A DNA stretch of 64,000 nt. It comes from Gammaproteobacteria bacterium (GTDB lineage Bacteria > Pseudomonadota > Gammaproteobacteria > Pseudomonadales > Pseudohongiellaceae). This document shows, one piece after another, positions 1-64,000 of the stretch. The stretch lies in contig JAQWTK010000011.1 in the NCBI GenBank assembly GCA_029242705.1, positions 1 to 64,000 of the forward strand, written 5' to 3'. The position numbers and the translations under genes are program-made. Under the pieces are notes generated by a model that saw nothing but the letters and a program-made list of their open reading frames with translations, ran no database searches and was not told the origin of the DNA. Each line of letters begins with the position of its first letter. Positions within the stretch are counted from its first letter, which is position 1.

Positions 1-1339
1 CGTAAAGAGGCTTGATTGGGTTAGCCGAACCGCGCGGCGGTGCCATGGGCTCAATGATCTCAGCGGCCTGATCGAAGAAACGCACAGATACGTCGGGATG
101 TTGCATGCCGGCGTGAAGTAATCCACTTGCCTGGTTAGCCATAATGGCGGTGTAACCCTCTTCCCCCTCTTCGACGCGCCGCTTTAATTCTTGCTCTGCG
201 GCTTGCAGTGTCTCTTGGTCTTCGAGGTGATACGCGGAGAGCGCCGTCGCTAGGAGCTCATGGTCGGGAGAGCCTTTAGTTACCTCCTGGATCCTCCACT
301 CTTCGGTATCCACAATGTAGCGATTCTTAGTTAAAGCGACTGTATTGTTTGCTCGAGCCGCACCGGATGCTCCTCTAGCTCCCCCTTCAGCGAAGCCACC
401 CTGAGTAGACATGGTTTCTATGCGATCTATCCAAAGGCGAGCTTTCTCATAGTCACCCTTCTGCAAATCACCATACTGGCCCCAGTCGAGGGAATGAATT
501 GCATCACCCATACTTTGACCGGGTCGCCAAAGTTCCCGCGCCGCGTCAAAGGCTGACTGATTGTTTCCGGATACCAGATCCCACATACCATGTTGTATGA
601 AGATGTGGGTCGGCATATGTCTGGCGTGCGACACCGCGGGCGCGATCTCAGCATAGCGATAGGCAGCTTCAAGTGCTAGTGGCGCGTGAATTGGGTCGTC
701 AAAAGAGTGAATGGTATAGTGCGCTGCGCCCGGATGCGTCGGCCTTCTATTAAATATCTCCAATGCGATTGTGCCTGCACGGACCGCCATACGGTTATCA
801 AGATCTCCTCCTGAAACTGCACGAGCACTCAATATCGATAGAGCATAGAAAGCGGCAACTTCATCGTCGTCAGAATATTTCTTATAAAGGTCTTCCATCG
901 CCTCCATGTATCCAATCTTACGATCGGGTATCTCTCCCTCACCCCACAAAATCTCTGCAGCGGCGAGAAACCCCTTCTCTCGATCAGTTGGCGCCTTTGA
1001 CAGTCGAATTTCTGAGGTAGGGCCAAGGCGCTGAAGCACATTGCGAGGCTCGGTTGCATCCATTCTCGAAAACAAAGGATGGTTGTAGGCAAGAGACTCA
1101 CCCCAGTAGGCCATAGCAAAGTCCGGAGCAATTTCTTGCGCTTTCTGAAACTGTTCCTGCGCTTGCTCCCAGCCAAAGCTATGCAGGATTGCCACTCCAC
1201 GCAAAAAATATTGTTGCGCTTCCCCAGACTCAGAGGTCGGAAAATTAATGGAACCGACATTATCGAATTGTGCACTGACGGGTCCGGCTATAATCGCCAA
1301 GGCAGCGATCAACACTAATTTTTTAAATCGTTTGGTCAT
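1..1339 (-). CDS. Secreted tetratricopeptide-repeat-like protein, C-terminus cut by the left window edge
   Basis: My own minus-strand translation from ATG at 1337-1339 (MTKRFKKLVLIAALAIIAGPVSAQFDNVGSINFPTSESGEAQQYFLRGVAILHSFGWEQAQEQF...) stays open to base 1; signal peptide; AGGGG upstream; absent from the ORF track because it has no stop inside the window. Confidence 0.8.
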   Translation of the reverse strand, partial: MTKRFKKLVLIAALAIIAGPVSAQFDNVGSINFPTSESGEAQQYFLRGVAILHSFGWEQAQEQFQKAQEIAPDFAMAYWGESLAYNHPLFSRMDATEPRNVLQRLGPTSEIRLSKAPTDREKGFLAAAEILWGEGEIPDRKIGYMEAMEDLYKKYSDDDEVAAFYALSILSARAVSGGDLDNRMAVRAGTIALEIFNRRPTHPGAAHYTIHSFDDPIHAPLALEAAYRYAEIAPAVSHARHMPTHIFIQHGMWDLVSGNNQSAFDAARELWRPGQSMGDAIHSLDWGQYGDLQKGDYEKARLWIDRIETMSTQGGFAEGGARGASGAARANNTVALTKNRYIVDTEEWRIQEVTKGSPDHELLATALSAYHLEDQETLQAAEQELKRRVEEGEEGYTAIMANQASGLLHAGMQHPDVSVRFFDQAAEIIEPMAPPRGSANPIKPLY

Positions 1340-1539
1340 TGATATCCCCTATAAAAACGAAATTCTGTTTTCCAAATTTATCCTGACACAACATCCCTCA
1401 TATCCAAAAGCCACTATAGATGTTTGCTGATAAGTAAGCTAGAAATACGAACTTAAAATTACTTTGAACTACCACACCATTTCCTATTGTGATTCCACCA
1501 TGTTAGATTGGTTTTAGGCAATATCAAGGGAACGTCGAT

Positions 1540-2604
1540 ATGATGCACCTTTTTAGAAAATTTTCTTTGACTGCGCTTTCGCTTGTCATTTGCTCTGGGA
1601 CCTGGGCACAGCAAGTTCTGCTGCCTACTCAAAACTGCCGCAATCACTCCGCCTCCGACATAGTGACCTTTGCGGATGCAGTGCTGGAAAACGAGGTGCG
1701 TGAGGCTTTTTCACTCGGGCCAAAAGATTCTCTCAGCTGCGGGCAAGCTAGGCAATTAACTGTGCTAAGAGCGCCCGGCGGTGGAGCAAGAAGATCGGTT
1801 TCAGGATCGCCTGAATGGGCTGACCCCGAACACATATTTCATGATCTTTCCGGATTACAAAACCTTTCGGGCTTGACTAACCTCTCTCTCCCTAATCGAG
1901 GACTCTCCGATGTTAGCCCGCTGTCTGAACTTACGGAGCTGACACATTTGAATCTCCATACGAACTGGATTTCTGATATTAGTCCATTTCGTCGCTTAAC
2001 TAAGCTGGTGGATTTGCGTATCGCCGAGAACCCATTGACAGATATCAGCGCCCTAAGTGAACTTACCAATCTCAGAGTGCTTCGGATGCACCGCCACGGT
2101 GATTTCATCGGCGGACAAAATCCCAGAACTTACAAGGGTGCGACAGGATTACTGTTTATCAATGCCGTTACCGACATCAGTCCGCTGGCAAACCTTACCA
2201 AGCTGGTTGATCTTAATATACACACACAAAATATAAGTGACCTGTCCCCTTTGAGTGGATTGACATCATTACTCGAACTGAGACTTGCCGGTAACTCGTT
2301 TACCGACCTTGGGCCTTTACGCAAGCTCACTACTCTTGAATATCTTGAACTGACCGGGAACGACATAACTGATATAACGCCACTTAGTGGCCTTACGAAC
2401 CTGATGGCACTTGACCTCCGATTCAACCCTGAGTTAACAAATATTCAGGCACTATATGAAAATCCTGGTATTGGGGATGGAGATATTGTCGAACTAAGGC
2501 ATACTAATGTGTCATGCACTGATCAAGCAAGACTGGCGGAGAAAGGGGTGGAAGTTCGCACTGAGTTATTTTCTTCTTGCGCCACCGCCACTAGACAACG
2601 ATAA
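1540..2604 (+). CDS. Secreted leucine-rich repeat protein (internalin/SDS22-like LRR)
   Basis: Signal peptide then repeated 'LTxLxxLxLxxNxISDISPL' units of about 22 aa. Confidence 0.85.
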   Translation: MMHLFRKFSLTALSLVICSGTWAQQVLLPTQNCRNHSASDIVTFADAVLENEVREAFSLGPKDSLSCGQARQLTVLRAPGGGARRSVSGSPEWADPEHIFHDLSGLQNLSGLTNLSLPNRGLSDVSPLSELTELTHLNLHTNWISDISPFRRLTKLVDLRIAENPLTDISALSELTNLRVLRMHRHGDFIGGQNPRTYKGATGLLFINAVTDISPLANLTKLVDLNIHTQNISDLSPLSGLTSLLELRLAGNSFTDLGPLRKLTTLEYLELTGNDITDITPLSGLTNLMALDLRFNPELTNIQALYENPGIGDGDIVELRHTNVSCTDQARLAEKGVEVRTELFSSCATATRQR

Positions 2605-2625
2605 GGGTTTTTAGAAACTACTATA

Positions 2626-3624
2626 ATGAAAACACTAAAATTTACCACCCTAATTTTTTGCTCACTGTCCGTTTTATTTGCGTCCGTGCAAGCTGCAGGG
2701 CCAGCTGATGTCATTGTCACCCGAGTTGGGAATGGGCCAATCATCACGCCGGAAATGGATGCTCGAATGGGCGGCAATATTCAGGGCCCATCATTGATAA
2801 AGGTTCCTGATTGGGTACCGAACCCCCTCGGCAACTACTATCTGTATTTCGCCGATCATCGCGGCACCTATATTCGTATGGCCTATGCGGATAAAGTCAC
2901 CGGACCGTGGACTGTGTATTCGCCGGGCTCGTTGAAACTCGAAGATTCATTCTTTCCCACCACTTGTCCGCCGTGCTCACTTTCTCCGGGGCGGACTGCT
3001 TCGCTATATGCACACATTGCATCACCTGACGTGCACGTGCGTGAAGATCTTCAACAAATAGTCATGTATTACCACGGACGAGGAGAAGGCAGACAGTTCA
3101 CCCGGGCAGCAGTCTCTCAAGACGGCATTAATTTTAAAGGGAGAGAGGAAGAGCTGGGTCCGCATTATTTTCGAGTGCTCAAACACGATGATTATTACTA
3201 TGCCATGAGTATGCCGGGCTTTCTGCACCGATCGCCCGACGGATTATCAAGATTCAAAGCAGGCCCTCAATTTTTTAACGCCAATATGCGGCACTCGGCC
3301 CTAGTGATCCATGACGACCACCTCTATGTATTTTTTTCCCAGGCAGGAGAACAACCAGAAAGAATTCTACTTGCCACTATCAATTTGACAGAAGATTGGC
3401 AGGACTGGACAGCCACTGATCCGGTAGAAGTATTGCGCCCCGAGTTCGATTACGAGGGTGCGAACCTGCCAAACGAGCCGTCCAAAAGAGGTTACATCGA
3501 TGTGAGGGTCAATCAGCTTCGTGATCCAGCCATCTACCAGGAAGATGATAAAACCTATTTACTATATTCAGTTGCGGGTGAGAGCGGTATCGCTATCGCT
3601 GAAATTAAATTTCATAGCCCCTAA
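2626..3624 (+). CDS. Secreted protein resembling five-bladed beta-propeller glycosidases (GH43-like), function uncertain
   Basis: Signal peptide; 'GPSLIKVPDWVPNPLGNYYLYFADHRGTYIRMAYADKVTGPWTVYSPG' and repeated display/propeller-like motifs. Confidence 0.6.
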   Translation: MKTLKFTTLIFCSLSVLFASVQAAGPADVIVTRVGNGPIITPEMDARMGGNIQGPSLIKVPDWVPNPLGNYYLYFADHRGTYIRMAYADKVTGPWTVYSPGSLKLEDSFFPTTCPPCSLSPGRTASLYAHIASPDVHVREDLQQIVMYYHGRGEGRQFTRAAVSQDGINFKGREEELGPHYFRVLKHDDYYYAMSMPGFLHRSPDGLSRFKAGPQFFNANMRHSALVIHDDHLYVFFSQAGEQPERILLATINLTEDWQDWTATDPVEVLRPEFDYEGANLPNEPSKRGYIDVRVNQLRDPAIYQEDDKTYLLYSVAGESGIAIAEIKFHSP

Positions 3625-3683
3625 TTAATTCTAGTGACAATGCAAATAATAAAAGCAAAAACTATAATAAAAAGGTAGGACTC

Positions 3684-4970
3684 ATGAATCGTCGCTCTTA
3701 CTTGCCGATGCCGGCAATTCTAATACTGCTAACTTGCTCCCTACCCAACTTCGCTATTGGTCAGATACAATCCATCCTCTCTCCTATGGAGCACTGCCGA
3801 GACTTCTCGGCCGACGCGATTGTTACATTTGCAGATCCCGATCTGGCCGAAGTGGTAAATGAAGCAGTGGGTTTGGAGTCGGGAGCAGCAATAAGCTGCA
3901 GGCAGGCAGAAGAGCTTGAACAACTGATTGTTGGCACGACTATTCAGCGCGTGGTCTACGGTGGCACGCTGCGGCCGTCGCCAGAGAAACCTTTTGAGAG
4001 TTTGGAAGGTATCCAGAATCTCACAGGTCTTACCAGGCTTAACATTATAAATAGGCTCATTACTGATATCAGTCCGCTTAGCAGCCTGACCAATCTCGTT
4101 TCTCTGAACCTGCATACAAACTGGTTCAGTGACCTCAGTCCGATAAGTGGGCTGATCAATCTTGAGCAGCTAATTGTCAGTGAAAACCCAATCTCTGATA
4201 TCAGTCCTCTGGCAGGGCTCAAAAAACTGCACCAATTACATGTGCATGGACTTTACGATTACCAGCTACAGCACTACATCAGGATGGATGATGGGCGCGA
4301 CCCGAATGCAGTATTCAATGGCATTACCGACATAAGCCCGCTAGCTGGACTAACAGAAATGCGACTGCTGCGCATTCATCTAAATGCCATATCTGATATA
4401 AGTCCGCTTGCCAATCTTAATAAACTAACGCATCTCCGTATTTATGACAGCCAGATTAGAGATATCAGCGCGCTGGCGAATCTCGATAAGCTGGTCTTGC
4501 TGTGGGCTCATAACAATCAGATCGAGGATATAAGCCCACTGCGAGGCATGGTTGGTATGCGTCAATTAAGCCTGAATGACAACGCCATCTCAGATATCAG
4601 TGATCTCAGCGGGATGCTTGAAATGGAGCACTTGTTTCTTAGTAATAATAGAATCAGCGACATTGACGCACTAAGGCGATTGCATGTCTTGAAAGTCTTG
4701 AGGCTCGAGAACAACGATATTACAGACGTAAGCGCATTAGCTGGAATGAACCAACTCGATGAATTAAGTCTGGCGCGCAACTGGTCTCTTTATAATGTAA
4801 GGCCACTCCTTCTAAATTCTGGTCTAGGGGACGGCGATGAACTCGACCTGCGCTTCACCTATGTGCGCTGTTCTGACATGAATGCTTTCACAAACATGGG
4901 TGTTGATCTGCTAAGGGTTACTGCGATAAATGGCTCAGCCTGCGCTGGACGCAGATTAGAAGATCCTTAA
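3684..4970 (+). CDS. Secreted leucine-rich repeat protein, paralogue of 1540-2604
   Basis: Same N-terminal cap ('HCRDFSADAIVTFADPDLAEVVNEAVGL') and LRR repeats 'ISDISPLAGL'. Confidence 0.87.
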   Translation: MNRRSYLPMPAILILLTCSLPNFAIGQIQSILSPMEHCRDFSADAIVTFADPDLAEVVNEAVGLESGAAISCRQAEELEQLIVGTTIQRVVYGGTLRPSPEKPFESLEGIQNLTGLTRLNIINRLITDISPLSSLTNLVSLNLHTNWFSDLSPISGLINLEQLIVSENPISDISPLAGLKKLHQLHVHGLYDYQLQHYIRMDDGRDPNAVFNGITDISPLAGLTEMRLLRIHLNAISDISPLANLNKLTHLRIYDSQIRDISALANLDKLVLLWAHNNQIEDISPLRGMVGMRQLSLNDNAISDISDLSGMLEMEHLFLSNNRISDIDALRRLHVLKVLRLENNDITDVSALAGMNQLDELSLARNWSLYNVRPLLLNSGLGDGDELDLRFTYVRCSDMNAFTNMGVDLLRVTAINGSACAGRRLEDP

Positions 4971-4989
4971 GATAAAAGAGGTCATCGTT

Positions 4990-6429
4990 ATGAACAAGTA
5001 TTACAAGAGTTACTTTCTGCTATTTGTAGTTACCACACTCAATATCACTTTAGTGCAAGCACAAACAAATGGGCAAACACTAAACGAAGTAAACGGCTCG
5101 ATGACCATACCTGGTGATTTCACTTTTGCGAGTGTCGGTGACTTAATGATCAGAAGGCCAGCTTCTCAATTAGCCGATCCACAAACACAGAAAGTATTTG
5201 ATTTAATTCGAAGCGCAGATTTAGCAATCGGAAACATGGAGGGAGAGTTAGCTAACCTCCGGGAGTTCGAAGGACCAATGAACGGGTTCGTTGGCACTCA
5301 TGAGGTGGCCGAAGATCTTAAAATGATGGGTTTCGATATGGTTAATCGTGCTCAGAATCACTTATTGGATTCTGAAATCGCAGGCATGTTTTCCACAAAT
5401 TCTCTGTTAGACGAGGCGGGAATCATACATGCAGGTTCAGGAAAAAACTTACAAGAAGCCGCGGCACCTGCCTTTTTCGAAACACCAAAAGGTCGTGCCG
5501 CTTTGGTCGGAACCCATGCTCCAATCTGGCCAGAACATAATCGCCTTGCCGCAACATCACTAATTGGCAATCTCGGTGGCAGGCCAGGCCTAAACATGTT
5601 GAATTATAGAGAGACGATTTTAGTTTCCCGAGATCAATTCAATGCTTTAGAGCAAGTGAGAGAAGGATTTCTAGAGTATAAAAACAACTACGATAATCCA
5701 CGGGCCATTACAAATGCGTCTCCTAGTGTAGGGATTAACTTTCCTGCATCTAGTTCCGGGCGAAATAACCCAACCTATCGGGTAGCAGAACAAAAAGAGA
5801 TACCCGGCACTATTGTTTATCAAATGGATGAAAATGATCTTGATCGTATCTTAAAAAACATTAGAAATGCACGACAACTGGGCGATTTTGTTATAGCCGC
5901 TGCACATATTCACCAAAGTCGATCTATTTTAGAGACTCAGCATCTAAGCACGCGACCGCCAGCCTTTTATATTGATCTAGCGCACCAAGCTATTGATGCT
6001 GGAGCAGATGCCTTTGTCGGCACTGGCGTGCAAACACTGAGGGGAATCGAAATCTACAAAGGAAAACCGATTTTTTATGGGCTTGGTGAATTCTTCAGAG
6101 AAGCACAATGGGAACTCGAATTAATAATGGGTAACGCAGCCACAGACCCGGACAGAAGAATGCAACAGTTCTCTAGAAATTTTGGAGGATCTAGCCAGTC
6201 TTTGGAGAGCTTAATAGCCATTAGCCACTTCAGCGATAGCACCCTGAAAGAAGTACGATTATATCCCACCGAGTTGGGTATAAATGGCCCCGATTCGCGT
6301 CTCGGCATTCCGCGAATAGCAGAACCACAAGATGCAAAGCGTATATTGAAGCGAGTAGAAAGACTATCAGATGAGTGGGATACTGATATTGAAATCGATG
6401 GAGACGTAGGAATTATTCGACTTAACTAA
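4990..6429 (+). CDS. CapA family protein (metallophosphatase-like, poly-gamma-glutamate synthesis CapA domain)
   Basis: Signal peptide, 'FTFASVGDLMIRRP', 'GNMEGELAN', 'GADAFVGTGVQTLRGIEIYKGKPIFYGLGEFF'. Confidence 0.85.
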   Translation: MNKYYKSYFLLFVVTTLNITLVQAQTNGQTLNEVNGSMTIPGDFTFASVGDLMIRRPASQLADPQTQKVFDLIRSADLAIGNMEGELANLREFEGPMNGFVGTHEVAEDLKMMGFDMVNRAQNHLLDSEIAGMFSTNSLLDEAGIIHAGSGKNLQEAAAPAFFETPKGRAALVGTHAPIWPEHNRLAATSLIGNLGGRPGLNMLNYRETILVSRDQFNALEQVREGFLEYKNNYDNPRAITNASPSVGINFPASSSGRNNPTYRVAEQKEIPGTIVYQMDENDLDRILKNIRNARQLGDFVIAAAHIHQSRSILETQHLSTRPPAFYIDLAHQAIDAGADAFVGTGVQTLRGIEIYKGKPIFYGLGEFFREAQWELELIMGNAATDPDRRMQQFSRNFGGSSQSLESLIAISHFSDSTLKEVRLYPTELGINGPDSRLGIPRIAEPQDAKRILKRVERLSDEWDTDIEIDGDVGIIRLN

Positions 6430-6535
6430 CTTTTTCCCTTTTACTAAGGCGGCTTCTATGCCAGCGAGGTGCAAGCTAGAAATAAACGCTACAGAAGCCC
6501 TGATAAACTCTTGCTTAGTTATATATAGGTCCTAT

Positions 6536-7083
6536 TCAGTTCTTAGTCCTCGCCTCTAATGCACCTACGAGCTCCGAGAGTTTTTTTAGTACTTCAGTAA
6601 ATTCTTGGACCTCAATTGCGAGGCGTATCATTTCTTGCTCCATAGCTTTTGTTTTCTCAAGCTCCTCACCTCTAACTGAAACGCGATCCAATAGTGCGCC
6701 GGATCCTGGCGCCCCTAAAGAACCGCTTGACAAGCTCTGTATATAATTTTGCGTCTGGCGCGCCTCCTCTCTTCTAAGATACGCCGCCATGCATGTTCGA
6801 ACCGGCAGGTGGCTTCCGGTATACAACACCTCCTCGCAAGTTACATCAAATTCATCGTTACTGTTCAGATCATTAAACAAGCTATAAGCTTCTGTTTCCG
6901 CACATTCAATCTCTAAGCGCAAGGAATAAGTGGTTCTTTCCCCTGTTACGCTAATTTCTTCAATAGTACTTCTAGCAGTTTGTGGCTTGGTCGTGGATTC
7001 AGAATCAGACGTGGATTCTTGTTGTTGGCTAAAAATTAGAGGACTCAAAAGAAGTAAGGTTATTGTTGTTATTAGTTTTTCAT
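6536..7083 (-). CDS. Small secreted protein of unknown function; apparent 1-nt frameshift inside signal peptide (see finding)
   Basis: ORF 6536-7048 opens with a TTG; adding one A to the A5 run after ATG at 7081-7083 gives MKKLITTITLLLLSPLIFSQQQ, a canonical signal peptide in the same frame. Confidence 0.6.
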
Positions 7084-7201
7084 AATATTAAAGCCTTCTT
7101 GATTGGACGCGAGGTAGAATTACTAATAGCCTAAATATCTTGAATTAGCTATTCAACTCTCCCCACCTCCACGTAACAATGTTTCAACGAAGCATCATTT
7201 T

Positions 7202-7873
7202 TCAATCAATGGCAAAACAATAAAGCAGTCCCGCCCCTCCAACACTAATTAACTCCTCCTGTGAACATCCTGGTGTGCCATGAGAAGAATTCCAGGGTGC
7301 TCCTGGCGTCAAAAAAGACCAACGATCCGCGTGGCCCACTCTTGCACTACCCTCATCATTACTCGTCCAGTTATTGCAGGTTTGATCCTGCCCCACTGGA
7401 AACGCAGAGCCATCAATTTGTGAACCAGTGAGTATATCGTGCTCCGAAAAATCAGGAGTTTCTATCCGCGAGGCAATCCTATTTCCGTTTTCATCCACCG
7501 CATTTTCCCAAGTAATGTTTGAGTTATCATAATGAAGTGACGTTAAGTTATTTGCAATTATCGCCCCTAGAGCATTAGCCCATGGCCCCTGTCCGATTCG
7601 ATCTCGAGCATTAACCGCGTTGATGCCTTGAGTGCTCAAATATGCTTGCCAAGCCCGACTACCTCCGCCGGCAGCCACCGCGAGCGCCTGACAATGTGCG
7701 TCCGCCCCAGCCAAACCTCCAAGGTTTGCCCCATCGCCAACACCTACGCTGGATACAAAGAATCCCATCTCGGGTGGTTCCTCATCTCCCTGTTGAGCTG
7801 AAATGGAAAATTCAATCAATATGGACATAAAGGTAAGTAACGATATTATCGTAAGAGATTTTTTATTACTCAT
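7202..7873 (-). CDS. Secreted protein with DUF1554/lectin-like domain
   Basis: 'GFFVSSVGVGDGANLGGLAGADAHCQALAVAAGGGSRAWQAYLST' pattern; start moved to MSNKKSLTIISLL with strong SD TAAGGAG. Confidence 0.65.
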   Translation of the reverse strand: MSNKKSLTIISLLTFMSILIEFSISAQQGDEEPPEMGFFVSSVGVGDGANLGGLAGADAHCQALAVAAGGGSRAWQAYLSTQGINAVNARDRIGQGPWANALGAIIANNLTSLHYDNSNITWENAVDENGNRIASRIETPDFSEHDILTGSQIDGSAFPVGQDQTCNNWTSNDEGSARVGHADRWSFLTPGAPWNSSHGTPGCSQEELISVGGAGLLYCFAID

Positions 7874-8060
7874 ATTTTTACTCCTTAACAGGTTCGTGAT
7901 TTGAGCGTATAAGGAAACTAGCAAGATGTGAAGCGTTACAGGTTTTTTCTAATGGGCTATTGCGCCATTATCTCGGAAAGATTTCCTAATTTATGTTAAA
8001 ACAGCACCTCTAAAATCGACTCGCAGATTAAAAAAGATCAATCCGCGCTAGGGAGACCAA

Positions 8061-9215
8061 ATGGTAGATAAGAAATCAACATCAGCAATTGACCGCAGAA
8101 CATTTATCGGGGTAACGAGTGCTATTGGGGCTATGGCAGCAAGCGGTGTAGGACCGGCAATCGCTCAATCTCGTTCGTCCCGCCCGACAGTAATCAGTTC
8201 TGGAAATGGCTTTGTTTATCGTAATGGTGGCACAGAAACTTGTGTCGAGCGGGCCTATCGAATGATGACAGAGGGTACTGATGTTCTGGAGTCACTCGTT
8301 GCGGGAGTGAATATCGTCGAATTGGATCCGGAAGATACAAGCGTCGGTTATGGTGGCCTTCCCGATGCCTTGGGCAGGGTTACACTGGATTCTTGTTGTA
8401 TGCATGGACCCCTGAAACGTGCTGGTGGTGTCGCGGCACTCCAAGGTGTTCGCACACCTTCAAATGTAGCCAAGGCAGTGGCCGATATGACCGATCATCA
8501 CCTGCTTGTAGAACGTGGGGCTCAAGATTTTGCCCGACAAATGGGTTTTGATATAGAAGACGATCTAAATACCGAGCTTTCTCGACAGCGCTATTTAGAA
8601 TGGCGCCGCCGCATAGACCCCTCACATTATCCAGACCCAAATCGACAGGCGCAATTAACTCCCGATATGCACAAGAATTTTGCTCGAAAAAGCATAATGG
8701 TAGCCGAAGAAATGGCAGCTGAAGGTTTGATTGATCCTGAGCATCTTTATGGCACCATCAACTGTAATGGCGTGAATAGCAATGGAGATGTGTGCGGCGT
8801 AACTACTACCTCCGGACTGGCATGGAAGATTCCTGGTCGCGTGGGAGATAGCCCAATTCTCGGTGCCGGCTTATATGTCTCGAATGACCATGGAGCAGCT
8901 GGCTCTACCGGTCGCGGTGAAGCCAATCTCTATAACCTTGCCTCTTTCCTGGTTGTTGAAGAACTCCGGCGCGGCGCTAACCCGAAGGATGCTGGTATGA
9001 CGGCATTGCAGCGGATATGGGAGAATACGGAGGCTAGACTGTTAAATGAAGATCGAGAACCTACATTCAACGTAAACTTCTACGTGCTCAATAAAGATGG
9101 GAGCCATGCAGGCGTGGCGTTCTACGGCACATCTGCTAACGGAAGCCAACGTAATTATGCTGTGTGCGATGAAAATGGCGGACGTCATGAGCCCATTGAA
9201 GGACTTATTAGATAG
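8061..9215 (+). CDS. N(4)-(beta-N-acetylglucosaminyl)-L-asparaginase / isoaspartyl peptidase family Ntn-hydrolase, Tat-type signal
   Basis: 'DRRTFIGVTSAIGAMAAS' signal; 'GDVCGVTTTSGLAWKIPGRVGDSPILGAGLYV' matches the catalytic Thr region of the family. Confidence 0.9.
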   Translation: MVDKKSTSAIDRRTFIGVTSAIGAMAASGVGPAIAQSRSSRPTVISSGNGFVYRNGGTETCVERAYRMMTEGTDVLESLVAGVNIVELDPEDTSVGYGGLPDALGRVTLDSCCMHGPLKRAGGVAALQGVRTPSNVAKAVADMTDHHLLVERGAQDFARQMGFDIEDDLNTELSRQRYLEWRRRIDPSHYPDPNRQAQLTPDMHKNFARKSIMVAEEMAAEGLIDPEHLYGTINCNGVNSNGDVCGVTTTSGLAWKIPGRVGDSPILGAGLYVSNDHGAAGSTGRGEANLYNLASFLVVEELRRGANPKDAGMTALQRIWENTEARLLNEDREPTFNVNFYVLNKDGSHAGVAFYGTSANGSQRNYAVCDENGGRHEPIEGLIR

Positions 9216-9340
9216 AACGAAGAACCTATAATTTTAAAATCTTTCGACATCATTCCAACATTACTAAAAAGATAATGCGGCAATGCTTTGTTTTAAAAAT
9301 TACGAGTAAAAGCGTTTATAGCGCGTAGGCAATTAATCAC

Positions 9341-10192
9341 ATGGCTAAAAACAGAAAAAAAAGTGGTAAAAAAAGTAAAGCTAGTAATGAGCCTACCATG
9401 GCGGACAAGGCGGACAAGTTTTACTGCTACCAAAAATCGGTTCAAGAACCAGAACACGAAGTAGAGATTTTCGAGCTTGTTTTCAGAGATGCATATCAGG
9501 AAAAACCTTTGACTCTGAGAGAAGATTTCTGCGGCACTTTTGCCGTGTGTTGCGAGTGGGCCAAATCAGACAAAAATCGAAAGGCAATAGGCGTGGATTT
9601 ATGTCCAGAAACACTCCAGTGGGGAATTGAAAATAACTTGAGCAAACTTAAGCCGGAAGCCGCAGAGAGAGTTGACACTCTAGAGAAGGATGTACGTTCG
9701 CAGACCGCACCGAAGGTAGATGTGTTGGCAGCACAAAATTTCTCTTTCTGGATATTTAAAACTCGAAAAGAAGTCGTCGATTATTTTAAGATAGTTTATG
9801 AGAACCTAAATGATAAGGGCGTCATGGTCATGGACATGATGGGAGGCAAAGAGTCTTACGCAACAGACGTGACCGACAAGCGTACGATTGTAAAAGGAAG
9901 CAATGGCTTTAAGTACCGCTGGGAGCAAGCTTACTTCAACCCAGTCACGTCAGATTGCTCCTTTTATATACACTTTAAGTTCGGAGATGGCAGCCGCCTG
10001 AAAAAAGCTTTCGAATATCACTGGCGCTTTTGGACCATTCCTGAAGTACGCGAGATGCTTGAAGAAGCGGGCTTTCGTAAAAGTCTAGTTTATTGGGACG
10101 TAGCTCCCGAGGACGAAGAAGAAAGGTGGGAGGTAGTTAAGGAAGCGCCCAACGACGATAGCTGGCTCTGTTATATTGTGGGTGTAAAGTAA
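9341..10192 (+). CDS. Class I SAM-dependent methyltransferase
   Basis: 'TLREDFCGTFAVCCEWAKSDKNRKAIGVDLCPETLQWG' SAM-binding motif. Confidence 0.8.
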   Translation: MAKNRKKSGKKSKASNEPTMADKADKFYCYQKSVQEPEHEVEIFELVFRDAYQEKPLTLREDFCGTFAVCCEWAKSDKNRKAIGVDLCPETLQWGIENNLSKLKPEAAERVDTLEKDVRSQTAPKVDVLAAQNFSFWIFKTRKEVVDYFKIVYENLNDKGVMVMDMMGGKESYATDVTDKRTIVKGSNGFKYRWEQAYFNPVTSDCSFYIHFKFGDGSRLKKAFEYHWRFWTIPEVREMLEEAGFRKSLVYWDVAPEDEEERWEVVKEAPNDDSWLCYIVGVK

Positions 10193-10294
10193 TAAGTTCA
10201 GAAAATCCAGTACCTATATAAGTACTCTCATAAGTCACAATATGCTGTAATAACAGCAGGTACTAAATTTAAACGTACCAGGAGATCCTCAAAA

Positions 10295-11320
10295 ATGACT
10301 ATCCTGCGGAAAACTCTAAACCGATCTAGTCTTGTGCTGATAGCTTCGTCACTCGCCTGCTCTTTCGCCAACGCCCAAAGCGATCGCCCGAACCTCGAAG
10401 GTATCTGGACCAACGCGTCACTCACAAATCTGCAACGCCCAGAGGGTGTGGACTCGCTAATTGTTCCGCCCGAGCAGGCCCAAATTATAGCCGCGGCTAC
10501 CCCAATAGCCCGTCTCGAGGGTGGGCTCGATGAGGGCGACGGTGTGAACGATACGCCCGAAGCGGGAGCCGATGACTTTGGTGTCAGGGCCTACAATAAT
10601 TTTTGGGTAAGTCCTGGATCTAATCTGGCCCTTGTGAAAGGTGAGTTCCGCACCTCTTATATAGTCGACCCGCCGAACGGTCGCGTCCCGCGGCAAGAAG
10701 ATCCGCAATACGATTTCGAAAGAGCAAATTTCGGTAATCGCTATGTGACAGGAATTGCTGACTATCGTGGCCCGGAGGCCTTCCCAAACGCAGAGCGTTG
10801 CCTATTAGGTTTCGGCAACAAGGCGGGACCCGGGATGATGGGAGCACTGTATAACAATACCTACCAATTCGTGCAGACGGATGATTATGTGATGATCCTG
10901 GTAGAAATGGTTCACGACGCACGGATTATTCCGATCTATGACTCCGCTGAGGAAGCGCGAGACAATCGAAGACCAACACCACTAGAGCAGTGGTTTGGTG
11001 ATTCTGTCGGTTGGTATGAAGATGACGAGCTTGTTATCGAAACCACTAACATCCACCCACAACAAATGAGTCAGAGCTCAATCCCGATAACTAAAGATGG
11101 AAGAATAACTGAACGATTTAGCAGATATTCTGATAATGAAATTTTCTACCAATTTATTGTAGAGGATGACAATATTTACCATCAGACTTGGACCGCAGAA
11201 CTAAGCTTCTATGCTTCTCCCGAGCCTTGGTACGAATATGCCTGCCATGAGGGCAACTACTCTATGCCGGGATCGCTAGCGGGAGCGCGAAGACTAGAGC
11301 TCGACGCCTTAGGACAATAA
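10295..11320 (+). CDS. Secreted protein of unknown function (paralogue of 11338-12378)
   Basis: Signal peptide; 'FGDSVGWYEDDELVIETTNIHPQ', C-terminal 'YEYACHEGNYSMPGSLAGAR'. Confidence 0.8.
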   Translation: MTILRKTLNRSSLVLIASSLACSFANAQSDRPNLEGIWTNASLTNLQRPEGVDSLIVPPEQAQIIAAATPIARLEGGLDEGDGVNDTPEAGADDFGVRAYNNFWVSPGSNLALVKGEFRTSYIVDPPNGRVPRQEDPQYDFERANFGNRYVTGIADYRGPEAFPNAERCLLGFGNKAGPGMMGALYNNTYQFVQTDDYVMILVEMVHDARIIPIYDSAEEARDNRRPTPLEQWFGDSVGWYEDDELVIETTNIHPQQMSQSSIPITKDGRITERFSRYSDNEIFYQFIVEDDNIYHQTWTAELSFYASPEPWYEYACHEGNYSMPGSLAGARRLELDALGQ

Positions 11321-11337
11321 GATAAGAGGAAAGCGCC

Positions 11338-12378
11338 ATGAAAATTACAACCCCAATTGCCGCTGCATTGCTCATCATTCCGTTTAGCTTTTCCGCTGCA
11401 CAATCTGCAGATGACTATTTTGTTCCGCAAACCGAATGGGGACAGCCCGACCTTCAGGGAGTATGGAACTTCAACTCCGAAACTCCCATGCAGAGACCCG
11501 AAGAGTTTGGGGATCGCGAGTTTTTAACTGCTGAAGAGGTCCAACAGGCTCGGATTGACAGAGAGAGAAGTCGTGAAGAGGCAGACGCCCGCGAGGCGGA
11601 GCTAAATGTAAACCCAGAAGCGCCTCCGGTTGCTGAAAGGTCTGGTGGTTATAATAATTTCTGGTTTGAGAGGGCTGCTATTGGTGAGAACGTCCGCACC
11701 TCTTTGATTACTCACCCTACAAATGGAAGAATTCCAGAGAGGGTCGAAGGCTCTCTTGTCCACACCGCAAATCTAGGGCCTGACGTTCCTGGCGACAGGC
11801 CAGTTAGGGCCCTATTTGGAGGCATTGCTAAAGACGGACCAGAAGATCGCGGCCTCTCGGAACGCTGCCTGATTGGCTTCAACGCTGGCCCTCCTCTAAG
11901 TGGTGGTGGGTATAATGCCAACATCCAGATAGTTCAAAGCAAAAGCCACGCGGTCATTTTGACTGAGATGGTTCATGATGCTCGGATTGTGCCTCTAGAT
12001 GATGGGGGAGCTTTAGACGACAACATCCGATTGTGGACTGGTGATTCCAGGGGTTACTTTGAAGGTGATACCTTAGTCGTTGTCACAAAAAACTTTAGCG
12101 ACCTCTTACCAAGTTTCAGCAGGTTTGGTACGGCAGAAAATAAAGTCCTTACCGAAAAATTCACACGCGTTAATTACTCAACTATAAATTACGAGTGGAC
12201 CTTAGAAGATCCTTCGACGTTCACAGATAGGATTACAGCAACGCTGCCCATGACCAAAGTCGCGGGACAGCTTTACGAGTACGGCTGTCATGAGGGTAAC
12301 TATGGCATGGAGAATATACTAAGGGGTGAGAGGATGAGCGAACGTCGTGCTGCCGAAGCTGATGGCGGGGCCGACTAG
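11338..12378 (+). CDS. Secreted protein of unknown function (paralogue of 10295-11320)
   Basis: 'TGDSRGYFEGDTLVVVTKNF', C-terminal 'YEYGCHEGNYGMENILRGER' shared with the upstream gene. Confidence 0.8.
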   Translation: MKITTPIAAALLIIPFSFSAAQSADDYFVPQTEWGQPDLQGVWNFNSETPMQRPEEFGDREFLTAEEVQQARIDRERSREEADAREAELNVNPEAPPVAERSGGYNNFWFERAAIGENVRTSLITHPTNGRIPERVEGSLVHTANLGPDVPGDRPVRALFGGIAKDGPEDRGLSERCLIGFNAGPPLSGGGYNANIQIVQSKSHAVILTEMVHDARIVPLDDGGALDDNIRLWTGDSRGYFEGDTLVVVTKNFSDLLPSFSRFGTAENKVLTEKFTRVNYSTINYEWTLEDPSTFTDRITATLPMTKVAGQLYEYGCHEGNYGMENILRGERMSERRAAEADGGAD

Positions 12379-12388
12379 CCAAAAAATT

Positions 12389-12410
12389 AAACCATGGAAT
12401 GGTTTTTAGT
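12389..12410. terminator. Possible bidirectional terminator between convergent genes
   Basis: AAACCAT-GGA-ATGGTTT inverted repeat with flanking A and T tracts. Confidence 0.45.
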
Positions 12411-13812
12411 TTGTAGCCAATTCCCTTAACAAAGCAGCTGTCACTGGCCTTGGTCTTAACGTACGCATTGCCACATCGTGCGGTGTTCGGCCTCTATTAT
12501 CTAGCGCCTCTGGGTCCGCACCTCGGGCAACCAAAAATTTTATAATCTCATTGCCCGAAACATTTGCTGCGCCATGAACAGCGGTCTGACCAGAGCGATC
12601 TACCGAATGGATGTCCGTTCCGACCTCAAGAACCAACAATTCGAGCGCTTGTATTAGCTTTTCTTCAGTCACTATACGAGAATCCGTTTGTGTTACACCT
12701 GCTGCCACCATAGTTGGCGTAACACCCCAGGCCTGACGAAGCTCGGGGTCTGCGCCTGCAGCTAATAAATCTTTCATCATCCCAACATTACCCAAGCGAG
12801 CCGCCAACCAGAATGGCGAAGCGCCATCGTAGGCCTCACGCCCCACATAATCTCCCCGCCTAAAAGGTAAACCCTGGGTAAGCTGCGCATTGGGATCGGC
12901 ACCTTCGTCTAAAAGGGCCTTTAATAATACCGACTTATTCCTTTCAACAGCGTAATGAAGCGATGTCATTCCATATTGATCTGCCTGCATTACGTCAGCA
13001 TCGTAATCTAATATGAGTAGGGCTAGAGCTTCATGTCCACTCTCATCAACTACAAGGCGATAGTCACTCCCTGCGATTGCACTAAGGCTAGCCGCAGCAA
13101 GCAACAAAGGGCTCAATCCATTTGATGTCGAAGCATTTACATCCGCACCTGCTTTTAACAACAAATTCGCAACTTCAACCGAACCGGCTCTAGCGGCAAA
13201 CATTAGTGGAGTAAACTCTCCTCTCGAAGTCCCATTGACATGTGCCCCGGCGCCAATGAGGACATCAACGACTGATTCGTGGTTATTGGCAGCAGCCCAC
13301 ATTAGAGCGGTCTGACCACTACCCCTTTCAACTCCATTGGGGTTCGCCCCTCTTGAGAGAAGTGTCTCAACAGCTTGCAAGGTTCCAGTGCGAGCGCAAC
13401 TCATCAAAGCGCTTTCACCGCTAGGCTCAACAGTCTTCGCATTAGCTTGCGCACCTAATAAAAGCCCAACCATCGCTTCACTGCCATTTCGACAAGCAAT
13501 TGATATGGGTGCAACACCCAAGTCATTCACAGCATCAACTTCCGCCCCCGATTCTAGTAAAGCTTTTGAAAGCTCGACTGCGTCCCAATGAACGGACCAA
13601 TGCAAAGCGGTAGCTCCATCTGGCAGAGTAAGATTAACGTCAGCACCCTTGTCAATAAGTCTCAGTGCAACGTCAATCTCATTTTTTTGTGCGGCAATCA
13701 AAAGATCCGGCTCATCCGCACTCAATAATCCCGTACTAACAACACTAAGGATAAAAATAAATGCATTAGTTCCAAAATTAAATCCGTCTCGTATAAACAT
13801 TATTTTCAACAT
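12406..13812 (-). CDS. Secreted ankyrin repeat protein
   Basis: Multiple 'GxTALMxAAxxGxxxxVxxLLxxGADVN' repeats; N-terminal hydrophobic segment. Confidence 0.92.
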   Translation of the reverse strand: MLKIMFIRDGFNFGTNAFIFILSVVSTGLLSADEPDLLIAAQKNEIDVALRLIDKGADVNLTLPDGATALHWSVHWDAVELSKALLESGAEVDAVNDLGVAPISIACRNGSEAMVGLLLGAQANAKTVEPSGESALMSCARTGTLQAVETLLSRGANPNGVERGSGQTALMWAAANNHESVVDVLIGAGAHVNGTSRGEFTPLMFAARAGSVEVANLLLKAGADVNASTSNGLSPLLLAAASLSAIAGSDYRLVVDESGHEALALLILDYDADVMQADQYGMTSLHYAVERNKSVLLKALLDEGADPNAQLTQGLPFRRGDYVGREAYDGASPFWLAARLGNVGMMKDLLAAGADPELRQAWGVTPTMVAAGVTQTDSRIVTEEKLIQALELLVLEVGTDIHSVDRSGQTAVHGAANVSGNEIIKFLVARGADPEALDNRGRTPHDVAMRTLRPRPVTAALLRELATN

Positions 13813-13818
13813 ATGCAG

Positions 13819-15177
13819 TTAACCAGACAATACATTCAGGTTGTAAGTACTATCACCAAAGCTATCTAAGGGAACTTCTAACTTATCCAGCATATCTAAG
13901 AACAAATTAGTAACCGGCGTTTCATTGTCTCTATTATATTGAACATGGCGACCACCGTTAATCGTTCCGGTACCACCGCCCACAAGCATCGTCGGTAAAT
14001 TATGATGATTATGGCCGTTCCCATCACTCATGCCGCTGCTGTAGATCAGCATAGAATTATCTAAAAGAGAACCATCACCATCATCGGTATTTCTCATTCT
14101 GTCGAGAAAATAGGAAAACATCTCGGTATGGTAACCATTGACTCGAATAAGTTTCTCGATCTTTTCTGCATTGCCCCCGTGATGAGATAGAGGGTGGTGC
14201 GCGTCGGGAACCCCGATCTCAGGATAAGCTCTTTGGCTAGTTTCATGACCAACCATAAAAGTTATGACTCGGGTTAAATCAGCTTGGAATGCAAGATGCT
14301 GAAGGTCGTACATTAGTTTAGCGTGCTCTTGAAAAGTCGCAGGCACCCCAGCGGGTTGTTCAATGACTGGAAGCTCTCTCTCACTTTGGGCTTCGGCCAT
14401 TTGAATGCGCCGTTCCGCATTGCGAATAGAATCTGTATACTCTTCAAGCTTAAGCCGATCTCGGTGGCCAAGGCCTCTTTGCAGCCTCGCTAGTTTGTTA
14501 CTCACCGCATCTAGAATACTACTGTCTTCCTCGCGGCGTGCTCGCCAAACTTTCGGGTCGGTACTTTCGTTGCCGCCAAACAAACGTTCGAAGACCACAC
14601 GGGGATTATTTTCCATCGGAAGTGGCGTAGTAGCGCTAGACCAGCAAAGCGTATTGGCATAAGCACATGCGTAACCAGGATCGCAGGCCCCTACGTTTTC
14701 TCTAGACTCCAAAGACAATTCTAAAGAAGATAATTGGGTATGCTCACCAAAGGCCTTCGCCACAATTTGATCAATAGAGAGGCCCGCACGAAGATCAGCT
14801 CCCTCAGTTTTCTTTGGATGCACGCCGGTCAGGTAAGCCCCAGCTGCCCGCGCATGGTCTCCCGCCCCTTCTCCTGGCCAAGCATCTCCCATCTTATTTG
14901 AAAGACCTGTAAGAACAAGCATCTGATCTTGATAAGCGGCCAATGGCGCCAGGGTGGATGGCAATGAAAATCCTCGGCCAACTTCCGGAGGCGTAAAGTT
15001 ATCCATGAAGACGCCATTTGGAACATAAACAATGCCCAGCCGTTTAACTGGTTTTGCCGCGGTTAGTTCCTGAGCAGTTAACGCCGGGACCATACCGTCA
15101 AGCAGAGGTAACGCAACACTCGCCCCTAATCCTCGAAGGAAAGTTCTTCGCGGTATATGCTTTTTTGTAATAATCAT
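13819..15177 (-). CDS. DUF1552 family protein with twin-arginine-type signal
   Basis: 'RRTFLRGLGASVALPLLDGMVPAL'; 'MLIYSSGMSDGNGHNHHNLPTMLVGG' typical of DUF1552. Confidence 0.9.
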   Translation of the reverse strand: MIITKKHIPRRTFLRGLGASVALPLLDGMVPALTAQELTAAKPVKRLGIVYVPNGVFMDNFTPPEVGRGFSLPSTLAPLAAYQDQMLVLTGLSNKMGDAWPGEGAGDHARAAGAYLTGVHPKKTEGADLRAGLSIDQIVAKAFGEHTQLSSLELSLESRENVGACDPGYACAYANTLCWSSATTPLPMENNPRVVFERLFGGNESTDPKVWRARREEDSSILDAVSNKLARLQRGLGHRDRLKLEEYTDSIRNAERRIQMAEAQSERELPVIEQPAGVPATFQEHAKLMYDLQHLAFQADLTRVITFMVGHETSQRAYPEIGVPDAHHPLSHHGGNAEKIEKLIRVNGYHTEMFSYFLDRMRNTDDGDGSLLDNSMLIYSSGMSDGNGHNHHNLPTMLVGGGTGTINGGRHVQYNRDNETPVTNLFLDMLDKLEVPLDSFGDSTYNLNVLSG

Positions 15178-17573
15178 AATTCTTTTGGACTCCTCATTTG
15201 GAACGGTACGCTCTCAACAATACCAAACACGATGGAAGACCAACTGTAATTATCTTCCTCCGCTTTCCTTACTATTTGTCTAACAGCCGGCGGGTCATAG
15301 TCTTCAAGACCTCGACCCAATGCGTAGGTGAGTAATTTCTTAGTGAGAGTCGCTATAAAGCGTTCTTCATTACCAAGCAGATAAGCCCTAACTCCGGCGG
15401 GTCCATCGAACGAAGAACCATCGGGTAAAATTGCCGAGGCATCAATGATCTCCCCACCATCGTGAGTCCTCAACCCTCCTATCGCATCAAAAGGTTCTAA
15501 AGCTAGTCCAAAGGGATCCATTCGCGAATGACAACTAGCACAAACCGGATTAGACCGATGCGCCTCGAGCCTCTCTCGCACTGACCTTGGGCTAGCCATA
15601 TCACTATCCTCCAAGTCAGGCACATTAGGCGGTGGTGGCGGCGGCGGTGCCCCTAACAAATTATCCAAAACCCACTTGCCCCTCAATGTAGGCGAAGTTC
15701 TGTTGGGATATGAAGTGGCAGTGAGGATACTACCCTGACCTAGAAGACCACCTCGTTTTTCATCGATAAAAGAAACTTTCCGAAAATGATTTCCGTAAAC
15801 ATCACTTATTCCATAATGTCGGGCCAAGCGCTCATTCAAAAAAGTATAGTCAGCTGTAAGCAGCTCCAATACATTGTTATCCTCGCGAATCTGGCTCTCT
15901 ACAAAAAACTCAGTCTCCCTGCGAAAAGCTTCGCGTAAGTTATCATCAAATTCGGGGAAAGCATCTGGGTCTGGCTTAACACCTGGCAGATTTCGTAGGT
16001 ACAACCATTGCCCTGCAAAATTTTCTATCAATGAATGAGATTTAGGATCCGACAACATTCTCTCGACTTGCTGAAGTAAAACTGTGGAGTCGCTCAACTT
16101 ACCTTGCTCAGCCAGAGCAAGCAGTTCATCATCAGGGATACTGCTCCACAAAAAGAATGACAGCCGCGAAGCCAGCTCTAAATCTGTGATCCTATAAGCA
16201 GTCGCAGGCTCCACCTCGATTGACTCACTTTCTATCCGGAATAGAAACTCTGGGTCTACAAGAATAGCTCGCAGCGCTCGCTGAATTCCCCTATCAAAAC
16301 CGCCCTCTTTTCGGCCACTTGTGTATAGAGAGAGCAATGAGGAAAGGTCATCATCGGTAACGGGCCTTCTAAACGCCTTTCGAGCCAAATTTGTAAGTAT
16401 CTCAGTGGCACAAGATTGATCACCTAAGACACTACCACTGGGTAAACAAGAAAATATCTTCTGCCGGCTGGGTGTGTCACTCGGTCGCTTCGCATTGTAG
16501 GGGCCATAAATTTTAATACTCCCCAGTGCCATCGGCATATCCCTATCCCCGGCAAACTCATATGACGCAGTAGAGAGGGCCGGCTCCAATATTCCTTCCG
16601 GAATTCCGCGTTTTTCAGGAAAAGCTAAGGTGATCGAATGTACACCAGCGCTAACGTCGGTGATACGCAATTCCATGTGGTCGTCAGCCGTCTGCTCATA
16701 TTCCGAGGCATACATAACTGCCGCCCACGGGTTAATAATGCCGTCGCCGCCAACAGTGTATTCAGCGATTAACTCACGATCAAACCGCGCTTCGATATTA
16801 TGTGGCTCGGACAAGCCGATAATCTGATTTGCATGAGTGCGCGCCAAACGTATTTTTATGTGATATTCGCCATCCAGTGGAAAATAATGTGAGATATTTG
16901 ACCCCCCTCGCGTCCCAAAAGGCTGCTCTTCGTTCATTCGTCCTGATTGAATAAGCGTAGAGCGCATTTCATAAGTTTTCACTGTTGGGAGTAAATTCGG
17001 ATCACCTATTGCCAATTGGCTTATTTTCGCGGCGGAGATCATGTAACGCTCAAGCAAGCTAGGAGACAATGTTAAAACATCTCCTATATTGTCAAACCCA
17101 TATCCAGAATCATCGGCCGGCAAGAACTCTCGACCATCGATATCGAGGGATAAAATGTCCCTAACAGCATTAGTATATTCGGCGCGATTGAGACGGTGCA
17201 CGACTGGACGGCCTGGATTTGGTTCTTTCGCCGCCGCATCATCTAAAGAAGCTTCTAACCAAGCGGCTAATTCATCGTAAATTTTCCCTTCAGGTCGAGG
17301 CATGCCTGGGGGAGGCATTTCTCTCGCACGTAATTTAAGAACAACCTTTTCCCAGATGCCGATTTCATCATGACGTTTACCAACCTCGTCAAGGGCAATC
17401 GTTTGCAGGGTAAAATTAGCTGTGCGAGTAGAGTCGTTGTGGCAGGCAATACAGTATTGGTTAAGAAAAGCACGTTGCCATGCTGTCGTATCTCGCGCGT
17501 TCTCCTGCGCAGTTACGCTGCCGGCGAAAACTACCAAGATCATCGAGCTATATAGAGTTATAACCCTGTGCAC
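15174..17573 (-). CDS. DUF1592/DUF1588/DUF1587/DUF1595/DUF1585 family protein with cytochrome c-like CxxCH motifs
   Basis: 'QYCIACHNDSTRTANF' near N-terminus, 'FLPADDSGYGFDNIGDVLTLSPSLLERY', 'NPVCASCHSRMDPFGLALEPFDAIG'. Confidence 0.9.
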   Translation of the reverse strand: MHRVITLYSSMILVVFAGSVTAQENARDTTAWQRAFLNQYCIACHNDSTRTANFTLQTIALDEVGKRHDEIGIWEKVVLKLRAREMPPPGMPRPEGKIYDELAAWLEASLDDAAAKEPNPGRPVVHRLNRAEYTNAVRDILSLDIDGREFLPADDSGYGFDNIGDVLTLSPSLLERYMISAAKISQLAIGDPNLLPTVKTYEMRSTLIQSGRMNEEQPFGTRGGSNISHYFPLDGEYHIKIRLARTHANQIIGLSEPHNIEARFDRELIAEYTVGGDGIINPWAAVMYASEYEQTADDHMELRITDVSAGVHSITLAFPEKRGIPEGILEPALSTASYEFAGDRDMPMALGSIKIYGPYNAKRPSDTPSRQKIFSCLPSGSVLGDQSCATEILTNLARKAFRRPVTDDDLSSLLSLYTSGRKEGGFDRGIQRALRAILVDPEFLFRIESESIEVEPATAYRITDLELASRLSFFLWSSIPDDELLALAEQGKLSDSTVLLQQVERMLSDPKSHSLIENFAGQWLYLRNLPGVKPDPDAFPEFDDNLREAFRRETEFFVESQIREDNNVLELLTADYTFLNERLARHYGISDVYGNHFRKVSFIDEKRGGLLGQGSILTATSYPNRTSPTLRGKWVLDNLLGAPPPPPPPNVPDLEDSDMASPRSVRERLEAHRSNPVCASCHSRMDPFGLALEPFDAIGGLRTHDGGEIIDASAILPDGSSFDGPAGVRAYLLGNEERFIATLTKKLLTYALGRGLEDYDPPAVRQIVRKAEEDNYSWSSIVFGIVESVPFQMRSPKEL

Positions 17574-17730
17574 GTTTTGTTACTCCCTGGTCCAGTTAAT
17601 CTGGCAACGTTACTTATAATTATTCTATTCGCAGGAATAGCTAGCGCAATACTACTGATTATATATCTTATTTCCGTATTTTTTACCGATATCGCGCAAA
17701 CTTACAATATTCATTTGTACAAACTTTCGG

Positions 17731-18408
17731 TCAAAGATAGTTCTCACCGACCGAACAGACGGCAATGCGGCTTAAATGACTAAAAGGCAGCTTAGTTTCT
17801 TCATGCCAGTCATTAAACTTTTCTTGAATTTTATTTAAATCCCTCTTACTAGTCGGTCTATCAGCAATTTCCAACCCAATACTTTTCAAAGTAACAATCA
17901 CATCCCTAGATAAAATAAAGCAATCTTTACCAACCCGTCGCAAAAAATACATCCCAGAATTTCCTCCTAAGCGGCTGCCATTCTTTTTCAAAAATACCAT
18001 TAAACCAACTTGGTCTGCACCCGACCATGAGGTTAGGAATTTACCAAAATTTCCATACTCCTTGCTTATCTCTTGTAAAAAGAATATGTTCTCCTGGAGA
18101 GCTTTTATTTTCTGTCCATTACGAACTATACGGCGATCTTTTAAATAATTTTCCCACTGTTCTGGTGAAAGCAAACATAACTTCTTAGGATCAAATTTGA
18201 AGAATGCTTCTTCAAATTCAGACCACTTATTTTCGATAACTTTCCAGCTAAATCCGGCCTGGTTAATAACTTTAGTCATGGCCGCCAGATACCGATCGTC
18301 GCCTAGTGATTCCAATTGCGTTTTATTAGAAACCTTTGGTAATAATTCCTTTAGTGCTGTTACACCCTTGCGTTTTTCCGCGCGAGCTCTTATCTCTCTA
18401 AACTTCAT
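17731..18408 (-). CDS. DNA-3-methyladenine glycosylase I family protein
   Basis: 'DDRYLAAMTKVINQAGFSWKVIENKW' and 'NGQKIKALQENIFFLQEISKEYGNFGKF'. Confidence 0.75.
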   Translation of the reverse strand: MKFREIRARAEKRKGVTALKELLPKVSNKTQLESLGDDRYLAAMTKVINQAGFSWKVIENKWSEFEEAFFKFDPKKLCLLSPEQWENYLKDRRIVRNGQKIKALQENIFFLQEISKEYGNFGKFLTSWSGADQVGLMVFLKKNGSRLGGNSGMYFLRRVGKDCFILSRDVIVTLKSIGLEIADRPTSKRDLNKIQEKFNDWHEETKLPFSHLSRIAVCSVGENYL

Positions 18409-18417
18409 GCATAAACA

Positions 18418-18828
18418 CTAAAGAGTCCGCGCTGGATAATTTGGTCCGTAGGACAAGTCGAAGTTTACACTCATAACACCAGGTATTGCGCGCACTACGC
18501 CTCCCAAACTTTGTTGAATAGTTCCGATATGACCCGGGGTTCGCATGCCACCACAGTCATCGCAAACAACCGATCCGGTTATAAGAACTATCCCCTCTGT
18601 CACTTGAACAGTAAACCCGGAAGGCAGGTCTTTCGCACTAGCGACCGCTAATTCAACTTGTGTTTTGATTCTCTCATCAATCGCAAGTTCGTTATCAGAT
18701 ATATTACTAACAATGGGCAATGAACTCTCCGACATCGTAGAAGAATTTTCTCCCCCGCAAGAATTTAAAACTAAAAGTGAAGCACCGAAGACGACTCCAT
18801 ATTTAAATAGGACTGTTTTATTACTCAT
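18418..18828 (-). CDS. Lipoprotein with BON-like domain
   Basis: Lipobox-like 'LLVLNSCGG'; 'GFTVQVTEGIVLITGSVVCDDCGG...GVVRAIPGVMSVNFDLSYG'. Confidence 0.65.
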   Translation of the reverse strand: MSNKTVLFKYGVVFGASLLVLNSCGGENSSTMSESSLPIVSNISDNELAIDERIKTQVELAVASAKDLPSGFTVQVTEGIVLITGSVVCDDCGGMRTPGHIGTIQQSLGGVVRAIPGVMSVNFDLSYGPNYPARTL

Positions 18829-18868
18829 AATATTCCCAATACTTTATTTAACATTTAACGTTAAAAAT

Positions 18869-19252
18869 TTATTCGATCTCAGTCGCAATTGACTCTTGAT
18901 CTACTTTATAGCTAACTTCACCGCCGCCAGCCTTAAAAGCAGTCAGTAGCGTTTCCACTCGAACTCTAAATTCGTCTTGCGCTAACCACTCCATATCTTG
19001 CACTTGCACCTTATCAATACCCTTAAGATCAGCCAACACATTAGTAAAAAACGCTTCTGGATCAGCACTATGAATGTTAAGAGTAGGCTCACCTGCCCAC
19101 CAATCAGCATCCTCAGGTATTCCGGATTCTTCGTTACTTTGTTGGAAACCAGAATTGAGATCCTGATAATTCATAAAAAGTTTTTCGCAAGAAAGATCAG
19201 CAATGCACTCGCTGCCATCCATCCGCATTAATAAGAAATCTCGTCGTTTCAT
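18869..19252 (-). CDS. Conserved-looking hypothetical protein, in line with the molybdoenzyme operon
   Basis: 127 aa ORF, same strand, 14 nt downstream of the FAD subunit. Confidence 0.6.
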   Translation of the reverse strand: MKRRDFLLMRMDGSECIADLSCEKLFMNYQDLNSGFQQSNEESGIPEDADWWAGEPTLNIHSADPEAFFTNVLADLKGIDKVQVQDMEWLAQDEFRVRVETLLTAFKAGGGEVSYKVDQESIATEIE

Positions 19253-19266
19253 AACTAAGAACGAGA

Positions 19267-20253
19267 CTAGCCAGCGGCTAAACTCAGCACAGCCGTTTCT
19301 ATTGCGGCGCTCGTCATCGGCAGCTTATGAGCATTCTTAGTAAGCGGCTGCGCATCTCGAATACCAATTTCTCCGGCCTCACGAGCTACCGCTGCACTAA
19401 TTTGTTTGCCTGCTAGAAAATCCTCTACTGCCTGGACTCGCCAAGGAATTGGAGCGACCCCAGTCAAAACCACTTTGGCACTTTGCGCAACATTTCCATC
19501 TCGCTGTATAACGGTTGCCACACCTATTTCCGCATGGGTCCAGGCCTCGCGATCCATAACTTTGTAGTATGTACTGACCGTATTCGCCGATAAATTCGGT
19601 ATCACGACACCAGTAAGTAATTCATTTTCTCGTAAGGAGTTTTCTCGAACCGGATCTGTAATTGGCAAAACAAAAAAATCTTCGGCAGATACTTCTCGGT
19701 CTCCGTTAGGTCCAGTCACCTGGAAGATTGCATCAAAAGCAACTAACGCTGGTGCAACATCAGACGGATGCACAATAAAGGAAGGGCCTCCTCCGAATAT
19801 CGCGTGTTGTCCATTCTCACCATCTAGCGAAAAGCATTCCTCTCCGCCCGCTTTAAAACAGTTAAAACCATTTCGGTAGTACCAGCACCAAGGCCTTTGT
19901 GTCACGTTGCCGGCCAACGTTCCAACATTTCGTATCTGGGGCGTACCGACAGAAACCGCCGCCTGGGCAATCGCAGACATACTTGCGTTAACCAATGGGT
20001 CTTCAGATAATTCAGTCAGGGTTACTAAACCACCAATCGATACTCCGTTCCCGTTAGTTTCTATTGCCCTCCCATCTGGGACCGAGCGCAGGTTTATAAC
20101 TACATCAGCGTTATCCGTACCATCCTTAATTTGCTGCAAAAGATCAGTACCGCCGCCAGAAAAAGCAACAGATTGGCCCAGCTGACGAGCTTGCTGTGCA
20201 GCGGAAGCCGCTTCTTCGAAACTAGCTACATTTAAGTTTGTTAGTGATCTCAT
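19267..20253 (-). CDS. Xanthine dehydrogenase family FAD-binding subunit with Cys-rich insertion
   Basis: 'LRSVPDGRAIETNGNGVSIGGLVTLTELSEDP', 'SVGTPQIRNVGTLAGNVTQRPWCWYYRNGFNCFKAGGEECF'. Confidence 0.9.
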   Translation of the reverse strand: MRSLTNLNVASFEEAASAAQQARQLGQSVAFSGGGTDLLQQIKDGTDNADVVINLRSVPDGRAIETNGNGVSIGGLVTLTELSEDPLVNASMSAIAQAAVSVGTPQIRNVGTLAGNVTQRPWCWYYRNGFNCFKAGGEECFSLDGENGQHAIFGGGPSFIVHPSDVAPALVAFDAIFQVTGPNGDREVSAEDFFVLPITDPVRENSLRENELLTGVVIPNLSANTVSTYYKVMDREAWTHAEIGVATVIQRDGNVAQSAKVVLTGVAPIPWRVQAVEDFLAGKQISAAVAREAGEIGIRDAQPLTKNAHKLPMTSAAIETAVLSLAAG

Positions 20254-22418
20254 GCCATTGCTCCTAGAATCTTATCCCGGGTTATTGGCAGCGAGGTCAT
20301 ACGATGACCAATCGCGTTGGCGACAGCGTTAGCGACAGCAGCAGGCGCCAAGATAATTCCCGATTCTCCTGCCGTTTTTGCCCCAAACGGGCCATAACCA
20401 TCATCTGTCTCGATAAAATGCACGTCAATATCTGGAATATCTTTATGAGTTAGATGGCGCGCGCGATAATATCCCGGCGTTAGCGGTTGCCCTGATTTCG
20501 GATCATAGAGGAGGTCCTCATGAATAGCTTGGCCGATTCCTTGAATGGTAGCTCCGCGAATCTGATCTCGTGCTGTGGATGGATTAATTATACGACCCGA
20601 CTCATGGCTTGCAGTGTACTTTAGTATACGGGTACTCCCGATCCGCGTGTCGACCTCTACCTCTACAAAATGCGAACCAAAGCATTGTCGCGTTTTACCA
20701 TCTGTAGTTGGGCTTGGAGTTGCCGATGCTATCAATACATCCCCACCCGTCGGCATTCCATTGTCAGTAATTTGGCGTTTAAGATCTTCTGCCGCCTCGA
20801 CAACAGCGAGTCCCGTCATTATCGTAGTCCGACTACCCGATTCACCGACCGAGTAAGGACAACGATCAGTATCTCCCCAGACAACTTCCACGTTTGATAA
20901 TGACGTACCCAAAGCTTCGGCCGCTATCATACCCATTGTCGTTTTCGCACCCGGACCGATATCTGTTACGCCAACATAGAGTGTATATTGTTCGTTAGCG
21001 TTGACCCGCACGATGGCACTTGAGGTCCCGACACCAGCTCGGAACATCATGAACGAAAATCCTGCTCCCCGTTTTATTGGTCCATCATCAGAACCAGGGA
21101 TGACTTTCCTGCGGGCCTGCCAGTTAAATCGCTCAGCACCGGTTGTGATGACCTCATCAAGGGTATAATTTGTAAACTGTTGTTCCTCTGTAGGTCGACG
21201 CATATTTTTAAGAGTAAACTCAACAGGATCCAATCCGATCTGATAAGCCACTTCATCCATCATGTTTTCTATGCCGTAGAAACCATGGGGCTCTGAAGGT
21301 GCCCTAAAATTTCCAGAGGTTGTTCGATTTGTATAGACAGGACTAATCTCCCGATAGCGGTTGGGACAACCGTATGCGTCCATTCCACTGATACCACCCG
21401 AATTTTTTCGGTAAGGCCCCATCCCGGAATAGCCATGCATCTGAATAGCAGTTACCTCACCATCATCTTTAACACCTATCTTATAATTCTGGACGGTGGG
21501 CCAACGGCCATGGACTCCCAACCAATCCTCTCGACGCGAGTACTCCAGCATTACCGGAGCTCCTACTCTTCGCGAAAGAGTGGCTGCCACTAAGTCAGCA
21601 TCTTGATTCTGATTTTTATTGCCAAAACCTCCACCCATGTATTTAGTGATCACCTGTACTTGATGGTCCTCAAGGCCCAAGTCTCTAGCAGTGTCGTGTC
21701 GGCAGTTCGAAATTCCTTGCGACGGGGTATAAAGTGCAAGCTTATCGCCTTGCCAATGCGCTAAAGAACAGCGAGGCTCCATCTGCGCATTGTGTATAAA
21801 GCCGGTTTCATATCGCTCTTCAAAAATTTGGTCTGCCTCCGCGAATCCAGCTTCAACATCACCGATATCACTTATCATCGGGGCAAATTCTCCGCGAAAA
21901 TCCGGGCAAAGATTTCCTTCTTCATAAACCAGTGGAGCACCATCCTCTAGAGCCTCTTCGGGGTCGAGGACAAAGGGTAGCTCTTCGTATTCCACTTTAA
22001 TTAAAGCCAATGCTTCCTCCGCAATATTACGATCCGTGGCTGCCACCGCAGCGATCGAGTCGCCAACAAACCTTACCGGGTTATTAAAAATGTAGCGCCG
22101 GTGTATTGTTGCTTCCTTGGTCGGGTCATTGTATTGGCGTCCTCCATTTACCGAACCTGCCCCCCAAACCACCTGTGCATTTTCGTAAGTAATCACAGAA
22201 CGAACTCCGGGAAGAGCTTCGGCTTCACTTGTATCAATACTCACTAAGCGTGCATGTGGATATGGGCTTCGCAGCACTTTCCCAAATAGCATGCCGGGGA
22301 GTTTCCAATCTCTAGTATATTTAGCTTGACCTGTGACCCTCTCTATCGCATCGATTCGAGGAGTATCATTTCCTATAGTGCTTAAAGGTGCTAAACCTTC
22401 TCTAGTAAATTCACTCAT
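20250..22418 (-). CDS. Xanthine dehydrogenase family molybdopterin-binding subunit
   Basis: 'VTGQAKYTRDWKLPGMLFGKVLRSPYPHARL', 'GGGFGNKNQNQDADLVAATLSRR', 'GIGQAIHEDLLYD'. Confidence 0.93.
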   Translation of the reverse strand: MSEFTREGLAPLSTIGNDTPRIDAIERVTGQAKYTRDWKLPGMLFGKVLRSPYPHARLVSIDTSEAEALPGVRSVITYENAQVVWGAGSVNGGRQYNDPTKEATIHRRYIFNNPVRFVGDSIAAVAATDRNIAEEALALIKVEYEELPFVLDPEEALEDGAPLVYEEGNLCPDFRGEFAPMISDIGDVEAGFAEADQIFEERYETGFIHNAQMEPRCSLAHWQGDKLALYTPSQGISNCRHDTARDLGLEDHQVQVITKYMGGGFGNKNQNQDADLVAATLSRRVGAPVMLEYSRREDWLGVHGRWPTVQNYKIGVKDDGEVTAIQMHGYSGMGPYRKNSGGISGMDAYGCPNRYREISPVYTNRTTSGNFRAPSEPHGFYGIENMMDEVAYQIGLDPVEFTLKNMRRPTEEQQFTNYTLDEVITTGAERFNWQARRKVIPGSDDGPIKRGAGFSFMMFRAGVGTSSAIVRVNANEQYTLYVGVTDIGPGAKTTMGMIAAEALGTSLSNVEVVWGDTDRCPYSVGESGSRTTIMTGLAVVEAAEDLKRQITDNGMPTGGDVLIASATPSPTTDGKTRQCFGSHFVEVEVDTRIGSTRILKYTASHESGRIINPSTARDQIRGATIQGIGQAIHEDLLYDPKSGQPLTPGYYRARHLTHKDIPDIDVHFIETDDGYGPFGAKTAGESGIILAPAAVANAVANAIGHRMTSLPITRDKILGAMA

Positions 22419-23110
22419 GCCAAACCCCCTTCTTCGCCAGCCATCACTATGGCTTCTACTATGGAGTTATAATTGGAACAGCGACAAAGGTTACCTACCA
22501 TTGCGTCTTTAACTTCTTTGGCTGTAGGCGAAGGATTGCTGCTTAAAAGAGCAGTCGCCGTCATTAATTGTCCTGGTGTACAAAATCCGCATTGCGGACC
22601 ATTGTTTATCACAAAGGCTCTTTGCACTGGGGTAAGCTCACCATTTTGAGCCAAGCCTTCAACGGTTTGAATATCCGCTCCATCCGCCCAAACAGCTAGC
22701 TGAGAACAAGCGTAAACTGGCTGCTCATCCATTAACACGGTACAAGCCCCACATTCACTTCTATTACAACCTATCTTAGTACCAGTAAGATCTAGTTGAT
22801 CACGGAGCATATCAGCCAGTGTCCAGCGATCTTCTACTTCTAGACTGTGTTGGGTCCCATTAACGACAACATTAATTACGGTTGTAGCGACCGCTGATGA
22901 AGATTGTGCATTCGCCCCAGGAATACCAAATGCTGATATACCTGCCCCAGCGACTGCGGCCGCACCGGAACCTTCTAAAAAATCTCTTCGTGATTGTTCT
23001 TTACTATTTAAACCCTGTGCAGCAGGTTCTACGTACTTCACCGCGGGGTCTTTTTTGTTAACAAGCTTATTGCCCTGCTTCTTCTTGTCGCGCATGGGGT
23101 GGCTCCTCAT
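22415..23110 (-). CDS. Xanthine dehydrogenase family 2Fe-2S subunit with Tat signal
   Basis: 'SRRDFLEGSGAAAVAGAGISAFG'; 'GCNRSECGACTVLMD' and 'CGFCTPGQLM...GNLCRCSNY'. Confidence 0.93.
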   Translation of the reverse strand: MRSHPMRDKKKQGNKLVNKKDPAVKYVEPAAQGLNSKEQSRRDFLEGSGAAAVAGAGISAFGIPGANAQSSSAVATTVINVVVNGTQHSLEVEDRWTLADMLRDQLDLTGTKIGCNRSECGACTVLMDEQPVYACSQLAVWADGADIQTVEGLAQNGELTPVQRAFVINNGPQCGFCTPGQLMTATALLSSNPSPTAKEVKDAMVGNLCRCSNYNSIVEAIVMAGEEGGLA

Positions 23111-23338
23111 TCGCTGGTGATTTTTATTATTTTACGTCAATTGTGGACTATATCCGGCGTTGCACAGGAGGTGCAAGCCATTTCATTGAGATTTTCATGA
23201 ACTCATAAAATGCCCTAAAATAGGGCTCCTTTGTATCTATACACGCATAGAAACAGACATGGAGATTCCAAGTTGCATCTCCAACGCTTATAATCTAGAC
23301 AGAGTATTAATTAATAAAACTAATATAAGCACAAATAT

Positions 23339-24139
23339 ATGCGAAAAATTAAGCCCCCATCTCCGCAATTCCTAACTACAGTATGCTTATCACTAATTAT
23401 GCTTTCCGTTCAAAGCTGGGCTGATGCTGTATCAGGTACAAATGGTTCCATTGAAATAACACCTCTGATTCATTCTAGTGTGCAGTTGGAATACGATGGT
23501 TTCGTCGTCCAGGTAGACCCTTGGGCAGTAATTGATATTTCGCACGCAAAAACGGCAGATCTGATACTAGTGACCGACAGCCCCGGTCATCATCTTGATG
23601 CAAATGCGATCGCCAATTTAAGCGATTCAAACACCAGCGTTGTAATCGCTCAAAATGGTTTATCACAACTACCTAATGCCGTAGTTGCAAAAAATGGGGA
23701 GTTATTAATAGTGTCAGGTGTCACAGTTGAGGCAGTAGCTGCCTACGATATAATCCTCGGAGCACCAGAGCACCCCAAAGGAGACGCTAATGGTTATGTG
23801 CTTTCTTTAGGTGGGAAAAAGTTTTTCTTCGCGGGAGTTACAGAGTGTGTGGATGAAGTGAAGGCGTTGGAAGATATCGATGTTGCATTCCTACCCATGA
23901 ATATTCCGTTAGGCAGGATGACCCCGGAAGCTGCAGCTGACTGCGCAAAAGCCTTAGAGCCCGATGTAGTATACACCTACCATTATGATCAAGACTGGGT
24001 GCGCCGGCTGGGTAATCCAGACTTTGCTGGATCCACCCTTCCCGGCGGACTTTCAGTGCCGGAAACTCTAAATGCTTTTGAAGGTGAATTATCAGGAACC
24101 GGCATAGAATTTCGAAGAAGCAATTGGTATCCCAACTAG
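23339..24139 (+). CDS. Secreted MBL-fold (UlaG-like) protein, with altered metal-binding motif
   Basis: Signal peptide; 'ITPLIHSSVQLEYDGFVVQVDPWAVID...ADLILVTDSPGHHLD'. Confidence 0.75.
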   Translation: MRKIKPPSPQFLTTVCLSLIMLSVQSWADAVSGTNGSIEITPLIHSSVQLEYDGFVVQVDPWAVIDISHAKTADLILVTDSPGHHLDANAIANLSDSNTSVVIAQNGLSQLPNAVVAKNGELLIVSGVTVEAVAAYDIILGAPEHPKGDANGYVLSLGGKKFFFAGVTECVDEVKALEDIDVAFLPMNIPLGRMTPEAAADCAKALEPDVVYTYHYDQDWVRRLGNPDFAGSTLPGGLSVPETLNAFEGELSGTGIEFRRSNWYPN

Positions 24140-24199
24140 TAGTGCTGAGCAACACAATAATTTTTAACTCAAAAAAAGTAAACCGTTGAATATAAACGC

Positions 24200-24802
24200 C
24201 TACGAGCGCTTAAATTTTTTATGGGGGAGTAAGACCAAATCTAATTGATCGTGGAGCAGCGCCCTAGCCTTTTTGGCTTTCATTCCAGCCGCCATATTTG
24301 CCGAAAGACCATGCAAGAAAACCGTTATCAATCTGACTGATTCTTTTGTATCTATGTCCTTTGGAATCTGTCGTTCTTTTTTTGCGTCCTCTACCAATCT
24401 TGCTAAATGGCCCTCTAATCTCTGACGAAACTGCTTCAGAATACGGTCAATCTCTGCATCAAAAGGGGCAACCTCAATAAGCGAGTTCACAGCTAAGCAC
24501 CCTTTACCCTCAGCGCACTGATCTATGGTCGAGTCTACCGACTTCTTAATCGCCTTTATTGGATTTTCTTCACCATCGTGGGAATCTTTTTGCGCTTTAG
24601 TCGTTTTTGTAAAGTAAAGTTTTAAAGCAGACACAAAAAGTTGGTGCTTATCCCCGAAAGTCTGATAGAGGCTAGCCTTATGTAAACCAGTTGCTTCAGT
24701 TAAGTCAGACATAGATGTCGCTTCGTAGCCCTTTGCCCAAAATGCATTCATCGCCGCTGCAAGTGCAACTTCAGGCTGAGCTTTTCGTGGTCTTCCTGCC
24801 AT
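24200..24802 (-). CDS. TetR/AcrR family transcriptional regulator
   Basis: 'AAMNAFWAKGYEATSMSDLTEATGLHKASLYQTFGDKHQLF'. Confidence 0.93.
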   Translation of the reverse strand: MAGRPRKAQPEVALAAAMNAFWAKGYEATSMSDLTEATGLHKASLYQTFGDKHQLFVSALKLYFTKTTKAQKDSHDGEENPIKAIKKSVDSTIDQCAEGKGCLAVNSLIEVAPFDAEIDRILKQFRQRLEGHLARLVEDAKKERQIPKDIDTKESVRLITVFLHGLSANMAAGMKAKKARALLHDQLDLVLLPHKKFKRS

Positions 24803-25052
24803 TTTTTTAAATTATTCCTAATCTGAAGACTTATAATAAAAAAGGGGGGGGAACAATCATAATCGTGTCTGACTAAATTACCAACAATTAATTTTAAAAA
24901 TTTAAAAATAATACAGCTATTTAATTATCTTCATCGATACTCCCAAATAATTCATATTTCATCCTCAATTTCCTATATTATCCAACGCAAATAAGACTAA
25001 CGTTTTTATATTTTTTCTCATTAATGAATAAAACTAAGCTAGAAAAATACTA

Positions 25053-25871
25053 ATGCAAAATCCATTAATGATTGCTGTAGCACCAAACGGGGCTCGCAAA
25101 ACAAAAAAGGATCATCCGGCCTTACCAATTCATCCGAAAGAACTGGGCGAAACAGCAAAAGCATGCCTTCGTGCAGGAGCATGCATGATTCACCTTCATG
25201 TGCGAGATAAAAATAACGGTCACAGTTTGGATCCTTACTTATACAAAGAAGCTATTAGTGCTATTCAGGATGCGGTTGGAGACAACCTGATTGTGCAAGT
25301 TACCACGGAAGCTGTAGGAATCTATCAACCAGAGCAACAGATTCAAGCGGTAAAGAAAGTTAGACCAGAAGCCGTTTCTGTTGCACTTCGAGAATTCTGC
25401 CCCGATGCTTCCTATGAGAAAGCAGCAGGCGAGTTCTTTCAGTGGATGTATAAAGAAAGAATTTCACCACAATATATACTTTATGATTTAGAAGATCTTG
25501 GGAGATTCAAAGCATATTGTAAATGCGGTTTAGTGCCAGGAAACAGTCATACGATACTACTCGTTCTAGGAAGATATGCACGTAACCAGCAGTCAGACCC
25601 AAAAGATTTAGACCCTCTCTTAACAGCAATCCCCGAAGATTCCAATTGGTGGCTCTGCGCATTTGGTAAGAACGAGTCTGCATGCATGACAAGAGTCATT
25701 GATTCGGGAGGGCACTGTCGTGTAGGATTTGAAAATAATCTTTATCTGTCCACAGGAGACATCGCCACTGACAATGCAGAATCAGTGCGCACAATTAAAC
25801 AGCTCGCTAACAAAAAAAACCGACCTGTGGCCGACGCGGAACTAGCGCGGAGTATTATGAATTTTAGGTAA
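25053..25871 (+). CDS. BKACE family (DUF849, 3-keto-5-aminohexanoate cleavage-type) protein
   Basis: 'MIAVAPNGARKTKKDHPALPIHPKELGETAKACLRAGACMIHLHVRD'. Confidence 0.85.
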   Translation: MQNPLMIAVAPNGARKTKKDHPALPIHPKELGETAKACLRAGACMIHLHVRDKNNGHSLDPYLYKEAISAIQDAVGDNLIVQVTTEAVGIYQPEQQIQAVKKVRPEAVSVALREFCPDASYEKAAGEFFQWMYKERISPQYILYDLEDLGRFKAYCKCGLVPGNSHTILLVLGRYARNQQSDPKDLDPLLTAIPEDSNWWLCAFGKNESACMTRVIDSGGHCRVGFENNLYLSTGDIATDNAESVRTIKQLANKKNRPVADAELARSIMNFR

Positions 25872-26123
25872 ACTTAACTTATATTGCCCGCAAATAACCA
25901 GAGAGAGATTAATGACACAAAAAGAGTATTCTTAACTGCCTCATTCCCCGAAACGATGGCCAACACCGCGACCAGTTTGAACAACGCTAGCTTAATTGAT
26001 CTATACTACTCCCTTGGATGGAAGGCCGACTCTTAGCAGTCTAACTATGAACAACTCTAGCTCTTAGCTTTCAGTGGCTCTTAATATCATTACACACTCT
26101 GAGTTAAAATAAGGACCGTAAGG

Positions 26124-26819
26124 TTAAATTCCGCGCCCTGCCGCCGATCTGCGAAACTGATACTTGAAAAACGGATTGAGCAACCGAGCAAGCCCCTTAG
26201 TAAAAGTGAGCGGGCTGTCTAAGACGGAGAAGCATAAGCACCCTTCCTCGCTTCGCGGTTGGTGCATATCTTTTTCAGTCCGATAAATAAAGTCCGCTCT
26301 CTGGTAGTGTCCTAGTTCATCATTAAAACTGCCATCTAACACTAAAGTAGTTTCGCTACCTTGGTGCTTATGCATCGGCGTTTGGCTTCCTGGTTTCATA
26401 TAAATGAATTCACACTGGGTTTCATCATCCAGGTGCATTAGCGCCTGGTTTATACCGCCACCTAGTTGCTTCCAGACCAGCCCTTGAGAAGCAGCCTTGG
26501 CTAAGACTTTAGGAAGGCTGACACTATGATCAAGCATGTGTATCTGATCTAGGATCGCCTCTTTTTCTCTAGGTTTTTCAATCTGTGGTTGATTTACGAT
26601 ATCCAAGGCTAAACCAGAAAAATCATTTTGCTTTTGATCATCGTTTGTTTGCAACCAATCTATTGCCGCTTTCGCTTCAATCTTACTTGTTTTATGCCTG
26701 CAAGTTTCACAGAGTTCGATATGCGCAGAAATCGCTACATTCAAACCGGATAACAAACTCCCAGCTGTGAATTTCTTCAACATTTCAGTCGAAGGATGAT
26801 AATTTGCTTCGCTAATCAT
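26124..26819 (-). CDS. chrR: ChrR-type zinc/cupin anti-sigma factor
   Basis: HxxxCxxC motif 'AHIELCETC' plus cupin region 'GSQTPMHKHQGSETTLVLDGSFNDELGHYQRADF'; overlaps the sigma gene by 4 nt. Confidence 0.88.
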   Translation of the reverse strand: MISEANYHPSTEMLKKFTAGSLLSGLNVAISAHIELCETCRHKTSKIEAKAAIDWLQTNDDQKQNDFSGLALDIVNQPQIEKPREKEAILDQIHMLDHSVSLPKVLAKAASQGLVWKQLGGGINQALMHLDDETQCEFIYMKPGSQTPMHKHQGSETTLVLDGSFNDELGHYQRADFIYRTEKDMHQPRSEEGCLCFSVLDSPLTFTKGLARLLNPFFKYQFRRSAAGRGI

Positions 26820-27493
26820 GATTCAGTCCCAAGTGATTGCCTTAACTTGCCCATCGCTAAACGCAACCTTGATTTCAGGGTGCCGAGCGGAATTTCTAAA
26901 AACTGCGCCGCTTCTTCATGAGTCCGGTTAAGTATATGAATTTGTTCCACAACTGCTTGCTGCGCGGCTGGGAGTTGCCTGACTAATTTCTCTATTTGTG
27001 AGATCTGCACTTCAACTGATCCTCGCTCTGCTTCGCTTAAAGCCTCCGCATCCTCAAATCCCGCGGGCCAAATATCATCAGCGCTTAAGACCGCTGATTG
27101 ACGTTTTTGTTTTCGAAGCATATCGAAACAACGGTTTCGCGTTATAGTAAATATCCAACTTTGGACATTACCTTTATCCATATTGTAGAGAGGAGCTTTC
27201 TGCCAGACGGTTAGCATCGCCTCTTGCACTAGATCTTTAGCCATTTGCTCATTGCGCATAATCTTCATTCCATGCGCAAAAACCTTGTTAGCGAAGCGAT
27301 CAAAAAGTTGGTCGAACGCCTCTTTTGACTTGCTATTGCTTACCTTTACCAGCAAAGCCTCGTCGCTAGTGGGATCGAGGTTATTTTCCACTGAAGGAAC
27401 CATTCCGACCTCAGTACAACCAGGGGGAGATGCTTTTCGTACTGCGAATTGCTTCTCTGCTAGATTGTCCATTTTCAATAATATTCCAGACAT
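26816..27493 (-). CDS. ECF RNA polymerase sigma factor (RpoE/ECF11-like)
   Basis: 'MAKDLVQEAMLTVWQKAPLYNMDKGNVQSWIFTITRNRCFDMLRKQKR' and region 4 'TLKSRLRLAMGKLRQSL'. True start may be the internal Met (MDNLAEK). Confidence 0.92.
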   Translation of the reverse strand: MSGILLKMDNLAEKQFAVRKASPPGCTEVGMVPSVENNLDPTSDEALLVKVSNSKSKEAFDQLFDRFANKVFAHGMKIMRNEQMAKDLVQEAMLTVWQKAPLYNMDKGNVQSWIFTITRNRCFDMLRKQKRQSAVLSADDIWPAGFEDAEALSEAERGSVEVQISQIEKLVRQLPAAQQAVVEQIHILNRTHEEAAQFLEIPLGTLKSRLRLAMGKLRQSLGTES

Positions 27494-27550
27494 AATACTC
27501 TAAAACGCGAGATTTTGAGATATAGATCACTTCCTAGACGGTATTTAAAG

Positions 27551-27579
27551 TGATCCAAGCACGAGGAAGGGCCGTAAAG
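27551..27579 (+). promoter_or_regulatory. Candidate ECF11/ChrR-regulon promoter
   Basis: TGATCC (27551-27556), 18-nt spacer, TAAAG (27575-27579), upstream of the first operon gene at 27620. Confidence 0.65.
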
Positions 27580-27619
27580 GTTGGAACAGTAATTAAAATA
27601 ACAAAGAGTTGGAAATCCT

Positions 27620-28090
27620 ATGAGTCAGGCCCCTGAATTATCCTTCGCATCCGAGCAAACAAGTGCTGAATACCTTGCAAAACGGGTCGAAGAGGCTTAC
27701 CACGTTATTAGTCCAGACAATTTAGGGATAGTAGAGTCTCTGTATACAGATGATGCGTATTTTGAAGATCCTTCTCATGGGGTTCAGGGAAAAACTGCAT
27801 TGGTAGGACATTTTTCGAAAACCTTTGCCAAACTTCAGGGCTGCTCTTTCAAGTTCCACCAGACAGTATCAAATGGCGCGGACATATTTATGGCTTGGAC
27901 AATGTTTATTAAGTATCCCAGCTTAAAAGGGGGCCAAACTATTCGAGTTGAAGGTGCCAGTTTTTTGAAAACTCGAAACGGCAAGATCTATTACCACCGG
28001 GATTACTTCGACCTGGGTTCTTTATTGTACGAGCATGTTCCCTTCCTCGGCCGCATGATTCTAAAAATTAAGCAACGCATTGCGCAATGA
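27620..28090 (+). CDS. Nuclear transport factor 2 (SnoaL-like) family protein
   Basis: 'LYTDDAYFEDPSHGVQGKTALVGHFSKTFAKLQGCSFKFHQTVSNGADIFMAWTMFIKYP'. Confidence 0.85.
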   Translation: MSQAPELSFASEQTSAEYLAKRVEEAYHVISPDNLGIVESLYTDDAYFEDPSHGVQGKTALVGHFSKTFAKLQGCSFKFHQTVSNGADIFMAWTMFIKYPSLKGGQTIRVEGASFLKTRNGKIYYHRDYFDLGSLLYEHVPFLGRMILKIKQRIAQ

Positions 28091-28803
28091 AGGTACTGAT
28101 TACTGGAGCCACCTCTGGAATTGGCAAGCAGTTAGCTCTTGATTATCTTAAAGACGGCCACGAAGTTTTCTGCTGTGGCCGCAACAATTCTTCATTACAA
28201 CAATTAGTTGAAAAATTCCCAGAATCAGCTTTCCTACACTGCTTTGATGTTGCCGAACTGAGTGAATGTGTGGGCTCTTTAGCTAATATTTCGCAGTTAG
28301 ACCAAGTAATTCTTAATGCCGGTACTTGCGAATACATCAATGCCAAAGAATTTGACGCAGAATTATTTGCGAGAGTAATGAAAACCAATCTCATAGGAGT
28401 CGCTAATTGTCTACAGGCTCTGATCCCTAAGATAAAGAATGAGGGTTCTTTAGCTTTGATGGGAAGCAGCTCAAGTTACTTACCATTACCTAGAGCGGAG
28501 GCCTATGGAGCCTCAAAAGCTGCAATAGAATATCTAGCCCGTACTTTGCAAATTTCTTTATCCCATATCAACGTCAGTTACATAGCTCCAGGATTTGTAG
28601 AAACGTCCCTTACAGAACAAAATGATTTCCCAATGCCCATGCGCGTCGATGTTAAGTTCGCTTCAAAAAGTATTAGAACAGCGCTTAACGAAAATAAACA
28701 AGAAATTCATTTCCCTAGAAAATTCACATTGATACTTAAAGCAATTGCTCTTTTACCAAAACGAATTCAACAAATCTTGATTACTAAAGCCCTCGCGTAC
28801 TAA
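28087..28803 (+). CDS. Short-chain dehydrogenase/reductase
   Basis: 'VLITGATSGIGKQLALDYLKDGHEV', 'AYGASKAAIEYLARTL'. Confidence 0.92.
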   Translation: MKVLITGATSGIGKQLALDYLKDGHEVFCCGRNNSSLQQLVEKFPESAFLHCFDVAELSECVGSLANISQLDQVILNAGTCEYINAKEFDAELFARVMKTNLIGVANCLQALIPKIKNEGSLALMGSSSSYLPLPRAEAYGASKAAIEYLARTLQISLSHINVSYIAPGFVETSLTEQNDFPMPMRVDVKFASKSIRTALNENKQEIHFPRKFTLILKAIALLPKRIQQILITKALAY

Positions 28804-28818
28804 GATTTAAGTCAGCTA

Positions 28819-30075
28819 ATGAATAAACAGCGGATCGCGATCATAGGAAGTGGAATATCCGGACTCACTTCGGCTTATTTGCTTCATCAACACCATACTA
28901 TTACTGTGTTTGAGGCCAATGATTATATTGGGGGTCACACTCACACGGTTGAAATTAAGCATTTGGGCGAAACTTATCAAGTCGACACGGGATTTATTGT
29001 ATCCAATGACCGCAATTACGAGAATTTTCTCAAGCTGATGGCAAAGCTTGATGTTGCTCTCAAACCTACAGAAATGAGTTTCAGTGTTAGAAATAATTTA
29101 GTAAACCTCGAATACAATGGCCACAATATAAACACGCTCTTTTCACAGCGCAGAAACTTTCTGCGACCTAAGTTTTACAGACTGGTATACGACATTTTGA
29201 AATTTAATAAGGCTGCGAAAGAATCGCTCAAAAACCAACCAAATAAAAGCGTAACCCTAGGAGAATTTGTACTCCAAGAAAGATTAGGTACAACCTTTAG
29301 AGATAATTACCTAATGCCCATGGTGGCTGCCATTTGGTCTTGCAGCTTAAAACAAGCAGAGAAATTTCCGTTGAAATTCTTTCTACGCTTTTTCTTGAAT
29401 CATGGGTTGCTTGATATAAAGAATAGACCACAATGGTATGTGGTTGACGGCGGCTCGGGAGCTTATGTTAAGCCAATGACAGCCAGTTTCGAACAAAATA
29501 TAAAACTGAGCTGCCCCATTTTTTCAGTAAAACGAAATGACGAATTTATGGAGGTTCGCCACGCTAGTGGAGTAGAAGAGTTTGATCAAGTTATTTTCGC
29601 TTGCCATAGCGATCAAGCACTCGAACTACTTGAAAATCCTAGCACAAATGAAAATAGCATATTAGGAGATCTCGAATACCAAGAAAATGATATTATTCTG
29701 CATACCGACGACTCTCTTATGCCAAAAAATAGGCTTTCTTGGGCAAGCTGGAACTTCCTTGCAGGCGAGCGCAAGACAGACGAGCCTCCTCTCGTTACTT
29801 ATTGCATGAATATTTTGCAAGGCATTCAAAGTAAGGTTCCTTTTTTAGTATCCTTAAACGCTAGGCAAAAAATTGCTTCTGAAAAAATTTTACGGGAATT
29901 TATATACTCCCATCCAATATATTCTCAAAAAGCGATCCAGGCTCAGTCAAGGCGAGAAACAATTTGTGGAGTAGACCGAATACATTATTGTGGCGCCTAT
30001 TGGTACAGCGGCTTCCACGAAGACGGTGTGCGTAGTGCACTAGATGTTGTCAAACGATTTGGGGTAGAAATGTGA
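28819..30075 (+). CDS. FAD/NAD(P)-binding amine-oxidase-like oxidoreductase
   Basis: 'RIAIIGSGISGLTSAYLLHQHHTITVFEANDYIGGHTHTVEI'. Confidence 0.92.
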   Translation: MNKQRIAIIGSGISGLTSAYLLHQHHTITVFEANDYIGGHTHTVEIKHLGETYQVDTGFIVSNDRNYENFLKLMAKLDVALKPTEMSFSVRNNLVNLEYNGHNINTLFSQRRNFLRPKFYRLVYDILKFNKAAKESLKNQPNKSVTLGEFVLQERLGTTFRDNYLMPMVAAIWSCSLKQAEKFPLKFFLRFFLNHGLLDIKNRPQWYVVDGGSGAYVKPMTASFEQNIKLSCPIFSVKRNDEFMEVRHASGVEEFDQVIFACHSDQALELLENPSTNENSILGDLEYQENDIILHTDDSLMPKNRLSWASWNFLAGERKTDEPPLVTYCMNILQGIQSKVPFLVSLNARQKIASEKILREFIYSHPIYSQKAIQAQSRRETICGVDRIHYCGAYWYSGFHEDGVRSALDVVKRFGVEM

Positions 30076-30869
30076 GCCAGAAACCTACAACAAACTTCGA
30101 AAGCGCAATCTATAAAGGCATTGTTCGACATCGCCGTTTCAGCCCAAATAAAAATGAATTTGAGTCCCCATTATTCATGTTTTTATTCAAAGTAGACGAG
30201 ATTTCCGACATCTTTAAAAAGTTCTGGCAACTGAGTTTTAAACCCATAAGTTGGGCTAGATTCAAACGTAAAGATTACATAGCTAGTGAAATCGATAATC
30301 TTGCTGTTGCAGTAAAATCGAAAATTGCAAATCAGTTAGACCTATCTATTGATGAACTAGAAGGAGATGTATTTCTGTTAGGCCATCTTCGCTATTTTGG
30401 TTTCTATTTTAGCCCATTGAATGTGTATTTTTTAAAAAAAGAGAGCGGCTTTACTCATATGCTTGCGGAAGTAAGTAATACACCCTGGCATGAAAAACAC
30501 TATTACGCGCTCGATCTAGAGAATTTGCATCGGCATCCAAAAGAATTTCACGTATCACCGTTTAATCCAATGGATCAAACTTATCAATGGAGGATTAAAC
30601 CACCGGAGAATTCGTCTAAATCGTGTTTGATCCATATTGAAAGCTACACTCAAAATACAGATAATAAAGTATTTGATGCGACCCTTAATTTAAAAAAACG
30701 ACCATTAAATAAAAACGAGTTGAATAGGGTCCTACTTAAGACACCAATGCAAACAGCAAGTATAGTATTTGGAATTTATTGGCAAGCCTTAAAATTATTT
30801 TTAAAGCGCACTCCTTTTTATAAACACCCTATTAAATCTGAAATTAAAGTTGAAGAAGGTGCATCATGA
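30072..30869 (+). CDS. DUF1365 family protein
   Basis: 'IYKGIVRHRRFSPNKNEFESPLFMFLFKVDEI', 'VFLLGHLRYFGFYFSPLNVYFL'. Confidence 0.9.
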   Translation: MSQKPTTNFESAIYKGIVRHRRFSPNKNEFESPLFMFLFKVDEISDIFKKFWQLSFKPISWARFKRKDYIASEIDNLAVAVKSKIANQLDLSIDELEGDVFLLGHLRYFGFYFSPLNVYFLKKESGFTHMLAEVSNTPWHEKHYYALDLENLHRHPKEFHVSPFNPMDQTYQWRIKPPENSSKSCLIHIESYTQNTDNKVFDATLNLKKRPLNKNELNRVLLKTPMQTASIVFGIYWQALKLFLKRTPFYKHPIKSEIKVEEGAS

Positions 30870-32119
30870 GCCATGAAGAATTAACTGTTGGCGATGGTAA
30901 TTCTCAAGGATCGAGAACCTCGAAGAAAGTTGCTCTACTTCGCTCAATACTAGTAAAAGTTCTTAGCCAAGCTACCGAAGGATATTTCTTACTAAGAGAA
31001 AATGGGCGAATCATTGCTGAAGTTGGAAATCCTGAGGATGAGCTAAGAGCAGAAGCAGACGTTCGTGATAATAGAATATACGCCCGCGCCTTGCTTGGCG
31101 GTAACACTGCTGCAGGAGAGGCATTTGTTGATGGCTGGTGGACTTCTCCAGATATTACGCAGGTCACGCGCTTTTTTTCGAGAAATCTTGCCATGATGGA
31201 CTACTGGGACAGTCGTTTCGGTTGGTTATTGAAGCCTTTCAAATTTCTTCGCTACATAAGACGAGCCAATACGAAAACACAAGCAAAGAAAAACATACTC
31301 GCGCACTACGATCTTGGAAATGAACTTTACTGCTCTTTCCTTGATTCAAAAATGCAATACAGTTCCGCCATCTATAAAGCGCCAGAAGAATCGCTAGAAA
31401 AAGCTCAGAAAAACAAACTTACGCGAATTTGCGAGCAACTTCAGCTAAGCAAGGATGATCATTTGCTTGAGGTTGGTACTGGCTGGGGTGGTCTAGCAAT
31501 ATTTGCGGCAAAGCACTATGGATGTAAGGTTACCACCACTACAATCTCAAATGAGCAATTTCAATTTGCAAAGATCGAAATAGATAAAGCCGGCTTAACA
31601 AATGATATTGATTTACTATCAAAAGATTATCGCATGCTTGAGGGACAATACGACAAAGTTGTCTCCATAGAAATGATTGAAGCCGTAGGAAAAAAATATT
31701 TAACCGAATATTTCAAAAAACTAAATTCACTCCTAAAACCTAATGGCCTCCTGTTACTGCAGGCAATCACAATAGCGGATCAACGTTATAAAGCCTATAG
31801 CCAGAGTGAAGATTTCATTCAAAAGCATATATTCCCCGGTGGTTTTTTACCATCTTTACATCTGATGTCTCAGATAATTTCAGAAAGAACGGAATTAGTG
31901 GTCCGAGATATTTTTGATATTGGTCTTGATTACGCAAAGACCCTGTCCCACTGGCACGAAAATATAAAGAGCAAGAAAGAACTGCTTGCCAGCAAGGGTT
32001 ACGATGAAAAGTTCTATAATTTATGGTCGTATTACCTATGCTACTGCGAGGGTGGCTTTCGAGAAAGACGCATAAGTGCGGCACAAATTCTCGCAAGCAA
32101 AACCCCTCATAATTACTAG
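30866..32119 (+). CDS. Cyclopropane-fatty-acyl-phospholipid synthase family methyltransferase
   Basis: 'KNILAHYDLGNELYCSFLDSKMQYSSAIY', 'LLEVGTGWGGLAIFAAKHYGCKVTTTTIS'. Confidence 0.93.
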   Translation: MSHEELTVGDGNSQGSRTSKKVALLRSILVKVLSQATEGYFLLRENGRIIAEVGNPEDELRAEADVRDNRIYARALLGGNTAAGEAFVDGWWTSPDITQVTRFFSRNLAMMDYWDSRFGWLLKPFKFLRYIRRANTKTQAKKNILAHYDLGNELYCSFLDSKMQYSSAIYKAPEESLEKAQKNKLTRICEQLQLSKDDHLLEVGTGWGGLAIFAAKHYGCKVTTTTISNEQFQFAKIEIDKAGLTNDIDLLSKDYRMLEGQYDKVVSIEMIEAVGKKYLTEYFKKLNSLLKPNGLLLLQAITIADQRYKAYSQSEDFIQKHIFPGGFLPSLHLMSQIISERTELVVRDIFDIGLDYAKTLSHWHENIKSKKELLASKGYDEKFYNLWSYYLCYCEGGFRERRISAAQILASKTPHNY

Positions 32120-32125
32120 TGTACT

Positions 32126-32656
32126 GTGCACCAATTACAACTAACTGTTCTTTCAAAGCCATTTAATCTGATTTTGTTTAATTTATTGTGGGCCGGGTTG
32201 GTAATTGGAAGAGATTCATTGCTGAACTACACAATACCCATACTCGTAATTTACATAACCCTCTTAATTTTTGCAGGATCGAAAAAAATCTATCAATTTT
32301 TGATGCCCGCTAGTTTAGGAATAACCGTAGACTGCACGTTCGCTTTTTCTGGAGTATTTATATTTTCTGAGACTTTTATCCTTATCCCAATATGGCTAAT
32401 AGCGCTTTGGTTTGCATTTTCTAGCACTTTAACGCTCTCTCTATCCTATATAGGAAGAAATAAAATAATAACGATAGCTGCGGGCGCTTTTCTTATGCCT
32501 CTTAATTATGCTATTGGTGAACGACTGGGAGCTGTCGAATTTGCGGAACCTTATATAGTAAGTTTATTATCTATTGGAGTTGTGTGGATGATCGGACTCC
32601 CGATATTATTTTTCATATCTCGTCAAAACTTTGAAGAAATTTTTCACAAAATTTAG
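32126..32656 (+). CDS. DUF2878 family membrane protein
   Basis: Multi-TM protein in the usual operon position after DUF1365/CFA genes. Confidence 0.7.
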   Translation: MHQLQLTVLSKPFNLILFNLLWAGLVIGRDSLLNYTIPILVIYITLLIFAGSKKIYQFLMPASLGITVDCTFAFSGVFIFSETFILIPIWLIALWFAFSSTLTLSLSYIGRNKIITIAAGAFLMPLNYAIGERLGAVEFAEPYIVSLLSIGVVWMIGLPILFFISRQNFEEIFHKI

Positions 32657-33143
32657 TTTGCCTCTTATTGCGTATCTAGCGATACAAGTAACAGCTGCAA
32701 ACCCGACTGAAGACCTTAATGTTGTAGGTGAGACTCGCCTTAAGTTTGTATTTTGGCAGATTTACAAAAGTACTTTATATTCAACTAGCGGTGATTATCA
32801 AGGCCTTGAGCCTGATCTTACACTACAAATTAATTATCTACGCAAAATAAAAATCGAACAATTAATAAGCAGAACGAGAGAAGAATGGCAGAAAATGTCA
32901 TTTCGTTCTGATCAACGCGAACAATGGTTAACAGAACTTAAAGCTATACTCCCTAGCGTAGAAAAAGGTGACGTAATTATCCTAAAAGTTGATGAAGAAT
33001 TGAGCAGCAACTTCTATTTCAATTCATCTTTCATAGGGCGCATAGATAGCCCAATTTTTACAAAAGCATTCCTTGATATTTGGCTATCAGAGAAAGGCAG
33101 CTATCCAGAACTTCAAAAACAGCTAACCGGTCGAAAAGACTGA
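32631..33143 (+). CDS. Chalcone isomerase-like periplasmic protein
   Basis: Signal peptide; 'VGETRLKFVFWQIYKSTLYSTSGDYQ', 'ALKA..KGDVIILKVDEELSSNFYFN' pattern. Confidence 0.7.
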   Translation: MKKFFTKFSLPLIAYLAIQVTAANPTEDLNVVGETRLKFVFWQIYKSTLYSTSGDYQGLEPDLTLQINYLRKIKIEQLISRTREEWQKMSFRSDQREQWLTELKAILPSVEKGDVIILKVDEELSSNFYFNSSFIGRIDSPIFTKAFLDIWLSEKGSYPELQKQLTGRKD

Positions 33144-33215
33144 AATTAGAGATCACCTTGCCTAATTTTGCCTAATAATTTAAAGCGATGTTTCGTAAAA
33201 GGAAATCGTTAGGAG

Positions 33216-34202
33216 TCAGGAAACTAAATAAGGCTTTAAAGTATCGAACCGGTATTCTATTTCTGCTATCTGTTGCTCAGAAAAATTATAAACTCCGCGC
33301 CTGGACTTCGTTGTTTTGAATATGCCTCGCTTTTGCATCACCCAAAGGCGTACACCGGGGATTAAAGTATCCAAATTCTGAATCAACAATAACTTCGAAT
33401 AGCAATCCCGAAGTGATTCTTCATCGCCGTTTTGATAAAAATCCCATAGCCTAGCGTAGACATCTGCATACATGACGCCGCCAGTCATTACGCCATCAGT
33501 ACCAATCCGCATTTCATAGAGCCATCCACGTCCAAGAGTAGCTCCAAATACACTTCGTATAGGCTCAGGCTGATGCTTTTTCAAGGCCAGCATTCTTTCA
33601 TGGACCCTTCCATATTCTTCCTTTATATAACCGCATTGAGGAAGCTCTGTTGCCAGATCTACTAAAAAATCAATTGTTAACTCAATATCTGGACCGCCAC
33701 TGGTTTGAACGAAAACGGGCTTATCCGTTATCTCGCACAAGGCACGGTAATAGTCTCTAATATCTTCCAACGAATCTGCGGTCATGGGTGGAATGGCTAT
33801 CATCCCGTCCGGGTTTAACGAATCTGCAATCCTTGCATAACTAAGCATCCCCTCAGTGTCATTCGCCTGCACCCCAAAAACTAATGCCATACCAGTGCCA
33901 TTATTTGCTTCAGCTATCGTTTCAAAACCCTTTACTCTCTCTTCATAACTTAAATACCTCTGTTCACTCGAATTCTGCGGCCACACTACACCTTGGATAC
34001 CGCACTTCGCACAAAACATAACCTCTCTCGCTAAATCTTCATAATCCACTTCATTATTCTCTGTATACGGAGTACTTAATATCATAAGTGCTCCGCGCAT
34101 TTTATTTTCAGCGGCAGCAAAAACAGCAGAGTAAGGCAAGACGGCCGTAGCACCTATGCCGGCAAGCATCTGCCTTCTTTTTATTAGTGGTATCTTAGCC
34201 AT
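33216..34202 (-). CDS. Dihydrodipicolinate synthase (DapA) family protein with N-terminal export-type signal
   Basis: 'KRRQMLAGIGATAVLPYSAVFAAAENKMRGALMILSTPYTENNEVDYEDLAREVMFC'; Schiff-base-like Lys in 'CGYIKEEYGRV'; start at MAKIPL with SD AAGAGGAAA. Confidence 0.82.
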   Translation of the reverse strand: MAKIPLIKRRQMLAGIGATAVLPYSAVFAAAENKMRGALMILSTPYTENNEVDYEDLAREVMFCAKCGIQGVVWPQNSSEQRYLSYEERVKGFETIAEANNGTGMALVFGVQANDTEGMLSYARIADSLNPDGMIAIPPMTADSLEDIRDYYRALCEITDKPVFVQTSGGPDIELTIDFLVDLATELPQCGYIKEEYGRVHERMLALKKHQPEPIRSVFGATLGRGWLYEMRIGTDGVMTGGVMYADVYARLWDFYQNGDEESLRDCYSKLLLIQNLDTLIPGVRLWVMQKRGIFKTTKSRRGVYNFSEQQIAEIEYRFDTLKPYLVS

Positions 34203-34361
34203 TATGTTTCCTCTTGGTTTTCTAGAGCCTAAGTCGTAGTGCAATAAGTTTCAATAGCGTAGCTACGAAAAATACATTCAAACTGGTATACATAGTTTTT
34301 TCCTATATTTTAGGTAGAATCTCGCTATAACATTTTAAACAGTCTATTTCTGGCCTAAACA

Positions 34362-36425
34362 ATGATAATTAATATGAAAATACGCCGCATTATAGAGTTG
34401 ACTACCCTCACTGTAACTTTGACTTTTGTGGGCTGTGATAACCAAGAGCAAGGGTCTGAACAAGAACCAATCGTTCAATCTCAGTCGACTGCAACTGAAG
34501 TTTCCATTGAACAAGCCCCCCATCCGGTGGCAGGGAAAGGAACTACCCCAGGCGACTGGGATGCCTATGGCGCTGATATAAGCAGCACCAAATATACCCC
34601 ACTAGACCAAATAAATGGGGACAATATTGATCAGTTGGAGATCGCCTGGCGCCGTCCAGCACTGGACGATTATTATGTAAATCTAAATCCTAGACAACGC
34701 TACTCTACTAGATGGAACGCAGCACCTATTGTAAAAAATGGTGTGGCTTACGTTACAAATGGTGTTGGACTTGTAGAAGCTTTTGACCCGAGTAGCGGTG
34801 AAACAATTTGGGTTCAGGAGCCTCCCGGCGGATTAGAGGGACTTCCAGGAGCGCCAACTCGTGGAGTCGCTTACTGGACTGACGGCGAAGAAGAACGGAT
34901 CATCGCACAACGTGGCACTTATTTGTATGCATTGAATGCGTCGACAGGAGAGCTCTACCAGGATTTTGGCACAGAAGGTCGTGTTGATCTTCAGTTGATG
35001 CCACCAGAATTTGAGCGTTATCGTTGGGGCGGGGTGCCAATGGTAGTGCGAGATGTAATCGTATTAGGGCAATCTATGTCCGACACATTTGATGCAAAAG
35101 AAGCCTACCGAGGAGATGTTCACGCCTTTGATGTAAGGACCGGAGATCTGCTTTGGACATTCAATACGATACCTCAAGAAGGTCAGTTTGGAACGGAAAC
35201 CTGGCAAGACCGCTCTTGGTCCTATACTGGCCATGCGCCGGTTTGGGCATTGTTTAGTGCTGATGCAGAGCTGGGTATGGTTTATATGCCAATATCCTCC
35301 TCCACTAATGATATGTATGGTGGACATCGCATCGGAGATAACCTATTTAGTCAAAGCATCGTAGCAGTAGATCTTGAAACTGGTGAGCGGATATGGCACT
35401 TCCAGACAGTGCACCATGGGCTCTGGGACTATGATCCACCAGCCGCTCCCATCCTTATGGATATAACAGTCGATGGTCGCGAAATAAAAGCAATTACCCA
35501 ACTCACCAAGCAAGCTTTCGCTTTTGTATTTGATAGAGAAACGGGCGAACCTGTCTGGGAAATCGAAGAAAGGCCTGTGCCGCAATCCTCGGTACCGGGT
35601 GAAGTAACTTCTCCGACCCAACCATTTCCGACAAAACCGGCTCCATTCGATCGGCAGGGAGCAACAGAAGATAATCTAATAGACTTTACTCCAGAACTTC
35701 GGGCAGAAGCATTAGAAATTTTTAATAACTATGTAACAGGCCCAATTTTTACTCCCCCGTCTATAGCTACTGAGAATGGAACAAAAGGTACAATTCAATT
35801 ACCTGGCTCTCAAGGCGGAGCAGATGTGCAAGGCGCGGCGTTCGATCCTGAAACGGGCTACCTCTATATTCCGTCGATTACTTCACCATTCGTTGCAGAT
35901 ATTCTGCCCGGGGATCCGGACGAAACAAATTTAACTTACACCAAAGGCTCCCGCCGCTGGATTGCTGGACCAAGAGGACTCCCTCTATTTAAGCCTCCTT
36001 ATGGTCGCATCACGGCGATTGATATGAATACGGGGGACCATGTCTGGATGGCGCCAAATGGTGATGGTCCGCGGGATAATCCAGAAATCGCACACCTTAA
36101 CCTAGGGCAACTCGGAGCACCAGGCCGTCCTGCGCCATTGTTAACTGGCTCACTTTTATTCATCGGTGAAGGATTTACTAACCAACGCCCCGGCGGTCGA
36201 ATTCCATTCGATATGCCAGTGGAAATAGCTACCAATAGTGGCGGACCCTGGTTTAGAGCATACGACAAGCAGAATGGAGAAATTGTTTGGGAAATCGAAC
36301 TTGAAGCTGGCACTACTAGTCCACCAATTAGTTACGAGCATGGTGGGGACCAATACATACTCGTGTCAATTGGCGATCGCAGCCACAGTCCGGAGATGCT
36401 AGCATTTAAACTAAACAATGATTAA
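34362..36425 (+). CDS. PQQ-dependent (quinoprotein) dehydrogenase, lipoprotein-like
   Basis: 'GDWDAYGADISSTKYTPLDQINGDNIDQLEIAWRRP', beta-propeller repeats, lipobox-like 'FVGCDN'. Confidence 0.92.
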   Translation: MIINMKIRRIIELTTLTVTLTFVGCDNQEQGSEQEPIVQSQSTATEVSIEQAPHPVAGKGTTPGDWDAYGADISSTKYTPLDQINGDNIDQLEIAWRRPALDDYYVNLNPRQRYSTRWNAAPIVKNGVAYVTNGVGLVEAFDPSSGETIWVQEPPGGLEGLPGAPTRGVAYWTDGEEERIIAQRGTYLYALNASTGELYQDFGTEGRVDLQLMPPEFERYRWGGVPMVVRDVIVLGQSMSDTFDAKEAYRGDVHAFDVRTGDLLWTFNTIPQEGQFGTETWQDRSWSYTGHAPVWALFSADAELGMVYMPISSSTNDMYGGHRIGDNLFSQSIVAVDLETGERIWHFQTVHHGLWDYDPPAAPILMDITVDGREIKAITQLTKQAFAFVFDRETGEPVWEIEERPVPQSSVPGEVTSPTQPFPTKPAPFDRQGATEDNLIDFTPELRAEALEIFNNYVTGPIFTPPSIATENGTKGTIQLPGSQGGADVQGAAFDPETGYLYIPSITSPFVADILPGDPDETNLTYTKGSRRWIAGPRGLPLFKPPYGRITAIDMNTGDHVWMAPNGDGPRDNPEIAHLNLGQLGAPGRPAPLLTGSLLFIGEGFTNQRPGGRIPFDMPVEIATNSGGPWFRAYDKQNGEIVWEIELEAGTTSPPISYEHGGDQYILVSIGDRSHSPEMLAFKLNND

Positions 36426-36467
36426 TACAAATTTGAATAACTCTATTTCAAAATAGGAAAGAAATTT

Positions 36468-37001
36468 ATGAAAAATATAAGACTTGCCTTAGGAGTATTG
36501 GTATTTGGTGCTATTACCTCTCTAACTACTTACATACTAGCGCAAACACCGGCCCCTGCAGTACCGCCAATAGCAACCGATGTGACCGCTGAAGATATAA
36601 CAAAATTTATAGACGGTTTACCCAAAGATAGAGTTAGCGACCGCCCCATCCGAAGCGTGGAAGTTACAGGAGATTACAGAGTTGGTGTCTATGGGGTGTT
36701 CAGACCAAAAGAACTCCCTGGCGGATCAAATCTCCACCAAGTAAATACAACCGAAATTTATTATATGCGTAGCGGTTATGCGACCTTAGTAACAGGGGGA
36801 ACAATGACAGAAGCGCGTCAAGAAAACGAAAATTGGGCACGAGGAACTGCGATAGAAAATGGCGTAAGCCGAAGAGTTGTTCCAGGAGATGTTATTATTA
36901 TTCCAGGGCATACACCCCACTGGTTTAGTGAACTAGAAACTGACCTAACTTATTTAATTTTTAGGCCTGATCCTGACAACCGTATTCCACTGATAGATTA
37001 A
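36468..37001 (+). CDS. Secreted cupin domain protein
   Basis: Signal peptide; 'NLHQVNTTEIYYMRSGYATLVTGG...VPGDVIIIPGHTPHWFSE'. Confidence 0.82.
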   Translation: MKNIRLALGVLVFGAITSLTTYILAQTPAPAVPPIATDVTAEDITKFIDGLPKDRVSDRPIRSVEVTGDYRVGVYGVFRPKELPGGSNLHQVNTTEIYYMRSGYATLVTGGTMTEARQENENWARGTAIENGVSRRVVPGDVIIIPGHTPHWFSELETDLTYLIFRPDPDNRIPLID

Positions 37002-37014
37002 TAAGATCGGTATC

Positions 37015-37047
37015 TAAAAAAGGCTGGTAGATCACCAGCCTTTTTTA
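37015..37047. terminator. Rho-independent bidirectional terminator
   Basis: AAAAAAGGCTGGT-AGATC-ACCAGCCTTTTTT between convergent cupin and peroxiredoxin genes. Confidence 0.88.
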
Positions 37048-37063
37048 TTTCTTTAAATCGCAG

Positions 37064-37726
37064 TTAATCGGAGGGCTGCTTAACCGTTCTTAAATAGGGC
37101 TTAACAGTATTCCAGCCGTCTGGAAACATTCCTTTCGCCTCCTCATCAGACACAGTTGGGACGATGATGACATCATCACCATCCCTCCAATTCACAGGAG
37201 TTGCTACTTTATGCTTCGCGGTTAATTGCATCGAATCGAGTACCCTTAAAATTTCATCAAAGTTACGACCGGTCGTCATTGGGTACGTTAACATCAATTT
37301 AATTGTCTTGTCCGGGCCTATAACGAATACGGACCTCACAGTAGCATTTGTTGCAGCCGTTCTTCCTTCCGAGCTTCCAGGCTCATCCGCTGGAAGCATA
37401 TTGTAAAGTTTCGCAACTGCGAGATCGCCATCACCAATCATTGGATAATTAACAGCATGGCCTTGCGTTTCTTCAATGTCCTTTGCCCATTCGTTGTGAT
37501 TATCAACTGGATCAATACTTAAACCTATAATTTTACAATTTCGTTTAGTGAATTCCTGCTCGAGCCCAGCCATATATCCTAGTTCTGTTGTACAAACTGG
37601 TGTGAAATCTTTGGGGTGGGAAAATAACACGCCCCACTGGCCCCCGAGCCATTCATGAAAATCGATTTCACCACACGTCGTCTGAGCTTTAAAATTTGGT
37701 GCAATATCGTTAATTCGTAGCGACAT
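37064..37726 (-). CDS. 1-Cys peroxiredoxin (Prx6-type)
   Basis: 'VLFSHPKDFTPVCTTELGYMAGLEQEF'. Confidence 0.92.
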   Translation of the reverse strand: MSLRINDIAPNFKAQTTCGEIDFHEWLGGQWGVLFSHPKDFTPVCTTELGYMAGLEQEFTKRNCKIIGLSIDPVDNHNEWAKDIEETQGHAVNYPMIGDGDLAVAKLYNMLPADEPGSSEGRTAATNATVRSVFVIGPDKTIKLMLTYPMTTGRNFDEILRVLDSMQLTAKHKVATPVNWRDGDDVIIVPTVSDEEAKGMFPDGWNTVKPYLRTVKQPSD

Positions 37727-37818
37727 AATTACCTCCGAGAGTTATGTTAGGCATCACAATTATGGAGAACCGGAAAGTCTACGCCTACTGTGAGCGACCG
37801 GCAATAAGAAACCATGTA

Positions 37819-38391
37819 TTATTTTAAGCATTCATAAACAAATGCTGGCGGCATATTTCGAAGGGTGAACTTAAGCTTTATATCACTGAAGAACGGCTTC
37901 ATATCATTATAGTTTGCCAAACTATACTGATATTGCAAAAACGTCCCTCCTCTCTTCAAGTTCGAATTAATTCTCGACAATATATTTTGGACCATCGCAT
38001 CTTCTATAATCGCCAAAGGCAAACTGGAAACGACATGGTCAACCTCTTCGATTTCAAGTAAATCTAATATATCGCAAATCGATGAGGCACAAACATTATA
38101 TACATGTAATCTAGAGTCTTCGACGGTATTAAGTTGGGCAGCAAATTCACTGTTCACTTCCAGGCATAAAAGAACACTATCCGGGCCCATGCGCTTTAAC
38201 AAAGCTTGCGTAACACATCCGTTTCCAGGACCCAATTCCACGATACAGTTAGTCTTTGAAAAATCAATCGAGGCTAGAAGGCGCTGGACAAGTATTTTAG
38301 AACTCGGAGCTATCGTTCCAGTAGTTCGTATATTTCTTATTAACTTGACAGAGTCACTGAATTTAAATCTAGATATCATGTCCTTAACCAC
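37819..38391 (-). CDS. SAM-dependent methyltransferase (phospholipid N-methyltransferase/KsgA-like)
   Basis: 'TGTIAPSSKILVQRLLASIDFSKTNCIVELGPGNGCVTQALLKRMGPDS'. Confidence 0.75.
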   Translation of the reverse strand: MVKDMISRFKFSDSVKLIRNIRTTGTIAPSSKILVQRLLASIDFSKTNCIVELGPGNGCVTQALLKRMGPDSVLLCLEVNSEFAAQLNTVEDSRLHVYNVCASSICDILDLLEIEEVDHVVSSLPLAIIEDAMVQNILSRINSNLKRGGTFLQYQYSLANYNDMKPFFSDIKLKFTLRNMPPAFVYECLK

Positions 38392-38951
38392 TCACCAATT
38401 TCTGTCCCTAAAAATATGTACGCCGTCGCTAGTGGCAGTTGACCGATCAGCAGAGGGGCAATAACTTTCTTATAAGAAATTTTTGCTATACCTGCTACGT
38501 AGCAAACCGCGTCTGTAGGGACAAACGGGAAAAAAGCCCAAGCCATTATTATCCAAAAAGCGTATTTACCACGCATTTTCTCCTTAAGATACGCAACCCT
38601 ACTAGGATAATTTTCTTCTAGGAATCTATCGTAGCCACCAAAAGAGGGCAAACTGTATACTAGGTAGGCACCAACCACAACACCAATTGAAGAGATGCTC
38701 CAAACAACAGCAGGTGATTCAGGAAATGTTATGGCTCCTGCTATGATAAAAGGTGTGCTAGGGATTAGAAAAAAGGCACGCCCCATAGAAATCAAGGTAT
38801 AAGCTATTAGCGACATAGCGCCCAAGCCACCTAAAAAACTAGAAATAGATTCCCTACTGAACCAATCTGGAAATAAGAATATCAAAACCAGATTGATCGC
38901 AGCTAAGCTTAGCCAAATTTTGTTAAAGTATGTGCGTGGGACTTTTAGCAT
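38376..38951 (-). CDS. TVP38/TMEM64 (VTT domain) family membrane protein
   Basis: Several TM helices; 'KYAFWIIMAWAFFPFVPTDAVCYVAGIAKISYKKVIAPLLIGQLP'. Confidence 0.8.
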   Translation of the reverse strand: MLKVPRTYFNKIWLSLAAINLVLIFLFPDWFSRESISSFLGGLGAMSLIAYTLISMGRAFFLIPSTPFIIAGAITFPESPAVVWSISSIGVVVGAYLVYSLPSFGGYDRFLEENYPSRVAYLKEKMRGKYAFWIIMAWAFFPFVPTDAVCYVAGIAKISYKKVIAPLLIGQLPLATAYIFLGTEIGEWLRT

Positions 38952-38975
38952 GTAGATAATGAGTTAAAAGCTATG

Positions 38976-39359
38976 TTACGCGGATCGACTTTTATGCGCC
39001 AACTTATGAGCGTTCTGTTCCCAATTTCGGCCGTCGAATTCTATGACTCGCATATTTTTAGGAGGCGTATCCAAACAATTAACATTAACATCAATACAAT
39101 CTGGATTTGAACGCGGGATATAAAAAGGTTTTATGCCGCAAACTTTACAAAAATAATGTTTAGCAACACCGCTATTAAACTTATATATTTCCATGCCGGC
39201 TTTTCCGGAGTTAAGTGAAAAATTATCTCTACTAACTATGAGGTGCAAATATCCTGATTTAGAACAAATTGAACAATTACAATACTCAATTTCGGGATCT
39301 TCTTCTGCAACCACCTCAAAATTAACCAAACCACAGTGACAGCTGCCTTCATATTTCAT
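38976..39359 (-). CDS. GFA (glutathione-dependent formaldehyde-activating-like) family protein
   Basis: 'GSCHCGLVNFEVVAEEDPEIEYCNCSICSKSGYLHLIV', 'KHYFCKVCGIKPFY'. Confidence 0.9.
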   Translation of the reverse strand: MKYEGSCHCGLVNFEVVAEEDPEIEYCNCSICSKSGYLHLIVSRDNFSLNSGKAGMEIYKFNSGVAKHYFCKVCGIKPFYIPRSNPDCIDVNVNCLDTPPKNMRVIEFDGRNWEQNAHKLAHKSRSA

Positions 39360-39401
39360 ATTGATTTTTACTCCTAAATGCCATGGCCAGCGTTAATGGC
39401 A

Positions 39402-40376
39402 TTAATTAAAAAGATGGCAAGCAACTTGACGCTCAACATCTTTTAACGGAAGAAGATTAGGAGTAACTCGGCTGCAAATCTCTTCTACATTAGGACATCG
39501 ATTGGCAAACCTGCATCCTGGAGCCACATTAACGGGAGACGGAATCTCTCCCCGAATAGCTGTCGAAGGCCGGTTTCTCTCTTCTCTTGGGTCAGGTTCG
39601 GGGTTAGAGCCCACGAGAATATTTGTGTAAGGATGCTTGGGATCAAAATATACTTGGTCAGCCTTACCAACTTCAACAATTGAACCAAGATACATCACGG
39701 CCATGCGATCACTTACATAACGAACCATCGAAAGATCGTGGGCAATGAATATAAGAGTTAACCCCATCGTTTCTTTTAAATCTCCGAGGAGATTAATTAC
39801 TTGAGCTTGAACTGAAACATCTAATGCAGAAATTGGCTCATCGCAAACAACAAAGTCTGGCTCAAGTATTAATGCTCTCGCTATACCAATTCTCTGCCTT
39901 TGACCGCCTGAGAACTCATGAGGATAACGAGACATATGGTCTGACTGTAAGCCCACTCTTAAAAGCCAATCAGAAACTTTCTCTTTAATTTGATTATTTT
40001 TCAAATTAGTCTGAAGGCGCAAACCTTCTCCTATTATTTCACCCGCTGTCATTCTAGGGTTTAATGAAGAGTAGGGATCTTGGAATATCATTTGCATTTT
40101 TTGAGACCATTTCTGAAAATCCGCAGAATTATATTTTCTAGGAAGAGCTTGTCCCCGAAACTTTACTGTACCTTTTGTTTTCGGATGCAAACCTAAAACG
40201 ACTTTGCCAAAAGTAGATTTTCCTGAACCACTCTCTCCAACCAAACCTAAGATTTCTTTTTCTGATACGGAAATGCTTACCCCATCGACAGCATGAACAA
40301 TTTGTTTTCCCCCAATATCAAAGTACCGGGTAAGATTCTCTGTTTCTAGAATAGGCACTTCTGTAATATTAACCAT
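39402..40376 (-). CDS. oppF: Oligopeptide/dipeptide ABC transporter ATP-binding protein (OppF/DppF)
   Basis: Walker A 'GLVGESGSGKSTFGK', signature 'FSGGQRQRIGIARAL', C-terminal 'CRFANRCPNVEEIC'. Confidence 0.92.
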   Translation of the reverse strand: MVNITEVPILETENLTRYFDIGGKQIVHAVDGVSISVSEKEILGLVGESGSGKSTFGKVVLGLHPKTKGTVKFRGQALPRKYNSADFQKWSQKMQMIFQDPYSSLNPRMTAGEIIGEGLRLQTNLKNNQIKEKVSDWLLRVGLQSDHMSRYPHEFSGGQRQRIGIARALILEPDFVVCDEPISALDVSVQAQVINLLGDLKETMGLTLIFIAHDLSMVRYVSDRMAVMYLGSIVEVGKADQVYFDPKHPYTNILVGSNPEPDPREERNRPSTAIRGEIPSPVNVAPGCRFANRCPNVEEICSRVTPNLLPLKDVERQVACHLFN

Positions 40377-40382
40377 TAATAA

Positions 40383-41399
40383 TTACTCAAAATAAAGTTC
40401 TGCTGGTTTTAACGGGGATTCTCGATGATGCATCCAACACCTCGTGTAATGGCCTTCATTGAGATAGTAATCCTCAGGATGCTGACTCTCACATATCGAC
40501 ATGGACCATGGACAACGAGCACAATAGCCACAACCGGGAGGAGGAGAAAATAAATCTGGGGGGCTACCTTGTATAGGCTCCAACACACTTTGTTTTTCTG
40601 GATCATTGGTAGGCATAGCCGCTCGCAGACCCAGCGTATAAGGGTGTGCCGAACGATAGAAGACATCCTCTACGGTTCCATGCTCAACAATTTTACCGGC
40701 GTACATTACCGCAACCTCATCGGCCATTCTCGCAACAACACCAAGATCATGGGTAATAAGGATAATTGCCATCTCCGTCTCTTTCTGTAAGTCCTGCATC
40801 AGATCAAGAATTTGTGCCTGGATGGTTACATCTAGAGCCGTTGTAGGCTCATCCGCAATTAAAATTGAAGGCTTGCAAGATATCGCCATAGCAATCATAG
40901 CCCTTTGCAGCATCCCACCAGAAAATTCAAAAGGATACTGTTTTGCGCGCTTAGCGGCTTCTGGAATTTTAGTCATATCAAGCAATTTGATAGCTTCCCT
41001 AAATGCTTCTCTATAACTGTATCCCCTATGAACTTGAAGTGGCTCTGCTATCTGATCGCCAATTGTCATAGTCGGATTAAGCGAGGTCATGGGATCTTGA
41101 AATATCATACCAATCTCCGAGCCTCTTATTTCCTTACCTCGGATTACCGACCTTCCTAAAATCTCATGACCTTTCAATAAGGCCGAACCGGAGGTAATTC
41201 TTCCAGGCGGTATTGGAATCAACCCCATCATACTTTGAACACTGACTGACTTACCGCAGCCCGACTCTCCTACAATAGCTAATGTCTGCCCCTTACTCAC
41301 AGAAAAGCTTATACCTCGAACCGCTTGAACAACTCCGCCATAGGTATCAAATTCGACAGCAAGATCTGCTATTTTGAATAACTCAGAGCCAACAGTCAT
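40383..41399 (-). CDS. oppD: Oligopeptide/dipeptide ABC transporter ATP-binding protein (OppD/DppD)
   Basis: 'AIVGESGCGKSVSVQSMMGL', 'FSGGMLQRAMIAMAI'. Confidence 0.92.
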   Translation of the reverse strand: MTVGSELFKIADLAVEFDTYGGVVQAVRGISFSVSKGQTLAIVGESGCGKSVSVQSMMGLIPIPPGRITSGSALLKGHEILGRSVIRGKEIRGSEIGMIFQDPMTSLNPTMTIGDQIAEPLQVHRGYSYREAFREAIKLLDMTKIPEAAKRAKQYPFEFSGGMLQRAMIAMAISCKPSILIADEPTTALDVTIQAQILDLMQDLQKETEMAIILITHDLGVVARMADEVAVMYAGKIVEHGTVEDVFYRSAHPYTLGLRAAMPTNDPEKQSVLEPIQGSPPDLFSPPPGCGYCARCPWSMSICESQHPEDYYLNEGHYTRCWMHHRESPLKPAELYFE

Positions 41400-42760
41400 T
41401 CCTGATTCCTTAGACGCGCGTCTAGGGCATCACGCAAACCATCACCGAGAAGATTAAATGCTAATACCGTAACGCTGATGAGAATAGCAGGGAGGATTAA
41501 CTCGTGCGGAGAAGTTAACATATTTTTAATCCCTTCATTCGACATAGAGCCCCATGACGGAGTAGGTGGAGCCACACCCATGCCAACAAACGAAAGAAAT
41601 GCCTCGATAAAAATTGCACTTGGTATTGCAAAGGTTATCGTTACCAGGACAACGCCAAGAGTATTTGGCAACATATGTCTAAATATTAAATAGTTTGTCT
41701 TGGCTCCTAATAACTGAGAGGCACCTATGTAACCGTGTTCTCTAATCTGAAGAATTTGCCCCCTTACCAATCTTGCTGTAGCTGGCCACATTAAAACCAC
41801 CAAAGCTACAAGCATTGGAAAAATCCCACTTTCTCCAGGTCCAATCCCAAACGCTATCTTAAAAAGGATCATAAATAAAAGAAAAGGAAGAGCAACTACG
41901 AAGTCTGCAAAGCGCATTAAAATTTGGTCTACCCTTCCGCCAATAAACCCAGCGACAGAACCGTAAAAAATTCCAAATAGTATAAATAAGCTTGGCGCTC
42001 CAATCCCAATGAATAAGGAAACCCTGGCTCCTTCCATAAGTCTGGCCAACATATCCCTTCCCAGATAATCTGTACCCAATGGGTGTAAACTTAGATTTAT
42101 ACTATCTCCAGCTTGCAAGGTACTTTCGTTAGTTAATAACCCCTTAGATCTTGCTTCATCTAAGGTGGTTACCCTTATTGGGTCAACGGCTATGCTTTGA
42201 TACCCATCGAGGAGATTTCCTCTGTCATCCATTGGAACTACAGAATAATAGTAACGCCTTGGCTTCAGATCTAATCTGTCTTCAAAGAATAATACCGTAT
42301 TGTCAAAATACTCCACCAAAGGAATTCCATAGGCTTGTTCTGGACCAACAGGGAAAATATTCCGATATACGCGATATCCAGAAGCATTGGGCAATGTATC
42401 CCATTTTAAGCGCACTGCCATAGTCGTGGCTCTATCTACTAAACGCAGAGCGTCGATTGAAATATCAGATTCTCCATTCCATGCCTCATAGTCGTTAACA
42501 ATTATCGCTAAACGGCTCGTCCCTGGAGCTTGACTTACTTGATCAAGATCTTGAAAAGCCGGGTCTACATTCCAAAATACTGGGCCCAATATTGTGAATG
42601 CTAGCAAACCAACTATCAGATAAAGTGAGAATAAAGTTCTCTTATTACCTTTCAACCGAATCCAAGCGTCACTCCAATAAGATAAAGATGGCCGAGAAAT
42701 ATTTTGGGTTTTTTGATGATATTGAATTCTTTCAAAATCTGCAGGCGTTAGTACACTCAT
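41396..42760 (-). CDS. oppC: Oligopeptide ABC transporter permease (OppC) with large FN3-like insertion
   Basis: 'HPLGTDYLGRDMLARLMEGARVSLFIG...GDGLRDALDARLR' permease; residues about 110-200 read as an FN3 domain. Confidence 0.9.
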   Translation of the reverse strand: MSVLTPADFERIQYHQKTQNISRPSLSYWSDAWIRLKGNKRTLFSLYLIVGLLAFTILGPVFWNVDPAFQDLDQVSQAPGTSRLAIIVNDYEAWNGESDISIDALRLVDRATTMAVRLKWDTLPNASGYRVYRNIFPVGPEQAYGIPLVEYFDNTVLFFEDRLDLKPRRYYYSVVPMDDRGNLLDGYQSIAVDPIRVTTLDEARSKGLLTNESTLQAGDSINLSLHPLGTDYLGRDMLARLMEGARVSLFIGIGAPSLFILFGIFYGSVAGFIGGRVDQILMRFADFVVALPFLLFMILFKIAFGIGPGESGIFPMLVALVVLMWPATARLVRGQILQIREHGYIGASQLLGAKTNYLIFRHMLPNTLGVVLVTITFAIPSAIFIEAFLSFVGMGVAPPTPSWGSMSNEGIKNMLTSPHELILPAILISVTVLAFNLLGDGLRDALDARLRNQE

Positions 42761-43692
42761 TTCTCTAACCTAACTCTAGGATCTATAAATCCATATAGAA
42801 CGTCAACGAGGATCACCATAAAAACCAAGAAAGCGCCATAAAACACGGTAGTCCCCATAATTACGGTGTAATCAAGTTGTTGAACCGCTTGGACGAAATA
42901 ACGACCTAAGCCCGGTATAGCAAAAACTAATTCGACGACAAATCCACCAGTTGTAATAGACGCTATCGATGGCCCAAGAACAGTCACTACTGGCAATATA
43001 GCGTTTCGAATTTGGTGTTTTGTAAATATTCTGGGCGCCGGAACTCCTTTCGATCTCGCGGTTCTAATATAATCAGAGCCAACAACCTCTAACATAGAAG
43101 ACCTCATCAAGCGCGTGAGATAAGCCATAGTGCCGAGCCCTAAAACTAGGGCCGGAGTAAGCATATGCAAAATAGTTCCCCACCCTGCCACGGGTAAGAT
43201 GGTCGTACCAACTAAATCATTGAGGGAAACTAAGGCCAATTGACTCATCGCTGCTATTACAAAACTTGGCACCGAGATACCCAGTATCACTAGTATCATA
43301 ATGATAAAATCAGGTAATCGATTACGGTAAATGGCAGTCAAAGCACCAAATAAAATTCCTCCAGTAGCCGCAAACACCACCGCTAGAATTCCTAGTATCG
43401 CAGACACTGGAAAATGCTCTCTAATTATGTCATTCACCTCACGGTTCTCTTGAGTGAAAGAGATTCCAAAATCACCCGTAGAAAGATTCCTAAGATAAAT
43501 AAAATACTGAGTACTTAATGGCTGATCAAGACCATACTTAGACTCGAGGTTAGCTCTTATAGCCTCACTTACAGCGCGATCATTAAGCAAAGGATCTCCG
43601 GGAACATTGTGCATAGCAAAAAAAGTAGCAGTTGCTATAAACCATACTGTCACTAGACCTTGAAACAAACGTTTTAATGTATATAAAAACAT
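42757..43692 (-). CDS. oppB: Oligopeptide ABC transporter permease (OppB)
   Basis: 'FLYTLKRLFQGLVTVWFIATATFFAMHNVPGDP'. Confidence 0.93.
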   Translation of the reverse strand: MFLYTLKRLFQGLVTVWFIATATFFAMHNVPGDPLLNDRAVSEAIRANLESKYGLDQPLSTQYFIYLRNLSTGDFGISFTQENREVNDIIREHFPVSAILGILAVVFAATGGILFGALTAIYRNRLPDFIIMILVILGISVPSFVIAAMSQLALVSLNDLVGTTILPVAGWGTILHMLTPALVLGLGTMAYLTRLMRSSMLEVVGSDYIRTARSKGVPAPRIFTKHQIRNAILPVVTVLGPSIASITTGGFVVELVFAIPGLGRYFVQAVQQLDYTVIMGTTVFYGAFLVFMVILVDVLYGFIDPRVRLEK

Positions 43693-43741
43693 AGAAATTT
43701 ACTTGGTCATAAATAAAAGAGACAAATAGGCAACGTTAATT

Positions 43742-45460
43742 TCAGAGTCTTTCTATATAAGCATAGTTATAATCGACCTGGGGGCCCACCGATCTGCGTT
43801 TAAACCCTTTTAGTCGAGGGTCAACTACAAAGGATATACCTCTTTCATACATAGGCACGATTACAACGTCTTCATAAATCAAATCCTGAATACTGCTGAA
43901 AGCATCCATGCGTTTTTTAGGGTCAAGTTCCGATTGCGCAATTCTAATAAGATCGTCCATTTGTTCGCTCTGATATCGACCCCGATTATTAAGATTCCAC
44001 GAAGAAAATAGATCACCGAAAGTCAACGCATCAAAATAATCTGGACCCCACCCAGCCATAACAATATCAAAGTCACCCGATGTCATTTTAGCCAATCGTT
44101 GTTTGAAGATTTGTGCATCGATGCGTAATTCTAGCCCAAGATTTTTTTTAAAAAGTTCCTGATAATATTCTGCGGCTAACAAAGACAAAGACGAGTCTCC
44201 TGTCAGCAGAACGATCGGCGGAAAATCGTTTATTCCTAATTCTAATTTAGCTCGCTCTAGATGTTCTCGCGCCCTTTCCAAATCCATTCTGTGCTCTGGC
44301 ACAGGATATTCTTTACGAAAAGCTCCTTGTAACCCCTGTATCCAAACTGGAAATAAGCTTTCGGCCGGCAAATAGCTGGCTTCTTTTAAAACTTTATAAA
44401 CTAACTCAGAAGGGTCTTGTGCTAACAGCAACGCTTTTCGAAAGTTTAGATTTTCGGTTACCCGCCCCTCTCGATGATTAAACTCTAGAAAAAATAATGA
44501 CCCATCCATAAACCTATCGATCTGCCATCGCTGCTCCATCGCTGTCGGTAACATCGGAGCGGTCAAGGAAGTTTGAACAATCTGACCATCTTTAAAAAGA
44601 TTTAAATTGGCGTTTACATCGTTAGTTATGTAAGCAATTACAATCTCATCAAGGAATCCCTTTTCATCATTCCAGTAATAAGGATTTTTTTCCCATAACA
44701 TTGATGCTCCATGTATCCATTCTGTTAGTACATAAGGCCCGTTAAATAACAGCATATCTGCATCGGCACCATAACGACCGTTAGTGCTTACAAAAAAATC
44801 TTCGCGAACTGGATAATAGGTGTTAAACGCAACCAATTTATCAAAATAAGGAGTGGGCCTTTCAAAATCAACTTGTAATACTAAATCTGATACCGCCCGC
44901 ACACCTAATGCTTCCTTTGGCAGATCTCCTCGATTTACCGCCTCCGCATTTTTTATCGGATATAAAATAAAAGCGTATTCGCCAGCCGTAGCTGGATCAA
45001 CAACCCGCTTCCAAGCATACTCGAAATCATGGGCTGTAACGGGCAAACCATCACTCCACCTAGCCTCTTCGCGAATCCAAAAAGTCGCACCGTTATCCCT
45101 AATTTCCCATCTTTCTGCCACCCCTGGGGTTAATTGATCATTATCATCATAGGAAATCAGACCTTCCATAGTATGCGCTATAACGATAAAACTGGAGGCA
45201 TCGGTGGCCCTAGTGGAATCAAGTTGAGGAGGCTCCTCTGCTAAAGCAATAGTTATACTGTTTCTCTCTTCATTTATTGCCCCTCCATTAATTAATGCTC
45301 CGCTGGTACCTGCAAAAAATGCCAAAATATAAACAATTAACGCCATCGCAACTGCAAGATAGACAGCATATACGCCTAATTGCTTGGCAGCCGAACCAGC
45401 GTAGTTTGAGCGTTTATCCATAGCCTTCACTCTAATTATTTTTGTAATATTGTGCCACAA
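43742..45460 (-). CDS. oppA: Peptide ABC transporter substrate-binding protein (OppA-like) with N-terminal TM anchor
   Basis: 'TIALAEEPPQLDSTRATDASSFIVIAHTMEGLISYD' SBP_bac_5-type; TM helix 'GVYAVYLAVAMALIVYILAFFAG'. Likely start at MDKRSN (internal). Confidence 0.9.
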   Translation of the reverse strand: MWHNITKIIRVKAMDKRSNYAGSAAKQLGVYAVYLAVAMALIVYILAFFAGTSGALINGGAINEERNSITIALAEEPPQLDSTRATDASSFIVIAHTMEGLISYDDNDQLTPGVAERWEIRDNGATFWIREEARWSDGLPVTAHDFEYAWKRVVDPATAGEYAFILYPIKNAEAVNRGDLPKEALGVRAVSDLVLQVDFERPTPYFDKLVAFNTYYPVREDFFVSTNGRYGADADMLLFNGPYVLTEWIHGASMLWEKNPYYWNDEKGFLDEIVIAYITNDVNANLNLFKDGQIVQTSLTAPMLPTAMEQRWQIDRFMDGSLFFLEFNHREGRVTENLNFRKALLLAQDPSELVYKVLKEASYLPAESLFPVWIQGLQGAFRKEYPVPEHRMDLERAREHLERAKLELGINDFPPIVLLTGDSSLSLLAAEYYQELFKKNLGLELRIDAQIFKQRLAKMTSGDFDIVMAGWGPDYFDALTFGDLFSSWNLNNRGRYQSEQMDDLIRIAQSELDPKKRMDAFSSIQDLIYEDVVIVPMYERGISFVVDPRLKGFKRRSVGPQVDYNYAYIERL

Positions 45461-45687
45461 ACTGAGTCTTTACAGTAATTTGCATAACTTACAGTACTTA
45501 GCTCAACAAAGTATATACTTTCCCATAAAGTTAAGAAAAATAACATTTTAAAGGGAACCCCATGCAAAAAATTGGACTTTGTATAGCTAAATTGGGTTAA
45601 TTTTTAATCATTTTAAAAGTCACTTCGCTTATGGTCTAATTATCTACGCTCCCAAGACCCACTAAAAAATTTGTGTATTCTTAACCG

Positions 45688-45936
45688 GTGATAAATATGG
45701 CCAAGAAAAATCAGTCTGATTTTAATTTCGAAAGAGCTCTAGAAAATCTAGAAGAAATAGTCTCGTCTATGGAAAAAGGGGATTTAACCTTAGAAGACTC
45801 ACTAAAAGCTTTTGAAAGGGGAATTAAACTAACAAGAGAATGTCAGGCTGCATTGAAAGATGCCGAACAAAAAGTCCGGGTTCTATCAAAAGACAATGGC
45901 GAAACTGAAGAGATGTTGCTCGAAGAAAAAGAATAA
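45688..45936 (+). CDS. xseB: Exodeoxyribonuclease VII small subunit
   Basis: 'NFERALENLEEIVSSMEKGDLTLEDSLKAFERGIKLTRECQAAL'. Confidence 0.96.
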   Translation: MINMAKKNQSDFNFERALENLEEIVSSMEKGDLTLEDSLKAFERGIKLTRECQAALKDAEQKVRVLSKDNGETEEMLLEEKE

Positions 45937-45944
45937 GCTTACTT

Positions 45945-46847
45945 ATGGAAACGCAAAATTTCATAGCTTTGGATAATCTCCTTTGCCAAACTCAAAAAAG
46001 AGTCGATAGATATCTCAACGGCCTTTTTTCAAAATCTATTTCTAATCAACAATTAGTAAAAGCTATGCACTATGCAAGCATAGATGGTGGAAAGCGGATA
46101 CGTCCTTTATTAGTGTATGCAAGCGCAAAGGCTGTGGGTGCTAGCATAGAAGACGCCGATGCACCTGCATGTGCAGTAGAATTAATACATAGCTACTCTC
46201 TTGTACATGACGACCTTCCTGCTATGGATGACGATGCTTTGAGACGTGGCAAGCCTAGCGTTCATAAAGCTTTTAGCGAAGCAACGGCTATACTCGTGGG
46301 GGATGCATTGCAATCCTTAGCGTTTCAATGCTTGAGTCAACAAAAATCTAGTCTTACTGCAGAAACTAAATTAACCATGATCGAAATACTTAGCGAAGCG
46401 ACCGGGGTAGAAGGGATGACCGGCGGCCAAGCAATGGATCTCAGAGCTGAAAGCCATAATGTAAAGCTAAAGAGCTTAGAGAATATACATCGATTAAAAA
46501 CAGGGGCATTAATAAAAGCAAGTATTAGACTCGGAGCGCTTTGCAATCCCAAAACAACTGATAAACAATTCACAATTTTAGAGAATTTCGCGGATAACAT
46601 AGGACTCGCCTTTCAAGTACAGGACGATATTCTGGATGAAATTGGCGATACGATAACCTTGGGAAAACCGCAAGGTTCCGACCGAGCTCAATCGAAGGCG
46701 ACCTATGTAAGCCTTCTTGGTATAGATGAAGCTAGAAAAAAAGCGAATAACCTTTCTAAAGACGCTATCGATTCGTTAGCAGAATTATCCCTATCTGCTA
46801 ATGTCTTGCGGGAACTCGCTAGTTTCGTCGTCACTAGAATTCGTTGA
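45945..46847 (+). CDS. ispA: Polyprenyl synthetase (farnesyl diphosphate synthase)
   Basis: 'SLVHDDLPAMDDDALRRGKPSVH' and 'FQVQDDILD' motifs. Confidence 0.95.
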   Translation: METQNFIALDNLLCQTQKRVDRYLNGLFSKSISNQQLVKAMHYASIDGGKRIRPLLVYASAKAVGASIEDADAPACAVELIHSYSLVHDDLPAMDDDALRRGKPSVHKAFSEATAILVGDALQSLAFQCLSQQKSSLTAETKLTMIEILSEATGVEGMTGGQAMDLRAESHNVKLKSLENIHRLKTGALIKASIRLGALCNPKTTDKQFTILENFADNIGLAFQVQDDILDEIGDTITLGKPQGSDRAQSKATYVSLLGIDEARKKANNLSKDAIDSLAELSLSANVLRELASFVVTRIR

Positions 46848-46926
46848 CGGATTGGTTCCTCTGAATTACTGTAAACGCCTTGGGCGTGTGAATCATTTAT
46901 AGACTGCGCCTTAAGAGTTCGAGCTA

Positions 46927-48834
46927 ATGTTTAACAAAATCCCTGAAAATCGACCAAAAACGCCACTTTTAGATCAAGTGAATAATCCCACAGATCTAAA
47001 GAAGCTGGACATTGAACAACTTTCAACGCTTGCAGACGAATTAAGATTATTTCTCCTGTATTCAGTCGGTCAAACTGGGGGCCACTTTGGCGCAGGCCTG
47101 GGCGTAGTCGAGCTTACAATTGCTTTGCACTACGTATTTGATACACCCTATGACCAGCTGGTTTGGGACGTCGGCCATCAAGCTTACCCCCACAAGATAT
47201 TAACCGGCCGAAGGGATAAAATGTTAACCATGAGGCAAGCTGGTGGTTTGGCTGCGTTTCCAAATCGGAGAGAGAGCGACTTTGATCAGTTCGGCGTAGG
47301 CCATAGCAGCACATCGATTAGCGCCGCACTAGGTATGATGGCGGCAAAAAAAATAAAGGATGAAGACCATCACAGTATCGCTGTTATAGGAGATGGGGCT
47401 ATGACGGCCGGCATGGCCTTTGAAGCACTTAATCATGCCGGTCATCTTGATGAAAATGTCCTCGTTATCCTAAACGATAACAATATGTCCATCTCAAAAA
47501 ATGTCGGCGGATTGTCTAGCTACTTTGCTCGAATGTGGGCAAGCAAGCCCTATAATTTTATTCGAACCGGAAGTAAACGAGTTCTGTCGAAAATACCTCC
47601 TGCATTAAAAGCAATTCACCGGGCTGAAGAATACATGAAAGGAATGGTGTCACCTGGCACTTTATTTGAAGAATTAGGATTCAACTATATTGGTCTTATC
47701 GATGGTCATGACGCCTCCGGATTAGTCGAAATATTGAGTAACATAAAAACTTTGCGTGGCCCTCAGCTACTGCATATAGTCACTCAAAAAGGCAAAGGTT
47801 ATGTAGAATCTGAAAATGATCCCTATGGCATGCACGCGTTAAGTAAAATTGACGCCAAGATAAATGATGAAATTGGGATACAAACCAAAATTCCTACCCC
47901 AACGTATTCCCAAGTTTTCGGGAGTTGGCTTTGCGATATCGCAGAAAATGATAAATTAGTCGTAGGTATCACACCAGCCATGGGGGACGGTTCTGGCATG
48001 ACAGAGTTCTCTGAAAAATTTCCGGATAGGTTTCATGATGTAGCTATCGCGGAACAGCATGCGGTAACCTTCGCTGCTGGTATGGCATGTAACGGAATGA
48101 AACCTATAGTCGCCATTTATTCTACTTTTTTGCAACGCGCATATGATCAAGTTATTCATGACGTCGCTCTACAAAATCTTAATGTGCTATTTGCAATCGA
48201 CCGAGCCGGGCTAGTTGGAGAGGATGGGCCAACGCACGCCGGCAGCTTTGATTTGTCGTTTTTACGTTGTGTCCCAAATATTGTTTTAATGGTGCCTAGC
48301 AACGAAAACGAAAGCTATAAATTACTGTCTACCGGATATTCTCATAACGGTCCCTGTGCCGTGCGTTATCCGCGCGGCAGAGGCCCTGGGGTTAAAGTCG
48401 AAAGAAATTTTAGCCCCGTTAAAATCGGCAAAGCAGTATTGCGGCGAGAAGGCTACTCCGTGGCAATTCTGGCGTTCGGAAGTATGGTGATTCCCGCGCT
48501 TAAAGCCAGTGAATTACTGGATGCCACCGTTGTTGATATGCGTTTCGTGAAACCAATAGATGAAGAAATAATAGGTGATATGGCCGCATCGCACGAATTA
48601 ATTGTAACTGCGGAAGAGAATGCCGTTATGGGAGGAGCTGGCTCCGCAGTTAATGAGTTTCTTCTGCGAGCAAACTATCAAATTCCTATTCTAAACCTAG
48701 GCCTACCTGATCGATTTCTAGAGCATGGAAAAACATCTGACATGCTTTCAGAAATAGCTCTCGACGCGGAAAATATTGTCAATTCTATTCGAAGAAAACT
48801 AAAAGACTGTAAAATTCAATCCAAAGCAGTTTAA
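46927..48834 (+). CDS. dxs: 1-deoxy-D-xylulose-5-phosphate synthase
   Basis: '[21 protein letters not shown]', '[14 protein letters not shown]', '[18 protein letters not shown]'. Confidence 0.97.
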
Positions 48835-48907
48835 TTCGTTCATTCCCAAAAATTTGACTATCTACTTATTCTAAGCGTAAACTCGCGTCGTTCATAAATG
48901 AACGAGT

Positions 48908-49100
48908 CCATTTGGTTTAGATAATTGAAAAATTATCTGTCTAATGGGAAGTCGGTGAAATTCCTACACTGCCCCCGCAACGGTGATTCGAAATTGTTTT
49001 TCAAATTCGATAAGTCCGATACCAACCAAATCGATTTTAGAACTTGATGCAGCGGAGGGCTTACATCAGTAGCAGAGCACTTTCGTCAGGCTCTACTGCT
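48908..49100 (+). promoter_or_regulatory. Cobalamin riboswitch with downstream expression-platform hairpin
   Basis: Conserved 'GGGAAGTCGGTGAAATTCCTACACTGCCCCCGCAACGGTGA'; P1 stem ATTTGGTT (48910-48917) / AACCAAAT (49024-49031); hairpin AGTAGCAGAGC...GCTCTACTGCT; followed by a TonB receptor gene. Confidence 0.9.
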
Positions 49101-49161
49101 TTCCCCTTCTCTGAAATAATCAGTCGACTATTTTACGAAAATCTCTTTTTGGGAAGGTATT

Positions 49162-51015
49162 GTGAATTCACGTTGTTTTAGATATCTAGTATTTATCTTT
49201 TGTGCTTTAAATGGAAATTTTTCATTCTCCCAAACAGATACGAACGCCATGGAAGAAATTATTGTAGTTAGTAATCGTATTCCAATACCTTTGAAAAAAA
49301 TAGCTACCTCAGTATCTGTACTTAATGAACAAGAAATTCTCAATTATGGGAATATCTCAATTAAAGATGTAATCCGCCAAACAACTGCAATTGGAACCAC
49401 TAGTAACGGCGGGATGGGCTCTACCTCTTCGATAAGAATTCGTGGCGAGGAAGGATTTCGGACCTTGGTTCTATTTGATGGCCTTCGCCTTTCCGACCCT
49501 AGCGCTCCTCAGGTAACCACCCCTATAGAACATTTACTAAGTAACGGAATAAATAAAATAGAGATTTTGCGAGGACCACAAGGATTAAGTTATGGCGCAG
49601 ACGCTGGCGGGGTAATCTCTATCAGCACAAATTCTGAAGAGGAGGGTTTCAAACTTAATATAGATGGACAAACCGGAAGCTTTGGGACAGAGATTGGCAG
49701 CGTGACTCTAATTGCCAATAATAAAGAAATAGATTTTTCGCTATTCGCCAGCGAACTAAATGCCGAAGGTTATAACGCAAGGACTTCTGACAATATTTTT
49801 GCAGATGATGATGGTTACGATAACGACACTATTCACATGCGAATGGGGGCTAACCTAAATGAAAAATTAAGATTACAAGTAGTTCATCGAAATGTAGAGG
49901 GCAGAACAGAATACGATGGTTGTTTCGCAGAAATAACTGTTTACGATTGCGAATCTATTTACCAACTTGCAAACAGTCGAATATCTCTCGATTTTAGTAA
50001 TGATGGTTATAGTCACTCCCTTGCTTATTCAAAGAACGAAACCAAAAGAGAAGATTTCGCTCTGAGAACTTTAGCATTTGGATCTGAAGGACAAATAAAT
50101 AGACTAGAATATATCGGGAGCGCAACCAACCTTCCAGGTTTCGATATGGTGTTTGGTATTGATCTGGAAGAAGAAATAAATGGTCCTATGGAACGAAATA
50201 ACAGAGGGTACTATGTAGAGTATATCAGCGACTTCTCGGACAACTTCTTTCTAACGGCTGGTGCGCGAAGAGATTCAAATGATGATTATGGTGATCACAA
50301 TAGTTTTCGTACTACCAGCGCGTATCTTATAAATTGGAGTAATTCACAACTAAAATTCAAAACTAGCTATGGATCCGGGTTAAGAGCACCAAGTTTGTAT
50401 GAAATAAACTACAATTCTGGCCCGTTTGCTTTCCCTCCAGCATCCAATACAAATCTTAGTCAAGAAATCAGCAAGGGCTTTGAATATGGAGCAGAGTATG
50501 TAAGAAATAATAACTTTCGACTAGAACTTACAGCCTTCGATCAAAAAGTGGAAGATGCTATCTACTTCGATTTGGCCGGTTACAGTGGTTACTTACAGGA
50601 CAAAGGCACTAGCAGATCAAAAGGCTTAGAATTAGATGGATCTTTTTCTTTGTCTAATTCCATACGGTTCCTCGCAAATTATACCTACAACGATACTAAG
50701 CGCCCAAATGGATTACAGCGGCTTCGTCGACCAAAGACCATTTTTAATTTTGGTATAAACTATCTAGATCCAACAGAAAAATTAAGACTAAATGCCTTCT
50801 ATAGAGCATCCAGAGACTCAATAGATGAACAATTAGGATCGACGTTAGCTTTGACTGATTTCGGGGTACTAGATTTCAGTGCTAGCTACCAACTGTCATT
50901 AAATTTTGAAATTTTCGCTCGCATTGAAAATACGTTGAATGAAAAATATCAAGAAATCATAGGCTATATTGCGCCCAAGCGATCCTCTTATTTGGGCTTT
51001 CGGTTATATTTTTAG
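49162..51015 (+). CDS. btuB: TonB-dependent outer-membrane receptor, cobalamin (BtuB-like)
   Basis: Plug 'MEEIIVVSNRIPIPLKKIATSVSVLNEQEI', 'IEILRGPQGLSYGADAGGVISI', C-terminal 'YLGFRLYF'; directly after cobalamin riboswitch. Confidence 0.93.
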   Translation: MNSRCFRYLVFIFCALNGNFSFSQTDTNAMEEIIVVSNRIPIPLKKIATSVSVLNEQEILNYGNISIKDVIRQTTAIGTTSNGGMGSTSSIRIRGEEGFRTLVLFDGLRLSDPSAPQVTTPIEHLLSNGINKIEILRGPQGLSYGADAGGVISISTNSEEEGFKLNIDGQTGSFGTEIGSVTLIANNKEIDFSLFASELNAEGYNARTSDNIFADDDGYDNDTIHMRMGANLNEKLRLQVVHRNVEGRTEYDGCFAEITVYDCESIYQLANSRISLDFSNDGYSHSLAYSKNETKREDFALRTLAFGSEGQINRLEYIGSATNLPGFDMVFGIDLEEEINGPMERNNRGYYVEYISDFSDNFFLTAGARRDSNDDYGDHNSFRTTSAYLINWSNSQLKFKTSYGSGLRAPSLYEINYNSGPFAFPPASNTNLSQEISKGFEYGAEYVRNNNFRLELTAFDQKVEDAIYFDLAGYSGYLQDKGTSRSKGLELDGSFSLSNSIRFLANYTYNDTKRPNGLQRLRRPKTIFNFGINYLDPTEKLRLNAFYRASRDSIDEQLGSTLALTDFGVLDFSASYQLSLNFEIFARIENTLNEKYQEIIGYIAPKRSSYLGFRLYF

Positions 51016-51035
51016 TATTTATCAAGGAGTCGTTC

Positions 51036-51644
51036 GTGACAACTAATGAAGAAAGGGCGAAACGTCACAAAATTGCTATGCAACGGAAGAAAAAACATAT
51101 CGATAATCGCATTTCTAAAGCAAAGAAAAATAAAGGTTTATTGGTTATTCTTACCGGTAATGGGAAAGGAAAAAGCTCTTCAGCTTTTGGAATGTTAGCA
51201 AGAAGCGTAGGGCATGGGCTCCGATGCGGGGTTGTACAATTTATTAAGGGGTCATGGGAATGTGGAGAGCAAATACTTTTTTCAGGCCACCCTCGTGTTG
51301 ATTTTTACGTTATGAACACAGGATTCACTTGGGAGACTCAAGATCGCGAAAAAGACATTATCGCTGCCGAGAAAACATGGCAAAAAGCGGAAATGCTACT
51401 AAAAAGTGCTGATCATAACGTAGTGATTTTAGACGAACTTACTTACATGATCACTTATGGCTATTTAGATAAGAACTTAATTCTAAATTGTCTTAAAAAA
51501 AGACCAAAGGACCAGCATGTCATTGTCACTGGCCGCAATGCTGCAAAAGAATTGCTCGACATCGCGGACACAATCAGCGAAGTAGGAAATAGCAAGCATG
51601 CATTCGATTCGGGAATAAAAGTGCAAAAAGGCATAGATTATTGA
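51036..51644 (+). CDS. cobO: Cob(I)yrinic acid a,c-diamide adenosyltransferase
   Basis: 'GLLVILTGNGKGKSSSAFGMLARSVGHGLRCGVVQFIKG'. Confidence 0.95.
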   Translation: MTTNEERAKRHKIAMQRKKKHIDNRISKAKKNKGLLVILTGNGKGKSSSAFGMLARSVGHGLRCGVVQFIKGSWECGEQILFSGHPRVDFYVMNTGFTWETQDREKDIIAAEKTWQKAEMLLKSADHNVVILDELTYMITYGYLDKNLILNCLKKRPKDQHVIVTGRNAAKELLDIADTISEVGNSKHAFDSGIKVQKGIDY

Positions 51645-52528
51645 ACTTAAGAATCTTTTCGATATCAGCCTCCTGGGCTATTAGCCTCTTATTTAATTTT
51701 TCTGGCAGAGCGGCAGAGATAATAGACGACGATGGTCTATTCGTTCGACTAGAAAAACCTGCTAGTCGAATTATAAGTTTGGCTCCTTCTTTAACTGAGC
51801 TTGTTTATGCAACGGGAGCTGGAGATAAATTAGTTGGCGTTGTCGATTATAGCGACTACCCTCCACAAGCAGCTTTATTGCCAGTTGTAGGAAGATTTGA
51901 CCTATTAGATATAGAAAGAATCTTAGAGTTACAACCTGACTTAATTATCGCATGGCGAAGCGGAAATCCTAGGTCGTCTATTAGTCAACTCAAAAACCTA
52001 GGTCTCACGGTCTATATAGCCGAACCGAAAAACTTAACTTCTATTGCAAATCATATTTATAAATTAAGCGTGCTAACCGGAACTCAAGAAGAAGCAAAAA
52101 GTACTATTCAGGAATTCAATCGGACCTACGAAGAACTTCGAACACAATATAGCGATCGAGCAAAAATCAAAACTTTCTATCAAGTCTGGGACAAGCCAAT
52201 TATAACCGTCGGCGGTAATGAATTAATAAATGATATTATAGAGCTTTGTGGAGGCGAAAATATTTTTAAAGAAATACAACTAATAGCTCCAAAAATCGAT
52301 CAAGAATCTGTACTAATAAGAAATCCAGCAGTCATCATTGCAAGTGGCTCGAACACAAAAAGGCCTAAATGGTTAGATGATTGGAAACGTTGGCCAGATC
52401 TTACAGCCATTACAGAAGGCAATTTATTTTTTATCATTCCAGAACTCCTTCAGCGTCATACACCAAGAGCACTAATAGGCGCTACGCAAATGTGCACCTA
52501 TATTGAAAGAGCCAGGGAAATTAGGTAG
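51641..52528 (+). CDS. btuF: Periplasmic cobalamin-binding protein
   Basis: 'RIISLAPSLTELVYATGAGDKLVGVVDYSDYPPQAALLPVVG'. Confidence 0.92.
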   Translation: MNLRIFSISASWAISLLFNFSGRAAEIIDDDGLFVRLEKPASRIISLAPSLTELVYATGAGDKLVGVVDYSDYPPQAALLPVVGRFDLLDIERILELQPDLIIAWRSGNPRSSISQLKNLGLTVYIAEPKNLTSIANHIYKLSVLTGTQEEAKSTIQEFNRTYEELRTQYSDRAKIKTFYQVWDKPIITVGGNELINDIIELCGGENIFKEIQLIAPKIDQESVLIRNPAVIIASGSNTKRPKWLDDWKRWPDLTAITEGNLFFIIPELLQRHTPRALIGATQMCTYIERAREIR

Positions 52529-53195
52529 CCCTTTGATTGCTTAAAGAAGAGTATTCCGCACCGTTATGAAAAATCAAACTAGCACTAAGAGCACCAGCGA
52601 CCTCGACGATCTTAATCCGGCTAAAGCACGCAAAGGGAATATTAAGAGGAAAGCTTTTATTAAGAGGCATGCCTAAAATGCTGGGTAGAATTACACGTAA
52701 TACCCCTCCATGAGTTACGACTAAAATGTGAGTGCCATCGCCTGACTTCTCAACTAGCTGTCTATATGCTCGTAATATACGGTCTTTAAAGGATAAATAA
52801 TCTTCGCCGTTAGGAGGAGCTAGTGCTGATAAATCTTCCTTAAATGCCTTAAATTGTTCGGCTGCCGCCTTTCGCCAGTCGCTTATCAACATTCCATCCC
52901 AATCTCCATAATCGATTTCTTGCCAATTATTGTTTACATTTGTTTGTAGATTTATTCCGGTAGCTAATCGTTCCGAGAAATCACAGCATCGTCTTAAAGG
53001 AGAAGTAATTATCTTAGTCCAATTTGGGGTTAGTTCGCTCGGAAGAAAATCGCGGTTAAGATTCGCCGCCATTCGCATTTGCAACCATCCTAAATCCGTT
53101 AGTTCTGGATCTATACGGCCTCTTAGAATATCGCCACCATGAGGTTCGCCATGTCGAATAAAATCTACCAGGATGATTTTAGAGGAAGAAGACAT
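52521..53195 (-). CDS. Histidine phosphatase family protein (CobC-like)
   Basis: 'VDFIRHGEPHGGDILRGRIDPELTDLGWLQM' RHG motif; next to cobalamin genes. Confidence 0.88.
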   Translation of the reverse strand: MSSSSKIILVDFIRHGEPHGGDILRGRIDPELTDLGWLQMRMAANLNRDFLPSELTPNWTKIITSPLRRCCDFSERLATGINLQTNVNNNWQEIDYGDWDGMLISDWRKAAAEQFKAFKEDLSALAPPNGEDYLSFKDRILRAYRQLVEKSGDGTHILVVTHGGVLRVILPSILGMPLNKSFPLNIPFACFSRIKIVEVAGALSASLIFHNGAEYSSLSNQRAT

Positions 53196-53204
53196 AAAGA
53201 GTCA

Positions 53205-53789
53205 TTACTCAATATGGCCGAGTTTTTTTACTTTCGCAGCGAGATAACTTTCATTGTATGGATTTTTCTTAACGCGCAAGGGAACTATCTCTGACACAGT
53301 AATTCCCATCTCTTTTAACGCTTTGAGCTTGCGAGGATTGTTCGTCATCACTTTTAAAGTATTAATCTTAAAATAATCAAAGATTGGCTTGCATATCTGA
53401 TATTCTCGATTATCTGGCTCGAAACCTAACTGAACATTTGCTTCCACAGTATCCGCTCCAGAATCTTGCAAACCATAAGCCTTAATTTTATTTAGCAATC
53501 CAATGCCTCTTCCTTCCTGGCGCAAATAAAGAATTATGCCACGACCTTCTTTCGCGATAGTTTCCATAGCTGTTTGTAATTGAGATCCGCAATCACACCG
53601 CAAACTAAATAGACAATCACCAGTCAAGCACTCTGAATGAATACGGCATAACACAGGAGTTTGATTATCTAGTTTGCCAATCGTCAAAGCTACGTGTTCT
53701 TTTTCATTTTCAATATCTTCAAATCCATGAATACTGAAGTTGCCCCAATGAGTTGGTAATAACGCGGACCCTGCAAATTGTGCTTTCAA
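53205..53789 (-). CDS. ribA: GTP cyclohydrolase II
   Basis: '[24 protein letters not shown]' zinc site, '[22 protein letters not shown]'. Confidence 0.96.
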
Positions 53790-53832
53790 ACTACTTTCCT
53801 CTGCCTTAAATAAGATATCTCTACTTAAACGT

Positions 53833-54309
53833 TCAGCCAGTCAAAATAACTGCGGCCTGTATAAAGAGGGCGGCCATTATACCTGCTAAAACATCGTCTA
53901 GCATGATTCCCAGACCCCCTTTTACATTTTTATCGATATATTTAATTGGCCATGGCTTTAAAATGTCCAACATCCTAAATAAGCAAAAACCTAACAGCAT
54001 CCAAATCCAGCCCACAGGGGCCAAAAACATCGTAATCCAATAACCTACAAATTCGTCCCAAACGATTCCACTATGATCTTTAACCCCTAGGCAGCGTGAT
54101 GTTTTTCCACATACCCATACACCTACAAAAAATGCCACCCCCACTAAAAATGCGTATATCCAAGCGGGAAAATTAGTCAATATCAGATAAAATGGTATTG
54201 CCGTTAATGTACCAAATGTGCCGGGCGCTTTAGGCGAAAATCCGGAACCAAAACCAAAAGCCAGGCAATAAATCGGATTTGAAAGAATTACTCTATAAGG
54301 GACCTTCAT
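53833..54309 (-). CDS. pgpA: Phosphatidylglycerophosphatase A
   Basis: '[19 protein letters not shown]', '[11 protein letters not shown]'. Confidence 0.93.
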
Positions 54310-55328
54310 TATGTATCATTCCCTCTAAAGTGCGAGTACGACTGGTCCGTTGAGTGACTAGGATTATACCGAGAGGGAAAGAACTGTATTCCACTTCCTG
54401 AAATAACTTCACCAATTCGAGTAATTTCAGTGTTTGACTTTAAAGCTTCTAGTTCAAATTTAGAGCAATTTTCTGGCGTCACTGTGACACAAAGTTCATA
54501 ATCTTCACCACCATATAGCGCTGCGCGATAAAGATTTTCAGATGTCAAACAACAGATAGCAGCTTTCGAAAAAGGTATTTTTTCAATATCTATAAGTGCA
54601 CCAACATTACTAGCTGATAATATATGAGCTAAGTCTCCTTGAAGACCATCTGAAATATCAATTGCACTATTTATATAATCTCTGCATTGTAATGCAAAAT
54701 CTACCCTAGGTTCTGGCTCATAATATGCTTTTACAAAAAAATCCCGGCAACCTTGTGGCGGTGGATCATCAATCAATTTAAAGGAGCAACCAATATGAGA
54801 GCTCTCCCCGATACAAAGTAATCCTATGGCCGCATCACCCAATTTCCCCGTTACATAAATATGATCTCCCACTTGCGCTGCACTTCGGCGTAACGCCATA
54901 CCAATAGGATTAATTCCATGCACCTGAATAGCGATGGCCATTGGACCCTCTGTTAGGTCTCCCCCAACTAAAGTAATGCCAAAATGCTTTGCCATTTCAC
55001 CAAGCGACTTACTAAACTTATGCAACCAATCTTCAGAAAAATCTGGCAACGCCAAACCTAGAGTAAAGCATAGAGGCTTCGAAGCCATTGCTGCGAGGTC
55101 ACTTAAATTTGTTCCTAAAGCCTTCTTTGCAATAAGACCAGCATCTGCGTTTTTTGGAAAGTGTATGCCTTCTACAAGTACGTCAGTCGAAATAGATAAA
55201 TTATGGTCAGCAGGAATTGAAACTAGCGCTGCATCATCACCGATACCTAATTCAATACTCTTTTCTCCGGTATTTAAGTCTGGAGCAATAAAATACTTTT
55301 TTATTATCTGAAACTCAGATTTTTCCAT
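54309..55328 (-). CDS. thiL: Thiamine-monophosphate kinase
   Basis: 'LGIGDDAALVSIPADHNLSISTDVLVEGIHF', 'GTNLSDLAAM', 'AIDISDGLQGDLAHIL'. Confidence 0.96.
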   Translation of the reverse strand: MEKSEFQIIKKYFIAPDLNTGEKSIELGIGDDAALVSIPADHNLSISTDVLVEGIHFPKNADAGLIAKKALGTNLSDLAAMASKPLCFTLGLALPDFSEDWLHKFSKSLGEMAKHFGITLVGGDLTEGPMAIAIQVHGINPIGMALRRSAAQVGDHIYVTGKLGDAAIGLLCIGESSHIGCSFKLIDDPPPQGCRDFFVKAYYEPEPRVDFALQCRDYINSAIDISDGLQGDLAHILSASNVGALIDIEKIPFSKAAICCLTSENLYRAALYGGEDYELCVTVTPENCSKFELEALKSNTEITRIGEVISGSGIQFFPSRYNPSHSTDQSYSHFRGNDT

Positions 55329-55360
55329 AATATGATTGTGGTAGAAAAGGGATATGTAAG

Positions 55361-55846
55361 TTAGGTTCTAGCACCTGATTCAACCGCTCTTAGAGTGCTA
55401 ACAAGTTTATCTAAGACGCCATTTACATACTTATGACTATCAGCAGCACCAAATAACTTCGCTAATTCGATGCATTCGTTAATTACTACCTTATAAGGAA
55501 TATCGACCCTATTAGCGAGCTCGAATACGCCTATATAAAGCAATGCCCTTTCGATCGCATCGAGCGCATCTAAATTCCTATCAAGCACTGGTTGTAAGTA
55601 AAGGTTTAACGATTTTTTTTGCGAAGAAATATTGATGAAAACATCATCAAAATACTCCCAATCAATTTTACCCTTATTTTGCTCATGAAATTGTTCAGCA
55701 ATTTTTCGTGGCGGAGCACCGGCCATCAACCATTGATATATAGCCTGAAGAACTAGGCGCCGCGCTCTTCTTCGTTGCGCAAGCGAAATTTTCTGACGAG
55801 CATTTTTACTGCTCTCACTCACCTTATTAGATGTTTTTAGTTGCAC
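55361..55846 (-). CDS. nusB: Transcription antitermination factor NusB
   Basis: 'RRRARRLVLQAIYQWLMAG', 'IPYKVVINECIELAKLFGAADSHKYVNGVLDKL'. Confidence 0.95.
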   Translation of the reverse strand: MQLKTSNKVSESSKNARQKISLAQRRRARRLVLQAIYQWLMAGAPPRKIAEQFHEQNKGKIDWEYFDDVFINISSQKKSLNLYLQPVLDRNLDALDAIERALLYIGVFELANRVDIPYKVVINECIELAKLFGAADSHKYVNGVLDKLVSTLRAVESGART

Positions 55847-56323
55847 CTAACCCTCCAATTGGCGAGTTAAACTTAGCATTTCAATTGCTGTTAGAGCTGC
55901 CTCCACTCCCTTATTACCAGCTTTAGTGCCAGCTCTTTCTATAGCTTGTTCAATAGTATCAACAGTTAAAACACCGAACGCGATTGGCAAGCCACTGCTC
56001 AACCCTACTTGACTTAAGCCCTTTACGCATTCACCCGCCACATACTCAAAGTGAGGTGTGCCACCGCGAATAACAGCCCCTAAAGCTATAATCGCATCAT
56101 AGTTTCCAGAGCCCGTCATTTTTTTTGCAATCAGCGGCAATTCATAAGCCCCGGGTACCTTAACCAACGAAATATCGCGATCTTGCACGCCATGCTTTTT
56201 CAAAGCATCCAATGCTCCATCTAACAGCCGATCCACTATAAAACTGTTAAAACGGGCAACTATAATTCCATATCTTGCAGAAGCATTTATATAATTGCCT
56301 TCTATCGTTTTTAGTGTATTCAT
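55847..56323 (-). CDS. ribH: 6,7-dimethyl-8-ribityllumazine synthase
   Basis: '[24 protein letters not shown]', '[14 protein letters not shown]', '[16 protein letters not shown]'. Confidence 0.96.
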
Positions 56324-56352
56324 AATTTTTCCTAGCTCAGTAATTTTTACCT

Positions 56353-57477
56353 TTACGAAGAATCGTTAGCGTTGAATTGAACAAATTCAACTACTTCTAA
56401 ATCAAAACCCGAAATTGCATTCAAACGCGCTGGATAACTCAATAAACGCATTTTCCCTACGCCGATGTCTCTCAAAATTTGTGATCCAGTTCCAATTGTC
56501 AGATCATTTCCCTGCCTATCTGCCGGGTTAGTTTCCATTCCCCTTTCCAGTACCGAAAGAAGATTATGTTCAAGCGACTTGCCATAGTCTTCCCCAGAGA
56601 GTAAAACCGCAACCCCACTTCCCTCCTTACCTATCCTCTCTAGAGCATCACTAAAAGACCAGCTCGTTCTAGTTGCATTGTAAGTTTCACATACATCCCG
56701 AAGGGTATTGGGAATGTGAACACGGACTAAAACGGGATCGTCAGAATTAATCTCTCCTTTTACAAAAGCAAGGTGCATGCTTCCACTGATAGAATCTTCA
56801 TAGGTATGAACTGTAAATGGGCCATGTGCAGTCTGAAGCGTATTCGTGTCCTTCCTAGAAACAGTTCTTTCATTCGCAATCCTATAATGGATTAGGTCTA
56901 CAATAGTTCCTATCTTTATATCATGCTTCTTTGCGAATAATTCTAAATCCACACGTCGGGCCATTGAACCATCGTCATTCATTATTTCAACTATCGCAGC
57001 AGCTGACTGATAACCAGCTAGTCTGGCAAGGTCACAACCTGCCTCGGTGTGCCCTGCCCTCCTCAGAACACCACCCGGCTGAGCCATAATAGGAAAAATA
57101 TGCCCGGGCTGAACAATATCTTCAGCGTGGCTATCACGCGAGACGGCTACTTTTATCGTACGAGCTCTGTCTGCGGCTGAAATCCCAGTCGTTACACCGC
57201 TTGCTGCTTCAATCGATACAGTAAAATTAGTGTTGTAAGGAGTGTTGTTCTCATTAACCATCAAAGGCAGCTTTAGATACTCACACCTCTCTCTAGTTAA
57301 TGTTAAGCAAATTAGCCCACGGGCATTAGTAGCCATAAAGTTGATATCTTCAGTCCGAACTCGTTCAGCGGCAATAATAAGATCACCTTCATTTTCTCGA
57401 TCTTCATCGTCCATCAATATAACCATCTTCCCCTGACGGATATCATCGATAATTTCTTCTATTGAATTTAAGTCCAT
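56353..57477 (-). CDS. ribBA: 3,4-dihydroxy-2-butanone 4-phosphate synthase with degenerate GTP cyclohydrolase II-like domain
   Basis: '[21 protein letters not shown]', '[16 protein letters not shown]'; C-terminal domain lacks the zinc cysteines. Confidence 0.93.
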
Positions 57478-57494
57478 AATCTAAATTTAACTAA

Positions 57495-58145
57495 TTAATC
57501 GTAACCGTTTGACTTTAAAAATTCTAAATCAATCTTCTCGGTTTTTTGGTCACTTTTTGATTTTTTTAATCGTTCTAAATAACGAGCAATAATATCAACT
57601 TCTAAATTAACCAACCGACCAATTTCATAGTCTCCAATAATAGTTTCTATCTGTGTGTGGGGAATCACATTTATCGTAAAATCTTCCCCAACAATTTCAT
57701 TAACGGTCAAACTAGTTCCATCTATACAAATCGAACCTTTAGCAGCTATATACTTATCTATTAGCGGTGACGACTTAAAGGTCATCTTCAAACTTTTTCC
57801 TTCAGGCTCAATATTAATTAGGCTTCCCACTCCATCAACATGACCCGAAACAAGATGACCTCCAAATCGATCCGTTGCAAGCATGGCCTTTTCTAGATTT
57901 ACTCGGACACCGTTAGTTAAGTAATTTAATGCTGTGCAGCGCATAGTTTCGTTAGAAACATCCGCTAAAAAAGCATTCTTAGATTTTTGTACTACAGTCA
58001 AACAGCAACCATTAACCGCTATACTATCTCCAAGCGATACATCGGTCATATCAAGATCACCCGTATCAATATCAAGACGACACTCTCCTTGAATTTGAAT
58101 ATTACTCTTAACTTTACCGACGGCTTCGATGATTCCAGTGAACAT
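57495..58145 (-). CDS. ribE: Riboflavin synthase alpha subunit
   Basis: 'MFTGIIEAVGKV', 'DSIAVNGCCLTVV', 'SGHVDGVGSL'. Confidence 0.96.
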   Translation of the reverse strand: MFTGIIEAVGKVKSNIQIQGECRLDIDTGDLDMTDVSLGDSIAVNGCCLTVVQKSKNAFLADVSNETMRCTALNYLTNGVRVNLEKAMLATDRFGGHLVSGHVDGVGSLINIEPEGKSLKMTFKSSPLIDKYIAAKGSICIDGTSLTVNEIVGEDFTINVIPHTQIETIIGDYEIGRLVNLEVDIIARYLERLKKSKSDQKTEKIDLEFLKSNGYD

Positions 58146-58155
58146 TTCTATAATC

Positions 58156-59334
58156 TTAATTAATAGTCAATACAACTTTAATATCTGCGCCAACGTTATC
58201 AAATTCTTTTACGGAGAATTGTAAACATTCATTCATTTCCATCAAACCTGTTATTTCAGTCAGCGGCCTAGCATCCGAGCCCAATATTTTAGGTGCAATA
58301 TATAACACAAGCTCATCGACTAGATCTTCCTTTATAAAGCTAGTACTCAACGTTGGCCCTGCTTCAACTAAGACTTCGTCGCATCCAAAATTGGCGGAGA
58401 GAGATTCTAACATAGTTCTAAGATCCACTCTTCCTTGAGCACTTGCCGTTTGCACCAATTCAACGTTTTGTGGAAATTCATCTCCTTTATATTCCATTTC
58501 ATTTGTGAATATTTTGACGCCCCCTTCACTATTAATAATCTTAGATGTATCGGGTGTCCTTTTTTTAGAATCAACAATTACGCGTAACGGTCGTTTTAGA
58601 AAAGCAATTCTATTATTTTCTAATTGAGATTTATTCAATTTGAGATCGTCTATCCTTAAGGTCAATGCTGGATCATCCTCAAGAACTGTATTTATACCTG
58701 TAATTATAGCATTACTCCTGGCTCTATATTTTTGAGCATCAGAACGGGCCTCTGAACTCGTTATCCATTTACTCTTACCATTAGCCAGTCCTGTTCTTCC
58801 ATCTATGCTCATTGCTAATTTTAAGCGCACAAATGGCATCCTTGATTTATGCCTCTTGAAATAACCAGGGTTTATATCCCTTGCTAGCCCATCAAAACTC
58901 GACAAATGAAATACATTAATACCGGCATCTTCTAAATCAACAATTCCCTGCCCACAGACCCTCTCATCCGGATCAACACTTGCGATAACAACACTTTCAA
59001 CACCGGCTTCTATAAGCGCTTTACTACAAGGACCTGTTCTTCCTATGTGAGAGCATGGCTCCATAGTAACAAAGGCAATTGCAGATTTTGCTTTCCCCCC
59101 TGAGCGATCCAAGGCTTCGATTTCAGCATGATTTTGACCTGGGCCTAAATGCCAGCCTTCACCAACTATTTCATTACCTTTTACAATGACACAGCCAACA
59201 CGAGGATTGGGCGACGTGTTGAAAACATTCGTAGCGATATCTAATGCACGCCGCATATAGCACGCCCAACCGCTGTACGCGCCATCCAACTGTTGTGATG
59301 TCAGAGTTTTCATAACAAGAACTCTCTGTCTCAT
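58156..59334 (-). CDS. ribD: Bifunctional riboflavin deaminase/reductase
   Basis: 'SPNPRVGCVIVKGNEIVGEGWHLGPGQNHAEIEAL', 'TMEPCSHIGRTGPC'. Confidence 0.96.
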   Translation of the reverse strand: MRQRVLVMKTLTSQQLDGAYSGWACYMRRALDIATNVFNTSPNPRVGCVIVKGNEIVGEGWHLGPGQNHAEIEALDRSGGKAKSAIAFVTMEPCSHIGRTGPCSKALIEAGVESVVIASVDPDERVCGQGIVDLEDAGINVFHLSSFDGLARDINPGYFKRHKSRMPFVRLKLAMSIDGRTGLANGKSKWITSSEARSDAQKYRARSNAIITGINTVLEDDPALTLRIDDLKLNKSQLENNRIAFLKRPLRVIVDSKKRTPDTSKIINSEGGVKIFTNEMEYKGDEFPQNVELVQTASAQGRVDLRTMLESLSANFGCDEVLVEAGPTLSTSFIKEDLVDELVLYIAPKILGSDARPLTEITGLMEMNECLQFSVKEFDNVGADIKVVLTIN

Positions 59335-59430
59335 GAATATCGAGTAGAAGGTATATCAATGTACGATATTATCTACCCAATTTTGTCCAAGGGGGCCTGA
59401 TTCTAGCAGAAAAGGTTTTGGAAGGTGGAA

Positions 59431-59892
59431 TTAGGTTGGATTATCTTTGGACAACCTATCGATTTCTTCTCTAAATTCGTTAAGATCTTTAAAACTGCGA
59501 TAAACAGAAGCAAATCTAACAAAAGCAACTTCATCTAAGATTCTTAGTTCCGTCATCACCTGCTCTCCTAGATCACGAGATTGAATTTCTCTTTCTCCTG
59601 TAGAGCGAAGATTAGCTTTGATCCGGCTTATAGCTTCTTCTACTTTTTCTATGCTAACTGGCCTTTTCTCTAAAGCTTTTGAAAAGCCGGCTAACAATTT
59701 ATCTTCATTGAAGGGCTCTCGAATACCATCTTGTTTAATAATACGAGGCATTACAAGTTCCGCAGACTCATAAGTAGTAAACCGCTCTTCACAGGTTATG
59801 CACTCCCGTCTACGACGAACATGATTCCCTTCAGAAACTAATCTGGAATCAATTACTTTAGTATCTACAGCGCCGCAGAAAGGACAATACAT
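59431..59892 (-). CDS. nrdR: Transcriptional repressor NrdR
   Basis: '[42 protein letters not shown]'. Confidence 0.97.
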
Positions 59893-59936
59893 ATCAACCC
59901 TTTAAATTTAATATTTAATCTTGCAAATTATTCCGC

Positions 59937-61190
59937 TTATCGATACACCGGAAAGCGAGAACAGAGTTCCAACACCTTAGACTTAATTTCAGTAACCTTT
60001 GATTCATTTTTTATGTCTTCGAGTAAGTCGCACATCCACGAAGTCAACAACGATACCTCTTCCTCTCTAAAACCACGTGTAGTTATGGCTGGAGATCCGA
60101 TCCTCAATCCACTCGTCACAAAAGGTGGATTAGGGTCATTTGGAATAGCATTCTTATTAACCGTAATATTCGCGTTTCCTAATACTGCATCAGCCTCTTT
60201 ACCGGTCAATCCCTGCTTAACAAGGCTTAGGAGAAATAAATGATTGTCGGTGCCATTAGAAACAACATCAAACCCTCTCTTAATAAAACCCTGAGCCATA
60301 GTTCTAGAATTTTCGACGGTTTGTTTTTGATACGCTACAAATTCTTTACTCATCGCCTCCTTAAAACAAATAGCCTTAGCGGCGATCACATGCATTAAAG
60401 GCCCACCCTGACTCTCTGGAAAAACCGAAAAGTTGAGCGCTTTTTCTAGATCAGGATTCGATTTCGCCAAGATAATTCCGCCGCGAGGGCCACGGAGCGT
60501 TTTATGCGTAGTTGAGGTAGTCACATCAGCAATGCCAATCGGACTAGGATAAACTCCTGCTGCAATCAACCCCGAAACATGTGCCATATCTACCAAAAAG
60601 TAAGCACCCACGTCATCTGCAATTTCTCTAAATTTTTGCCAATCGACAACTCGCGAATAGGCTGAAAAGCCAGCCACAATTAATTTAGGCTTATGTTTTT
60701 GTGCAAGAGTATTAACTTCTTCATAATCTATTTCGCCCGTCTCATTATTTAGCCCATATTGCACCGAATTATATATTCGGCCCGAAAAACTTACTGTTGC
60801 CCCATGAGTTAAATGTCCACCATCCGCAAGACTCATCCCTAGTAGTGTGTCTCCGGGCTCCATTAACGCCATATAAGCCGAAGCATTTGCTTGAGAGCCA
60901 GAATGAGGCTGAACGTTTGCATAATCCGCTTTATATAGTTCCTTTACCCTAGCAATCGCTAATTCTTCGACGATGTCAACATTTTAACAGCCACCATAGT
61001 AGCGTTTTGCTGGATAACCCTCTGCATATTTGTTTGTCAAAATCGAGCCCTGTGCTTCCATTACAAATGGGCTAGTATGATTTTCGGAAGCAATCAATTC
61101 TATATGCTCTTCTTGGCGAGTTTTTTCTGCTTCGATAGCTGCACTAATTTCCGGATCAAATTCCGATAGGCTGATATCGCTTTTAAACAT
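59937..61190 (-). pseudogene. glyA: Serine hydroxymethyltransferase, interrupted by an in-frame TAA at 60984-60986 (disrupted gene, recoding or sequence error)
   Basis: Two ORFs in the same frame (60984-61190 and 59937-60872, the latter extending upstream) join to a full-length SHMT: '...[48 protein letters not shown]...'. Confidence 0.85.
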
Positions 61191-61358
61191 TCATTACTCC
61201 GACTGGTTTAACTTGAAATTTGATGAGCCGTCATTCTACCTGATGCCAATCTAATGAGCATCAATATATTAGTCGTTAGGTATTTTTTTTTACAACAAAC
61301 AAGATAATTCGTGTGCCATAATACCATCTTTAAAAAGATGAAATTATCGGAACGGGAA

Positions 61359-63026
61359 ATGTCTCAATTCGTTTATACAATGCATCAAGTTGGCAAAATT
61401 GTGCCTCCTAAACGCGAAATACTTAAAGATATTTCGCTATCATTTTTCCCTGGCGCCAAAATAGGGGTGCTTGGATTAAATGGAGCAGGAAAATCCACTT
61501 TATTAAGAATAATGGCTGGCATAGACAAAGAAATTAACGGTGAAGCTAGGGCACAACCCGGAATAAAAATCGGCTACCTGCCCCAAGAACCAGAGCTAGA
61601 CGAATCCAAAGATGTTCGCGGAAATGTTCAAGATGGTATTAGAAACGTCATTGAACTGCTTGAGAATTTTAATGAGATCAGTGAAAAATTTGCAGAACCG
61701 TTATCTGACGAAGAAATGAATAGTTTATTGGAAAAACAGGGTGCCCTTCAAAATGATATAGATGCTGTTGACGGCTGGCAGATAGAGAGGACTCTTGAAG
61801 TGGCTGCAAATGCACTCCGACTTCCTGCGTGGGAGGAAAATGTGAAACATCTCTCTGGCGGAGAGAAAAGGCGTGTCGCCCTCTGTAGGTTATTACTTTC
61901 TAAGCCCGATATGCTGTTATTGGACGAACCTACTAACCATCTAGATGCTGAAAGCGTCGCTTGGCTCGAGAGATTCCTTCTTGAATATTCAGGTACCGTA
62001 GTTGCGATAACTCACGATCGTTATTTCCTTGATAATGCTGCAGGCTGGATACTCGAACTTGACCGTGGCTACGGTATCCCTTATGAAGGTAATTATAGTG
62101 CCTGGTTAGAAGCCAAGGAAAAAAGACTGGCCGTAGAAGAAAAGCAACAAGCTGCTCGTGAAAAAACAATTAAATCAGAGTTAGAATGGGTTCGCGCTAA
62201 CCCTAAAGGACGGCAGTCCAAGAGCAAGGCAAGAATCGCGCGATTCGAAGAATTAAATTCACAGGACTTCCAGAAACGCAATGAGACCTCTGAACTTTAT
62301 ATCCCTCCTGGACCTCGACTCGGAGATAAAGTTTTAGAGGTAAAAAATCTTTGTAAAGGTTTTGGAGATAAAACTTTAATCGATAATCTCAATGTTTCTA
62401 TTACTAAAGGAAGCATAGTAGGCATAGTCGGTGGCAATGGAGCCGGGAAAACAACTTTCTTGAGAATGCTAGTCTCCTCTGACAGCCCTGATTCCGGATC
62501 AATCGAATTAGGCGAGACGGTCGATCTTGCTTATGTGGATCAAAGCAGGGATGAGTTAAGTGATGAGAAAACCGTATGGCAAGAAATTTCTGACGAACAA
62601 GACAATTTGCAAATTGGGAAATACGAAATTTCCTCTCGCGCCTATGCTAGCCGATTTAATTTTAAAGGTGGGGACCAACAAAAATTTGTCAAAGACCTCT
62701 CTGGTGGTGAAAGGAACCGCTTACATATGGCAAAACTTCTCAAAAAAGGAGGGAATGTACTACTCTTAGATGAACCAACAAACGATCTGGATGTAGAAAC
62801 ACTTAGAGCGTTAGAAGAAGGATTACTTGCATTCCCAGGTTGCGCAATTGTTGTATCTCATGACCGCTGGTTTCTTGATCGAATTTGCACACATATCCTA
62901 GCCTTCGAAGGTGACAGCCAAGTTGTTTATCATGAAGGAAATTACTCTGATTACGAAACCGATCGGAAGACCCGACTTGGAGAAGCAGTGCAACCAACTA
63001 GAATGAAATACAAGAAGCTGACCTAG
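61359..63026 (+). CDS. ettA: Energy-dependent translational throttle protein EttA (ABC-F)
   Basis: 'MSQFVYTMHQVGKIVPPKREILKDISLSFFPGAKIGVLGLNGAGKSTLLRIMAG', two ABC domains. Confidence 0.95.
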   Translation: MSQFVYTMHQVGKIVPPKREILKDISLSFFPGAKIGVLGLNGAGKSTLLRIMAGIDKEINGEARAQPGIKIGYLPQEPELDESKDVRGNVQDGIRNVIELLENFNEISEKFAEPLSDEEMNSLLEKQGALQNDIDAVDGWQIERTLEVAANALRLPAWEENVKHLSGGEKRRVALCRLLLSKPDMLLLDEPTNHLDAESVAWLERFLLEYSGTVVAITHDRYFLDNAAGWILELDRGYGIPYEGNYSAWLEAKEKRLAVEEKQQAAREKTIKSELEWVRANPKGRQSKSKARIARFEELNSQDFQKRNETSELYIPPGPRLGDKVLEVKNLCKGFGDKTLIDNLNVSITKGSIVGIVGGNGAGKTTFLRMLVSSDSPDSGSIELGETVDLAYVDQSRDELSDEKTVWQEISDEQDNLQIGKYEISSRAYASRFNFKGGDQQKFVKDLSGGERNRLHMAKLLKKGGNVLLLDEPTNDLDVETLRALEEGLLAFPGCAIVVSHDRWFLDRICTHILAFEGDSQVVYHEGNYSDYETDRKTRLGEAVQPTRMKYKKLT

Positions 63027-63730
63027 AGCCCAAGGTCTTCCTTGAGCTTAGCTAAGCGATCCTTAGTTTCTTGCTTACTCGTGGGAATGTCCACTTTTTC
63101 TTTTAATGCTGGCGGAGTCTTTAACTGCAAATCTTCTCCTGTCATTACTTTCTTAACGACTTGAGTATAATTGTATTCAAACACTGGGAACGTAATATTC
63201 TCTGGCTCGTTTGCTAACAAAAACCAACCGGTAGCTTGTCCAGCAAAGTAGACTCCCTCATGACTCCAGTTATAGGAAGATTTTGGCGAAGGTGCACCAC
63301 AAGCCTCTGTATAAGCGGCTCGCACCGGCGGTAGCCCAAAAAGCTCATAGCCTTCTTCGCATGAGCTTATGAACGCAGCTATGGAGGGCAAATATTCTTG
63401 GCTTTTAATGATTTTTTTTCCAGCAGCAACGATATGAGAGGGAGAGTATTGTTCCAAATTACTTAACCAATAGTTCTTAGCAATTGTCAGTGACTCAAAA
63501 TCGGCAAAGGCTTTATGGAATTGGTTATGATAAGCAAACTCGAACTCGGCGAAAACTTGATTGATAGCATCAATATGATCCATAGCCAATTGATTAGCAT
63601 TGCTACTTCCAGTTTCCACCTTTGAGCTGCTAAGACTAGAGCTATTCTGCCCAGCTTCTGTCAGAGATCTGCTGGAACCTTTCTTTAATTCTTTGCTGAC
63701 TTGATCCAGCAATGGATTGATTTTCTGCAT
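63023..63730 (-). CDS. Possible replication protein P / helicase-loader-like protein
   Basis: 'YNYTQVVKKVMTGEDLQLKTPPAL' C-terminal segment; downstream of and overlapping a DnaT-domain gene; family assignment from memory only. Confidence 0.4.
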   Translation of the reverse strand: MQKINPLLDQVSKELKKGSSRSLTEAGQNSSSLSSSKVETGSSNANQLAMDHIDAINQVFAEFEFAYHNQFHKAFADFESLTIAKNYWLSNLEQYSPSHIVAAGKKIIKSQEYLPSIAAFISSCEEGYELFGLPPVRAAYTEACGAPSPKSSYNWSHEGVYFAGQATGWFLLANEPENITFPVFEYNYTQVVKKVMTGEDLQLKTPPALKEKVDIPTSKQETKDRLAKLKEDLGL

Positions 63731-64000
63731 AGGATATTTCTGATGATGCAAATTGTTTTAATTGTTTTGCCCAATTCTGCTTTATATATTGAAGGAATAC
63801 TGTATTCCATGATGACTTTACTTGTTGACTATCTTTCCAATACATCAAAAACTCGGGAATACGGCTACGCGCATAATTCTCATCTATCTCAGCTAGTGCT
63901 AAAATTTCATAACAATCCCTACTAGGCTGCCAGCCCTCCGGAATAGGCTTGGGAGTATCGTCAAAACCAAAAGAAGCGGAAAACTTTGACCACTGTCGGC
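63642..64000 (-). CDS. DnaT-domain protein, N-terminus cut by the right window edge
   Basis: Minus-strand frame is open to base 64000: '...PKPIPEGWQPSRDCYEILALAEIDENYARSRIPEFLMYWKDSQQVKSSWNTVFLQYIKQNWAKQLK...' matches the DnaT C-terminal pattern. Confidence 0.7.
   Translation of the reverse strand, partial: RQWSKFSASFGFDDTPKPIPEGWQPSRDCYEILALAEIDENYARSRIPEFLMYWKDSQQVKSSWNTVFLQYIKQNWAKQLKQFASSEISYAENQSIAGSSQQRIKERFQQISDRSWAE

Follow-up and report, generated by a model that had tools for sequence, protein, structure and literature searches.

A gammaproteobacterial RpoE-ChrR (ECF11) stress switch facing a probable furan-fatty-acid operon

The locus described here is very probably a photo-oxidative stress switch of the RpoE-ChrR (ECF11) type, in a gammaproteobacterial form, that is coupled to an operon for furan fatty acids. 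It occupies positions 26124 to 33143 of the window, the stretch of 64,000 nucleotides that we analyzed (JAQWTK010000011.1 of assembly GCA_029242705.1, positions 1 to 64,000), and homologues of all three furan-pathway enzymes are present there and linked. For this locus the reading draws on gene content, orthology, promoter sites, and active-site residues; the three enzyme steps and the induction by singlet oxygen come from homologues elsewhere. On this basis we infer that this bacterium makes a furan lipid. Systems of this kind are known; the cassette has a wide distribution and has been characterized in part in Vibrio, Pseudomonas, and Halomonas. The initial annotation had offered furan-type fatty acids as a guess, and the idea is supported by the orthology of UfaM, UfaD, and UfaO, by the tree, and by active-site residues, but it is not novel. 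If correct, it would mean that singlet oxygen controls the making of furan lipids in an uncultured bacterium from a genus in which the system is frequent.

Nine open reading frames make up the locus, each with its assigned domain above the Pfam or NCBIfam cutoff. The chrR and sigma factor genes lie on the minus strand, divergent from seven operon genes on the plus strand, with a gap of 126 bp between the annotated starts of the sigma factor gene and the first operon gene, ntf2. The plus-strand genes are tightly packed, either overlapping or separated by no more than 15 nt. Overlaps of 4 nt join ntf2 to sdr, ufaD to the DUF1365 gene, the DUF1365 gene to the CMAS gene, and chrR to the sigma factor gene, and the DUF2878 and chalcone-isomerase-like genes overlap by 26 nt. 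An ECF sigma factor and a zinc/cupin ChrR divergent from seven named genes, several of them with overlapping ends, is what the initial annotation had described, and all of it was found. The operon ends at 33143, and a convergent gene of the DHDPS family follows shortly beyond. This arrangement is not due to chance, since related genomes show the same gene order at 39 loci.

The core of the operon is ufaD-ufaO-ufaM. In Rhodobacter and Rhodopseudomonas, these enzymes make furan fatty acids that carry methyl groups, by a chemistry published since 2020 (Lemke et al., PMC7380195). UfaM, of the CMAS family, converts cis-vaccenate into 11-methyl-12t-18:1; UfaD, an FAD oxidoreductase, converts this into 11-methyl-10t,12t-18:2; and UfaO, a DUF1365 protein, turns the diene into the furan 9M5-FuFA, whose ring oxygen derives from O2 (PMC7380195). 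When a gammaproteobacterial UfaM, encoded in a set of consecutive ufaDOM genes, was expressed in E. coli, 11-methyl-12-18:1 was formed (PMC12089945). The view that the chemistry of most genes here is not established thus holds for the other four of the seven and no longer for these three (PMC7380195).

We compared the window proteins with those of Cereibacter johrii (L097), whose SigE is 98% identical to that of R. sphaeroides. In C. johrii, ufaD-ufaO is divergent from sigma-chrR, with ufaD positioned as in R. sphaeroides, and the sole full-length CMAS gene adjoins a photolyase gene, as RSP2144 does. The UfaD homologue of the window (28819..30075, plus strand; Amino_oxidase domain), a putative FAD-dependent methyl-fatty-acyl desaturase, is 38% identical to the C. 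johrii protein. The UfaO homologue (30072..30869, plus strand; DUF1365, 232 bits), to which we assign the furan-forming oxygenation, is 26% identical, and the UfaM-type S-adenosylmethionine-dependent methyltransferase (30866..32119, plus strand; CMAS, 270 bits), usually annotated as cyclopropane fatty acid (CFA) synthase, is 38% identical over 374 amino acids. The order ufaD-ufaO-ufaM is invariant in the 39 relative loci wherever the contig covers it; a fortieth, L096, holds just a distant second DUF1365 copy. The same order was found in 27 of 30 loci drawn from across the phylum.

In UfaO, nine residues are invariant among 73 sequences (H20, R22, G110, N136, Y145, K157, S162, P163, and Y171), only one of them a histidine. 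A search of the UfaO sequence against solved structures in the PDB gave no match. A structural model built from the window and Rhodobacterales sequences only (mean pLDDT, 78.8) is rich in beta strands and has a long C-terminal helix. We set aside an assignment of fold or cofactor by comparing this model with the PDB, where the best matches were scattered lipocalin-like barrels with a best E value of 1.6e-3 and a TM score below 0.5. The low identity of UfaO to the characterized family is a point against the furan reading.

Four further genes accompany this core. An NTF2/SnoaL-like protein (27620..28090, plus strand; SnoaL_2, 55.8 bits) and an SDR oxidoreductase (28087..28803, plus strand; adh_short, 119.8 bits, with a YGASK catalytic motif in its translation) are encoded upstream. 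Downstream lie a small DUF2878 membrane protein (32126..32656, plus strand; 96.9 bits, several hydrophobic segments) and, as the last gene, a chalcone-isomerase-like protein with an N-terminal signal-like segment (32631..33143, plus strand; Chalcone_3, 40.5 bits). The start of the latter is putative, since its TTG codon sits inside the DUF2878 gene. Such companions, with the chalcone-like gene often but not always among them, recur in the genus and beyond, and the NTF2-like gene holds the same position in most relatives and in Aeromonas. The analysis singles out these four genes as conserved companions of the core.

Their conservation in gammaproteobacteria could mean that the operon begins with UfaM, UfaD, and UfaO chemistry and arrives at a different end product, such as a lipid with another methyl position, a dimethyl-furan, or a non-furan oxidized lipid, with the NTF2-like, SDR, and chalcone-like proteins acting as further biosynthetic enzymes. 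The divergence of UfaO and the presence of a second, FufM-like methyltransferase in a few relatives point the same way. We nevertheless consider this unlikely. Three genes are enough to make the furan in two alphaproteobacteria (PMC7380195), and no FufM-like gene lies within this operon. Moreover, several relatives with ufaDOM and sigma-chrR (L069, L070, L074, L076, L078, and L081) lack ntf2 and sdr in the operon, which makes a requirement for these two genes in furan synthesis unlikely. Nor does an accessory gene have to take part in synthesis: in R. sphaeroides, deleting RSP1087, RSP1088, or RSP1089 singly left the fatty acids unchanged (PMC7380195). With a methyl-furan as the product, our guess is that the SDR and NTF2-like proteins handle the dioxoene products of furan oxidation.

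The identity of the methyltransferase is central to this reading. Were it an ordinary CFA synthase, the operon would only cyclopropanate membrane lipids under stress, and the FAD and DUF1365 proteins would do something else. Its 270-bit match to the CMAS family speaks for this alternative. Its identity to E. coli CFA synthase (36%) hardly differs from that to C. johrii UfaM (38%), so overall identity cannot decide between the two. The best NCBIfam model is CFA synthase, though at 287.5 against a cutoff of 400. Cyclic fatty acids were also seen when Halomonas UfaM was expressed in E. coli, a host that makes them itself (PMC12089945). The maximum-likelihood tree, however, groups the window protein with UfaM proteins that are linked to DUF1365 or come from Rhodobacterales (40 rows; support, 100/98), apart from six CFA synthases, which have long branches and whose own group is not resolved. 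Two FufM-like genes lying after ufaM form a separate clade.

Active-site residues, unlike overall identity, do decide. The catalytic bicarbonate of E. coli CFA synthase has three ligands: Glu239, His266, and Tyr317 (PMC11387697). Of these, the window protein retains the Glu and the Tyr (E. coli numbering) but has Gln in place of His266, so that the set of bicarbonate ligands is incomplete; it also has Ala240 in place of His and carries Ser139. All intact UfaM-type proteins linked to DUF1365 that we examined (about 42, 27, and 10 in three samples, the last with one overlap) show the Ala240-Gln266 pair, and so does Rhodobacterales UfaM, including that of C. johrii; an Azospirillum copy, L178, is broken in the active-site region and was left out. 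In contrast, 77 of 79 other CMAS proteins sampled across the phylum and not linked to DUF1365 have Cys139-His240-His266. One of the remaining two has Ala240-His266, and the other (L327) has the UfaM pattern, in a genome with no DUF1365 match. With the protein in the UfaM clade, both histidines replaced, and linked genes that match ufaD and ufaO, plain cyclopropanation is very improbable, and the gene that the initial annotation called a CFA synthase is almost certainly mislabeled and of UfaM type. It is the only full-length CMAS gene found in this genome. Matches of the methyltransferase among phages were rejected as phage genes, as their records lack annotation and the DNA resembles that of a host.

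As to how the replacements would act, we lean modestly toward the following account. Exchange of His266 for Gln, along with that of His240 for Ala and, in most cases, of Cys139 for Ser or Ala, would turn a cyclopropane synthase into UfaM: without bicarbonate positioned to take a proton from the newly added methyl group, the cation would lose a chain proton instead, leaving the chain methyl-branched and its double bond shifted and trans. This mechanistic reading is one that we infer from the residue signature. A search of the accessible literature, subscription papers being outside its scope, found no mention of Ala240-Gln266, and the signature is the only part of this work that may be new. It would provide a simple, testable means to tell UfaM apart from true cyclopropane synthases, two groups that automatic annotation mixes up; if true, the residue pair would relabel many DUF1365-linked "CFA synthases" as furan-pathway enzymes.

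The regulatory pair is of the R. sphaeroides type, a widespread stress switch familiar from purple bacteria that responds to damage by reactive oxygen formed in light. Among all solved structures, the closest homologue of the ECF11-type sigma factor (rpoE; 26816..27493, minus strand; Sigma70_r2/r4) is R. sphaeroides SigE (2q1z; E value, 6.8e-28, with the runner-up at 9.6e-14), and that of ChrR (26124..26819, minus strand; TIGR02451, 167.9 bits), a zinc anti-sigma factor with a C-terminal cupin domain, is R. sphaeroides ChrR (2z2s; E value, 4.5e-20). The zinc ligands of the latter are H6/H31/C35/C38 and H141/H143/E147/H177 (PMC6852236), and in the alignment all eight are kept, as H/H/C/C in the anti-sigma domain and H/H/E/H in the cupin. 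These matches, together with the promoter motif, support an RpoE-ChrR (ECF11) pair and bear out the Rhodobacter-like switch of the initial annotation. The annotated sigma factor start at 27493 is probably too far upstream. An ATG at 27472 fits better, since the predicted -10 element ends at 27504 and the N termini of relatives agree with the later start.

The published promoter of this sigma factor group is TGATCC-N16-CGTA (P. syringae; PMC5507510). The 126-bp gap contains a perfect match (10 of 10) facing the seven-gene operon (27551..27576, plus strand) and, in the opposite direction, TGATCT-N16-CGTT (8 of 10; 27504..27529, minus strand) facing the sigma factor gene, which predicts autoregulation of sigma-chrR. 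At related loci with an adjacent sigma factor gene and operon, the best motif score was 9 to 10 of 10 in 186 of 206 tests, compared to 81 of 2060 segments picked at random within these loci (spacers of 15 to 17 allowed). A few of the random segments overlap true promoter sites, and many of the loci belong to close, nonindependent Rhodobacterales kin, but members of other families in the order of the present bacterium show the same motif. That the divergent pair and the operon are neighbors by chance and not coregulated is extremely improbable: sigma-chrR is not adjacent to ufaDOM in some relatives (e.g., L082 and L092), but the two lie side by side in many families of the order, and matching promoters face both ways here and at about 100 other loci.

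A genome-wide scan for further regulon members stayed at chance level (18 sites versus 21 for a control pattern), and at least 2 matches appeared in the window in 8 of 100 shuffles. We therefore gave weight to the motif only for where it lies and how well it is conserved. By that measure, the photolyase gene of this genome (G000:C21:17705) is a candidate, with TGATCG-N16-CGTA (9 of 10) about 30 bp upstream. Across 30 photolyase loci, mostly from the same genus, 16 score at least 9 within 200 bp, versus 24 of 1800 random segments, and the -10 element lies mostly 44 to 65 bp ahead of the domain start. The photolyase motif also occurs in some genomes that gave no ufaDOM match, and a ChrR is still present in several of these. 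A photolyase under this predicted promoter matches the core regulon of other proteobacteria (summarized in PMC5507510 and PMC6852236). A rhodopsin search of this genome gave no match, and its control was likewise silent.

Taken as a furan-lipid system, the locus would work as follows. Without stress, zinc-bound ChrR would hold the sigma factor. Inactivation of ChrR by singlet oxygen or organic peroxide would free the sigma factor, which would then transcribe sigma-chrR and the seven-gene operon from opposite faces of the gap, along with the distant photolyase gene. In the membrane, UfaM would methylate cis-vaccenoyl chains to 11-methyl-12-trans-18:1, UfaD would make the conjugated 10,12-diene, and UfaO would close it to a methyl-furan using O2. 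Singlet oxygen would then consume the methyl-furan, and the lipids would be protected.

Known systems share this plan to different degrees. R. sphaeroides RpoE-ChrR, with ufaD-ufaO (RSP1091-1090) and ufaM (RSP2144), has the same divergent sigma-chrR/ufaD-ufaO arrangement, promoter, three enzyme families, and photolyase in the regulon. There, however, ufaM is unlinked and lies beside phrB, whereas in the present genome the operon includes ufaM, and phrB has a separate location; the R. sphaeroides operon also carries RSP1087-1089, unlike the present one. R. palustris, likened by description and not by sequence, has the same core genes at consecutive locus numbers (RPA2571-2570-2569; ufaD-ufaO-ufaM) and a separate fufM. 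Among gammaproteobacteria, Halomonas sp. YLGW01 has consecutive ufaD, ufaO, and ufaM, as here, and its UfaM is the one that makes 11-methyl-12-18:1 in E. coli (PMC12089945). Vibrio shows a sigma- and ChrR-dependent blue-light response in which the CFA-like VC1122 is strongly induced (PMC5241685). In V. cholerae this CMAS gene sits beside VC1123 (DUF2878), as the CMAS and DUF2878 genes do here, and the ChrR/sigma-E regulon shares a TGATC-type promoter; unlike here, the sigma-chrR pair is encoded elsewhere (VC2302-VC2301), and control also involves a MerR regulator. A plasmid operon of Aeromonas sp. BC14 (L177) runs ntf2-sdr-ufaD-ufaO-ufaM-DUF2878-chalcone, in the same order as in the window; it adds genes for MerR, PhrB, a Trp-rich protein, and DUF3833, and that stretch is without sigma-chrR.

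Three relatives of the window's bacterium carry a second, FufM-like CMAS-type methyltransferase gene after ufaDOM, at 3959-5065 in locus L065 and 4076-5182 in L077, both from the same genus, and at 8030-9100 in L093, from the same order. The encoded proteins have His240, His266 and Phe268, together with Cys or Ala at position 139 (E. coli CFA numbering). When the L065 copy, the one of the three searched, was compared with solved structures, the nearest were coclaurine/pavine-type N-methyltransferases. Since AT4G33110 is reported as the relative of FufM in Arabidopsis (PMC10940516), these second methyltransferases may make dimethyl-furan fatty acids.

The UfaM signature is present in a methyltransferase (L327, G069:C16:33268-34271) from a genome with no match to DUF1365; either this is an orphan UfaM, or the DUF1365 gene of G069 was overlooked. 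Another CMAS (L328, G249:C6:139533-140524) has an in-between signature, Cys139-Ala240-His266, and is handy for asking which signature residue counts. In our tree, UfaM from one same-genus copy clusters with UfaM of another family, which suggests transfer. Several genomes of the genus (G024, G027, and G029), all near-complete, lack DUF1365, and two of them still have a ChrR. The sigma-ChrR switch seems to persist without the furan operon.

We also found a perfect match to the promoter motif, TGATCC-N16-CGTA, in the genome of the window (G000:C1:26391-26416; L039 1501-1526), 137 bp upstream of a gene that encodes a periplasmic adaptor of the efflux type (L039 1664-2836). In P. syringae, a weaker version of the motif lies upstream of an AcrA-type gene (PMC5507510).

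In the window, the genes flanking the locus encode, at 20250-23110, a molybdoenzyme pair of the xanthine-dehydrogenase type that bears a TAT-like signal and, at 34362-37001, a PQQ beta-propeller dehydrogenase and, after it, a cupin protein. CFA-synthase-like proteins are also encoded in records labelled as Enterococcus, Listeria, and Salmonella phages (matches H41-H45); several of these records are very short and are probably host DNA.
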